64,000 bases of DNA, from the NCBI GenBank assembly GCA_022376465.1, contig JACDTU010000001.1, forward strand, positions 558,001 to 622,000, in the 5' to 3' direction. The notes beneath the pieces are model-generated. The model ran no database searches. It had not been told where the DNA came from and was given only the letters and a program-made list of their open reading frames with translations. Position numbers and translations under genes: made by a program. Of the stretch, positions 1 through 64,000 are shown piece by piece. This stretch comes from Cubamyces lactineus. Taxonomy: Eukaryota; Basidiomycota; Agaricomycetes; Polyporales; Polyporaceae. How positions within the stretch are numbered: position 1 is the first letter of the stretch; each line of letters starts with the position of its first letter.

Positions 1-1655
1 ACTGTGCCAGTAAGTGACAACCAATGGGGTACTTGTCATTTCTCGCGATCGTACCGGGTTGGAGCCAATGTTTCCCTAGTAGCACATACGTACATACAAC
101 ACATACATTGCCTCGTCCTTCCGAAAGGATAGACGTCCTGCACCTCGCTAGCCTGAGCACCACGGCAGTATAGCCAATGGGTAACGACGATCATCTACCA
201 AGAGTAGGAACTTCGATACCTATGCCTCTGACGTAGGCTACGCGTTGCTCGGCGGTGAGAGGCGTAGTCATGTTGAGCGTGGCGTTTTCCAGGTCTGACG
301 ACTGCGAGATGACGGGAGGAGGGGGGGGGGCGAAATTGTGAGTCGGATGGCCTGGCCATCGCACCATGCACAGATGACCGCTTTATATGAATGGCCCTAC
401 GATGTACAAGTGAGCGTCGCTACAGACATTCAGCGCCGCTGCGGGTCGGTGTCAACCTCGGGCATCAGAGAAGGTGTCAAACTCTTTCGACCGAACACGA
501 ATACGAGCAAGAAATGCGCGAGGGAGGCGAATGTCCCTCCCCGAGAGTGCCTAGAACCAATCCTTGTAAGCATCCATGCGCGTATGGAACAAGGAACCGT
601 GGTTAGTGCAAGATAGTGTGCTGACCGCTATGGCAATTTGGTATCGAGAGGTCTTTTTATGGTAATCCGCGCGTACCGTGCATAGCTGTGGCAAGCGGGG
701 AACGCCAGCTCGGTGAGGCGGGCGCGCCAATGTGAACAATATCGCAGTGGCGGTGATGCGGTGCCCGATAGTACATCACCCCGAGTAGAGAGGTACCTCA
801 GGCTTAGAGTTGAAGTTGAGTACTCCCGATGTATTGTTCTAAACGAAACGTACTATCATAGTGGACGGAGCTAGGAGGAGTGGAGAAAATAAGTCTCGGA
901 TTAGTTACAGGTACTTGTACTTACTGTAGTCTCGTCCACGGGCAGATCCAGGATGCACCAATAAGGTGATAAGCCACCTTCTTCTGCACCTTTCTTGCAA
1001 CGAAGTTGTGAACGCCGCACTAGATTGTACTGCAAGGGGACCGAGCTTCGTCGGAGCGGTACTCAACCGATGAATACGTCGGTATGTACAGTATCGCATC
1101 GAGATTGCGTTGTCAGCAGCTATAGCCGATCCAGCGATAGATCTATACACCACAATCCTGACAAACACGCATTCTCGTGGTCAACAAAGCACGAAAAGAG
1201 GGAGCTCAAGAGAGAAAGTGTAGGTGATAAGCTAGACAACAAGCGAACAGACCCGGAGAACGAGCTCGAGCACGCGCGCAGAGAAGTAGTACCGTAAGGG
1301 CTATTATACACAGGTAGCGAAGCAACGAATCCACCACGGCATACGGGAGCAACGAACAAGAGCATGGGAACGGAGATTTAGGGCGAAAGGGGGAGATAAC
1401 TGGAGAGTGGGAGAGAGAGCAGGAGAGAGAAGCGGAGCAGATAGGACGGTAGAGGAGCATATAGTATGAGACAAGGGGGCAGAGACACAACACTAGAACA
1501 TACAGTCGATAATACACAGTCCGGCATCACATCTAGGTGCCGTCATCGTCGTCGTCGACGTCTCACACATACATCCGCTCACGGCTGCGGTTGCGGGCCA
1601 TACTGCGGCGACTGCCCCGAAGCAGGCGGCCTCTGCATCATCGAACGCGGCCAAA
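1..1655. other. Intergenic, no clear gene
   Basis: About 1.65 kb without a convincing gene. It has a G-run near 318-331 and purine-rich stretches around 1380-1450. The only protein-like piece is the short minus-strand exon candidate at 191-301, listed separately. The right part is downstream of the 3' end of the zinc-cluster gene and presumably holds its 3' UTR. Confidence 0.6.
191..301 (-). other. Possible orphan terminal exon
   Basis: On the minus strand an acceptor-like CAG (304-302) is followed by 36 open codons and a TGA at 193-191. The reading looks protein-like, for example TAEQRVAYVRGIGIEVP near its end. I could not find a convincing upstream exon on the minus strand between 305 and 1170. 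It could be the last exon of a gene whose other exons I miss, a relic, or chance. I do not recognise the family. Confidence 0.22.
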
Positions 1656-4600
1656 TCAGTCCTCTCCTTCCAAGCGATCAGCACTGGCTGAGCAACTACT
1701 CACCCCGTTAGCCCACTGCATCTGCATCGTGTTCACCGTCGGCGAGATCGACTCCTTCTCCTCGAGCACGAACTGGTCGTGCGACGCCTGGTACACATAC
1801 GACGAGGTCATGTTCGGCGGGTTCCCGTTCTGCACCCCGTTTTCCAGGTAGAACGGGTAGAAGTAGTACTGCGGCAGCTCCGGCATCTTCTGCCCCGTCC
1901 CGTTCGTCTCCCCGTTCCCGTGCGCGTTGCCGCCCGCACCATTCGCGCCACCGTGTTGCGATGCAGGGCTGCCGCTCTTGACCGTGACACCCGCGCCGCC
2001 ACTGGAGACGGGAGGTCCGTACGGGCTCGGTCCAACGGCGCCGTACTGCGCGGGGCCCATCTTGGGTGTCGCTGGAGACTGTCCGGGTTGCGAAGACGGA
2101 GGCATCTTGGGGGACAGGATGCCCTCTCCGTCCCAATCCTGCTCGGAAATGAGCACAGGTGCAGTCGTCGGGGCGACCTGGTGCAGGTTCGCGTCGAGTA
2201 CCTTCTCAGCGAGCTTGGCGATGAGTGGATGACCGCCGTTGAGGTCCTTGCGCTCCCAGCGCCAGCGGAACGAAGGAAGCATGTCAAGCGCCATCCACAC
2301 GTCTTCGAGCGCAGTCTGTTTGGCAATGCGATCGCACTTGGACATGTGCCCGTACAAAATGACCATGGCCGAGATGTGCAAGGGAATCGGCGACACAAAG
2401 AAGGCGATATCCGGGAACCGGATGAGCTGATTGTGCACCACGATGATATTGTGTGAGGTAACAATAGCTACGAAAGGGGATTTAGAATGAACTCCGGGCT
2501 TGTCGCAAGTGGAGCGGAAGACTTACCATCAACGAGGGCACGGTGTCTCTGGCGGTACTCCAATTCCTTCGAGCTGAAGAGCGCACGGAGCAGCAGCACC
2601 TTCGTAATGCCAATCTTCAGCAACGTCAGTCCTTCGTCTTCTCGAATGTTCGCCACGAGCTGCGTCCGCTTTTCAAGTGGCCAATCGTCCGTGCCGCTGA
2701 AGAACCACTTGTAATGCTCGGGCAGCTGCTGCTTGAACACCGCCATGCTCCTCGTAATCCTGTTCGCATGGCGCATGATCGCGTCCGCCGTCTGACGCGT
2801 GGGCGCATATAGTGAGTTGATGATGTCCGCCTGGATCTCCGCTATGGGCGCACTAAGCACGAAGTGCTCCGAGATGTCAGTGCCCTTGCCCCGTGTCGGT
2901 CGTGGGGTATTAGAATCCGAGGGTGCGATAGCGAGCGGACGTCCAAGCAGGATGGACGTGCCCCGATCGTGCACGAGCACGATTCCCCACAGGCGTATGC
3001 GCAGCTGACATTCTTCTTCCGAAAACACGTTGTCCTGGGAGGTCGGGTCATGGTGCAAGCCCAATTCGATGGCAAGCCGTACAAGGCTGCCAACTAGACG
3101 CCACAGAGTTCGTCCCTGTCGCTGTTAGGGCGTTGATGAGTTTCCTTTGCAAGACGGCGCCGACTCGGCCAAGGATACTAGCAGACGGCGCGATGGCTCA
3201 CCTCGGTATACAGGTACCAGTGGAGCAGAATGAGCGCTTGCAGGCTGGACACCGTGACTCGCAAGTCCGGCTTGACCGCGAGCGCAAACTGGAAGAACTC
3301 CTCGTGTTCTGGCCAATCGGGCGGCATAAGGCTCTTGGCGTTTGCAGGTGTCGAAGAGACCTGGCCACTGCTCTCCAACTTGCTCATGCGGTGATTAAGT
3401 TCGCTAAGGGTTCCTAGCGCCAGCACGAGGTACGTGCAGCAGATGAAGCCCGGGTCATGGGGAAGGGTTTGACCCTCGTATAGGGCATTGAGCGTCGATT
3501 CGAATCCCTGGCGGAGAAGCACCGGACGGTGGAAGTTAAGCCGCGCAAAGTACGCACTGAGGATTTCCTGCACGGTTTCCCGCGACTTGGGCAGGTAGAC
3601 GGCCACGGTCTGCGAGGAAGCGACCTGAGCAGAGTTCGGGTCAGGGCTGGCTGGTGGCCCGACAATGCTGTTGCGACGCATTGTGACGGAAATCCATTGC
3701 GACGCGTCGCGCGGCAGAGCGGATGGTTCCCCAAGTCCGCGGTCGCGACCAGAAATGAGCGCGCTAGAACCCACGGCAAGGTCTTCCCTATCAGTGGGAG
3801 GAATGGTCACGTCGCTCATGATTGCGCCCGACACGCCGAACGTCCTCGCCAGAGCCTGGATGAACGGATGTCAGATATGCCGCCCAAAGAATGGGAAAGT
3901 TGAGTAATCGCCCTCCCAACCGCCTCCTCCTTTCTCATGCCCTCCGCTAGAACAGGCAGACGGGGACCTGCTATTGCCAAACCGACTCACCTGAGTGCTG
4001 GTCGTATCGAGAGAATGGGGATCTTGACCGGGGATCTCGTGGGGAGACGGGGGCCTTTGGTGTGCCATTCCAGGCGGCGGAGCCAGCGGGTGCTGGAAGG
4101 GAGGCACTATACGGTGATCGTACCCAGGTGGCGGCGGACCTCCTTGCATGGACATATGGGGCGGCGGAGGACCATAGGGGCCTGGAGGGTGAAATGGCAT
4201 ATGGAATCCGGGCGGCATCATCTGCCCTGGGTGTGGGTGGGGAGGTGGTGGTGGTGGTACAGGATAAGGATACCCTCTAGGCGAACCGCCCATCGGAGGA
4301 GGGGGACCTCCTTCAGTACGAAGAGGAAAACCGCGATTGGGGCCGGACTGCGGCGAGTTGGGGGCGAACTGGAACGTAGCTGAGACAGTGGGTTCGCTGG
4401 TGTCAATTTCGATGCCCTCACGGGCGAGGATGGCGTCAAGGTCATCGAGTTGGAACCCGGGATACCGATGCTTGAGGAGAGCCTCGCACTGGAGAAGTTG
4501 GCGCTCGATACGTTCGGTATGACCGCGAGGGGTGAGAGTCTGGCGATGGCGATCTTCTTGTTGGCAGGGAGTGCCTGCGGTTGCGCAGGCGGTACATCTT

Positions 4601-4990
4601 GGATGCTTTGAGTCGCACTGTACGGAGGCGGGGGCAGGAAGGAGGAGAAGGGGAGGAGGAGGAGGCGCGGATGTTAGCGGACTCGGATGGGAGACGGGGG
4701 ATTTGCCGTCGGTGTCGCCCGACGGGACTTGCCTTAATTTTCTTGCTCCTGCAGCGTGCGCAGGCCTCATGCGAACGCCTCAAACGTCGTGGCTCTGCCG
4801 GATGCGGAGGTTCTTCGCCATTCTCGTTCACCTTTCTGCGCTTTCTCGAGGGAGGCTGTTGGCCGGGAGGCGGGGGCGGGTGTTGTTGCTGGGGGTTGGG
4901 AGGCTGCTGATTAGGATCGATCTGGAGGGCGGACTGAAGAGAGGAGTGTGCGAGGTTGATGTCTGCGTGTGGAGGAAGGAGGTGAGTCAT
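1656..4990 (-). CDS. Zn2Cys6 fungal-specific transcription factor
   Basis: Predicted nuclear DNA-binding regulator of about 981 residues. The Zn2Cys6 cluster has spacing CX2CX6CX6CX2CX6C: ACARCRSKKIK at the end of exon 1 continues as CDSKHPRCTAC in exon 2. A Pro-rich linker follows, then a fungal_trans middle homology region (LSAYFARLNFHRPVLL, then LWRLVGSLVRLAIELGLHHD, then RIRLWGIVLVHDRG). The tail is Gly/Asn/Pro-rich. Exons: 4990-4733, 4617-3991, 3855-3202, 3121-2527, 2467-1656; the frame closes. Intron 1 uses a GC donor (AAG|GCAAGT). The start is the ATG at 4990, before MTHLLPPHADI; the open frame upstream looks like leader. The layout resembles xlnR/Gal4-class activators, but the target genes cannot be inferred. 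Confidence 0.9.
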
Positions 4991-6710
4991 AGCCGTTTGT
5001 GTGGACGACGACGACGAGAGACGGAAGAGAGGGAGCGGAGGAGACTGAGGACGATGTCGGCGCTGGAAGAGAGCAGAGCTATGTACTCTCTCGCTCTGGC
5101 TCTGGTCAGTGTCTGTGTATGTAAGACGCGCCCTCCAGCGTCTCACATGCCTCCTATAGCCTCCGCCTCCCGACGCCTCCTCCTCCTCTCTCTCGCACTT
5201 ACCAAACATTCTGCCCAGGCCTCTGTCCCCGCGGCAAGCTTCGTGGACGCAGTGTGCTTTCTGTCGTCGTCCGACTGAGCCTTTATCGCATCCCGAGTGC
5301 TCGACCAGCGCTCCTACCCGACCATTCCGGCGCAACCACAGGTACTGCGTTCAATCACATCTGTCCACTCGCGCATCCCCCTTCTCCTTCCTTCCAGGCT
5401 GAACCATACAATTCCCGGCTCTATGTCACTACTCCGGCCCACCTTGATTTTCGCACCGGCCAGTTCCGTCCGCCTTGTGTCTTGCATCTGCCCGACCCGT
5501 CGCTTTCTCTGCGCCTCATGCGGTCTCTCGCAGTCAGATCTGGCGGGTGCTGCAACCCAATCTTCTGTACCTATCCTAGGACTCAGGCTTCTGCGCGCCC
5601 ACGCCTAGTAAGCCATTGGATAGCCGTTCTTATCCACGGCGTTTCCTCCGACCCAATCACGGATCTTCGCCTACTCCACCAGACTTCTCAAGCAAACAGT
5701 CTGCTGTATCTTCACTCGCGATGATCAACCAATCCTGTCCTTGTCTATGGTTTGACATCTCAACGCCATGCTTTTCCCAGACATGATATGTCCACCGTCC
5801 GGTCTTCTACTACCCTGGGCTCGCTCGCCGAAATAGTGCCTGTATTACCGTCGCGTTTCTGGCCTCTGGGAAGCCTTCTGTGGTCAGCGGTCGGTGATTA
5901 TGCCACTTTCATACTTTGTCCAAAGCGTTCCGGTTACTTGACAGTGCTACTAGCTACTCCGCCGCTGCTCCGTTCTGGCTATGATCCCTAGGCTGCCTCG
6001 TGCCTGTCTCGAGGGGGCTGTCAACAACTTACTGCATATCCCGCACAAGGTTACATTGCGCTGCAGTCGACATTTTGTGACGCGTACAGTCTTGTGCGTG
6101 AACCCGCAAGAGCTGCAATGCCTTTCCATCGTCTACATTTGCAACAAGAACTGGTGACGCCCATCATGTCGGCCGCCAAAAAAGTGTACAGTTCTTGCTT
6201 CTGAATGGCAGAGGCCCAAGGTGTATAGTAGTGCAGATGCTCCTTTTTGTTTCCACAGACTAGGCAGTCACCAGTGATAGCTGCAGTAGGCCACACTGTA
6301 TGGTTGGGCAGATCATGCGCCTCGCCGACACAGACGTCATCTTGTTCTGAGCGCCTGTGGCTGACAATAATTATTGATGCCCGTCCTTTCCCGTCTGCAT
6401 GTATCCTCGCGCGGTTCATGAGGGTAAACTTGCAAAAGTAAGCACAAGTCTAGCCGAGAGAGCCCTGTTCATTGCGCACGAGGTCTGAGTCAGCGGGGCG
6501 AAAAAACCAGGCTCTCGGAATTTGAGAATATGGTGAGATTGCAGCGGACAAGAGCGGAGGAAGGCTGGCGCCATGTCGCTCGGCCGGGAGGGTAGATTCC
6601 CACGGGTCCTACCGCCCACAGCTTGCTCCTCTCCGCCGCCGCTTCTCTCCATCGCTCGCTCGCTTTCTTCTCTCTCTCCGTTCTCTTCAATCCCTCTCCT
6701 AACCCTGGTC
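4991..6710. promoter_or_regulatory. Divergent promoter region
   Basis: 1.7 kb between two divergently transcribed genes, the zinc-cluster factor on the left and the VTT protein on the right. It contains pyrimidine-rich tracts near both starts, for example 6620-6700 just before the ATG at 6711. No coding exon, tRNA or repeat was recognised. Confidence 0.5.
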
Positions 6711-8426
6711 ATGCTGCAAAGTACAGCACCAGAGTCGCATAGCACGCCCTTCGCCGACCACTACCGCACCGTCCCAGACAACCGCTCCGCTTACTCCCTT
6801 GCGACGGTCTACGACATGCCCTCTCCCACCGCTCGGACTTCCCTCCTCTCTAATAGCAGCACCGACTCGCTTCACAACTACGGTGCTGCCGGGCCCTCTC
6901 GCCCATCCTCACGAAAGCTGCTATGGAACGCCACCTTGAAGATGGGCGCGATTTTCGCCGTGAGCACCGTCCTCCTAGGAGGTACTCTTTGGCTCGCATT
7001 GCCCACTTTGGAAGAGTGCGTTCTCCTGCCGCGTCGGATTGTAAATGCAGTTGAACTTATCGCATTCCGCTGCACTTTAGGCAAGACAGGCCCTCGCTCA
7101 AGATCCCGAAGAGCTTCGTAGAGCTGCAGGCACTCAACACCCTCCTAAAGAAATATCGCGACATCTACCCGTACCGGATTGTCGTATGCTATGTGATCAC
7201 TTACCTCTTGTACGTCCAATTCGTCTCTCGTGTGCGTCCAAGCCATGCATGCTGCGGGTTCTTGAGAAAATGCGTTCCAAATCCCTCCGATATCATTGTC
7301 AATATCCACCGCGGTGCAATCACATCGGACACGGTGTGGCTCAACTTCCAAGAACGCGCTGCAAAGCGTACACACCCTTCTTCATTTATGCCCCGTTGTC
7401 TTCGAATGGAGTCAGTCGTGGCCCCTCGTGCACGTTGCACGTTGCGATCTTCTTAGCGCTTCTTCACCCGGGCGAAGCGCAGTTGGCATCTTGCTGCGCT
7501 CTCATTGGTAGATGTCATGAGCGCAGCACAATAGTTGCTCTTTACTTTTACGCACTCTTCGATTCCTTCGTGACGCGTTTGCTGACCATGCCCCCCCCCC
7601 CCCCCCCAGTCTGCAAGCATTCTCACTACCGGGGTCAATGTACCTCTCAATCCTTGGAGGCGCCGTCTGGGGTGTCCCACGTGCACTCCCACTGGCGTGC
7701 GCGTGTGTAGCCACCGGAGCGACGCTCTGCTACCTGATCAGTGCCGCGCTTGGCCCCGCCCTACTTACCATGCCGAAGTGGAAATCAAAGCTAGACGTGT
7801 GGGCGGACAAGCTGCGTGCGCACAAGGATGATATTATCTCCTTCCTCATCGTACTCCGCATCGCTCCCTTCCCGCCGCATTGGGTAGTCAATGTTCTATG
7901 CCCCCACGTCGGTATCGGGGTCGTACCGTTCTGGCTGAGTACTTTCCTTGGCATCTTCGGCGTAACCGTTATCCATACCACAATCGGCGGCTCGCTGGAC
8001 GACATGACATCTCCAGAAGACTTCCATCTTATCTCGTGGAAGAACTTCCTCGGTCTATCCGCCGTCGTTGTTGGCGTCATGATCCCTGTCGGCCTCCGCT
8101 ATTACTTCAAGCGCGAGATTGCTACCGTCGCGGATGTCGAGCGCGAAGCCACCATCGCAGAGGCGGAAGAGGAGGAGGACAGACTGCTTGCGGAGGGCCC
8201 ACCTGTCGACCCGCTCGGAAAGGGCAAGGCGCAACCACCGCTGATCGTGCTCTCCGACGACGAAAGCGATTTCTACTCGGACGAAGATTCGGATGGGGAC
8301 GTCATTCTCGAGGCAGGGCCAGCACTCATCATAAAGCACGACGACGAGTCGACGCAGAAGCAAGCGCACCAAGAGACCCGCAGACCAGACGCGCCTCAAG
8401 CAGAAGAAGAGGACCTCCTGTTGTGA
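6711..8426 (+). CDS. VTT/SNARE-associated Golgi (TMEM41/Tvp38) family membrane protein
   Basis: Integral membrane protein of about 416 residues. Exons 6711-7015, 7081-7209 and 7610-8426 join in frame. The N-terminal part is cytosolic and Ser/Pro-rich, followed by a membrane segment (GAIFAVSTVLLGGTLWLAL). The VTT/SNARE-assoc domain starts near residue 115 (KKYRDIYPYRIVVCYVITYL) and continues over the exon 2-3 junction as LQAFSLPGSMYLSILGGAVW, the family's conserved Pro-Gly re-entrant segment, then RIAPFPPHWVVNVLCPHVGI. The C-terminal tail is highly acidic. Characterised relatives (TMEM41B, VMP1, yeast Tvp38) act in ER/Golgi membranes, the first two as lipid scramblases; scrambling here is inferred. 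Intron 2 is long (400 bp) and ends in 17 consecutive C before its AG. The start is the ATG at 6711; an in-frame upstream ATG at 6573 lies in the pyrimidine-rich leader. Confidence 0.88.
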
Positions 8427-11400
8427 ACCTCCCTCTCCTGTGTTATAGTTGATGTACCACCCACCCTCCACGTAACGACCTCCGGCCCGGTGGGCCATGA
8501 CCTCTCACTTCCTAACGCAACTGTAGACGACTTCCGCTGCCTTTTGCCCTTCTGTGTACATTATGCCGGAGAGGCGCCGCCGTAGGTGCTTTCCCGGTCA
8601 TGACCGGGTGCCCTCCCTCTGTTCTAGACGCGGCGCTCGGTATCCTTTTGCCCACCCTTTTCTAGCTCTGACCTGCCCAACCCTCCTGTTCACCTCCCGC
8701 CGTACGCCGTCGTTATCACCGACGACCCCTGTCTTGACTGACTCCGCGGGCGTATCGGACGTTCACTCCTTTGGGTTCGCATTGCACAGCTATTATCCTC
8801 ACCTTCATGGCTTCGGCTTGTCTTCTTTCGTCCGTGTCCTTTCTTTCTTTCTTTTCGTCTCGCTGGATCGCGTGTACGTATGTGTGTCTTAAGTGTATAG
8901 CTAGGTAATGATGCTTGTCGGATCGACTTGTATAAATACGATGCGTTGCTCCACGTACAGCTGCCCTCTGTAGCGCCTGTCCATCCCGTCACTGTCTACC
9001 AGCCTCCGTCAAGCTACGCATCCACTGAGCTTACATCGTTCAAGCCCGTACGCGCGGTGTGTACAAGCCAGACATGGCGAGAGAATTCTGGGTGCGTCCG
9101 AGTCCCAGCTGCAGCCTTAGCGATCGGCCCCAATCCCAACGGCTACAAATTCACAAACCCGACATACGGTTTTCCGCAGTCCGAACCCAAACCCGAACCC
9201 ATCTGAGCCGCTATATGCGCCATCCCGTCCCGCGCGCCGACCCGGTGTACCGTGGTCCGCGGTACTGACTTACGCTCAAAGTTTCGGTACTGTACCCGCG
9301 CTACGAAGCTCTACATTCAACCATCATACATCCACGACGGTTGACACTGGCAGCTGGGTTGGTCCGAGTCTGCGCGCGGGCCACGCATTCCGCACGCCCT
9401 CGGAACGGGCCGTCGGACCATCCCTCCCTGAGCCTCCCTAAGCACGCACGCGGCGCAGGAAGGCGCAGGATGGGAGGAGGAAGGTCGAGCGCTCGCATTC
9501 GGCCGTCAGGCCGTCGGCACTCATTACTCGGTGCTCAGTGCCAGTACTGCTCAGCCCACGGATCAGGAGCGCGGCTTCCCACTTCGCTCCAGCCGACTCA
9601 CTCGAGCGTTTCCGAGCTTTGGTTCCCGCAGCCCGTCCATAGCCCATCCGCGGGACAAGCAGCGGATCGTCGCTTGCCGACGTCCTGGCAAAGTAGCCAG
9701 GCCCAATTTGAAGGTTCGCTGCTGGAAGTTTGGGACCGATCGCCCGCGGCTTCAGCACTTGCGCCCCGGATGTGGGCATATACACGGATGCAGCCCCCGG
9801 CCACTGGACCGCGGATGTCCATCGACCTTCGACTATCGACCATCATGAACTACGGCGCAGATAGACAGATAGGCGGAAGGACGCGGACGATCTCGCAGGT
9901 CCCGGTTCGAGCCTGACGCTACAGGCTTGAGAGCTGAGGTGCTTCTTCTCCGTTCGGGAACTCTCGTGCCACGAGCTGACTGCCTAGTGCTGGCTTCGTA
10001 CGACCATGGCACAGTGCTGTCACCACCTCCCTTCTTTGCTCAGGGAACCTCATCGATGCAGGCAACAGGTGGCCGGTGGCTGATGGCTCGTGGCCCATGG
10101 CTGGTAGCTGATAGCTGGTGGTGGCCAATTGCCACACTCGCACGGACGCTGAAGGCCTTGCACCACCCCCGGAGCGCACGCGCGAAGCGTCCGCGTCCGG
10201 CAGCAGGCCCGGTGCCCGGGTCTACCCTGCCCGTTCCGGAGATACAGGAGGAGTTCTTGAATACAGTTCATCGCAATCGCATTGATTTTCTATGGGCATG
10301 TCTGCTGTCGAATTCGACTTCGTAGAGTTCGCGGACCCTGTACTGACAACACGAGCTTCGTTCGAAGGCCCGGGGGATCCGGGCCCCCGTCCGTTTGCAT
10401 GCTCGTGGCGGCGGCGGGGAGGCGGTTTGCGGGACGAAAATGGGGGAAAGAGAGGGAGCTCCTTAGCTGGAGTAGGACGTCGGGTCTAGGCAGGCCAGCT
10501 TGTGATCACCAGCAGGTCGCTGCAGTGATCCGCTTGAGGAGTGCTGTTATCCCGTTCCGTCTCGCACGCGTTCGAGCCTTTGTGCCAGGCGTGGATGCCT
10601 TGCACACGACGAAAGGAGCTTAAAAGTCCCCTTCCGTGGGTCAGTCTCGTAGCAGGCGCCCCGGAAGCGGGCGGCGTCCTGTCCTGTATGGCCCGCAGGA
10701 TCTCGCCGCTTCCGAACTGTACTTGTCCAGACTCGACTCATTCGGGCGGACGGGTCTCGACGCACGAAAGAGGCGAGCCGGCGTGAACTTTGAGCGTGAC
10801 GTTACCGGCACTGGGCAGTGCAGAGGACGGGCCACGGCGGAGCGCGGAGACTCGTCTACACGTTCCCCCGGCGCCCTGTCGCACAGACCGTTTCTGACGG
10901 TTCTCGCACCTGGGACGCGGACGCCCAGTTACGTTGTCCGCGCTTGCGGCCAGGGTGGGTAGCAGTGACATTGACCGTGACGGTTCTCGATGGCCAAATT
11001 CGGGTGATATCGTCCCCACGCACACGCCCGTCCGCATCTAGCGCGAAGGATCCGCAAACGCTATCTGAAGCCTGGACAGGATGGGGACGTCCAAGATGCG
11101 GTAAACCGGACGGGGGTCGGAGCGCGTGAGGCGAGATGGTGTATTTGCGGGGACTGCGCTGCGTACGGGCGATGGGGGCGGAGGGCACGGTCGCGAAGAG
11201 CACAGCTCAAGGTAGGGTATGAGGCTCGAGCGCAGGAGGCGGTCGCGCGAGAATGTGACCTCATTGACCATATATGGGCAGCTGCGGGCAGGCGGCAACA
11301 GCGACGGTCAACGATGCGGCGCAACGGCGGTCTTGTCGTCGAAGTAGCTGATTCGAGTTGGGTTGCCTATAGTAGCAACGAGATGTACGATGAATAAGAT

Positions 11401-13269
11401 GCAAGGGCCTGCGTAACGTTATGACCTGCATGAATGGTTTGACGACGACGTACCTGCAAGATGATAGTGATGCAGTGGGGTGTGGCTGTAGCCCGTCTGT
11501 GACAGTGGTAAAGCACCGCATGCATCTTTGCTCGGAAGCATGCGGTCGTGGCCGGCCGGGTGGATGAGTGCTATGCGGTCCGAATCCAAGATGGACACAA
11601 GGACTCGGAGGGGCTAGAGTGGTCGCCGGTGAGATCAGCACCTGGCAGAGCATGCGAGCGCGAGTGCCTCTGCGCCTCCAAGCCCCGAGAGCGCGGAGGA
11701 CGACGTCAGTGAGCGCTGCGAAACTCTGTTCGCCGGCGGCATCCGACTCGCTACGGAGAGAAATGGCCAAATCTGGATACCGACGGTGCACAAGAATCAG
11801 GGCCAGCCACCGGTGGCCAGCGCGCATCTATAGCGTCCGTCCCACGCGCCCGCCTTTTGGCCGCGCGCCACAAGACGTTACAGACTGGCCCAAGACGATT
11901 GAGAGAGCCCCCGAGGTCCCGCGGGCCGGACGGACACACACCGTACGTGCGTTACGCCCAGTGCCAGGCCCTCGTACGAGAGAGCCGCAGAGAGTTCGCA
12001 CCGGCCGGCCGGCGCGACGGTTTCCTAGTAGGGGGCATGCTGAAACTCAGCGGAGAGGAGACAAGACCCGGTTGGTCCGACCCTTGGACACCTGCATCGC
12101 GCCGACCACAACGAGATATTCTGGCTTGAGGCTATAGCCTATCCAGCAGTGACTCGAACCTGGGAGCTGTCAAGGGATGACTTAGACGACATATAACCAG
12201 ATATCACACTGCCAGGAGCCAGTGCGGGATGAAAAAGAGAGGATTGGGGGGAACAGCTCACAAGTGGCAGGGCGGGGTGCGGAGGAGTAGCGGCCGACGA
12301 TTCGCCGGGTCAGCTCGGAGTGGGAGGACGACATGTGGACCGGAGAGTGCGTGCGTGCATGCGTGCGTGCTAGAAAGGATGTGCGATGGGTGCGAGAAGA
12401 GAACGTCCTGAGCGGTCAGATGTCCAGACAGGTTGGCAGGGAGGAGCCGTGGCCCGTGTACGATAGCGGGATCGTACGTACAAAAAGATGGTGTTCGGTG
12501 GGAGATAAATAGGGAGAGGCCGACGCGAACATATGTGTGGCGAAGGCGACGGCCAGAGCGAGAGCGGCTAGGCCAACGCTGAGCTTGTTTTGGATTTCCC
12601 GTGCATCGTCCTCGAATGTCACTCGAGCTGCGAGGAATCAATATTATGATTCGGCGCAACTGGGCCAGTGCTTTCAGGCCGTCGGCGTCTAGCCGCCTTC
12701 TAGCCGCCCGTTTCGTCCATATTTGGACAGTCACATCCTATCGTCACAGCATGTCACAGTCTCTCCTCCCGCCGCACTGGGTGAAGCAGCCAGCATGTTG
12801 AGTGGCATGCGTGAGGAAACGCACCGCGTAGTGACCGATGGCAGTATACTGTCTGCATCAAGGATGCAAAAGCCAGAGAGAATGAAGGAGGAGAGACGGG
12901 AGAGAAGAGAGACGCCCGTTCAGGCTCCGCCACAGATTTGTGTTTGAGCGTGTATACCGTTATTCAGGGCTTCGCCGAACTCACGTTGCCCCCGACCGTT
13001 CTTCCCTCCCACCACCACCGTCCTCCTCGTCCTCCCCACTCCGTCCCCCTCCCCCGTCCGACCTCTCCCTTCCGTCGAGACCGCCCTACCCCTCCTCCTC
13101 CTCCTCTTCCATTTCCTTCTAGCTCGCCTCGTGCGGTTCCTCGGCCCACGTACCCGTCCCGAGTCTACCCTCTCCCTCCCCTCTCGCCTACCAAAGCCTT
13201 CAAGCCCTCCGTATCCTCCGCATCCACGCGCCATCGGCCCCCGCGGCTGATTGCTTCATTCTCCTCCCG
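8427..13269. other. Gene-poor stretch, 4.8 kb
   Basis: I find no open frame with a recognisable domain on either strand. It holds GC-rich sequence, a short low-complexity patch of GTGGC/TGGCTG-type words at about 10065-10130, CG-rich blocks at 10600-11150, and pyrimidine-rich tracts at 12990-13130 that probably form the leader of the next gene. A tRNA-like fragment at 12146-12213 (-) is discussed under rejected items. The 3' UTR of the VTT gene presumably extends a few hundred bases into the left end. Confidence 0.5.
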
Positions 13270-15149
13270 ATGCTCCCAAACAACTATGGCGTCGGCCAGT
13301 CCGGCATGCCGCAGCCACAACCTCAGGATCACCAACAGGGCATGCCCGGTCTTACCATGGATCAGAATCGTATGTGGCAAATGCAACAACACCAGCAGCA
13401 ACAGCAGAGGCAGCAGCTTGCTCAACAGCTGGGTGTAGGAGCTCAGGGGAACGGGACACAGCAGCAGGTGCGTCGATCCCGTTTTTGGTAGAACAGCGCG
13501 TCGCGTCGTTCCCTCAAAACCACACATTGTCGAATCCGGCCTGCAATGATGCATGCACGCATCGTCTCATGTTCACCCTACGACATATGGCTCGAGGATC
13601 TAAAAGCATTTCCCCCTCCATCGCTTTCTCCACCGCCTTAATCTCTATCGAGGCATTTACTCACGCCCGTCTGATTATGTCATCATACGGAGCTGTCTCA
13701 CCTATTCTGCTTCGTATCCTCCTCGGACTACCAACTAACTATCCATATATCTCCCCTTGTAGATGCTCGACTTCATGCGTGCACGAAACCTATCTCATCC
13801 TCAGGGGATACCACAACAACGGCAGCAACAAATGTCCTTCGGCATGCCTTTCGGCGCCAACGGCGCTACGCCATTCCCCCTCGACGCATCGCAGGGCCTA
13901 CAGCCTTCACCACAACAGTTTGGTAACGCGCAGAACGCGCAGAACCTCAATCCCCTCCATTTGCAGGCGTTGGTTCGTAACGGGAACCCCATGTTTGCAA
14001 ATCAGAGCGGGCCCATGCGTCAGCTCGATCTCATATTCGCATCGCAGCAGCAGCAACAGCAAAACCCGAGCGCTGTTCCTAATGCCCAGACCCTGGCTGC
14101 TCTTCGTCTTCAGCAGCAGCAGCAACAACAGCAACAGCAACAGCAACATCAGCAGCAGCAGCATCAAGCCCAGCAACACGGTGTTCCTCAACCTCACCCT
14201 CAGTCGATGGGTGCCCCTCTCCCGCCGGGCTTCATCGGCGCTCCGATGAACCCTACCGGTGTTGCCCCGAACTTCACGAACATGCAGTTGAACGCCCTTC
14301 GCCAAAACGCCATGGTGCAGCAACACAATGGACAAGACGGTCAATTGCAACCCCAGCCACAGCAACAACGACCAACTCTCGAGACGATGGCAGGTCAGGT
14401 CACGAATCTCAAACAGGCTGTGGGACAAGCCGAGGCTCGTCTCCGTGCCTTGCAGCAGCAGCAGCAACAACCGAATCCCAACGTGACGTACGAGCAACTC
14501 GAGGTGGAAATTCGTAGGGTCAAGGACGAGATCAATACCCGTCGCAATATGCTGGAACGCATCACAAACATCATGAAGCAGATGTCTGCTCCTGGTCGCC
14601 CTAATCCTGCTATCGGGCAGGGCGTAGTTCCGAACGCGATGAACATGTAGGTTCCTGTCTGGTTCATAGTGCCGCGCAGATCTTACAGCCTGTGGCGTCG
14701 TTAGGAACTCGATGGCGACCTCACCTGTACCACCCCAGCGCGTCGCGAGCGCGGCGCAAAACCCGTCACAGGTTTCCTGGTTGCAGCAGCCTCCAAGCTC
14801 TTCTCCCGCACACCAGTTCAGCAGCCCTCGGCCGATGCCAAACGGCCATCTCATGCCCAACGGCAACCCCCAGCAGCCCAATATGCAGATGGCTACGCCA
14901 CAGCTTCCTCCACAGATGCTCGCGAACCAGCACAACCAGCACGTGCAGCGAACGGTCACCACCCCTTTGCAAGGTCTGAACACCGGCATTGCGCCGTCCG
15001 GGCCACAATCGGCTCAGAACGGGATACCAAACGGGTTCCCAAGCGTCGGTATGGGGGCACCCGGCGGACAGCCTGGGCAACCCGCGCAGCCTAACCAGCA
15101 GCAGCAAGCGCAACAGCGAAACCAGCAACTGCAGCAGCAGCAGCAGCAA

Positions 15150-15180
<31 letters not shown>

Positions 15181-17882
15181 GACAGCTGCTCGCGGGCTTT
15201 GTACCACGCCCCATGTCACGCGAGCTGTTCGAAACCGTGTATTACAAGAACTGGCTGCAGAAGAATCCCAAGGATCAGTCCTTGTTGATGTACGAGAACC
15301 GTACGATTGACCTCTACCAACTCCACTGCGAGGTGATGAACGCTGGAGGCGTTGCCCATGTGAGTATAGTATCTATCCCCTTTATTTCTTGATGCGCATG
15401 GCTCATGGTACCTTCAGGTCGTGCAAAACGACCTATGGCCGGTCATTGGTGCGAATCTAGGCTTTGTCAACATCCCCGCCTCGGGCAACGAGCCTGCCAA
15501 GGCTGGTCCTGCACTCGCCCATCGTGTCGCGAACATCTACAAGGAGTTCCTCTCCGTCTTTGATCGCCACTATACCGTTTCTATGATTCGTCGGTTTCAG
15601 CAGACGAAGCAGCAGCAAATGGGCGTGAGCAACATGGAGAACGGAGCGCAGGCACCAAGTCAGAACGGAGGTCCTTCCGCGCCTCCCGCACCCGGTCCTG
15701 CAGGCGGCGTCCAAGCTCTGAACTCTCTTCGGTCCCTCACGGAAATCCGAGATGCTCAGCTCATGGGCGAGGTTATCTCGTACTCGATCATCCCCACCGC
15801 CGAGCTTCAGCGCAGAAATGTCCCGCAGCATGTCATCGACCTCGTGGAGCGTAATCGCGACCAATTGCGGAGTATGCTCGAGCAGCAGCGCGCCTTCCGA
15901 TCGCATCTCGCGCAGAACTCTCAAGGTGGACAGAACCAGGGTGGCGTTCCTCAGGCTCTACAACGCAACGCCTCTGGCCCGATGCAGGCACCACAACTTC
16001 AGGGGATGCCCGGACAGAACGGATTGTCCGCACTCGGACAGCCCGGGATGCCGCAACAAGCCAACATGGCCATGCCTTCCGCGCCCGGGATGACCCAGAA
16101 CGCTGCGTCTCAACAGCAGCAACAGCAGCAGGCGCAGTTGAACGCACTTGGTGCGACGCGCCCCGCACGCCCGACGCCCATACAGCAACAGGTAGCAATC
16201 GCTCTGGTGGCGAGGGTCAAGAACGAATGCAAAGGTAAGCCGGGCATATGATCGAGAAGCATGATGTTGGCGCTAACGCCAGTCTCAGGGAGCGCACCGT
16301 TTGCGAATCGCACGCTGCAAAATATCCCTGACGCTCAGCGGCTTGAGTACAACGCCATCTTCGAACAACTCCATCGTCTCATCACAGAGCTCGACCACAA
16401 GCTCCCACATTACGCCTGTGTCATGAAGGAGGACGCAATCAGGAAGCTCGTACTAATGGTGAGATTGAGCCGTCGCCTCGTCCTTTGATCTTCAAGCTCA
16501 TGTTTATATAGGTCCTGGCGGTGCAACAGCAGCGAGAGTTGCTATCGAGCGGCGTGCCGAGGTACTTCCTTAATCTGGACGCAATCAAGGTCATGATGAA
16601 GCAAGTGCAGTCCGCGGCGGAAGCGTTCAAGACATTTGTCATGAGTGCTCAGCACTCTGTCGCCGCTTCGTCGGGTGCTCAGTTCGTGCCGAACGGCGCG
16701 ATGCAGCGACCTGCGCCTATCCCACCCGCACACATGAACGTCAATCAACCCCAACCCCCACCTATCGCACCACCCGCACCTGCGCCTGTGCCAGCGCCTG
16801 CTAGTTCACCAGCTGTGGCCCCGATCCAGAAAAGGCCGACGCCAAAGCCCCATGCAGACTCTCACGCTGCACCGGCATCTGCTGCGACGCCCTCCGCGAA
16901 TGTGCCCCCAGCATCCGCCGCTACCCCTGCAGCGAGCGCTCCTACCCCCACGCATATCGTCAGCTCCCCACAGACGCCGAAATCGCCCAAAGCAAAGCCC
17001 GCAGCGAAGACGAAGCAGCCGCCAAAGCCTCGCAAGGCGTCTGCTAAGACCGCCACCGCATCCACACCTGCCGCCGCTCCCGCCGCCAGCCCTGCTGCCG
17101 GTCCCTCTGAGACCAGGCCTCCAGCGACGCCTGCGACGCCCGCAAGCGCACCTACTCCAGATGCATCTACAAGCACGAAGCGGCCACGGGAGGAGGAGGT
17201 CACGATGCCGTCTGCGGCGGCTCCCGCCCAGCCTGCTGCGAAGAAGATCAAGACGGAGTTCGATGACGCACCTAGCGATTCGCTGGCTCAGCGTCAGGCG
17301 CAAGCGGATGCTGTGAAGAACGAAGACGACGCAGTCAAGTTCTTCGCACAGATATCGGATTGGTTGACGCAGATGGATGGTACCCAGGAGAGTATCAACT
17401 CAGAGATCGCAGACTCGCTAGAAGAGATCCTCAAGGTGTACCCAACCTCGGCGGAAGATTCGTCGTTCGCAGGGTCGAGTTTCTACGACAACATCACGGT
17501 CGGGAGCTCATCACCAAAGCTGGACGCGGCCACGGTGGACCCTTCGGACTTCTTCGACTTCACGTCGTACGGACTGCCGGAGGAGGATGCAGGGTCAAAG
17601 GTGGCGACCCCGGACCTTGTGCAGGCATCGTCGTCAGTCGGTCCCAGTCCAGGATCCGCGTCGGAGACTGAGGCACATCCTCCAGCCTCTTCACATACGG
17701 CCGACACAGCCAAGATAGCTGACCCCAAGAGCGAGCCGAACGAGGGTGGGGATGCGATACCGCAGGAGCTGTGGAGGGCGATTGACAATGGCGAGTCGGC
17801 GTTCTACAACGCGTCGGATAGTTGGAAGTGGGACCAACCGATGCCCGCGGTGGACCAGCCGTGGGCGTTCTACCCATCATAG
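13270..17882 (+). CDS. ARID/BRIGHT domain protein, Swi1-like SWI/SNF subunit
   Basis: About 1364 residues from six exons: 13270-13467, 13763-14646, 14705-15359, 15418-16234, 16289-16458 and 16512-17882. All junctions keep frame. The N-terminal 500 residues are Gln/Asn/Pro-rich with long CAG/CAA runs near 14110-14170 and 15130-15180. The ARID DNA-binding domain lies at about residues 531-640 (MSRELFETVYYKNWLQKNP, then YQLHCEVMNAGGVAH, then NDLWPVIGANLGF, then YKEFLSVFDRHY). A conserved helical segment follows (LEYNAIFEQLHRLITELDHK), then an Ala/Pro-rich linker and an acidic tail. A single ARID in a large Q-rich nuclear protein is the architecture of fungal SWI1, a subunit of the SWI/SNF nucleosome remodeller. 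The subunit assignment is inferred from architecture. Intron 1 (295 bp) is longer than the rest. Confidence 0.88.
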
Positions 17883-18498
17883 AAGGGAGAGGAGGAGGAT
17901 TCGGGGGAGGCGTGTTTCGTGGCGCGTACCATTGACCCATATGCATGGCATGGCGCGTCGGACTGGCCGGTCGGTCTGGTATTATCTCGTAACGTATTTC
18001 ACTGTGCTTTTAGTTCTGCTCCTCCCTCTCTGCGGCCTGGGCTTGTCTATCCTCTCGGTTTGATCATATCATTGCCGGATCCCTCCCACCCCATATCTCT
18101 CATCTCATCGTGCCTCTTGTCGTCGCATATGTTGTTGTTTCTTGATTACATTAGTCGTGTGCGCTGTGTATTTTTACCCTCGTCTAGCATGCTATCGATA
18201 CCTTGCTTGCTGCAGATAACCTAGCACGCACAATCTTATTCAAGCGCGATAATTGGCATAGAAGCATTTCTCTTTTGGACGTCGTGCGAGAGTGTTTTGT
18301 AGTTGCTCGTCGGCACTTCAGCAGCGATCTTGGAGCAGAGGATGCGGGAGCGCGGAGTCCGAGAATCCCGGAGATGCACTATGCTATGGGCGCTTGTTCA
18401 GTCTCAGCACCGTCATCCCTTCCGCTGCTGCCACTCTGCTCTCCCTGCTGCCGCAATTTCCATGTTTCGTTGACTTTCTGTGATACCCAGGGAACACT
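17883..18498. promoter_or_regulatory. Spacer between Swi1-like gene and AP-3 beta gene
   Basis: 616 bp between two genes in the same orientation. The left part is presumably 3' UTR and the right part the promoter of the adaptin gene. Only pyrimidine-rich patches (18010-18110, 18410-18450) are visible; no coding exon is recognised. Confidence 0.5.
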
Positions 18499-21406
18499 AT
18501 GGCCGCTTTGAACCTCAACATGCTCACGGAGAATGCCTCCAGACTAGGCATGCGGCTGCAAGAGACTCTGTCGGAGCACACAAGGGATCTTGCCATAGCG
18601 CGGGGTACCGGCTCAGCCTACCTCGACAACCCGGAAGAGAAGGTGAAGAACATCGCGAAGCAACTGGACTCGAATAGCGACAGAGAGAAGCTAGAGGCCA
18701 TGAAGAGGCTCATAGCCGTACGTGCTAACGCGTCCATGAATACCCCACCTTCTCACTCAGCCGCAGTTGATCTCGCGGGGCCGCAACGTCTCGGAGTTCT
18801 TCGCGCAAGTCGTGAAGAACGTTGCGTCGCACAACCTGGAGATCCGCAAGCTCGTCTACATCTACCTCCTCCGCTATGCAGAGCAGGAACCAGATCTCGC
18901 GCTCTTGTCAATCAACACCTTCCAGAAGGACTTGTCGGATCCAAACCCACTCATCCGCGCCATGGCCCTCCGTGTCCTGTCGGGGATCAAGGTCCCCATG
19001 ATAGGCAGCATCGTCATGCTTGCCATCAAGAAGTGTGCCGCGGACATTAGCCCCTACGTCCGGAAAGCTGCCGCGCTTGCCATCCCGAAGATATACCAGT
19101 CAGTCGGCCACCATGCTCTCTGGAGCGCATCCCCGCTCACTGGCGTACTGGCACAGTTTAGACTCCATCCACCAACCTGAACTGATCAAGATCATCTGCA
19201 CGCTACTGAAAGACCAGTCCCCGCTCTCAATCGGCAGTGTGGCTGTCGCATTCGAGGCGGTATGCCCTACTCGACTAGACCTGCTGCACCAACACTACCG
19301 CCGACTATGTAGGACCCTCATCGACGTGGACGAGTGGGGCCAAGTCGACTTGCTGAACTTGCTCATTCGTTACGCTCGTGTCATGCTGCCGCGACCCATT
19401 CTATCCAACGAAGCCGGCGGCAGCACGCAGTTTGAAGTCGATAGCGACTTGAGGCTGCTTCTGACTTCGGCTGAGCCGCTCTTCCAGTCGCAAAACCCAG
19501 CCGTAAGTGTGCGAATATAAGCCGGCATGATTGGAATCTGACGTTCTGTTCCCGCATGACAGGTCGTCCTCGCCGTCGCCCGAGTTTTCTACTATCTTGG
19601 TCCACCGACTGACCTTCCTAAGATCGTACAGCCTCTACTACGGCTACTGCACGTATCTTCAGAGGTGGAACGCGTGATCCTCACCAATCTGGTCTTGATA
19701 TCTTCGACGGTGTCCGTGAGTTCTCTTCTACGAGTACGGCAGAGCACAACACCTCATACATCTACAGGACGTACTAGCGAAATCTTACACATATCTATTA
19801 GTTCGCGCGGACGATTCGCGGCAAGTGAAGAAGAACAAGATTCGGCTGCTGCGATCTGTAGTGAACGCCGAAAACTATCCATCACTCTTACGGGAGTTCA
19901 TTGTAAGCGGCATATCTTCACACTTGCCCTGGAAGCCACTCAGCGTGTCACCCGCAGTGCTATGCCGATGATGCTGACGACGATCTGGTCGCGGATTCCA
20001 TACAAGCTATCGGATATATCGCGCGCATAGTGCCGGAATCTACACAGCAGTGTTTGACCGCGCTCATGTCTTTCATCCAGAGCAAGCATGGTAACACACG
20101 ACATCCCGATCTCTACCGGATGCACATGCTCATCCACATATAACAGATGTGATCGTCACCAACGCCGTGCTTGTGCTCAAGTCCCTCGTTCAAATCCGTA
20201 TACAGCAGCAGCAGAGCATCATCGCGCTCGGCGGTCTTCCTTCACAGACGTTCTCTCCCTTGGAAATCATCTCTAGGTTGGCGCGCCGGATAGATGAGCT
20301 CCGCCACCCCAAAGCACGAGCATGCGTCGTCTGGTTAGTCGGGCAATACGCCGCCTCTATCCCGGTCACGGAGAACGGGTACGCGCCATCGGGGCCGGAG
20401 GGCATCGCACCCTGGGCACCCGACGTCCTGCGGAAGCTGGCAAAATCTTTCCAACAAGAGGTATGCACGTCGTCACGCCTACCTTCTGCCCTTGGATCTT
20501 GATCGTTGTCCGCCCTGCAGGCCTCCCATGTCAAGCTCCAGGTCATCACCCTAGCAGCCAAGCTCCTCGTGCTCAATCCCTCAGACCGGACAATCGGGCT
20601 CCTCAATCGCTACATTTTCTCCCTCGCGCGCTACGACCTCGACTACGACGTTCGCGATCGCGGGCGCACGCTCAGCGCCCTGCTTGCTGGTGTAAATGCA
20701 AACATCTACGGCGAAAACGACGGTGCCCACGAAGACGTAGGGGGCGTCGTCCTTCGCCGCGAACAAGTGAGGGTCGTGCTCTTCGAAGGCAAATCCAGCC
20801 CTGTCGAAGACGTTGCCAAGGACGGTAAGCAGTTCCGCTGTCCATCACATCTGGTCATGACGCTATACCTACGCTTATATCGCAGCAGAGGACGACCACG
20901 GTCGATTCGGTTCCTTGGCAGCCATCACCGGGCGGTGGACAGGCAGCGACAACTACCTCCCCGACTGGCTCGAAGAGGGCACCGAGTCTTCGCTCCGAGA
21001 CTCCGAAGCCGACATACCACAAGTTCCCGCATACACGTCCCAATCCTCCTCCGCTGCGCGCTCAATCGCGGGCCCGACGGCAAGTCGAGCCTCTCCAGTT
21101 GTTCTTACACTGACGGGCCGAGCGTCCCCCGCGGGCTCGATCGCACGACAAGAGGGTGCGAAGGCCGCTTACATGGACCTTGACAAGTTCTACGAGGATA
21201 CGGAAGAGACGGAAGAAAGCGAAGAAAGCGAGGGCGAGGAAGACGACAGCAACGAGGACGAGGACGAAGAGGGGACCGGAGAGGAAGAGAACGCAGCCGC
21301 GCGATCATCAGAAGGCGAATCCGAGTCCATGGGGGACGAAGACGATGACGAGAGCGAGGACGAGAGCGCGAATGAAAATAGTCATTTACAGGGTACAACA
21401 AGATAG
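18499..21406 (+). CDS. APL6: AP-3 complex subunit beta (beta3 adaptin)
   Basis: Large subunit of the AP-3 adaptor, which sorts cargo from Golgi/endosomes to the vacuole. About 818 residues from nine exons: 18499-18717, 18767-19098, 19157-19502, 19563-19715, 19768-19902, 19958-20090, 20147-20460, 20521-20824 and 20886-21406; the frame closes. The adaptin N-terminal trunk is clear: [77 protein letters not shown], then [17 protein letters not shown]. The C terminus is a very acidic Glu/Asp/Ser-rich hinge ending at 21406 with no appendage (ear) domain; fungal beta3 is typically short in this way. Exon 9 has a NAGNAG acceptor (20886 or 20889). The 3' ends of this gene and CWH43 lie 85 bp apart. 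Confidence 0.93.
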
Positions 21407-21491
21407 ATAGTCTACAACACATGCAACATGCAAAGTAGTTTAGCAACAGGACGTTTTCAGGATCGTACGGTGTTGTACACCCGATGGGGGC

Positions 21492-24400
21492 TCACACGGA
21501 CGCCCCTTCCGGGATCTTGTAGTACAGCGGCTGTGAATATGGCTCGCGATTAGAAGGTGCTTCGAGATTCATGCGGGGTGGTCTACTCACCGTGTTGAAG
21601 ACATGATAGAAGTGCCCTCTCATCCCGCCAAGCTCCTCATAATACTCCATGGGGAACCACTATATGGTACAGGGTGGATTAGTCAGTCAATAGGGTTCTT
21701 GCCAGAGCATGAAGCTCGACGTACGTGGTCCTCAGGCAGTTCTTCCTTCCACGCGCGCATGTAACGCGCCTCATGGCTGTCGTCCACGATCCCTTGGTTG
21801 CGGGGCGGCACGACGAACTGTCCAATCTGAAGTTCCGTGTCCGTGATGGTGCTCCTCGACACTCTCGCGTACGCTGTTCTGTACAAGCCGCGATAGAAGA
21901 TGTACTCGCACCTAAGGCATCCCACATCAGCTCTCGTGCGTAGCTCAGACGCGAATCCACGACGGGGAAATTACCACGCACCACCGGTCGTAGTCCTCCC
22001 CGTCGATGTCGTGCACCCGCCCGTCGGACGTCATGAAATCGTACGGCGCAGGACGCGGCGCAAACGGCTTAGTGACGACGTAGCCGAGGAAGATGACCGG
22101 GTCGGGGTACGACTCAGACATGATCCGTGCGAGCTCCCTCGACTGCAGCTCGCGGTCGAGGGGCGTCTCCTCTGGCATCGTGGAAATACGGTGAGCGGGT
22201 GTGTTGATAGATATCGTGTAGCGGAGGAGGCACGTACCTTGACCGTTGTGCGAGACGACGACCTTGACTTCCGTACCATACATGTCTAGGATGGCCTCGA
22301 TGGCAGGTGCGAGTTCGCCGTCGGGCGACGGTAGGAGATGGTGTGTAGACTTAATGATCGGGAACTTTACAACGACTATACTTCAGTCCTGCTACAACCA
22401 CAAGGAGATACGCTAGGTTCACCTTTGAGAGGAGTACAGCGCCCCAGGTGTGTTGGTTAGGCCCCGGGCCGATATCTACATACTACGAGGAAGGTTAGCA
22501 TTTACCCACCAGATCGAAAGGCTCGCGATACTCACATAGCCGAGTTCTTCGGCGATGACCCGTGTCCTATGAACATATCAGTCTCTCGGCCGTGTATACG
22601 GACTTGTTCAATCAGCTCACAAGTCGCGATTCCCGAACACGACTCTCTGCAAAGCGATAACATCAGCTTCCGCACCCAGCCCAGCTCGAAAGCACTCACA
22701 TGCAAATCCGTCTCCAACAAGCCAACAACGTCCAACTCCATATCCCTTAGCCATCAGCATCAGCTCAACCGTCTCCCCAAAAGGCGCAGAATCAAGCACA
22801 CGCACTTGATCAAATCCCGCATCCGCCGCTGACTATCCCTCCCCTCATTATCGATCCCAAAATGGACCGTCCAGATGCCCGCGCGCACGATGCGCGCCGC
22901 CTCGCGGTGCGGCCGCGGCACGACGCGCGGCCAGCTCGCGTGCCAGAGCGTTGCGAGCAGCGAGAGAGCGGTGAGCACTGCGAGCGTGTACTGCGTCTTA
23001 TAGTGCGCCGGGCGGGGGAGCGACGGGCGTGTACTCGCGGGTACGGTTGGGGTGCTGGAGCTGGAGCGGAGGCGGGGGAGGCGCCATTCGAAAGCGAGCG
23101 CAATGAGTGCGAACTGAGCAGCGAGCACCCTATTTTGCTCAACATCAGCCACACACTCTCAAGCCTCATCACAAGTCGCAGGAAACACTCACAAATCCGT
23201 CCTTTCCCTGAAGTACTCTCCCCCGGGCACGAACGCATACGCGACCGTGAACGTGCTCGCCACGTCGAACAAGCACACCACCAACCACGCCGTCGCGGCC
23301 GTCCTCGCGACCTTCTCCCGCCCCGCCTCCGCCGCACGCGCCCAGACACTTGGCCATGCGCTCATCAGGAAGAACGCAACGCCCAGCCCGCCGGCGTACC
23401 CCGCCCAGTCTTTGTACGCGTACATCACGTACGCGCTGCCTACGCCCAGCGCGAGCCAGAGCGAGTGCGCGAGCGCACCGGATGTCGAGCCTGAAGTAGC
23501 AGTAGGGGTGGCACGGGAGAGGAAAGCAGCAAGCGCGAGACCAAGGGCTTGCGCGACGTGCGTGAGCGAGCCGTGCATAGAGGGAACAGGGCCCTTTATC
23601 GGATACCCAGTCCAAGACCATGCGATGAGCGTGCTCGGGTCCGAGAGCAGAGAGTGGAGTGTGAACAAGAACGAGCCCAAAGCAAGAGAGGCTGGGAGCC
23701 AATGGCGCTGGGGAGCGGGCGCGGCTGCGTTCGCCGGCTTCATCGTGCTCGCCGCAGGAGTACTAGCGGAACGCGTCGCGAATTCGTATATCGCAAGCAG
23801 GGCGAGTGCGAGCCCGGTCTTGTTGTATCCGCCCGATCGCTCGTCGATGAACGGCCACACTGCGTCATCTCCGTTCAACGGCCAGTCTCATTGCACGTGT
23901 GTATGCGCATACTCACCTGGGTTGTTACTGTGGTTCGCATGCTTCGAGAGCGAGGACACGAGGAAACCAAGCCCAGCCACTAACACCGCGCCCATCATCA
24001 GCACCCACACGGACCCACTCAACCCAGAGTAACGATCACGAATAAACACTCACCGACCGCCTGATACGCCACCTCGTCCTCCCGCACCGCCAGCCAATCC
24101 ACCGCCGCCCTGATCGACGCCGCCGCACACGCGAACGAGACCAACAACAACCGCCCAAGCGGGCTCGGGACGACGTACGCCGCCACCCCGACGAGCGTCA
24201 GCACATGGAGAGTCGCGCGGCCCTCTTGGGTCTTCGCCCACGCGCGGAAGGGGCTGATTCCGAGGAAGACGGGGGAGACCATGGAGAGCAGCGCGAGCTC
24301 TTGGCCGGAGATGCCGAGCTCCCAGACGGAGAAGTAGAAGAGCGTGGGCGCGAGGGAGGTATATACCGACCAGAAGATGTACGCTGGTCGTCGTGATTAT

Positions 24401-25838
24401 GCGTACGCGTGAGCATGACGTATCTCAGTAGTGAAAGTAGCATGCGTGCAGACGTACACAGGTATACGTCGCTAATGAACGCGAATGTCGGCCGTGCCCG
24501 CGCGAGCAATGGGCTTGGTTGTATGACAATGACAGAAGCTCCGTCTGCAGCACCCTCTTTACCGCTAAGGTCCTTACCCTTGCCCTTCTCAAGGGACACA
24601 GAGGGCGCGGCGACAGCAGACGTCTGTACCGTATTCTGCACCGTGGATGAAGCACTGCATATAGATCCTCAGCTCACAGAATTCTTATGCAAGACGATGG
24701 AGCTGTTGGTACATTTTATCTGCTTCTGAAGAACCGCCCACCAGTGTGCCTATTGTAATCTGCACGTCCACCACTCAGTAACCCCTTTGCTTTCACTCAA
24801 CGCACTCTGGCTCACCTTGAGATCGGCCGCCTTGAAGTCGAGTTCTGCAGAAGAGTCGTACAAGACGTCGAGGATGATGAGAGCCCACTCGAAGAAGCTA
24901 TAGCGAGTATAGGCTACCAGGGAGACCAGTGAATACTCTGGTAGACGCATTATGATACTCCAACATACCTCCCGGTACTCGGTGCACCTTGTGCTGTATA
25001 AAGAAATAAATCATGGGTACAATGGCAGCAAAGAACCTAGACAACTCCAGTTCAGAGTCAAGCCAGAATGCATATGCCTGACGAGCTCACGCTGCTGATG
25101 TCCAACGTCTGTCAAAAAGTCAGCTTCTCACTGCCAACAATTCAAACTATCGACCGCGACGACTGACCTTCTTCGACGCGAAGCTACATGGCCGACTGGT
25201 GTACAAGCAATAGAACCAAACATCCACGGGATATTGAGTACAATATAGCTAATCATGAGGACGTCATGGACGTCGTGGTCGTCTGTGGACGTGATATACA
25301 CCCAGCCCCCGCATGAGAGGGTGCGAAGGATGCCAACAAGGAGCACGAAGCCGGGCAGGCTCGACGTCGGGGTACGGTGTAGGTAGTACTGCAGCGCGCC
25401 GAGGGCGAAACGTGGGCCTACGCGAGAGAACGCACGTAAGCCATGGCTTTCAGATCGCACAATCCTACAAAACAGAGCTCACCAGAATTTACAGCAATCA
25501 GGATCTGGAAGATGTTCCTCTCGGGGTACCAGTCACCAATCCTACAAAACGCAACACATTCGCTCACTTCGTACGACCGAACAAGCCAAGGCGCGCATGT
25601 TGAACGGAACTCACGTTGCAGACACGGACGGAAACCACTCCTCCGGGTATCCCGCGACGCCATTCTTGACGATCTTCTTGTAGTGGAGAGCACAGCTGAT
25701 ACACAGAGCACCAAGAAAGGCCGCGAGCGCGAGGTAGGTGTGGGCGCGGGCGAGGGTGGACGCGTGGAGGACGAAGGGCGTTGGCCTGGTGGCTGTGGAC
25801 GCGACCATGGTGGCTCGCGCGTCCGAGGTGGTGGGCAC
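21492..25838 (-). CDS. CWH43: Cwh43: GPI-anchor lipid remodelling protein (PGAP2/FRAG1 fused to PGAP2IP-like region)
   Basis: Large multispanning ER protein needed in yeast to place ceramide on GPI anchors. The N-terminal FRAG1/PGAP2 part begins in exon 1 (25838-25615) with a membrane segment ([19 protein letters not shown]), then [19 protein letters not shown], then [37 protein letters not shown] and [20 protein letters not shown] follow. The middle is the PGAP2IP-like membrane region ([18 protein letters not shown], then [20 protein letters not shown]). The C terminus (from about 22860 down) is soluble and resembles the endonuclease/exonuclease/phosphatase fold ([15 protein letters not shown], then [19 protein letters not shown]). 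It ends [17 protein letters not shown] with TGA at 21494-21492. Many short introns; not every junction was resolved. A second in-frame Met lies ten codons after the start at 25838. Confidence 0.9.
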
Positions 25839-26224
25839 AGACGATGAGGGAGTGGTTGGGACCGACGTGACTGGCAGATGAGCTCAAGGCGAGGCAGAGC
25901 GCAGCATGGGACGTCGACGGCGTCCGAGAGGAGGTAATAAGGACAAATACCCGCGGCTGAGTGAGACTTTGAGCGGAGGAGTGCATCAGCTTCCCCATGT
26001 CATCCAGCCTTACCGCTCGCTCGGCCATCGCGCGCTGACGTCGTGCCCCGCCTTTCCCCGCCGGCTCTCGTCGATCGGTGATCACCATCATACTACAGCC
26101 ACACACTACGATAAATCTGTATGTAGATACACTACTGTACAACGTCGAACGATGCAAGACAGGACAACAAATCGAGAGCAAGCAAACAAATCGACAAATA
26201 GATCACTGCGTCCGGCCGACACCT
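25839..26224. promoter_or_regulatory. Promoter of CWH43
   Basis: 386 bp between the CWH43 start and the stop of the next minus-strand gene. It must hold the CWH43 promoter and the neighbour's 3' UTR. No coding exon or clear TATA box was recognised. Confidence 0.45.
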
Positions 26225-29200
26225 TCACCGCCGCCTGCGCGAGCCTTCTCCAGCATACGCGCGACTCCGCGAACTCTCGCTCGTACCGCTCCTCGACCGC
26301 GTCCTCTCCCTCTCCTCCGCCACCGCACCCTGGACATACCCCTCGCCCATAAACACCGGCGGACCCGCCCCGCCTCCCCCAGCCAAGAATCCCCGTTTGC
26401 TGCTCCTCGTGCCCAGCGCGACGAGCTCCCCACTATCCACCTCCGGCTCATCCGCCTCCTCCGCACCAGCCGCGTTCTGCACCTCCTCGTCCGACGGCTG
26501 CCACAGACTGTCCCCCGCTCGGCGTAGCTCCTCGTCCAGCGTGAGCCGCCGACGCGCGTGGTTCGACATGCGCGACTCAGGGCGTGCCTCGCGACTTTGC
26601 GAGCCGCCCCGGATCGAGGACGAAGCGCTGGATCCTCTGCGCAAACGAGACGGCCCAGGCCGAGGCGCCTCGTCGTGAATCGACTCGCTCCGCCCTCTGG
26701 TGGTCTGGGTCATCGACGGGGCGCCCCGTAATAGTATATCATCGTCACTCCCCGAATCGTCCTCTTCCTGAGGCGCAGGCTCGGGCTCGACGCGCGGCAC
26801 CCGCCTCGGCAATGCCAGCGGGATCTTCGACTTCGCGATGCGCGCAGGCGGTTTTGGCTTGTTGGGCGACATCGCAGATGCAGGAAGCGGCGACGCCGGC
26901 GGACGTCGTGCGAACAGATCCTTCTTGTCTCCCGCACCCACAGGCGACCTCGGACTGGGAGGACGCTTCGGCGGTGTCTCCAGAGCATCGACGTCAATGA
27001 CTTCCCGCTCCGGCTGTGAACGGGGCTGTGGCTGTTGAACGACAGTAGCAGCAGCCTTCGCACCGCTGCGTCCCCGCCCGCTGTCAGATGGTGTGTCTGG
27101 GAGCTTGTCGTCATGCTCGTGCTCGTTCTCGTTATCGGAGCATAGCGAAGGCGTCGTGAGGTCCGTGTCCGCCATAGACGACGTCGTTGGCCAGATTCGC
27201 AACGGTGCGCTCAATCGCGGACGGGTCGGCTGAGAACGGGGTGGAGGCATGTCGAGGGAGCTAGTTCGAGAGCTGGACGACGGTGCACTTGAAGAGGCGG
27301 ATGACTGTGAGCTCGAGGCGGAGGATTGTGAGCTGGTGGAAGCACCAGTATCCTCTTGTCGTAAGAAGGTCGTCTCTCGCCGTTTCGACGGTCCTGCTGA
27401 GGGTGTGATATGAGCACACGTTCACGGCAAAACTCATCAACTACTCACTACTGCTCTCTTCCACCACGTCCCTCTTCCTCTTCTGCCCAATCTCCAACCT
27501 AGTAGCGACTCCCAGATCGAACGACCGCTCGCCCAGCGTCGCAGCCATCCTCGCCCTACTCATCCCACCTGCTTCCATGCTCCGGTCCGACACACCTGCA
27601 CCCGCGGCGGTCGACGTCGGTGGGCCCATCGACGCATTCCCAGTCAGCCCACCAACCCTGCGTAACCGCACGTTCTTCATCTCGCGCAAGAACGCCGCCA
27701 TCTTGTCCGACGGAACGTTGACGGTTGGTATCCCAGCCTTTTTCGCGCGCGCCCCGCCATACGCAGTGTTGATCGGGGCCTCGACGGGCGGGGCGGTAGG
27801 TTTCAAGCTCGCACGCGCGGATGCGAGGAAGCTGTCTGTGTTGCCCGAGGATGCAGTCGGGGCTACTGGTCGGAACAGCGGAGGCGGAGGTGGGGGCGGG
27901 GGAGGCGGGGGCATCATAGCGCCATTCGTCTTCAATGCAAGCTGTGGCCAAGGTCGAGTTTAATATAAGCGCGTAGGCCCATCGAGGATGCAAACTACGC
28001 ACCTCCGCTCTGAGCCGAGCGACCTCCTCCTCAAGCATCCGGATGCGCTGCTTGTCACGCTCGCGCTCACCGTCGTCCCGCTCATGCGCATACCGTGCAT
28101 GATCCTCCTTAGCTTCACGCAGCTCCCGCTCTTTCCCGCGCACGCGGATCTCGCCCGACGTATCGCAAGCCCGCTCCTTGCCCTTCGATGAATGCAACCG
28201 AGCGACGGGTTCCGCATGCTCAGGCTCATTAAGCGATCGTCGCGAGCTGCTGGCCACCCTCTCGGAGCTCTCGCTCCGGCGTGACCTCTCGCGAACAGAG
28301 GATGATTCAGAAGTCTCAGGACGCTTGTCCCTAGACTTGATGCAATGACGGTCCTGTGATCGTCCCCGTAAGGGTGATTCTCTGGCTTCCTCAACAACTT
28401 CCTCTTCCTCCGCCTCTTCGGCAATTGGCTCGGGTGGGGGTGGGGGCGTATGGGGACGTGGTATAGCACGTTGTACAACAGGCGTCTCAGGCATGAGAGA
28501 TGCAGAGCGAGGGAACAAGGACCCGGGCATCGTGGGGGCGGGGGTTGCCAGGCGCGCGGCTTGAGCAGGAGGGGATATGATCGGGGGAGGTGGGGGAGGC
28601 ATGAGTTCTGAGGGATCTATATCGGTGTTGACATCGTAGTATTCGAGGCGTAGCGGTAGGGAACGCACCAGCAGATCTATCCTTATTCTTCACCGATTTC
28701 TTCTTCGACAGCGGGGGGAGGGCATCCTCCTTAGCCACATCCTGCGCTGGCAACGGGTCCGGGTCTTCAACCACCACATCCCGTCTCTTCTTCACTGACT
28801 TCGCAGGCGGGGGACGCGCCGGAGGTTCGTCTACGCACCACGGGTGAGATTCCCCGTTGAGATATCCACCGACACAACAAGGCGACTCACCATCCTCATC
28901 ATCTGCAGCCTCCCGCTCCGACGACCTCGACCTCGGCGCAAGCGCAGTCGGCGGCGGCGACATCACCCTCTTCTTCATCGCCCTCAGCGCGCGGTCCCTC
29001 TCATCATCGCTCCCATCCTCCTCTGGCTCCCGCCTCACGCGTCTCCTCGCGCGCGCCCTCTCGCTCTCGAGTTCGCTCCTCTTCCGTACCCGCTTCGCCC
29101 TCCTCTCTCTCTCCCGCTCCCCATCCCTGCTCCCTCTCGTCTCATCGCGCTCCCTCCGTTTCCCATCCAACGTTACGCGCGAAGACGAAGCCTCCGGCTG

Positions 29201-29424
29201 ATCGTCCTGTTGACGCTACAGCAGCCCAACGAGACGCGACCAGTCAGTCCAGCCTCACCAAACCCTAACCACCCCGGAATCCCGCCCGAGAGGAAGCTCA
29301 CCTTGGGTTGGACCTCCCCACCCGTCGCCGCGGTGACAAACGATTCGATTTCGCGCGTAACAAAGCTGAAAGCAGATGCGAGCAGCCCTGCAGAGGGCGC
29401 GGCCTCGCGCTGTCGCGGGGCCAT
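26225..29424 (-). CDS. Large disordered, charged fungal protein of unknown function
   Basis: Not recognised as a named family. Exon 1 (29424-29302) encodes MAPRQREAAPSAGLLASAF followed by a short amphipathic stretch. Exon 2 starts at 29217 and is Arg/Glu/Asp-rich with basic clusters suggesting nuclear localisation. Several exons follow, with Pro-rich runs (28590-28610), a Glu/Arg coiled coil (ERDKQRIRMLEEEVARLRAE), a 12-residue poly-Pro tract near 27890-27915, then IPTVNVPSDKMAAFLREMKN and VRLRRVGGL. The last exon is Ser/Pro/Arg-rich with LTLDEELRRAGDSLWQPSDE and a Gly-rich motif near SGELVALGTRSSKRG. It ends at the stop at 26225. About six exons; the middle junctions are approximate. The LREMKN..LRRV motif after poly-Pro could be WH2-like, which is speculative. 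Nothing supports an enzymatic role. Confidence 0.7.
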
Positions 29425-29817
29425 AGTGTGTGTAGCAGATGGGTGAAACGGAACAAGGTTGCGTATCTAAACAATACCAAATAACGCGACCCCCACAACT
29501 TTCCCACGGCGCGCGCTACCAATGCTAGGCTAACGCGGTGAGCGCTTATAATCACACAGTCAATCCTGTCGCACAATCCGCACACAAGCATGGTTCAGAT
29601 AGAGATGCAAAGAGGTCATGTAGATGGAAGCTATAGTCATACATGGGCAGCGGATTAGATGCAGATGAGGGGAAATCGTGGCCATCATAAGTTAGCGTAT
29701 ACCATAGCCCATAGCGGCGATGTACCTATAGAACTATCTCCTGCGTCGATGTCCGTGTCCCTTCACAATGTTACACTACAGCGTTTCCAAATGTCCGAGG
29801 TCGCCAACAGGGCGGCT

Positions 29818-31478
29818 TTACCTGTAGCCACCATACGACGAGTAGCCTGGCGCGGGAGGACCACCCGACGGAGGGGTGTTCCCACCACTGCCAGGAACCC
29901 CCTGCCCGGAGGCGATGGATGCACGTACGGCAGCGTACGGGTCCGCATACTGCATCGTCCTGCTGATGCGGGGAGTATCGTCCACGACCTGCGGAGGGGC
30001 AGAGAAGCCGCCAGCGAAGCCAGTGGGCGCAGGGTCGGAGAACGCGCCGTACGCATCGATACTGGGGCGCGACGCAGCTTGAGAACTCGCGAAAGGCGTT
30101 GAGACGGGCGGCTGGTACGAGGAGGCAGCAGTGGTCGAAGGAACGCCAGACAGGCGGTTCGCGTCGCTGAAGGGGGAGTATGCCGTGTTGGAGTTGTCCG
30201 AGAAAGGCTTTTGTTGACCCTCTTCGTCTGTGTAGTCGTCATCGTGGTCGTTTGCGCGGCTGTACTCGGAGCCTTCGGAAGCTTCCATAGGGTGGGTGAA
30301 CGGAGGGTCGCGGGGACGCGACGACTTGCCATTGCGCCAATCGAGAACCGCGAGAGTTAGAGTACAGCACCAGAATACTAAGAGAAATCTGAGCCTGCAT
30401 TCACGCCATCAAGACTTAAATACTAACCAAATGTGAACCAGAAAAACACAGCTCCGGCTTTCTTGGTGCTGCAGAAGCTACCAAGTGCCTGCTTGAACTT
30501 GTCTCCCTTGCTTGCATGAGGGTCCTTATCCGGGTTCTTGCAGCCCGGCTCGGTCCATGCAGAGATGGTCACAATGAAGCTAAGCGTACATCAGAACAGC
30601 ACGCATGCCAACAATACACGTGGTACGCACGAGATGAGGAGGCTGACAGCAGTCCCGGTTCCAGAGAGGATGAACCCGACGCGTACTTCCTTCAAGGCGC
30701 GCGCAAGGCGAGCGCCCTTGTCGTACTTCTCGTACACGACAGGGACGAGGAGTAGGAACAGAGAGTAAAATATGCCGGTCACCGATACAAAGATCGCGAA
30801 TCCGGTGAGACCCGCTGCAGAATGCCAAACAAGACGGAGTGGTCAGGGCCAGGGACGCGAACAGAAGCCACCCGATACGCACATGGACCGACACCCCACT
30901 TTGCTTGGAATGCAGCGATCGCTGCCATACAGCACATCGCGAGGAAGTTGAAGAATGCTTGGGATATGTAGAACACAATGGCCGGTTTCGACACGATCAT
31001 CTAAGGCACGCAGAAATACGCGTCAGTTTGAGTGTCAAACGACCGATAGGGACGAGGGGTATGATGCACCCATATCCATAGTGTCGACAAAACAGGGATG
31101 AAGAGAAGAAAGACCAGATATCCTCCAGTCGTGACTGTGCTCATAGGCGCGGTGGAGGGAGTGTTGAAGGAACATGAACATTACGTAACACGCGACGCGC
31201 AGTGATCAACCCGTGCCGGGCAACGGGACGCCCGCGGCGTGTTCGTAGTCGCCGTCGCCGGCCGTATTGCAGAGCGAGCGTTCTCGGACACGCAGACAGC
31301 ATGCAACAACGTCGTATAGCGTGAAGGGTCGCGCAAGACAGGCACTCACATCGTCCTCGAAGGGCACCACACCGGCGCTTCCGATACCTCCTGTTGTAGA
31401 TGCAGGCATGGGTAACGTCGGCTTCTTTTCAGGAAGCACTCTGAGTGCAGCACTCTGTATGGTGTCCAGGAAGGGCAT
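29818..31478 (-). CDS. Four-span MARVEL-like membrane protein
   Basis: Predicted tetraspan plasma-membrane or vesicle protein. Hydrophobic spans in order: TTGGYLVFLLFIPVLSTLWI; PAIVFYISQAFFNFLAMCCM; LTGFAIFVSVTGIFYSLFLL; AGAVFFWFTFGF joined to FLLVFWCCTLTLAVLDW. The fourth is preceded by a Cys-containing loop (WTEPGCKNPDKDPH) and followed by a long Ser/Tyr/Pro/Gly-rich cytosolic tail with a DDDYTDEEG patch, ending GYSSYGGYR with TAA at 29820-29818. The span pattern fits the MARVEL-domain group. Exon 1 (31478-31346) reads MPFLDTIQSAALRVLPEKK and probably joins exon 2 (from 31134) through a weak GTGCCT donor, giving FEDDVITTGGYL. The stronger GTGAGT donor nearby breaks the frame. Alternatively translation starts at an ATG at 31144. 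Confidence 0.72.
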
Positions 31479-32497
31479 TGCGGTCTAAGATGGCCGGATA
31501 GAAGGACAGAGGTCGGAGATGGGAGATCGGAGGGTGGTCGTGAGGTGGAGCTATCGCTCGAGAGCCGTGAAGGTCGTGGACAGAGTACAGGGGTCGTAAT
31601 CGTGGTGGATTTAAGAGCGAGAGAGGGGCAAATCTATCCGCAGTCTGAGAGGGAAGACGAGCTAGTCTGCGGATGGGCAATGCGAAGAGGACAGCCTCAA
31701 GAGATGAGGAGGCTGCAGTGCAAGGTGCTGAGCAGTTCAGTTCAGCGCCAGCCTGCTTTCGTAAGCGGCATTACCCCATTTAGGGTGCTGCACCGGGCGT
31801 CTCGCCTATCTCTTGGCGTTTCGCCAGGCTCCTCGGTCTGCTCGGGCTATCCTCCATTTGTGTTCAAACCGCGAAGATGGATACGTGCATGCCTTGGACT
31901 TTGTATATAGTATCCAGCCACTGTCTTATTTATTATCGGCCCAAGCAGTCGTACAGACCGCTGCAGGCGTCAGGAAAGGATACCATGACGTAAGCGACCG
32001 GGCGCAGTGCAAGTGCGTTCATTGCCGGACCACACAGCAACTGCAAGGTACCTGTTCTCGGCCGCTGCGGTTACTCTCTTTCAAATGGCAAAGCTATTGC
32101 AACCGGAAAAGCCGCATAATAATCATTGGCACACAGAAATGTCCTGGTACGAGTGTCAGGATGAGCCAAACTAGATTCCTTCAATACGAGGATCCCAGAC
32201 AGATTCCGGCAACGGAATTTAGTTTGGGGTAATGGGCGCCTCTTCTCTGAGCTTTAAGAGACGGTCCAGACTCCAGACCAGACGACTCAGCGGGGTTTTG
32301 CTGTCTTGACTCTTTCTCGTCATCGAGTACAGCGGACACGACGTCCTCCGTGAGGTGTGTAAAGTTGGAAGATCACGTATATATAACTAACTTAGCACGA
32401 ATCATCAGGATTATTGACCACTCTATCTCCGGCCACGGAGGCTTAGACCGAGTCAATGCACTAGCATCTGTACTGAGACCCTCACCGAAATCCGAGC
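31479..32497. promoter_or_regulatory. Divergent promoter region
   Basis: 1.0 kb between the starts of the MARVEL-like gene (left) and the biotin gene (right), transcribed away from each other. No coding exon, tRNA or repeat was recognised. Confidence 0.5.
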
Positions 32498-35155
32498 ATG
32501 TCACTTCTCTTCAAAAATCTGAGGATACATCAGATCTTCGGCGCAAATACTGATGTCGGAAAGACCGTCCTTACATCTGCCTTAGTTCGCGCCTCGGCCG
32601 TGGCAGGTCACTCTGTCTACTACCTAAAGCCAGTTAGTACTGGCCCCATGTCGGACGCGGATGACGAGCTGAGTAGCTTTACACTCCTTAATAGCAATGC
32701 TTGTATGCTGACCGTATTACAGACGAGTCCTTGCATTAGCCGGACCACACAAGGGTCGTGTGAATAGCAAGTGTTTATTCCGCTTCGACGATCCTGTGAG
32801 TCCGCACTTGGCGGCTCGTCGCGCGAACGAGACAGACGTAGTACAGGTAGGTGCGAGAGCTCGAGATCACCCCCAGTTGCTCAAGGTAATGAATAGCGGA
32901 CTGTACCGACGGATGATGCATTCGTCAATGCTGTCGCCAGTCACATCAAAAGTTGTGCGACGAAACCTCACATGCTCGGCCATATGTACGTTGAGACAGC
33001 TGGAGGTAGGGTTCGCCAATTCGCACATTTTGAATACATCACTGAGACGAATCCAACTGTACAGGGGTGCACAGTCCTACGCTTTCTGGAACCACTCAGC
33101 TAGATGCCTACAGGCCTCTTTTCCTTCCGACAGTGCTGATTGGTGACTCTCGTCTTGGTGGGATCTCTTCGACAATCGCGTCGTATGAGGCCATGATGCT
33201 CCGTGGATACATTGTCGACGCAGTGCTACTCTTCCGCGATGAATACTACCGTAACTGGGAGTATTTGTCATCCTACTTCGCCGAACGAGGAATCCCCGTC
33301 GTCTCTGTCAACCCCCCTCCAGAGCGGCAGTCCGACCCAAAGGCAGACGCATCCGTCACGGAACATTACTATCAGGATATCGTACCCGACAACGGCGAAG
33401 GCGCGATCTTCGACGTCATCAAGCACCTCGACAGCTGCCACACCCACCGGCTCGAAGAACTCGACTCAATGCCCCGCCGTACCCTGGAATCGATTTGGTG
33501 GCCGTTCGTCCAGCACGGGCACGTCAAGCGCGAGGCGGACGTCAACATCATCGACAGCGCCTGGGGCGACTTCTTCAGCGTCTACAACGGCAAACGGTTA
33601 CCTTCGCCCTCTGATTCTGAGAAGTCTCTCCTTGAGCCCCAATTTGACGGATCCGCATCCTGGTGGACACAGGCCATCGGACACGCCCACCCCTCGCTCG
33701 CGCTTGCCGCCGCACGCGCGGCGGGTCGATACGGCCATGTCATGTTCCCCGAAGCGTCTCATCTCCCTGCGCTGAAGCTCGCGGAACGACTCATTCAAGA
33801 CGGTCCCGGTCGCGGGTGGGCATCGCGGGCGTTCTTCTCAGACGACGGCTCGACTGGCATGGAGGTTGCGATCAAGATGGCCCTCCGCGCGTTTGCTACG
33901 CGTGAGGCCGGCCAACTCGGTGGCACGCGACGCAAGGATCTGGGTATACTCGGGTTGAAGGGCAGTTATCATGGTGACACGATTGGGGCCATGGATGCTT
34001 GCGAGGAGGGCGTGTATACGTGCGAATGGCACGACGCGAAAGGGTACTGGTTTGATCCTCCCACTGTCTCCATCCGCAAGGGCAAGACAGTGGTGGCGCT
34101 TCCTCCTGCGATCGCCGCTGAGACAGAGGACGGGCGGTCAGACATTGAGACCGTGTCTCTCTCGTGGACGTACAACATCGACGAGCGCCTCAAGTCCCCA
34201 CTCGCGTCCGTCTACCGCAACTACATCGAGCGCACCCTCCAGAAGCTCAAGAACGGAAACGGGCCCACCATCGCCGCACTCATCCTCGAGCCCCTCGTCA
34301 TGGGCGCCGGCGGAATGATCTTCGTCGACCCCCTCTTCCAACGCGTCCTCATCGACGTCGTCCGCGGGTCCTCCGCAGATGCCACTGGCACCCGCTCTCC
34401 CTCCGAATGGTCCGGGCTCCCCGTCATCTTCGACGAGGTCTTCATCGGACTCTACCGCCTCGGCCTGCAGACCTCGAGCACGCTGCTCGGCACGACGCCC
34501 GACATCTCCGTGAACGCGAAGATCCTCACGGGCGGGCTCGTCCCGCTCGCGGTCACGCTCGCCTCGGACTCGATCTACCGCGCGTTCCTGAGCGACGACA
34601 AGGTCGACGCGCTCCTGCACGGGCACAGCTACACAGCGTACCCCGTCGGGTGCGAGGTCGCGCACGAGACGCTCGACATCCTCGACAAGCTTACGACGAG
34701 CGAGTCGTGGCGCGCTGCGCGCGAGAAGTGGAAGGTACCCGAGCCAGAGAAAGTCAGCGAGGCGTCGGTGTGGAGTTTCTGGGACCCGGACTTCGTCCAC
34801 GTCGTGTCGAAGATGGATCACGTCGCGGAGGTCATGGCGTTCGGCACGGTGCTTAGCATCAAGATCAAGGACGAATCTGCTGGTACGTCCTGAGCCTGAA
34901 CTGGATTGAGTCGATGGTTGACATCCTGCCCGATTCACAGGCTACCAATCGCATTCAGCACGCGCGCTGCTGGAGTCGATCAAGACTGCTGTTCAGAGTG
35001 AGACCCTCTCCCCAGCACCTGGAGGCTCACCGTTCGGCATCCACTACCGCACCCTCGGGAACGTTGCCTACTTCATGCTTAGCCTCAATACTCCTCCCAG
35101 CGTAGTCCGAGCCGTGGAAGAGCGCGTTTGGACTGTGCTTGAAAAGCGCCGTTGA
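32498..35155 (+). CDS. Bifunctional dethiobiotin synthetase / DAPA aminotransferase (biotin synthesis)
   Basis: Fused BioD-BioA enzyme for two consecutive biotin steps: 7-keto-8-aminopelargonate to DAPA (PLP, SAM as amino donor), then ATP-dependent closure to dethiobiotin. About 811 residues from exons 32498-32672, 32728-32846, 32897-33005, 33065-34882 and 34941-35155. BioD part: P-loop GANTDVGKT near residue 15, FRFDDPVSPHLAARRANETD, HMYVETAGG, then TVLIGDSRLGGISSTIASYE. BioA part from about residue 310: ASWWTQAIGHAHPSLALAAA, GLKGSYHGDTIGAMDACE, LPVIFDEVFIGLYRLG, and AKILTGGLVPLAVT with the expected PLP lysine. Such fusions occur in fungi (BIO3-BIO1 type) and plants. Targeting was not resolved. 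The exon 1-2 boundary is the least certain. The 3' end faces VPS34 at 93 bp. Confidence 0.94.
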
Positions 35156-35248
35156 GGAGTGATTCAGACATGGTCCATAATTCATGGGTATTCTCAAATA
35201 ATGGACGCAATATCTACAGTAGAATACAAGTACAACAGACTCAACCAC

Positions 35249-38200
35249 CTAACTCCTCCAATACTGCGCCCAGTCATGCATCCTATCCAACACCGCCGTA
35301 AATGGCGAGATATCATTCAATAGCTTCTCAAAGTGCTCGATCGCCTGCTCCTCCGTCATTTCAAGACAGAACTTGCCGAGCACCTGCTCGTGCACGTCGC
35401 GCTGCTTGATGTGCGGGATGTTCGCGTCGACCATGAGCGTGACCAAGTTGAGAATGAGGTTCGCGCTCTTGCGCAGAATTGAGAACGCGGTGAAGCAGAA
35501 GCTCTTGAAGCGCGTGTAGTGCACGGACTGGAACCCGCCCATCGCGTCGACCATCTCTTTGCAGATCTTCACGGGTGGGGCGAGTGGCTTGGGATCGCGG
35601 CCGAGGATGTAGCCAAAGTCAACTGTGAACTTTGTGAGCTATGCAACCTTGAAAGACGCGGTACACGCACTTACCATGGAAGAAGTGACCATCTGGGGCT
35701 AAGAGCAAGTTGTCCAAGTGGCGATCGCCGACTCCCAGCAAGTAGGTCATTACGCAATATCCAGCTATGATAGCTATCAGGTTATATTCGCAGACTGGGC
35801 TGCAACGTACTCACCGCAGCTACGCACGAAAGTGTCGATGACACCAGGTTCGACTCCATATGTGCCGACGCTACCCTCATCAGGATAGTTCGCCCGGAGG
35901 TAGTTCAACAGCGTCCCATGCTCGCTCACGATGGCCGCAATTGTCTTGCTAGGGATAAACTGCACCATACCCTGACTCGGACCCGTCGCCAATACATCAT
36001 ACGGGCTGAGCTTCAGGTCAAGGTTCTCCTTCCTCAGCAACCTATCCATCAGCGTGAACAGCTGTATGACGAGCTGATCTTGGCGCATATCGTCCCCGTC
36101 CTTGAAGATGACCGGGTACTCTCCGCCGCCGGCGCACTGGAAGTACAGCAGCATCGGGAACATGTTCGACTTGAATACGCTCGACTTCTCCGCGATGATA
36201 CCTGTGACCTGCACGCGCGCGTTGAGCGGGAGGGGCAGCGGCGGCATCGATGCGAGGTTGTTCTTCGAGTCCGCGAGGAACGCGCGCAGCTTTTCGATCT
36301 TCTTGGGGCGTGGGTCCTTGGACATGCGCAGATCCCGCGCTCGCTTCGCGAGAGTGTCGACGAGCTCGCCTTGGCGTCTCATGAGATCTCGTCTCTCGTC
36401 GCCGTTGTCCTGATCAAAGTCTTAGGTGAGGGACGCGACCAAATGTGAGCAGACACCTACCTCGAGAATCTTCATGAACTTGAAGACCACTCTGCCATAC
36501 ATTTTCGCCATCACCTTGTCCTCCATGGCGACCTCGACCATAAGGTACCAATGGAAGCGGTTGCCCAGGATCGGATTGCGGACTGCTCGTGAGATAAGGA
36601 AATCCGCCAGGCCGCTGTCATCATACGACACTGCGCTCGTCGTAGAGCGCAACGATCGCTGGTCACTCGCCGTGCTTTCGAACTTCAGTGCTTGCACCAG
36701 CTGTAACAGGTACAGGTATAACTCCTGCAGGAAGCACGAATGTCAGGTTCATCCCTTGTGTGGCCGATGGCACACCTACGTCGTCGTCTGCTCTGCTAAG
36801 CTGCTTGACTGCGTATGCTCTCACACGGGAATCGACTGTGTTCGGGCCAAGTAGCTCCAGGGCGTCATCTATGTCGATTTCTGTCCACTGGGGTAATAGC
36901 TCTTCGACAGCTTGCTTGACCTCAGAAGGATCTCTCCAAGTGACGGACTTCAGGAACTTGGTAAGGCCGCGCTTATCTCTCGTGAGATAGAAGCGGAACT
37001 TCCAGATGAGGTCTTTCTCCTCGGAGTTGAGCGGCTGACTTGGAGCGTAGTTCAGGATGTGCTGGCATGTAACACCTCTATCAGGAACTGCCGTACAGAG
37101 CAAATATGGAGCTACATACCGACAGTTCGTCCCGGATCTTCGCGTTGGGCTTCAACTCGCGGTCATATGGGCTGCTTCTGTGACTGCGGACGAGTCTACG
37201 GTGCTTATCCTCGACGGGGTTCTCGCGTGCAATATCGGGATCGACGATTTGCCACAAATGTGTATCGGACAAGAGAGAGGTAGTCGGCGCAGCAGGCGTG
37301 ACGACAACGGGTGATGTCGTTGACGTAGAGGGGACGCTGGACGCATCCTGACATATTGAGATGAGAAGAGGCACCGCTCGTAATGAATTCCAACCTACCG
37401 GCTCACTGAAGATTACTGGGAAGTCGAAGCGAGGTAGGTCAATGTACAAATACAGATTCTCGCTCTTCTCAGTCTCGGCCTATGTACAACGTTGTTAGGA
37501 CAACTGCCCGGTATCGTACGACAAGTTGAACTCACAGCGTGTATTTCAGCCATCTTCCTGAACGCTAGAGCGTCCAACCAGTCTGATTTGGGCAGGTCGC
37601 CCCGTTCAAACTTTTTGACCAGCTGCAAAGAAATCAGAATAGCTATACAACGGATTGCAAAAGGGCTACCTTCTCAAGCCGACCCATCTCGTCCCGTGTG
37701 CCGATCTTGCTCGGCGTCGTGGATTCGTTGGCTCCGTCGGCTTCCCTATCCGGCCAAAGGATCATACGGTGCTTCCCCCGCCTCAGCGTCCTGCGGATAA
37801 TTCTGTTGAGCAGCCGGTCACAGACTATGAAGTACTGTGCACACCATTTCTTGCCGAACAAGCGGAACGTAGTCCCTCCGACAGGCACAGCAGACCTGGG
37901 ACCTGCGATGTCCCAGACAGTGAAGGTGATCTGGGAGTTGAGTGGGAGATCGCAGTAACGTATTGGAAATGTGATCCATTCGTTCCACCTTGTGCGACTC
38001 AGCGTCCGGAGTAGTAGCCACTAGGCAGCGAACGGCTCACGTGTAGTCTTTCTTGAACGCCTTGAACGACGTACGGAAGGGAATCGTCAGAGGCTTGTTG
38101 TCCGCCACAAGTTGGCACGTCACATAGAGGTCCGAGAAGCTCCTTTGCTATGGTCATCCTGAGATACGGGTGGATGAGGGAAAGGGCTTATGCTCACGGT

Positions 38201-38423
38201 GATTGCTGCACGCCGTGAAAGCGCAGCTCCGGCTTCTCCAAGACCTCGGTGAAAGGATAAGGCTTGCGATTACCCTCAAGCTGAGATCTGCGTTACATTT
38301 CAAGGTAGGTGATGAGGACGGCATGTACACTGAGACGGTGGGTGCGTACATCCTGAAGGTAACAGGCATCTTGAGGTCGCTCAGCTTGGCGAAGGTGAAG
38401 TCATCGCGATTGTCCTTGTCCAT
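35249..38423 (-). CDS. VPS34: Class III phosphatidylinositol 3-kinase Vps34
   Basis: Makes PI3P from phosphatidylinositol on endosomes and the phagophore, in complexes with Vps15, Vps30/Atg6 and Atg14 or Vps38. Exon 1 from 38423 reads [17 protein letters not shown]. The C2 domain follows ([34 protein letters not shown], then [20 protein letters not shown]), then a linker, then the helical PIK accessory domain ([20 protein letters not shown], then [20 protein letters not shown]). The kinase domain carries [20 protein letters not shown], the catalytic loop [14 protein letters not shown] and the DFG segment [19 protein letters not shown]. The C-terminal helix ends DWAQYWRS at 35249. All expected catalytic residues are visible. 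Many short introns; total length is consistent with family members of roughly 850-900 residues. Confidence 0.95.
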
Positions 38424-38746
38424 CGTGGTACTCTACTCGCAAGAATGTATTCACATGTAGATGCGGAGGCGACTGCGACTATCTGGGTGGTGTAGTCGCC
38501 AACAGAGCTGCCAGTGAGAAGGATAACGGGACGATGAACTGAGCCTGTGAGCGCAGGAGTAGAGCGACCCAAGTCCGAAGAAATCGGAGTGCGGAGGGAC
38601 GCGCCTCCGTGACGGGCGCCTCCCGGATCCCCGCTTGGGGTCGGGCGATTGACTTGAACTTGGCCTCTCGCTCTACCCCGGACCACCACCCAGTACTAGA
38701 TCTCTGTCATAACTACCGACATATCATTCCTGCCATCCCGTCAACT
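38424..38746. promoter_or_regulatory. Short bidirectional promoter, VPS34 / Nudix gene
   Basis: 323 bp separate the two divergent start codons, so both genes must share this promoter region. No TATA box is obvious. It is not coding on either strand as far as I can see. Confidence 0.5.
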
Positions 38747-39810
38747 ATGAGTGCGCCACACGCGATAACCACCGAGATTCTAGAGACACTCTCGCCCCAG
38801 AACAGATTATGCATAGAACGACTTAGGAGGCATCAACCGGAAGAAGTCGATCTGTTCGTTCGTCTCAACCAATCCTCACGACTGCATGAGACTCATTCCA
38901 AGCTCATAGCTCTAACTATCCTCGGGGTAAACTGGCGGCGGTTTTGGTCTTGCTGTTCGAGAAGGCTGGCGAACTGCGAGTCCTGTTGACCACCCGGTCA
39001 AAGTCTCTTCGCACACATCCCGGTCAAGTCGCGTTGCCCGGAGGCAGAGTTGATGCGACCGACGCAGACGTGTTTGAGACTGCAGTAAGCCTGCGCTCAT
39101 TTCTGTCGCGCTGACCGACGTGGAAGCTTTCTCGTAGTACCGCGAAGCGCATGAAGAAGTCGGCCTGCCCCGAGGCTACCCTCACGTCTATACTGTCTGC
39201 ACCCTGCGACCCTATATATCCTCTGCCAAACTCCTCGTTACACCAGTGGTCGCTCTCCTCACGAATCTTTCGATCATGGACAGTTTTGTGCCCTCACCCG
39301 GGGAGGTCGACCGAGTTTTTGAACACCCTCTCGAAGCTATACTTGATCCAAGTCTTGTAAGCAAAGAGAAGCTTGCACCGAAAGGTAGCGCGGATTGGCC
39401 ATACGAGGACGATCTTTATGTGAGGCGTTATTTACTTATATCGTGATTTATCGCACTCAATGAAACACAGAACTACTCCGACATAGATTTACCGTGGTTG
39501 GGGAATAGCACCTACCGCATGCACAGATTCCGCTCAACTGCCTTTGCGATCAAGGGGTTGACCTCAGATATTCTAGTGTGTGGTTTCACCGAATCCGTTC
39601 GTCAGCAATCTCTGACCATTCATTGGACAGATCGCGACCGCCGAAATCGCCTATGAGAAACCGCCGCTATACGAACGATACGCGCCTGGACAGCTACAGA
39701 CATTCGCGCCAATTCTGCGCATTCTAGAGGCAGACTATGGCGTGCAACACGCCGTGTCCGGCACTTCGACGCCAACGCCGAAGGTGGAAGTTGGTGTCCG
39801 CAGTGGTTAA
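38747..39810 (+). CDS. Nudix hydrolase, CoA diphosphatase type (Pcd1/NUDT7-like)
   Basis: About 282 residues from exons 38747-38853, 38910-39084, 39138-39419, 39471-39575 and 39631-39810, all in frame. Joining the first two exons gives EEVDLSNYPRGKLAAVLVLL, typical of the CoA-type Nudix start. HPGQVALPGGRVD follows, and the Nudix helix REAHEEVGL is completed across intron 2. In the Nudix signature Asp replaces one Glu, as is common in CoA/acyl-CoA hydrolases. Family members split CoA or oxidised CoA into phosphopantetheine and 3',5'-ADP, often in peroxisomes or mitochondria. No C-terminal SKL-type signal is seen (it ends VEVGVRSG), so location is open. Intron 1 has an unusual GTTCGT donor but keeps frame and gives the expected motif. 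Confidence 0.88.
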
Positions 39811-40134
39811 TATGCAGAGGTAATTGGCGCTACTTATACTCTTCCTTCAATTTGTACTTTGTTTATTCAATGCATCATCTATGCATCGACTACATGTATT
39901 ACTAACGCCTTCTTCACTTTGCAAGAAGCAAGGGACTTTGGACCCACTTGTACCATTCGTACCATGCACGGTCACATGACCGCGTTTGCACAGTCGCTTC
40001 AGAGTATGTAAAGGGTCCCCGAAGTCGGTGAAAAGTACCTGAGCACTTGCTGCATCTCGGTCTACGTCGTTCGTGTGCAGCACTTCGGATACTGGTGGTA
40101 GTGTCAGCCTCTTCGGTCCCGATATCAACCTGCT

Positions 40135-40238
40135 CCATATAATAGTCTCGGCGCGCAGCTACTCTCTCCTCCCTCCCACCACTCGCCTTTTTCCCTCTTC
40201 ACACCTACTACACCTACTTCTTCATCTATCTAGTTGTT
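40135..40238 (+). promoter_or_regulatory. TATA-like box and pyrimidine-rich leader
   Basis: A TATA-like ccatataatag at 40135-40145 lies about 95 bp before the ATG at 40239. From about 40160 to 40236 the sequence is almost pure C/T with some A (ctcctccctcccaccac and similar), as in leaders of strongly expressed basidiomycete genes. It supports transcription of the unusual array that follows. Confidence 0.55.
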
Positions 40239-40571
40239 ATGTTCTCTAAGTTCTCCTCTCTGCCTTTCCGCCGTGCCCGTGACGCTGGCCGTCGCAAGTC
40301 CGACTACATCAAGCTCACCGACTACACCGACCCCGCCGTGCCCCCCTCCCCGACCGGCTGGACCTGGTGCGATTCCATGCAAGTATGGCTCCCCGAAGAT
40401 CTCAACTTCTCCTCCGGCCTCATTTTCGGCAACAACCTCGCCTGCAACGGCTGCCAGACCCCAGCCCCCTCCCGTCCCAAGCTAGTCCAACGCCTCACGA
40501 GCTCCGAGTACTGGCGCCGCCCCCTCCAAATCCGCAAAAACCGCAAAAACGTTTCCATCGTCACCGACTGG
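40239..40571 (+). CDS. Codon-biased 5' coding exon of the hairpin-intron gene
   Basis: Open from the ATG at 40239 (MFSKFSSLPFRRARDAGRR, then KSDYIKLTDYTDPAVPPSPT, then GWTWCDSMQVWLPEDLNFS). Codons are strongly biased to C-ending ones (TTC, GAC, TAC, ATC, ACC, AAG), unlike most genes here and typical of highly expressed fungal genes. I do not recognise the family. The frame stays open to about 40900, but the bias fades after about 40560, so the exon probably ends near there or by 40795. How it is spliced to the downstream repeated exons, and whether those are coding, could not be decided. Confidence 0.5.
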
Positions 40572-40800
40572 TCGGTTGTGCGAGCTTCCGGCGTGACCTT
40601 CTCCCAGATACAACTCCAGGCTATTGGGAACGCCGAGTCTTCTTCCTGCTGTGGATCGGTGGGCAGCCTCCATTACCGTGGCTGTCAGCCGCCTGCTGAC
40701 ATTCGCATAGGCCAAGCCTTCCAGTGGTCTGCCTCGTCAATACCTCTTTTAGCGTTCTCGGAATCATCAAGGAGCTGCGCGCGCAAGGACGTCAGGTACG

Positions 40801-40873
40801 CTTCTGCGGGTGGGGTGGGCGGTGGGCGAGGGGTCATGGCCGAGGACCCTGCCGTCTGCTTCGCACGCCGAGG
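40801..40873 (+). ncRNA. Intronic hairpin, copy 1
   Basis: 73-nt hairpin starting 5 nt after the GT at 40796. Basal stem cttctgcg with cgccgagg (7 of 8 pairs), asymmetric internal loop, upper stem ggggtc with gaccct, loop atggccgag. The middle stem is weakened by an A-C mismatch and a G-T pair relative to copies 2 and 4. Confidence 0.6.
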
Positions 40874-41093
40874 CATTTCCATTCTATCTGCAGAAGAACA
40901 ATAAAACCACATAAAGAACTTGGCTAAACACCTATATCCCAAAGCGTTTCTTCTCTTTCTCTCCACCCTCTCTATTTCTCAGCTTAGATATCGGTCGTGA
41001 ACTTTCCCTCCAAAACCAAGCGTCGACGTCAAGGAGCTGCGTGCGCACAAGATGGCAAGGTGTCCACTCTTCGACCATGGGCGGACGAGGTAA

Positions 41094-41166
41094 CCTTGAC
41101 GTTGCTGGTAGGCGGCGGGCGAGGGGTCATGGCCAAGGACCCCGTCGTCTGCTTCGCGCGTCGAGG
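41094..41166 (+). ncRNA. Intronic hairpin, copy 2
   Basis: 73 nt, starting 4 nt after the GT at 41090. Basal stem ccttgacg with cgtcgagg (8 of 8, one wobble), middle stem gcgggcga with tcgtctgc (8 of 8, two wobbles), apical stem ggggtc with gacccc (6 of 6), loop atggccaag, one bulged G. With copy 4 this is one of the two best-paired copies. Confidence 0.65.
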
Positions 41167-41373
41167 CATTCAGTTTTCAGAAGAAAATCACAAATCTCCG
41201 CGTCTGGTACGCTGAACATGTTAGAGCCCGCAGCCTTCCGTTCCGTTCCCCCTAGATTTCTCCAGGTTTTGTGAAGGTCGAGCGTTAACATAGAATCAAC
41301 GAGCTGCGTGCGCGGAAGACTCAAGTGCAAAATGGCAAGATGTCTGCTCCCGGCATTGGGGCGGACTAGGTAA

Positions 41374-41446
41374 CCCCGGCGTTGCTGGTGGGCGGCGGGC
41401 GAGGGGTCATGGCCGAAGACCTCGTCGTCGGCTTCGCGCGTCGGGA
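41374..41446 (+). ncRNA. Intronic hairpin, copy 3
   Basis: 73 nt, starting 4 nt after the GT at 41370. Basal stem ccccggcg with cgtcggga (7 of 8). Apical stem ggggtc with gacctc keeps pairing through a G-T wobble. Loop atggccgaa. One G-G mismatch in the middle stem. Confidence 0.62.
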
Positions 41447-41650
41447 TATTCATTTCTTTCAGAAGAAAACACAAAACTTCGCGTCTGGTACGCTGAACAT
41501 GTTAGACTCCGTAGCTCTTCCCTCTTCTCCACAGCTTCTGCGACACCCTGTTCATCGAGACCAAGCTACGACCTCAACGAGCTGCGTGCGCGGAGAAGAC
41601 GTCAACAGGTTCGCCCTTCAGTCCCGCCAAGAGGGGGGGCGAATAGGTAA

Positions 41651-41723
41651 CCCCGGCGTTGCCGGTGGGCGGCGGGCGAGGGGTCATGGCCGAAGACCTC
41701 GTCGTCTGCTTCGCGCGTCGGGG
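41651..41723 (+). ncRNA. Intronic hairpin, copy 4
   Basis: 73 nt, starting 4 nt after the GT at 41647. Basal stem ccccggcg with cgtcgggg pairs 8 of 8, with changes on both strands relative to copy 2. Middle stem gcgggcga with tcgtctgc pairs fully. Apical stem ggggtc with gacctc. Confidence 0.65.
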
Positions 41724-41938
41724 ACGTTTGACTTGAAGAAAATTCAGATAAAATCCCGCATAGACTACGCTAAACACCTTAGACTCCTCGCCTCTCCTGC
41801 TTCCTTTCTTTTCCTTCTAGAGTCCCCGAACGACCCCTCAACACCAAGCATCGCCTTTAACGAGCTGCGCGTGCGTCAAGATAGGCAAGACAAATCTTCA
41901 AGCAACCCGTCCGCAAGTCCTGGACGATGTCAGGTACG

Positions 41939-42011
41939 CTTCGGCGTTGCTGGTGGGCGGCAGGCGAGGGGTCATGGCCGAGGACCCTGTTGTCCGCTTC
42001 GCGCGTCGAGG
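41939..42011 (+). ncRNA. Intronic hairpin, copy 5
   Basis: 73 nt, starting 5 nt after the GT at 41934. Basal stem cttcggcg with cgtcgagg pairs 8 of 8 using wobbles. Middle stem gcaggcga with ttgtccgc has one A-C mismatch. Apical stem ggggtc with gaccct, loop atggccgag. Confidence 0.62.
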
Positions 42012-42294
42012 CATTTTCCTCCTTCAGAAGAAAACCATAAAATACGCGCGCAGGCACGCTGAACACATTAGATTCCCATAGTCTCTTCTCCTGTTCTCGC
42101 TCTCGCTCTCCTCTCGTTCTCCTCTCGTTCTCGTCCTAGCTTCGTCGCAGATATCTCCAAAACACCAAAACACCGAGAAAACATCAAACCACAAAAACAG
42201 GTCAAAATCTCATACAAGGACGTCCACATCAACGAGCTGCGCGCGCGAACTCTCCCCCAAGTCCCCGCGTCGAAGAGCGGGCGGCCCAGGTATA

Positions 42295-42369
42295 CCCTTG
42301 CGTGCGGTGCGTGCGGGCGGGCGAGGGGTCATGGCCGAGGACCCCGTCTGTCGGTGCTGTGCGCCGGGG
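42295..42369 (+). ncRNA. Intronic hairpin, copy 6
   Basis: 75 nt, starting 5 nt after the GT at 42290. Basal stem cccttgcg with cgccgggg (7 of 8), apical stem ggggtc with gacccc, loop atggccgag. The middle stem and the downstream A-rich patch are more diverged than in the other copies. Confidence 0.55.
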
Positions 42370-42375
42370 AGGACT

Positions 42376-43235
42376 CGTCCTTCTTCTCCAGTAGACTCTC
42401 TCGCGTTGTCCCATGCTCGCTGAACACTCCTAGCCACAGTCCTCCCTTTTCTTTCCGGTTTCTCTGTTTATTTGTAGATTACCGAACGTGCGTGAAGCAC
42501 CGAAGATACCCTCCGGAGCCAAGACGACGACGATTCTGCGCACATCCCACGGCGGTTATGACATTCTCAGTAGATCGTTGGATTTGGGCTAGACGTCGGC
42601 GACGCCGGGCGAGGGGGTTGGCCTCCCTGTTGACCTCGGTGCCCTCGACGATGGTACAGTATCCCATCTCTTTCTCTCTTCTTTCTTCTTTTTCTCTTCT
42701 CGTTCTCTCTTCGTCCCTCTCTCTCCGCGCGCAACAGAACTTACCCGCATAGCCACGACTTCCAATCGACTGAGGGGGGCGACGCTACGAAGAGCCATGA
42801 AGGCGGCCAGACGAGCAGGTGAGTCACTCGTTCTGGTCCGGCGGCGTCGGACCACTATGCCCTCCCCAATCCGCAAAAAGCGTCCAAGCCAGGTGCGTCG
42901 GTATCGTACGCGCAAAGATCCGAGGTGCGTGGAGGGAGACCTGTGTGCGCTCACTTGCACAGACGCATCGCCTGTACGAAGCTAGTTAGCCGCGTAGAGC
43001 TTAGGTGGTGAGTGCTGGTTTATCTTGGCGCAGTTCCAGACTTGCTAACCGCAGATCATCCCAATCGCGAATGCGAGATCCTTGCCCACTCTTGAGGCGA
43101 TGCTGATCGCCCAGATCATTTGCCATGCTCGTAAGAATACACGTGTCGTGAACAAAAACGGTTGTAAACAGCTTCTGACATACATGTCATGAAGCCTAAA
43201 GTTGCGAACCACATCTCTTACCCAGATGATCTACT
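42376..43235 (+). other. 3' part of the hairpin-intron transcript and spacer
   Basis: After copy 6 there are further splice-like signals: an acceptor at 42477, a donor near 42654 with a C/T-rich intron to an acceptor at about 42738, a donor at about 42820, and an acceptor-bounded protein-like piece at 43055-43131 (IIPIANARSLPTLEAMLIAQ) after a cttgctaac branch site. I could not assemble these into one reading frame. A degenerate hairpin-core lookalike is at 42604-42650. The right end approaches the convergent 3' end of the dioxygenase gene. Confidence 0.35.
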
Positions 43236-45334
43236 TCACAGCGAGGGATGCCAAACGCTGCGCCCGTTGACGCTCGCAGTCGCAACGGTATCGCTCGTGA
43301 CAGGGTCCGGCGCGAATCGCTCACTCAGCACGGCGAGCTTCGAGCGATACTCGTCCATGCCAATGTACGCGCCGCACATCCGCCGCTTGCCGTTAAACGC
43401 AGACCGTCCGTGCAACACGCGGTGATTGTCCACGACTGCGAGCAATGCACGAGTGAGTATCGAACGGGCGAGCTGATTGACGGTCAGGTACACGTACCGA
43501 CGGCAGTCCCGGGAGAAAGCTGGACCCAGTATTCCGAGTCCGGACTCGACAGGTGCTTGTACCACGTCCTGATAGCATCATACCTACCAAAGTTCTCAGC
43601 GACGCCTCCTCACACACTACACACCATACCCGTCTACTCACCACGGCTCGACTTGGTCAGGCCTCAAGTTCCGCAACACGCTCCGGTCATCGTTATTCCA
43701 CCGCACCTGCACGAGCTCGCCGTCCTCGTGCTTCAGCACCGGGGTCTGGCGCGTGCTCGGCGTGTACAGCGCCTCGGGCTCGCCCGCCGCGTGCGTCGGA
43801 ACGGGTACGGTGGATAGGAGCTCGTATGCTTCCGGGTGTAGCTCTTTCAGGAGGGAGGCGACGTAGAAGCCGTCGACGAGCAGTGTCGCGCCGCCCGAGC
43901 CGCCTGTGTGCTCTAAGAGATGGAATAGCTGTAGGCCGCATGGGTCCGTCTGCAGCTTTGTTATTACCGTGGATACGATACGATAGATCTGCTTGGCTCA
44001 CGAAGTATGTCGTATCGGTATGTGCCCCCAGGGCTAACGTCGTGTAGGCTGTGTCTCCCTTGGCAAGGTCCGAGGTAAAGTCCCAAAACGTGCCATCTGA
44101 ACGATATGATAAGCCAATAGCGTAGGTCGCGATAGCTGCGACTTACACTGTGTTTCTCGAATGAAGCCTATCCGCCGAGATAGCTCCTCCGTCGCTTCGG
44201 GCGTCGCGGGTACACCCGACACAAAGCAGAACCCGAACTTGTCCTGCGAACCGCCCGACGTGAACTCCTGAGGTCTCAAGTTGTTCAGGATAGGTGCTTA
44301 CGACGTTCGAGAGCCACTTGAACAATCCGCGATTATCCTGGGCCATCGCCTCCTCGTATGTTACAGTAGGCGGATCCTGCTGTATCTTGGCGCCCCATAG
44401 TATCTTCCTGCACAAGATATTAGGGCGCGCTCATATGATACATGGTCATTGGGCTTACTCTGAAGATGATGTACGGGCCATGGGTGGGTCATACGAGTTG
44501 TGGCGAAGCCATGACCAAGGGTATAGCGATACATGAGGTTGCGATGAGGGCCCTGACAGCGAACATGAGCACATCAACGGCACCATTTGACCTGAGGCGC
44601 ACCCACAGTGCACTTCGAGCCCTTCCGGCTTGGACTGTACGTGCTTGGGCTTGATATCCGCTGGTATCTGCTTCAAGCGCTCAATCGACGTCCTGCAGCG
44701 ATCGCGCGAGGGAGCACACCCACATCAAAGGTATTCACAAGGCGTTGCTTCGTGATGGGGTGGAAGCATTCTGGACAGCGACAGTGGTCGCGCAGCCAGA
44801 TATGATGACTGACAGAGTGCAGCCGTCGGTCCGTCAACGAATTGGCTTGCCCCGTCCAGTCGTGATAAACACTCACTATCGAGAGTAGGTAGTCTCGTCC
44901 CAGCCTAGGACCACCTTCCGGTCATCTATCCTGCTCGTCGGCGGGGCTGCGACGACTCCAGGGGTCCCTAGCGAGGTAGAGGGTGCTGCAGAACTCGCAG
45001 ACGCAGAACCCGCATGTTTCGAGTGCGGAGGCGAAGTAGGAGGAGCAGAAGTACGCTTGACGGCGCTAGACGAGAAGGTCGCCCTGCGAACGGGAGCAGT
45101 GGGCCTGGCCGCGTTTCCGCCGGCCCTGCGTAACTTTGAGCGAAAAGGAAAGTCAATATGCCCAGACGTCGCACTCGAGCTTATATGGACATGGGACACG
45201 GGGTGCTGCATCTCCCGCCCCGCACGCACCGTGGTCGTATTCCTGGCGGCCGGACCAGGTACCCGCAGAGTTCGCGACGAGGTTTTGAGGCTTGCGATCA
45301 TGCCGCTCATCTTCCCACTTCGTAGACCCGTCAA
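43236..45334 (-). CDS. Trimethyllysine / gamma-butyrobetaine 2-oxoglutarate dioxygenase
   Basis: Fe(II)/2-oxoglutarate hydroxylase of carnitine biosynthesis. Exon 1 (45334 down to about 44884) encodes a Ser/Arg/Ala-rich, probably mitochondrial presequence ending VVLGWDETTYSR and joins in frame to HHIWLRDHCRCPECFHPITK, the N-terminal zinc-binding (DUF971-like) domain. KPEGLEVH and SLYPWSWLRHNSYDPP follow. The TauD-type catalytic domain contains DKFGFCFVSGVPATPEATEE, the HxD motif in LALGAHTDTTYFTDPCGLQL, and the distal His/Arg segment VVVDNHRVLHGRSAFNGKRR. It ends SVWHPSL at 43236. The presequence slightly favours trimethyllysine dioxygenase over the butyrobetaine enzyme; sequence reading alone cannot separate them. 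The start could also be a Met 8 or 11 codons downstream. Confidence 0.87.
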
Positions 45335-45772
45335 AGTAAGCTCCAGGTATAGACTGCTTAGATGGAGAGCGGGAGAACGGGAAGTACCTCAAGTCCAAGT
45401 TGGGCCTCTTGACGGAACGACGACACGCGCGCGGCCGGCAATTCCACTTCCAGATCCATCCCTCCCCCGTCCGATCCCCCGGCCCGCCCGCTCCAGATCA
45501 GCGCGTGCGCACCCAGAAAAGGCAATCGTTTATGTTCGCGGCAGGCATCCGTGCAGCATCCCATCAGGCGCGATCCGCCCTGGGCTGTCCCAGGCAGGCC
45601 AAGCATCCACAGATCATGGGCCAGCTCGAAAGCCTACTATGCGTGTGCGAACTGTTGCTTGATTGACTGACTGAATGACATGCTTGCAATGCTACAAATG
45701 TGATCCGTTTGCCTACTTCTCGCCCTCCCCCTCACGTGGTAATGCTACTCATAACCTCCCATACTCAGATAC

Positions 45773-48700
45773 TCAGATACTGTACCCAGCCGCGGCAAGC
45801 TCCTGCACAAACGGCCCCGTCACGCCCGCGTCCGTCCTCGCCAGCAGCTCCTTCACGTTCGGCGCCTTGCCCGACAGGCCCGAGAGCTCCTGCCCGATGA
45901 ACGCCTTCAGGTCCTTGACGTGCGCCACGGGGTCCACCGGCGCCGTCTCCGCCGCCGCGAGCCTAGAGTACGCCGCCTGGTATCCCGCCGTCTGCTCCTC
46001 GTAGTCGACCTGGGTGATCCCCGCATCCGGGTCCTCGTCTTCCTTCTTTGTCAGCAGCTGCTCCTCCTTGAACAGTTTCACGAGCGCCTGGAACGTCGGT
46101 GGCCTGTGCGCGTTCATGAGGCAATGTCATGCGGGAGTGAAAGAGGGGGGGTAAGCATACCATGCTTGGGCGAGAGGGTCGCGCAGCATGAGCGTCGACT
46201 GCGTGAGGAGTCGCGTCAGGCCGACAATAACGACCTTCCTGTCCTTCGGGGGCATTTTCGGCGCCTGCGGGATCACGAAGTTCGCCAACACCTGAGACCA
46301 CAGCCTATAACCGACTGTCAGTCACTTCACCCAACGCCTCAAAAATCCAACCGAGTTGCACTTACTGCGCCTGGATGGACTCGACCTCGTTGACGATGTA
46401 GTCCGGGGTGATCTCCTCCTTGCCGACGGCGAGGCAGAAGCCGAGGAAGTACACAAAGTGGTACACATACTTGTCCGTCTTGCTCGTCTGCATCCGCGTC
46501 AGGAGCGTGATGATGATCGACTTGAAGTATTGCTTCACGGTCGCCCTGCATATACACCATATCAGCGCACGCGGTTCCCTCTCCATAGATTACAGCCGAG
46601 GCGGTTGTTTAGTCAGAGAGAAGCACTCACGGAGGTGCGTGCTGCACGACCGACTGCAGCAGCTCGAAGCCCCAGCCATCGTTCAGCTTAGACGGAATCA
46701 ATCGCTGCTGAACGACACCCAGGACCTGCGTGATCTGGCCCTGGGCAACCATAGCCGGCGCGTCGCGCGCAAGGAACGCCTTCAGAAGCTTGACCAGACC
46801 TGGAATGCTGCCCTTCTGCTGCCACGCTGCGGGAGTAAGGAGGATGGGGAGCAGCGTCCGGTACTGCGCGGGCACGGCACCGGCGTGTAGGTCGAGCATC
46901 TGAGCGAGGATTTGGAAGACATAGGGGATGTACTCTGATGAGAGGTCAGATCAGGGTTGATGCAGAAAGCCGTTTACGGTACGGTACTCACGGTCGATGT
47001 CCTGCTGAAGGATTATCGTGAAAGGACCAAATAATGCCTGCTCGAAAGTCGGGAGCGTGCTTGGGTTCGCCTGGACAACGAACCTAAGAACGGACGATTC
47101 CCTTCAATTACCTCGTCGTCACCTTCAAGGGAAACGAGAGTACATACCGCATGAGCGCCGAGATGCTCTCGAAGATGTACTGGTCAAAATTGGGGTTACT
47201 CGGGTTCTTCGAGATAACACCCAGAATCGCGACCAGCCGCTGGAGCAGGCGCGCATACTCGTCCGCAAGCGCGCCCCGCGCGGTGACAATAACCCGCATC
47301 GCGCCTATACGGCATCCCTTCGTCAGCACGTCCGTTCCTCGCAGAACACCAGAACACCATCACGCAAAGCAACGGAACGTAGAGGAAGAGGAAAGAAGGC
47401 GACGACGAACATTTCATGAGGTAGTCGTTCTCCGCGACCTTCTCAGGCGTCGGCGCCTTCTCGACCTTCGACAGGAGCGCGTCGAGCATCTGCGGCGCGA
47501 TGTCCTTAATGTCCGCCGACGCAAACCTGCAACGTGCATGATCAGAACGGTTCGCATTGGTGGAATGTGCCAACAGGCGAGTAAGACGCACATGAGCTGG
47601 TTTCCTTGCCGGATGAACAGAATGCGCTCGATGCTGATCGCGGCATACGTATAGCACACGTAGTTCTCCGACGACAGGTGGCGAACGAGGGATGGGAGGA
47701 CCGACAGGAGCTGAGGCTTGACGAGCTACGGGATTTCAGTGCAAATGTGAGCGCGACTCGAACACATGAGTACGAGATGCCATTTTACCTGGTTCCGGAA
47801 CGTGTACAGGAAGCGAATCGCGTCGACCTGCAAGATAGGGTGAATGCTGCCTGGCTCAGCCTGCAAGTCCTGGAACACATGGTCCGAGAAGAACTGCACG
47901 ACGTCGATGAGCGCATTCGTCGACGTCACGCCGTGCTACACACAAAACACACACACATCAGTACCATGCCTTTTCAACAGCACATAAATTACATCTCGCT
48001 CTGCTTACCTGAGTCGTGCTCCCGCGCGTCGCGACGGCCGTCAGCAAGTAAATCGCCGTATCCTTCGCGCGCCAGTTCTCCGACTTGTTCGCGGCATACT
48101 CGTTCAAGCCCTGGCCGATCCACGCGCCGGTCACTTCCGTCGTTTCCGACTCGAGTCCGGAGGAAACGAGGGCACGAAGGACTTCCGCCGCGGCCTGCCG
48201 GCGAGTGACCGCGTCGTTGGACACACCCAGGCCACCCATCGACGGCAACGCGAGGTCCAGCCGGATGTATTCGAGCGGATCATCCTCAAACTGCTCCAGC
48301 TCGTGTTCTGCCTATACGTCAGCATACAGCGCACGTCTCTTCAGATTATAACCGACCTCGGAGAGAGACGTTGGGCACCACGACGCCCTGTACAAGCCCC
48401 GAGATTGTCTCCTTCGAGCTGAAGAGCTGCTTGTAGTAACCCGTCCGGATCGCTGACGCGATAAAACGCAACGACTGGGAGACGAGCTGTATAATGCCTT
48501 ACGTCAATAACATGCCTTAAACTAGGAGCGTGAGAGACAACTTACTCCGTCGTCTGCAACCGACGGCCTCTTTCCACCACCCACGAGGTCCCAGATTGCC
48601 CGGACGAAGGCCTCGACCGAGGCTGACGCCTGCAGCGTCTCCGGGTAAAGCTTGACATAGAGCTGGATGGCGCCGGGATCAGCAGGCCGTCAAACAAAGT

Positions 48701-49901
48701 GATTGTGCGAATTTCGCGCACCTCGACAATCTCCAGAATGCGCGTTTTGATCTGCGACGGGAGGGACGGCGTGGTATCATCGGGCTGCCGTACAGGTGTT
48801 ATGTTTGTCACGTCCGGCCTTGCGTATATGTACACACGAGCACTCACATCTCCCCGGAGCTCTGCCGGATCCCACATCAAGAGCTTCAAGAACAACCCGC
48901 TCTCAGGGCCGAAGAATTGCGCGTGCGCGTCCTCAATATCCGGAGGCAGATCCTGGCACGTGAGGTCATAGAAAATGTCGACCAGGAAGACCATGGCCTG
49001 CGCGATTTGCGCAAGGTTCGCGGGCGGCGGGCTGCTAAAGAGGAGGGTCGTCGTGTGCAGGAAGAGCTGGAGGAATGGACGCGTGAAGCGGGAGAGGACG
49101 TAGTTGATGACGGTGAAGAGCGCGTCGGAGCGCGCCTCTGCGCGCCAGGGGCGGAAGATGGAATGTGCAGTCTCAAGAACACCGATGTTTACTTCGAAGT
49201 TCGAGTCGGAAAGAGAGAAGACGAGTTTCTGTGCGTGAAGACTGGTTAGTACCGTTGCGCCAATCATGCAATTCCAGGGGTCGCGCTGCATGGTTAATGG
49301 CTCCCCGCCGCGGGATAGATCGCGTCGGGCAAGAGCACCTCTGATCCTGCCTCACTACTTCTACTTCCGAACGGCTTGACCACGCCAGAGCATACTTCCA
49401 ACCATGGTTCCGTATTCTCAAGGCGACTGATGGTAGAAGTACTCACGTCGACCAAATCCGGCCACTGCTCCGGGAAGTCAATCTTCGCAATGAGCGATAT
49501 CGACTCCGCGACCTGCGCACGGATCGCCTTATCCGACGCATTCGAGAGCTGAATCATAGCGGGGACCAACGCTTCGCGTAAGGCGCTTCTGTCTGCGTCG
49601 GCCACATGTGGCTCATCCTAGACAAAGGCGCGGGGCGTCGGTGAGCACGAATGATCACAAGAGATCAGGGAGATATCCCGCTCGAGCGGGGACGCACGTC
49701 TTCCCATCTTGACTTGATGAGGTTTTTGAGGTAGACACTCGCGGCGAGACGGACGGCGCGGTCTTGAGAAGACTGAAGGACGAGAGTGAGGAGGTGGGTG
49801 AGGAAGCCGGGCTGGAGGCTGAGAGATTGGAGGCTCTGCTCTGCCTGCTTTCTTGTGGAGGGGTTGAGAGAGGCGAGAAGGAGGGAGGGTAGCTCTGCCA
49901 T
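45773..49901 (-). CDS. CSE1: Exportin-2 / CAS, importin-alpha re-exporter
   Basis: Karyopherin-beta that, with Ran-GTP, returns importin-alpha from nucleus to cytoplasm. The N terminus is the family hallmark: MAELPSLLLASLNPSTRKQA followed by LVLQSSQDRAVRLAASVYLK, the importin-beta N-terminal domain. HEAT-like segments follow: VAESISLIAKIDFPEQWPDL, SRFTRPFLQLFLHTTTLLFS, QFFGPESGLFLKLLMWDPAE, the Cse1 signature ELEQFEDDPLEYIRLDLALP, then KSENWRAKDTAIYLLTAVA. The C-terminal Cse1 region includes HRPPTFQALVKLFKEEQLLT and ends FVQELAAAGYSI at 45773. The start is the ATG at 49901; an in-frame upstream ATG at 50045 is in the leader and not supported by the family. Many introns of about 50-60 bp; not all junctions were resolved. 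Confidence 0.94.
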
Positions 49902-51119
49902 GACGTTCAAGACCAGACGGAGAGAGCAAGCAGCCACAGGATCGGATGAAGGCAGGAGGAGATCTCTGGACTCTGCGCGAGAGCTGCAGCAGATCGCAGT
50001 GGCAGTGGCAGGACGCGACCGTGACGCGTGTTTTCCATACACCACGTGCTCTCACTTATCTTCCCCTTTTACCAGGTTTTACCACATATATCCCTTTTCG
50101 GCCTCTTTCCTGCCCCCACTCACCTCCTCCCAAGCATTCCACCAATCCGCCAGACGTTTAAGCCCGCGCGCACCCCTTCAAATAAGCTGCTACTGATGCG
50201 CCTTCCATGCATCCCCACTCACATCTCCCGCACAGGCACCCACGCGCCCCTCCATTTTCCGGCGAATTTGTCGGACAAGCTTGTCAAATGAAAAAAAACA
50301 AGGCCGTCCAGACGAGCTGGACTCTGATCTTTAACGTTTCGGAAGCGCGCAGCTATGCGATAGGCCCCCTTCACGCACGCGAATGCGTCACAGAAGATGG
50401 CCGCTAGTCGCTTACTTCGCTTCGGCCCTAACGCGCGCAAGACGCTCCGCGCCCAGCCGTCTCTCCGACTCTAGCCGCTTCGCTCCCGTTTGCGACGCTC
50501 GGCACGCTCGCCATCGTCCTCTTGCCCAAGCCAAGTGAGCAGGCATCCTGCTGACCGTTCGTGGCGATCCCCCCAAGGCTGCAAACAAGGTTGGGATCAA
50601 CGCGGATCCGATGAAGTTCAAGGTGTCTCCGCCCGGGGAGTGCTTCCATGCAGGGCCGCCGGACACGGAGGCGCCGCGGGTGTGAGCGAGTTGGTGTGAC
50701 GGGCTGGCGCTTTGGGTGATAGCGTCAGTGATGTCGAGTGGTTAGCTGGCTGCTGCGCCTTGCCCGACGCGGGCGGCAGATGCCAGACGTAAGTTATAGT
50801 TGGCTCGCGGACTTCTTTGATTGGAAGACTCCCCAGCCGAGGCCTCGGCGCACTGCTCTCCCTCCTCTGCTCGTGGCGCAAGGGTTTCGAACGAATGAAA
50901 TCCGACACACCCTCCCGCTCGCTATATAAACATGCCGCCCGTCCCGCCTCGACCCTCGCTTTTTGCACCCCCACGCCCATCACCTCCTCCCCAAGCCCAT
51001 AAAGCTTCCCCCTTCCTCTCCTCGGCCTCGAGCCCCCTGTCACTCATTTCTCCCAGTCGCTCTTTGCTCCCCGGCCCAGCCCTTCAATCTCTTGCGGTCG
51101 CCTCCATCCATTCGCAGTC
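49902..51119. promoter_or_regulatory. Divergent promoter region, CSE1 / hydrophobin
   Basis: 1.2 kb between divergent starts. The hydrophobin side has a perfect TATA box, tatataaa at 50923-50930, and a C/T-rich leader (50940-51119). A short upstream ATG occurs at 50932. The CSE1 side has pyrimidine tracts near 50040-50150 but no clear TATA. Confidence 0.6.
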
Positions 51120-51774
51120 ATGAAGTTCTCTTACGCTGTCGCTACCCTCGTCGCTGCTGCCGCCTCCGTCCAGGCGCACGAGACCAACGCGGAACGCCTC
51201 GCGCGCGGTCTCTCCCCTCTCCGTCCTCGTCGCATGTACACGCCTTCGCACGTATCTGGTGAGTCAATCTGTAACAATTTTTCTCTTATGTCCGCGCAAG
51301 AAGCGCCGCATCTTCCCGTTTTCTCACCGCCTTCATATCCGCTAATGCGTTGTCATCTTCTCAATCGTAGAAGCGAAGCGTGCCACTCCCTCTGGTTCGC
51401 CCGGCGGCAGCGGCAACTGCAACACTGGCCCCATTCAGTGCTGCAACCAGGTCTCCAAGGCCAATGACAGCGTCATCAGCGCCATCCTCGGTCTCCTTGA
51501 CCTTGTGATCGATCCTGAGGCAATGGTCGGTGTTCAGTGCTCGCCTTTGAGCGGTGTGGGCGTTGGCGGCTCTTCCTGGTACGTGTACACTGCAATCGTC
51601 AAATTATTGCAGCCCCTGACATGCATTCTGTCGCTAGCTCTGCGACCCCTGTGTGCTGTGAGAACAACAGCCAAGGCGGTTTGATCTCCATTGGCTGCAT
51701 CCCTAGTGCGTAACAAGTACATTTCGTTGTAGGACGCACAATTTTACTAATATGCACTTTCAGTCATTCTCTGA
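51120..51774 (+). CDS. Class I hydrophobin
   Basis: Small secreted amphipathic protein that self-assembles at air-water interfaces and coats hyphae. 141 residues from exons 51120-51258, 51371-51578, 51638-51705 and 51764-51774; the frame closes. Signal peptide MKFSYAVATLVAAAASVQA. A charged propeptide-like stretch follows (NAERLARGLSPLRPRRM), then the mature part. Eight cysteines in the hydrophobin pattern: C in GNCNTGP, CC in IQCCNQ, C in VGVQCSP, C before SATP, CC in PVCCEN, C in SIGCIP. The spacing between Cys 3 and 4 (NQVSK through VGVQ) and the GGLISIGC ending fit class I. The TATA box at 50923 and the leader suggest strong regulated expression. No second hydrophobin is adjacent. Confidence 0.95.
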
Positions 51775-54700
51775 GCGGCCATGGGCACTATCAAAACATA
51801 GACTGCCCAGGTGGGCTCGGCGATATTTATCTTCGGACTCGTTTAATAGCTTCGATGGTCTCTCTGGTTCTAATGTATAGCTTTCCTCGTCTGCTACTTT
51901 CCCCTGAATTCTCCCCTCTGGGCGAATACGACGATGAGACGCGACACCGCGCTATACCCGGACCTCTCTCCCTCTCACTACCTGACATTGGACTGGTGTT
52001 GTGTGTATCCCGGCATCTCTACTAGGAGTTGCCCATCGCGACAGGATGTTCTTCTCCGTATGCTTCTAGGATACACATGCATCTCAGTCAATTCTACCCG
52101 CTTTCTGGATGGCTACGGCACAAAACGAGTTAGATGGCGGTGGGCGCGAAGGCGTTCTGTACTGCGGAAGTGAACGTGCAGAACGTCCACGTCAGTCGCT
52201 TCCGGCATGCGCGGCCACACGGACGTTGAGCCCGTCAACGGTCAACTCCCCGCTCTGGCGGCCTCAGAACACCTCTTCCCATCCTACATTACCTAAATGG
52301 GTGACTTTCTAACCAAATCTGGACGTGGAGCGCTCGTCGGAGGTGAATATGTGGACCGGCATCGAGTCAATCCTGTCACCTTGCGGATCGGTGTTCTCAG
52401 GCTGAACACCGCTCGACGTGGTAGTCGGGTGCCTGCAGACACGGCAACGTAAGTGGTTGATACTGCGCTCGCAATCCTGAGACCTCCGCAGCTTGGGGGG
52501 CGCGCACGGTCTGGATGTCGAAGTACTTGGATGATTGCTCCCGTGTCTTCCTCCACGCAACTCGGCGTTTGAAGTGTTCGAAAAGCGTGGTACTTAAAGT
52601 GCGAAGCTGTATCCACGGCGGATATGAACGTCCAGAACTCGCCGTCTCCAACTACCCGCCCTTCTCCCCGCGCAAAGACCCACGTGAAATGTAGAGCGGG
52701 CATCGCCGTCGCGACCTCCGTCGGTTCTCGACCCTGCCGGACATTAGACGTCCTCAAAAACTTGGAAACCCACATACCCCACCGGTCGACCGAACAGGAT
52801 TCCAGACGTACTGATGTACGTGAACGTCGCGATCGGGAGGGGCTCGGGGACCTGAATTTGCTTCCAACGCGGCCGTGCCGCCCGGTCCCGAATTGCGACT
52901 CCAGCTTGGACCGGCAACTCCCTAAGAAAGTCTACTTGCGAGGGTGATCGTCCCCGGGCACCCCGGGATAGCGCCGTCTTTCTCTCCCGGGAGACTCTGT
53001 TCGGATCCGGCGCTGAAATGTACGGGCCGTCGGTTCAGGTCTGGAGGTGAGTTGTCCTGAGTGGTAGCTGTAGGTGATCCGCAGGTCGACGATGGGGTCC
53101 AGACCTACTGCTTGAATGGCACTCGTGCTGATGTCCAAGGCTTGCTTGCTGGGCTTCCCGGTTTGATTGAATACTGGCTACGGTAAGTGGACCTACATAC
53201 TCTGTGTATCAAGAAGATCTTGTGTCCGCTGTTGATGTGTGTGTGTGCAAGATCGTGGAGAGCGTTCAGGTAATCCTGCCACCGCGGCCACCGCTCCGCC
53301 GGCCATTCCCATCGACGAAGCTTGGACATCGACCAAGATTTGGTGCGTGCCAGGACGATAGCTCGGAAGCGTGGCCGATCGCGACAGCTGCGTCACGATC
53401 GGCTTCGCACTTGCTCTACCGGCTTTCATATCCAACGCAGAGGTCTTCGAACGATCGTAGCCCAAAGGTTGAATCGTTCCCGGTAGTATCAAGCACCCGC
53501 GCATCTACGCATGCGCGACTGACTGTGTTGCAAGGGCCGTATGTTACTGTAGTATTTACATCTCACTGCCGTGTACGCAGCGATCCTCATTATTGCCGTT
53601 GACAATTCTTGCAGGGCCTGAGTATGGTATAGTAGTTATCGCGCAAACTCTACGTCTGTTGAACCACTTGAACAACAAGACTTACCCAAGTGTGCTGCGT
53701 AACCCTTCTTCCTACCGATACATATATAGCAAACCTAGAGATTCCTGGTCGTCAGAAGTGCACGAGGGAGTTGAGACGGTCAGAATATGCCATTGCTATA
53801 ATCCCCGCACACAAATTGAGCTCGTCACTGCTACTTTCAGAGGATGAACATAGAGCGAACCTAGATGATCGACACTGAGCTTTTTAATGGGGGATGAGTT
53901 TGATCCATACAAGCCTTCAAAGCTCGACGGATTATAGCCGACACTGCGGCTTGCAGTTGAAATAGCCCCGAGTCGGCCTCACACCATTAGCAGCTATCTC
54001 CGTCGGCCGTAGTACAAAGCCTGCAAACACATCGTCTCACCAGCATATAAAGTTCTACTCGCGCAGCGCGCCCCGCAAAATCGTTTCACACGGACGTATT
54101 CGATGGTAGGACTGTCAGAAAGCCAGACATGACTACGATGGATTGACAAAGTCCGGAGCGTCGCGGCATCACGACCGAGGAAAGCATGAGTCGCCGATCG
54201 GAGCGTCTTTCAAGACCGAACATGTTACATAGCTGGATACGGAGATGCTGGCGCTGCACTGCTGCAGTCGCGGATGAGTAGACTTTCGATGATTGGCGCG
54301 GCAATGTTGGGAGGAGAACGGTGCTCACGAACACAGTCTCTTCGGAGAAAAAACACAAGGAACGGCCTGGAGTCGGTTCTGGACATCGATTCAACGGATT
54401 GAGTAGGATGAAACCCATTCTTGACCGTGATACGTCCAGGGCCGGTCTCGCACACGGCTGGATCAAAAAGCAGTGCAAGATTTGGGCGGAAGACCAACTT
54501 GACAGTGGACAGACGAGTCACCCTGCGCCGACGACCATGGAGCCCAAGGGTCAGCAGTTGCACTTGCTCCGCTGAATGTGCACGTCACGGTAGGGCGTTC
54601 AACGTTCAGCACCTTCTCAGTCCCGGTCAAACGGAGGGTTTAAGATAGCGTCGAGGCTTATCTGATACGACCAGTTGAGTAGCAGGCGACGACGCTTTCA

Positions 54701-55642
54701 ATTACATACCCACATTCCCGACCTGCGCTCTGGCTATGTGCGGCCGACTGCACTGCGGTGTGATGCCAACTTCGGTGATGACACAACTAGCCAGTACCGC
54801 ACCAGTCGCGCTCGAGGTTCCTCGAGATTGGTTTGAGGGCGAAAGCTCCTGGTACCACGACTTACCGCTCGCATATGCCACCGGCGAGATCTGCTTGCGG
54901 GTCACAAGCTGCTCAAAACCAGCGGCTGTATCCCATCAAGGTTCCTGTGTAACGCAGAATCGTCGGGGCGCTTGCCTTGTATTCATCAGCATGGCACTGG
55001 AATGTCGCGTAGATGCTCACTTTGCAGATTGAGATCTGCGCAGTCCGCGGATATGAAAGTGGACGCTAACGTTTTCGTATTACGTGACGCGCGATAGGAG
55101 CGCACTGCAGATATCTACGCGCGTGGCAAGGCCAGAAGGAATGTGGGAATGGGATGGTCGCGTGCCACTCTGCACTGCGAAGGACGGGGGAGTTGCAGTT
55201 AGCACATTGTAGACGGATCGAGTGGCAGCGACGGCCAGAGAGGAGGTGGAGGATGACGATGACGTTCGAGACGCTGCGAGGACCATATCTCGATCAGCAT
55301 GGAGGAGTGGCCTAGAAAGGCATGAGGATGACCAAATGGAGGCATCGGCCGGTCGGGAATAGTCGGGTTTGTGGCTGACATGGGCGCGTGCCGAGGGATG
55401 CCGGGGCCGGGGGAGAGGAAACAAGGCCGGATGAGCACCCGGCGGACGGCAAACGCAGCAGAACAGAAAATATAGACATGGCACTCGAGGGCGAGGATAT
55501 GCACACCGTCTGTCGCTGACTACTGTCCCATGCCCCCCTCCCAGTAGAGCGGCAAGTGCTCCCGCTCGTCCACACACATACTTATACCCCCACCCCCTCC
55601 CTCATCCTCCTCGCCGCTTCCTAGTCTCGCCCCGTCTCTCCC
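51775..55642. other. Gene-poor stretch, 3.9 kb
   Basis: Nothing recognisable on either strand. Some minus-strand frames (52293-52775, 52932-53330, 54086-54563) look weakly protein-like but lack domains and are broken by stops without matching splice sites; they could be decayed gene remnants. The composition is less C-biased than in the genes. The left end presumably holds the hydrophobin 3' UTR and the right end the promoter of the MFS gene (C/T-rich 55560-55640). Confidence 0.45.
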
Positions 55643-57946
55643 ATGACGAACAAAGCTCCAGATTCTAGCGTCCCCTCTGCCACGCCGACCATCCGAGACG
55701 AGCCCGGTATCACCGGCCCTGTAAATGCTTCAGACCCGAATCTTCCGGAGAACAAACCCCAGGCAAACAAAAACACGGCGGCCCAAGCAGACGGAGACGC
55801 AGAGTCCCAGCTATCCACAGAGGATGTGCTCATTATCAACTGGGAAGGCCCTGATGACCCCCAGAATCCCAAGAAGTACGCCGCCATTGCATTACTCTGA
55901 ACACCGAAAGACTGACGCTCTCTTATCATCACTCTAGCTGGTCTTTCAAGAAGAAATGGGCCGCGACTTCCATCGTGTCCGCGTTCACGTTCATCAGTCC
56001 CGTCTCGTCCTCCATGATGGCTCCCGCGAGCGTGCAAATAGCGCAAGAGTTCGGCATCACGAACAGCTCCGTCATTGCGCTCCTCACCTCAGTCTTCGTC
56101 GCAGCATATGGTATGTGTACCCACTGCATTCACCGACGTCATAGTCCTGGTCAAGATAGACGCTTACCGACCTTTTCCTCGGCGTAGCGTTTGGCCCGCT
56201 GCTCCTGGGCCCGCTCTCTGAGCTATTCGGCAGATCACGCGTGCTACAGTTGGCAAACATGTGGTACCTAGGCAAGTCCTGCGGGCCGTCCCCCCACCTA
56301 AAAATACGGCTAACCGCCTGACAAACACAGCGTGGAACTTGGGTTGTGGCTTCGCACAGAACGAGGGCCAACTCATTGCCTTTCGCTTCCTTGCCGGTCT
56401 CGGCGGTAGCGCTCCACTATCAGTGAGTTTTTTGTGATCCGTAATCACTGTACACTATCTGACCTTTTGACCGCAGATAGGTGGTGGTGTGCTCGGAGAC
56501 TTGTTTAGGCCAGAAGAGAGAGGGCAGGCAATCGCCTTATATTCATTAGCGCCTCTCCTTGGCCCTGTGATCGGCCCTACATGTGGTGCTTGGATCGCCC
56601 AGAGGTCCACCTGGCGTTGGGTTGTGAGTCGTTGAAACGCATACTAAGTTCAAACCGGTGCTCACCGTGGTCTGTCGCTCCAGTTCTACTCGACGACCAT
56701 TGTAGATGCGTTCATTCAGTTCCTCGGCCTGTTTTTTTTGAAAGAGAGTGCGTAGTCCGGCAGATTAACCCCCGTCTCGCTGGATGCCATACTAATAGCC
56801 TCGCAGCGTTCGCACCGGTGCTACTTGAGCGTAAAGCGGCCCAGCTGCGCAAGTCTATGGATCCCGAGAAGGCTCAAACCCGTGAAATCCGCACGGTGTT
56901 TGACACTGCAGACAGACAGTGTGTACACTGCTCACAAGCTGCACAAACAAGCAATATACTGATTGGCTCAACAGTTGGAAGCATATCATCACGAAAGCCC
57001 TTGTGCGACCCTTCGCCATCTTCTTCAGCGAGCCCATCATCCAGCTACTGGGCATCTACATGGCATTCGTTTACGGCACCCTCTACCGTACGTATTCATC
57101 TTGCACCGCCTCGTTTCCTCTGAGCGTACGCTCACCTTTATTTTATACAGTCTTCTTGACAACCATCCCCTCCATTTTCGAGGGCGTGTACCGCGAGGAG
57201 GTCGGCATCGCCGGCCTGAACTACTTCGCTCTGGGCGTGGGCCTCACCGGCGCGTCCCAGATCAATGCACGCATGCTGGACAGGATCTACAAGTATTTCT
57301 CCGCGAAGAACAACGGCGTAGGCAAACCCGAGTATCGACTACGTATGTGTTGTCCCCTTCGTTGTCCTCTGAGCCTTCATAGTTTTATCTGACCGTCCCC
57401 TATAGCGCCAATGATTCCCGGAGCCATCCTACTTCCTATTGGATTGTTCATCACTGGATGGACAGCACGGGCCGATGTCCACTGGATTGCACCCGACATC
57501 GGCATCGCGCTCGTTGGCGCGGGCACGATTCTGAACTTCCAGTCTATCCAAACGTATGTCATTGATGCATTCACGCTGCACGCCGCATCAGGTCCGTATA
57601 CCGGCTTTTCCCTTCTCTCAGTGGGATACAGTGGCTGATGGTGGAGTTACTCTAGCACTCGCCGCGGTAACGTTCTTCCGCTCGATGGCAGGGTTCGGTT
57701 TCCCGCTCTTCGCCCCTGCGATGTACAACGCCCTTGGATACGGGAAGGGCGACACCGTCCTCGCGTGTGTTGCTATCGCCGTCGGCGTCCCTGCGTACGT
57801 GCCTCTTTCCTCGCACCTCGTACCCTAGAGTACCGTGTTGTCGCTTCACGCAATGCTGACATGTTTCTCGTCATCTACACAGGCCGTTCTTGCTCTGGAC
57901 GTACGGCGAGCGGATCCGAAATGCGAGCAAGTACGCGAAGCGATGA
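55643..57946 (+). CDS. MFS multidrug/polyamine-type transporter (DHA1 family)
   Basis: Twelve-span proton antiporter of the DHA1 group. A hydrophilic N-terminal tail leads to DDPQNPKNWSFKKKW, typical of fungal DHA1 proteins, with the N-K-N codons split by intron 1 (exon 1 55643-55875, exon 2 from 55938). Membrane segments include ITNSSVIALLTSVFVAAY; the motif A region GPLLLGPLSELFGRSRVLQL; RFLAGLGGSAPLSIGGGVLG; motif C-like LAPLLGPVIGPTCGAWI; a central loop LLERKAAQLRKSMDPEKAQT; LLGIYMAFVYGTLY; MIPGAILLPIGLFITGW; and LALAAVTFFRSMAGFGFPLF. It ends LWTYGERIRNASKYAKR with TGA at 57944-57946. About ten short introns. The substrate is unknown; relatives carry polyamines, azoles or toxic metabolites. 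No biosynthetic genes flank it. Confidence 0.9.
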
Positions 57947-59019
57947 GCCCTCGTGCCATTCACACTGCAAGACCAGATAGAGTTCATCTTCTGGGCGCCA
58001 TTTTCATCGTTCATCTCCCCATGTTCTCTGCTTTCTTCGCATATGCTCTCGGTATACCGTCGCTTCCACTCGAGCACCATTTAGCCTCCTCTGCGTCACC
58101 CTCCTACCTCATTTGACGGCATCTACTTAATCTGGGGCCTCCCCTTCATCCTGCCCTCGCCATCCACCATCACTCATCCGGTTTTCCTCTTACGAGCCCG
58201 ATTTCCCCGTTCATGCTACACGGACAGTCATGCACCCACGACCTTCACATTCCTCTCGCCTCTCTCCTGATAGATGAGTCTTCGGCTTCCTCGGAAGCGC
58301 CCCACACACCACCATTCTGTAGTGCTATGTCATGCGCATCGCATCGTATCTTACATACATCATCTTGCATATATACTTATTCTCCTTTTCCCTATCCATC
58401 CACACCGACGTCCCACCGTACTCTCTGACGGCCGTCAGTGCGAGGTAGCGCAATTCTAGAAGGTCAGTGCCCCTTATCATGCGCACGTGCTGTTTGCGCC
58501 TGCGGTAGGATCGACGCTGAGCCCGAGGAAGCCGTACGACCAGAGCTGAATCGCGTCCGACTCTGTCCCAGACGGCGAGAGGCTCGCAACTCAGAGGTCC
58601 GCTACGCTGAACGTGTCTGTCGCATTGTCGAAGCCGTACGGCCCAACTTCGGAGTCCGAGTCATAGGTCTCTGCGCGTGAGGTCGCACCGTTAGCCCTGC
58701 TCTTATTCGTAGCGGGTGGAGATATAAAGACATGAGATGAGAGTATATCCAGAGGTTGTAATTGGACCAAGAGGCATGAACCGAGCAGGCGGGAGACAAT
58801 GAGGGAGTGCCGATCATAAAGGGAGGGATAACCGAATGTAGGGGCGTGCAGTATCTAGACGTGCATCCACTGTATGTAAGTGATATGACTGTGTCATATG
58901 TCGTTTCTGACAACTTGAAAGGTACAGGCGTGGGTATGTGTCTTCCTACCTTATAGCTGTGAGTCACAACGTTGCAACGCGAGGACAGTACATGAAGTCC
59001 ACTCACGCGATCATGATGC
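57947..59019. other. Spacer with a glycosidase gene fragment
   Basis: 1.07 kb between the 3' ends of the MFS gene (+) and the kinase-like gene (-). The left half is C/T-rich, probably MFS 3' UTR. The only recognisable content is the broken glycosidase fragment at about 58500-58690, listed separately. Confidence 0.5.
58500..58690 (-). pseudogene. Broken copy of the 3' end of the six-hairpin glycosidase gene
   Basis: From 58508 the plus strand closely matches 60329-60482, the last coding part of the gene at 60277-63325. On the minus strand it reads FDNATDTFSVADL, then a TGA stop at 58593-58591 within a 6-nt insertion, then GTESDAIQLWSYGFLGL with a further 3-nt insertion. The intact gene has the same segments without the stop. 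No upstream exons of the copy are visible, so it is an isolated pseudogene fragment about 1.8 kb from its parent. Confidence 0.8.
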
Positions 59020-59920
59020 TCAAACGGGTGACTTGATCAGGAATGTCTTCGAAGCAGCGTATGCGGCTTCGGCCTCTTCGGGGAAACGATGCTTGAGCCA
59101 ATACTGGTACCACGGTCCATCGCATCCGAAGCGCAGCCAACGCATAGTGTGCACCTGCCACGATGAAGGAAACCATCCAGAGTCCTCCCAGTCCACGATG
59201 CCCGATAGATGGCCATCTCGAATGATGACGTTGTATGTGCGGAGGTCGGGATGAACGTAATGGATGGGGTCCGCAGCTAGTATGTCGAACGTGGTCGGTT
59301 CGACGTATTCTCTCATCTCGTCCAAGTCCCGGAAAGAGCCGCAATGCATCCAGAGTTCAATGATGCTAGGATAAGGGCCGGAGCGTTCCTCAAAGAAGGT
59401 GACGGGATCGGGGAGGTCGTGTCCAGAGGCACTCATCATGACTTTGCCGGCGTCGGCGGGTGGCTGTCGCAACGTTCGCAGCTTGTTGAGGACATCCGCG
59501 ACTTCCTGTGCGACAACTTCCACGGTATTGGGAGCCAGATCTCCACGCATGAGTGCCTCTTTCATGTTCGTTCCAGGCACGCGAGTCATGATGGTGTACG
59601 TTACGCCGCGATGGACGCAACTGAACACGAGCCGGGGAATTGGCAAGTCCAACCCCGTGGAGTGCAGGTAACGGAGAGCGTGTGCTTCTGTATTGTGAGA
59701 CCGCTCCGTGACTTTTACAACCCAAGGAATGTTGAAACGGAAAGCCCTGATGTTGTGTGCCTTCCCAAGCGGATATGAAAGGAGCAGGATCAGCGATTGC
59801 TGCAAAGACGTGGCTAAGTCCTGCGTTCAGCTAGTTAGCAAGAATCACGATACGATAGTGCAGCGAGAGACATGCCCGAAGCCCAGCACAGACTCTACGG
59901 GACAGCTCGAGGGTGTGCAT
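59020..59920 (-). CDS. Aminoglycoside phosphotransferase (APH)-like kinase family protein
   Basis: The main exon 59820-59020 (267 codons with stop) reads LQQSLILLLSYPLGKAHNIR, IPWVVKVTERSHNTEAHALR (probable ATP-binding lysine in VVKV), LPIPRLVFSCVHRGVTYTIM, the catalytic loop HYVHPDLRTYNVIIRDGHL (HxD then N) and the metal-binding SGIVDWEDSGWFPSSW. This is the fungal APH phosphotransferase_enz family, expanded in basidiomycetes and mostly without known substrate; drug resistance is not implied. The exon starts after an acceptor at 59823-59821 with a ctaac branch site upstream, so the start lies in an earlier exon. The ATG at 59920 (MHTLELSRR) is a candidate, but the donor was not identified and the 5' end is uncertain. 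Confidence 0.78.
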
Positions 59921-60276
59921 TTCGTACTTTGAATGCCGCAATAGAGTATGTGGAACTTGAAGCTTGATGTACAGTAGTATCACGTGCACTGAGACTTATT
60001 AGAACCAGCTGCAGTGTCGGCTCAGAATGCCGCGTCATGTTACAGAATCGGCGCAACCTCGCCTTTGTCAAGGTGCGAGGCTACATACCGAACCGTGCCA
60101 CCGCCACCGACATACGTACGCTTTTCGATGGCCTGGAACCAACGGGTGGTTTCAGTAGCTGGATGGTGAACACTGAACAGGACGAACGGGCTGAGCTGCA
60201 GATCCTGGCAAGCGCTCATGCATCAACCACGGAGAATCATATTGTGTACGCTAATGGCAATAGCGGACGACATCGA

Positions 60277-63200
60277 TCACGGCAATCCAGCGCCCTGGTG
60301 TGTGGTGCTGTTCGCTCTTGTTACATCAGGATCGACGAGCCCGAGAAAGCCGTACGACCAGAGTTGAATCGCGTCCGACTCCGTCCCGGACGAGGAGAGG
60401 CTTGCGAGGTCCGCGACGCTGAATGTGTCCGTCGCGTTGTCAAAACTGTACGACCACACCTCCGAGTATATCTCTACGTGTGAGCCGTTGGTTAGTCTCC
60501 TCGTCAGTCTCACCGGTGGCGTGGGGATATGCCGCATGAAAATAGAGGACGCACCATCCTCCGCACCATGGATGGACGTCCAGAGCCGCGTCTGCGCATC
60601 TTGCAGGGATTGCACGAACGCCGCGTCGGCGCACCAGTCGGGAATGGGCGTGGGCGCGGGGTTCGTGTCTACCGTGTTCGACGGGGACGAAGATGAGGGC
60701 GGTGCAGTGCTGTTGGTACTATTCGACCCGAGCGCATTGACGGTGCAGAATCCGAGCTGGCGCGCGAGGCCGCCGGCCATTAGGCCTTGCTGGAACGACC
60801 TGCAAACAGAGGTGCGCAAGTGAGCTACAATTCACGTATAAGGATGTGTAAAGGACGAATGAGGTACCAGACGACGGTCCCGTGATACGCAGCACGATTG
60901 AGCACGTCGATCATCGTCGTGTTCGAGTCGTATGCGGGGTTAGCGACCACCATCCCGACATTCGTGAGCAGTCCTATAGTTGCAGGTCAGGAAATCACAA
61001 CAGAATCTGGCGCGCACATCAGACGCACCTCTGGGATACGGCTGAAGCGCGTCCACGACGTGCTGCAAAAACTCCCGGGACACGTTCGCCCCATAGACCA
61101 AGTTGAAGCTCATGTCCGAGTTGAGCACCTCGACCGGGGTGCTGTCCGACATGAGCGAAAGCGCATAGAACGACACATTCCCGTTGCTGCTCGCGTTCGC
61201 GCCGGCCCCCGCGCTCACATTAACACCCCCGCCCAACAAGCTCTCGCTCAAATTCGCCACCTTCACAAAACTGCTCAACCTCGCCTCCACCTCCTCCGCT
61301 CCAACCGTCACCTCAAACAGCCTCGGAGCCTCCGCCTCCCACACCTCCGCGACCTTCGCGACCTCCTCAGGGTCGAGCCCCGTGAAGCCCAGCACGCCCT
61401 CCTCGAGGAGCGCCTGCGTCGCGCGGAGCGACGCGGGGACTAGCGCGCTGTTCACGTCGAACGGGTAGAAGCCGTACCCAAGCCCCTCGTTGCTGTCGCG
61501 CCAGTTACCCACGGGCTGGCCGGGGCGCAGACCGATGAGGTTCGAGAAGACAGGCGACTGGGCGAAAGGCGTCGCGCGCTCGAGGTTGTAGAAGATCGTT
61601 CTGGGGTTTGACGATGATTTCAGGCTTGGCTTGGGCGGGGAATGGAGGTAGGGGCGTACCGGTTGAGAATTTCGGCGTAGGAGCCGTTTTGGAGGGTGGC
61701 GTTCTGGCTCAGGAACTGCTGTGCACGGCCACTACCCTGCGGAAGTTCGAGGAAGTAGTGGCTCATGGCCGGGAGGAGCAGGAGGTCTGTAACGGTCTCA
61801 GTATGCTTGGTCTGCTAAATAGCATTAGGTGTTCTATACCCGTATCAATCATCTGTAGTGAGCTTAGTACGAGTGCATTCACTGAGGATATGGTAAGTTG
61901 TTACCTTATAGTCGTAGAACGGCTGATTGCCTAGATCGCTCCTGTTGTTTTGAATATTGACCTGGCATGCACTTCAGCACACAGGTCCTCTGCCCTCAAA
62001 GTCGCAAGCAGAACGGACAAACGAAGCGTAGTCACCTGCATACTATGTCAATCCGCTACACTATACATCGGAACCATCGCTACTCACCAATCGTCTCTTC
62101 GTGACATAAAGCCCCTGTGGTGTTCGCCCGCTCGATGACCGCGCCTAACGCCGCCTCGATTGCCTCGGACGTCAGCGTCGGCATGAGCAACCGAAGAGCA
62201 ATGAGCGAGTCACGACCGAAATACTGTAAATGTTTTGCTCAGCTTCCCTGCTATCGCAAACCGTTGCCTTCTACACGTACGGTCAAGAAGCGCCACCCCC
62301 CTGCTGTGAACTTGTCCGCGTACGTGAGGAAGGAAACCTGACATGTTAAACGTCAGTAACGAGGCACATAAGAGGCATTTCACCGCCCAGGACGCCCTAC
62401 CTGCTTTGCTGCCTCGTTCTCCCCGTCCGCCAATCCTTGTAACGCAGTCTGGAGCGCTTGCGAACCGTTCGTGCCCTCTGGTAAGAACAGCCTCTGAGTG
62501 TCCAGTCCCATCAAGCTCGTCTCGTTTGTCACCACCGTTACCCTAACCGTGCCATTCTGGCCCCCGCCTGGCACGAGGATGTCTACCATGGGCGGTGTCC
62601 AAGTGCCGTTGTTCCCTGGGGTGACCGAGAGACGCGCAGGGCTTCCTGAGGGCACAGTCAGGTAGAGGTCTGCGCCCTTGTATGTCGATGATGTAGGCGA
62701 GGTCGTGTTGATCCATTGTCGATGTAGACGGACTGACGTGTCGTTGTAGGAAGCGAGGGTGTAGTTGAAGATATCGTGCATGACCCCGTTCCCCTCGACG
62801 TAATCTATGTGTACGTTCTCACTTCCGTCCATGATCCACTAGAAGAGTGGCTGTGCGCAGAGACTGACCTCGCATGGCGCGCACAGCACCGACGATAGTC
62901 ACCCCGAGAGTAGCATTTGCGTCAAAGTTGAGGTCTGCTTGCACACCTACGCTGAAGTAGTCCGTGGTCGCGCTCTTGAACGAGCCATCCACTAGAGTCA
63001 CATTCAAGGCTCCCGCAGTGGAGCTGTTCCCGGAGACGTCTTGACCAGCGTTCGCATCAGGCTTGGGTAGAAAGTAGGTGAGAGCGCCAGTGTTTCCGGC
63101 GGGCAAGGCGACCACCAGCCGTCGCACCGCACTGGTATTGTTCGCGCTCGTGAGCAGGAGCTGCGCGCTCGTCAGGTTGTCGCGTAGGAAGTAGTTGTCG

Positions 63201-63325
63201 TTGCCGCCCGAGACGACCTTGAACGCGAGGCTTGCATTTTGTTGGCCGACTATCTGCGCGGAGGTCGCACTCGCGTACAACAGTAGGGCCGAGACGATGC
63301 TCGACGCTGACACCAGAAGACGCAT
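60277..63325 (-). CDS. Secreted six-hairpin glycosidase-like protein
   Basis: N-terminal signal peptide MRLLVSASSIVSALLLYASA then TSAQIVGQQ. Beta-rich N-terminal region with many N-glycosylation sequons, then a catalytic-type helical region: SFLTYADKFTAGGWRFLTYF followed by GRDSLIALRLLMPTLTSEAI, which resembles the (alpha/alpha)6 glycosidase fold of glycogen-debranching and related enzymes; then YKMIDTDLLLLPAMSHYFLE, VGNWRDSNEGLGYGFYPFDV, AYHGTVVW joined to SFQQGLMAGGLARQLGF, and GTESDAIQLWSYGFLGL near the end. The stop is at 60279-60277. A secreted glycoside hydrolase role is inferred; substrate and GH family were not determined. About ten exons of which the first (63325 to about 62870) and last (60819-60277) are clear. 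A broken copy of its 3' end lies at 58500-58690. Confidence 0.8.
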
Positions 63326-63895
63326 GTTGTTAACAGACAGAGTAGCCAGTGACGCAGAGCTTGGAGATGGGCCGAGGGGATGGCAGTCGCGATGCTGGCT
63401 TCAAGTAGTCTTACAGTGAAATAAATAGCGTCATACCTAGGTCAGCTGTTCACCGCTGACTAGAGCAGCTGAACGAATAGGAGACGGCCCCGGTGGTCGA
63501 TGCTCTGTGGATCCTGCTCAACCATTCTTACGGTGCTTGGCGAGGGTGTCAATGCTGCGCAACGATCGAGTGAGTTCGCTTCCAAGTACTAAGCATATGA
63601 CCGACCGCCACTTACGACTTCGTAACCGGTCGAAATCACCCTATAGGTGCGACGAGACTTTGCCCGATGATAATCCGATGATTGAAGCTGTTCAATAATT
63701 TCTGTACAGTCATGCATGGTCTGCTAGCTAGCCTCGCACGCACAACGGCGCAAAGCTGCTACGTGGGTATGATGTCACACTCATAGCCGTACCGCATTGG
63801 CGTGTATAGCTTGAAGTCCGTCTGAAGCCGTTACATTACCTCTTGATCCTACATGTACACAAAATGATAATGATACAAAGACAAGCGTGGGCCGA
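63326..63895. promoter_or_regulatory. Promoter of the glycosidase-like gene and neighbour 3' UTR
   Basis: 570 bp between the start at 63325 and the stop of the partial gene at the right edge, both on the minus strand. A gtgaaataaatag stretch at 63416-63428 could act as an A/T-rich promoter element. No coding exon was recognised. Confidence 0.4.
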
Positions 63896-64000
63896 TTAGG
63901 CACCAACCGCTGCTGCAGTAGCAGTGGCGACAGTGGTCGACTCGAGAATCTTGTCGGTTACGGCGGATGCGGTCTCGATGGCCTTCTCAGCCGCGGCGGA
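63896..64000 (-). CDS. 3' end of an Ala-rich protein, cut by the window edge
   Basis: The minus strand is open from the window edge to TAA at 63898-63896, reading SAAAEKAIETASAVTDKILE then STTVATATAAAVGA. The Ala/Thr/Glu composition and C-ending codons look coding. The protein's identity cannot be told from 34 residues; the upstream part is outside the window. Confidence 0.6.
   Translation of the reverse strand, partial: SAAAEKAIETASAVTDKILESTTVATATAAAVGA

Follow-up and report, generated by a model that had tools for sequence, protein, structure and literature searches.

Six tandem units, each carrying a hairpin of 73 to 75 nt with a nearly invariant tip, follow the stop codon of an orphan gene in the fungus Cubamyces lactineus. 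Base changes in the hairpin arms tend to preserve the pairing, and in five units the hairpin is followed by a constant block that resembles a branch point and acceptor. Our preferred reading, to which we give somewhat less than an even chance, is that the array may act as a tandem cis-acting splicing switch. A splicing-control element was among the alternatives named in a first-pass annotation of the same DNA, and it becomes the favoured reading here. Its main rival is neutral duplication, which we consider rather unlikely.

If the preferred reading is true, tip, donor and acceptor have been kept amid drift, and the units form a natural mutational series for the control of splicing by intron structure. 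This series sits beside a clade-specific orphan gene, and the constant loop would offer a way to identify a factor bound to it. To our knowledge, tandem hairpins that hide donors have not been described from a fungal 3′ region, and the titles and abstracts of the open-licence papers surveyed mention none. A further proposal is that of a new class of RNA element, in which tandem donor-hiding hairpins, with an invariant loop read by a candidate factor, would fix the fate of an orphan mRNA through its 3′ introns, and copy number would tune the steepness. This we think doubtful.

Organization of the array

The window is the whole stretch of 64,000 nucleotides that was analysed, and all features of the array are given on its + strand. 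The upstream gene, C8Q73DRAFT_831520, encodes a protein of 153 aa and occupies 40239–40752 on the + strand. Exact splice mapping places its exons at 40239–40658 and 40711–40752, with the stop codon at 40750–40752. The first element of the array, a 20-nt exonic block called motif A, starts at 40766, 13 nt past this stop codon, a position on which the first-pass annotation did not remark. The array therefore begins in the 3′ flank of C8Q73DRAFT_831520, most likely inside its 3′ UTR.

The units are 262–372 nt long, the end of the last having been placed by hand. Their order of parts is motif A, a variable stretch, AG/GTA, the hairpin, a tail that contains CTRAACA, and a pyrimidine-rich stretch that was read by eye. 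Motif A lies at 40766–40785, 41028–41047, 41295–41314, 41573–41592, 41856–41875 (with one mismatch) and 42228–42247. The hairpins lie at 40800–40874, 41094–41166, 41374–41446, 41651–41723, 41938–42012 and 42295–42369; those of units 3 and 4 are placed by the consensus fold, unit 4 having its own best fold in another register, and the rest by folding. All six are where the first-pass annotation had put them. It had also given lengths of 73 nt for five hairpins and 75 nt for the last. This is right for the consensus fold and for unit 6, which has one extra base per arm, but units 1 and 5 also come to 75 nt when an extra closing pair is included. Unit 5 as a whole exceeds units 3 and 4 by about 90 nt, in part because it contains a CT-rich tandem repeat at 42093–42145.

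One alternative takes the pyrimidine-rich stretch as a promoter or start region, so that the hairpins would be independent small noncoding genes, each in its own short transcript. CT-richness may mark promoters in these fungi. In units 2–6, motif A is preceded by a CT-rich stretch, as is the start codon of the upstream gene, and every unit has a conserved motif A in the same position. However, unit 1 has no CT-rich stretch, and motif A there comes directly after the coding exon. Independent genes seem very unlikely to us.

The 21-mer core of the hairpin, GAGGGGTCATGGCCRARGACC, occurs exactly at 40828, 41121, 41401, 41678, 41966 and 42323, and is absent from all of 100 dinucleotide-shuffled versions of the window. 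When up to three mismatches are allowed, the whole assembly (36,338,820 bases in 43 contigs) yields eight matches, namely the six of the array and two with three mismatches. The latter are at control level, as the reversed pattern gave three. With model R1 they score 18.4 and 16.6 bits, which is noise level, and they were set aside as chance loci. A 14-mer of the core picks out 73 stretches in viral contigs which, used as a noise set, reach up to 22.1 bits; model R1 gives the minus strand of unit 2 itself 16.3 bits. The 21-mer was found in no viral contig, and a 23-mer in no bacterial or archaeal contig. Pattern and DNA searches of the fungus's own genome for further copies returned, beyond control level, the array alone. 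The array is thus a single locus in one genome and not a dispersed repeat. A decayed seventh hairpin is possible at 42578–42667 (+), where model R1 gives 15.6 bits (E 0.087 in the window). Since this score is at noise level, the one argument for the candidate is its place after the array.

Restriction to a single locus in one genome is in keeping with the main rival explanation. It holds that tandem duplication of a GC-rich unit was followed by uneven divergence which, together with the exchange of short stretches through unequal crossing-over or gene conversion, mimics the conservation of a hairpin.

Conservation among the copies

The first-pass annotation had described a conserved core with diverged surroundings, and this description is borne out. 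Mean pairwise identity over the six copies is 0.91 in the tip, 0.84 in motif A, 0.72 in each arm and 0.63 in the tail, whose end was set provisionally in unit 1. In the exon parts it falls to 0.41 for the variable stretch and 0.50 for the following exon part, values of 0.4–0.5 being assumed to be about the level of unrelated sequence with the aligner used.

Motif A is a second conserved block, which the first-pass annotation did not mention, and its flanks are not kept. At up to two mismatches, the array holds five exact copies and one with a single mismatch. No exact match occurs elsewhere, and the totals at this threshold are 52+33 compared with 64+50 for the reversed control. A pairing between motif A and the hairpin, drawn by eye, was rejected since it is not kept across copies. 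A look for G-quadruplexes, also by eye, found long G-runs in unit 1 that are interrupted in unit 5.

Neutral duplication gains some support from unit 3, which is a mosaic: its 5′ arm (0.95) and tip (1.00) are like those of unit 4, and its tail (0.91) is like that of unit 2. This suggests that sequence has been exchanged between copies, and such exchange would add to their likeness. It is harder to reconcile with unit 6, whose 31-nt tip is 0.90–0.97 identical to the other five although its arms are only 0.56–0.69 identical. It would be odd for a conversion tract to stop exactly at both ends of the tip. Conservation also extends to motif A and the acceptor block but not to the stretches between them. 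A tip that stays constant while the stems vary suggests that a factor may bind it.

The likeness could instead lie at the protein level, in a repeated coding exon or a short peptide gene. In several copies, [NK]ELRA can be read from motif A and GRGVMAED from the tip. However, motif A of unit 3 is flanked by in-frame stops on both sides, and one-base inserts in unit 6 shift the frame of the tip. A 230-aa frame at 41370–42062, the one frame searched, gave no protein hit at E ≤ 10. We give a coding repeat scarcely any credence.

Structure of the hairpins

In isolation, the hairpins fold on the + strand with energies of -39.1 to -44.4 kcal/mol (z -1.54 to -3.55), compared with -21.5 to -26.1 kcal/mol (z -0.46 to +1.30) on the reverse strand. 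Good folding on the + strand only points to RNA. The strand difference fits the presence of G-U pairs, whose counterparts on the opposite strand are A-C. Among GC-matched 85-nt windows from the same 64 kb, those folding as well numbered 4 of 401, 0 of 1173 and 14 of 824 for units 1–3, and 4 of 401, 1 of 824 and 3 of 186 for units 4–6.

The six-copy alignment has 90.5% of its 168 cells paired, compared with 87.5% in shuffled versions, none of 500 being as high. Two-sided changes occupy 6 cells, against a shuffled mean of 2.4 (4/500). The number of pairs with a two-sided change is 4, which is weakly above the shuffles (26/500), and further pair types are in no excess over them (270/500). The covariation score is 0.250, compared with 0.198 for shuffled alignments (5/500) and 0.083–0.148 for slid versions. 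The clearest covarying columns are 8/78, with UA in three copies and CG in three, and 30/56, with GC, GU and AU. Such a modest covariation signal agrees with neutral duplication.

Substitutions in the stems were also randomly re-placed. The real sequences fold better than the mean of these versions in 27 of 30 ordered comparisons, all drawn from the same six related sequences. On the + strand, p ≤ 0.05 is reached in 12 of the 30, and on the minus strand in none. Pairing that is kept on the + strand only argues against neutral duplication. For re-placement towards unit 6, 0 of 5 comparisons reach 0.05 (0.24–0.45, with the two inserted bases excluded). Removing the extra base of the 5′ arm, of the 3′ arm or of both changes the energy of unit 6 from -44.0 to -39.5, -40.0 or -38.1. 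As random deletion pairs average -40.1, the paired inserts of unit 6 are mild support at most.

The tip has two registers, GGU-CAUG-GCC and GGGGUC/GACCNN, of which the latter is dominant in unit 4 and, when the context is long, in unit 2.

When each unit is folded in five contexts, the hairpin of unit 3 holds in all five, and those of units 1, 2 and 4 open in part in the longer ones. The hairpin is nearly lost in unit 5 in the widest context, with 1.2 expected inner pairs, and in unit 6 already within its own 144-nt intron, with 7.4. This opening is a real weakness for any reading based on structure, and the breaking of most hairpins counts in favour of neutral duplication. Long GC-rich RNA is hard to fold computationally, and hairpins may form during transcription. 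The first-pass annotation had argued for selection on an RNA made from the intron or acting in it. Tip conservation, strand-specific folding and kept pairing speak for selection on an RNA of the + strand; the relatedness of the six copies and the disruption in long contexts limit this support.

Putative splice sites

Thirteen local introns served as a reference for splicing. They come from two annotated C. lactineus proteins, the 153-aa hypothetical protein and VPS34, both of which map exactly onto the window. The introns are 47–62 nt long and have G at +5 in 12 of 13 cases; their CTNAN-like branch points were read by eye.

Units 2–6 contain CTRAACA followed by a TAG that ends 9–10 nt past the branch A. 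Over both strands of the window, the CTRAACA...TAG pattern is confined to these five places of the array. Unit 1 has a branch-like block without a nearby YAG. The putative introns run from 41090 to 41224 in unit 2 (GTAACC, hairpin, CTGAAC, TAG), from 41370 to 41505 in unit 3, from 41647 to 41782 in unit 4, from 41934 to 42071 in unit 5 (donor GTACGC) and from 42290 to 42433 in unit 6 (donor GTATAC). From GT to TAG they measure 135, 136, 136, 138 and 144 nt. Without the hairpin they would be 62, 63, 63, 65 and 69 nt, compared with the 47–62 nt of local introns, so that the hairpin seems to have been inserted into an intron that is ordinary in other respects.

Donors were scored with a matrix built from the 13 real local donors, which themselves score 3.6–9.4 when left out one at a time. 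The outer donors score 7.1 (unit 1, GTACGC at 40796–40801), 7.0, 5.9, 5.9, 7.1 and 3.1. Those of units 1–5 are average donors, at the 95th–97th percentile of GTs in the window, and that of unit 6 is weak, at the 83rd. Position +5 is G in units 1 and 5, C in units 2–4 and A in unit 6. The hairpin starts at +5 or +6 of the outer donor GTA.

A better-scoring GT is present within the 5′ arm of all six hairpins, with scores of 10.1, 7.8, 7.6, 9.0, 7.6 and 8.4 in units 1–6. Units 2–5 share the in-arm donor GTRGGC, at a common position in the alignment. The GT of unit 1 at that position scores 6.4, its best in-arm donor being 7 nt further on, and unit 6 has GTGCGT at a different point of the 5′ arm. 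The in-arm GTGGGC is the same donor hexamer as that of the intron of C8Q73DRAFT_831520.

The first-pass annotation had placed the hairpins in six successive introns. The constant branch-point and acceptor block of units 2–6 favours introns, whereas the better-scoring GT in every 5′ arm and the missing YAG of unit 1 do not. On the sequence, it is plausible that units 2–6 contain introns, and the hairpin may lie wholly inside them.

A possible splicing switch

The proposed switch starts with a unit of about 280 nt, directly downstream of a gene confined to the Trametes clade, which would have been amplified in tandem. We infer that the array is transcribed through and that its introns can be spliced. 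A formed hairpin would pair away +5, +6 or both of the outer donor, and the intron would be retained. When isolated hairpins are folded, +6 is paired with a probability of at least 0.98 in units 1, 2, 3, 5 and 6, and of 0.39 in unit 4. In units 1–5 the formed hairpin would, in the consensus fold, also take up the in-arm donor. A factor recognizing the invariant tip might hold the hairpin in place. Once the hairpin opens, splicing of the intron to the CTRAAC...TAG acceptor would be possible.

Splicing of later units would have a further consequence. As the array starts so close past the stop codon, it could expose the mRNA of the upstream gene to nonsense-mediated decay, since exon junctions would then lie far past the stop. 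The first junction would be 43 nt past it and the others further. Several copies could make the response steep. The loop-binding factor and the decay step are guesses.

Comparison with known systems

Structures linked to introns that tune splicing and hide splice signals occur in RPL30 and RPS14B. The yeast gene SUS1 (PMC4691836) resembles the array in having an intron structure able to hide splice signals and change the spliced share. These three are single copies, whereas the array has six tandem copies past the stop codon, with a nearly invariant tip and no known ligand.

A row of hairpins past a stop codon also has a parallel. The iron-responsive-element cassette of transferrin receptor mRNA consists of several hairpins beyond the stop codon and, like the array, combines a constant loop with variable stems. 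Iron-responsive elements, however, are about 30 nt long, have a CAGUGN loop and lie in an exonic UTR; the hairpins of the array are 73–75 nt long, have another loop and are apparently intronic.

Another alternative is that the intron, once excised, or the hairpin in it would persist as a stable small RNA acting in trans, such as a mirtron-like milRNA precursor or another RNA derived from the intron, and the six copies would raise its dose. A stable hairpin of pre-miRNA size beside a donor, repeated six times, would suit this explanation. A 3′-tailed mirtron has a hairpin with one arm beginning at the donor and containing a conserved product of about 22 nt, which is released by splicing and then by Dicer. 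The array shares with it a hairpin near the donor and a tail to the acceptor. The mirtron layout proposed in the first-pass annotation nevertheless fits poorly: the base of a 3′-tailed mirtron is at +1 and its arm is conserved, whereas the base here is at +5 or +6 and the letters after the donor vary between copies. A mirtron is unlikely because it is the tip, and not an arm, that is conserved. No Rfam family supports a trans-acting RNA either. According to PMC9757828, a wholly intronic location of fungal mi/milRNAs occurs "very rarely", the exception being Cryptococcus neoformans. We consider a trans-acting RNA improbable.

The first-pass annotation had also mentioned an H/ACA-like guide RNA. 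H/ACA guide RNAs consist of two hairpins with guide pockets, an H box and an ACA box. Some resemblance exists, as AGAAGA follows the hairpin in units 1, 2, 3 and 5 and an ACA comes further on. Units of the array lack a second full hairpin, however, and units 4 and 6 lack AGAAGA. The 51–58 nt between hairpin and TAG in units 2–6 leave no room for a second full hairpin, which, along with the Rfam result, speaks against such a guide.

Rfam gave no match at the gathering score in the window, which is consistent with the earlier statement that the core belongs to no described family. At E ≤ 10, the region 40200–43200 gave three hits far below their cut-offs, which were taken as chance. A search for tRNA and tmRNA found none.

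Upstream gene and neighbours

A search with the protein of C8Q73DRAFT_831520 at E ≤ 10 gave five hits, all in Cubamyces and Trametes: C. lactineus itself and four other species, C. menziesii, Trametes elegans, T. punicea and T. sanguinea. By this distribution, the gene appears to be an orphan of the Trametes clade. Its DNA occurs once in its own genome. In three of the five homologues Pfam recognizes no family, and a search of solved structures gave just matches with E ≥ 0.7. An AlphaFold model built from five sequences has a mean pLDDT of 39 and is unusable. The homologues share an invariant C-terminus, LPRQYLF, and conserved cysteines.

The array has other genes nearby. A VPS34 phosphatidylinositol 3-kinase gene lies at 35252–38423 on the minus strand and has 12 introns of 47–62 nt. 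The region 38747–39810 presumably holds a Nudix-type hydrolase gene, to judge by resemblance; a Pfam search of two of its open frames found no family. Beyond the array, at 43236–44921 on the minus strand, is a gene for a gamma-butyrobetaine hydroxylase-like dioxygenase, with GBBH-like_N above the cut-off and TauD below it.
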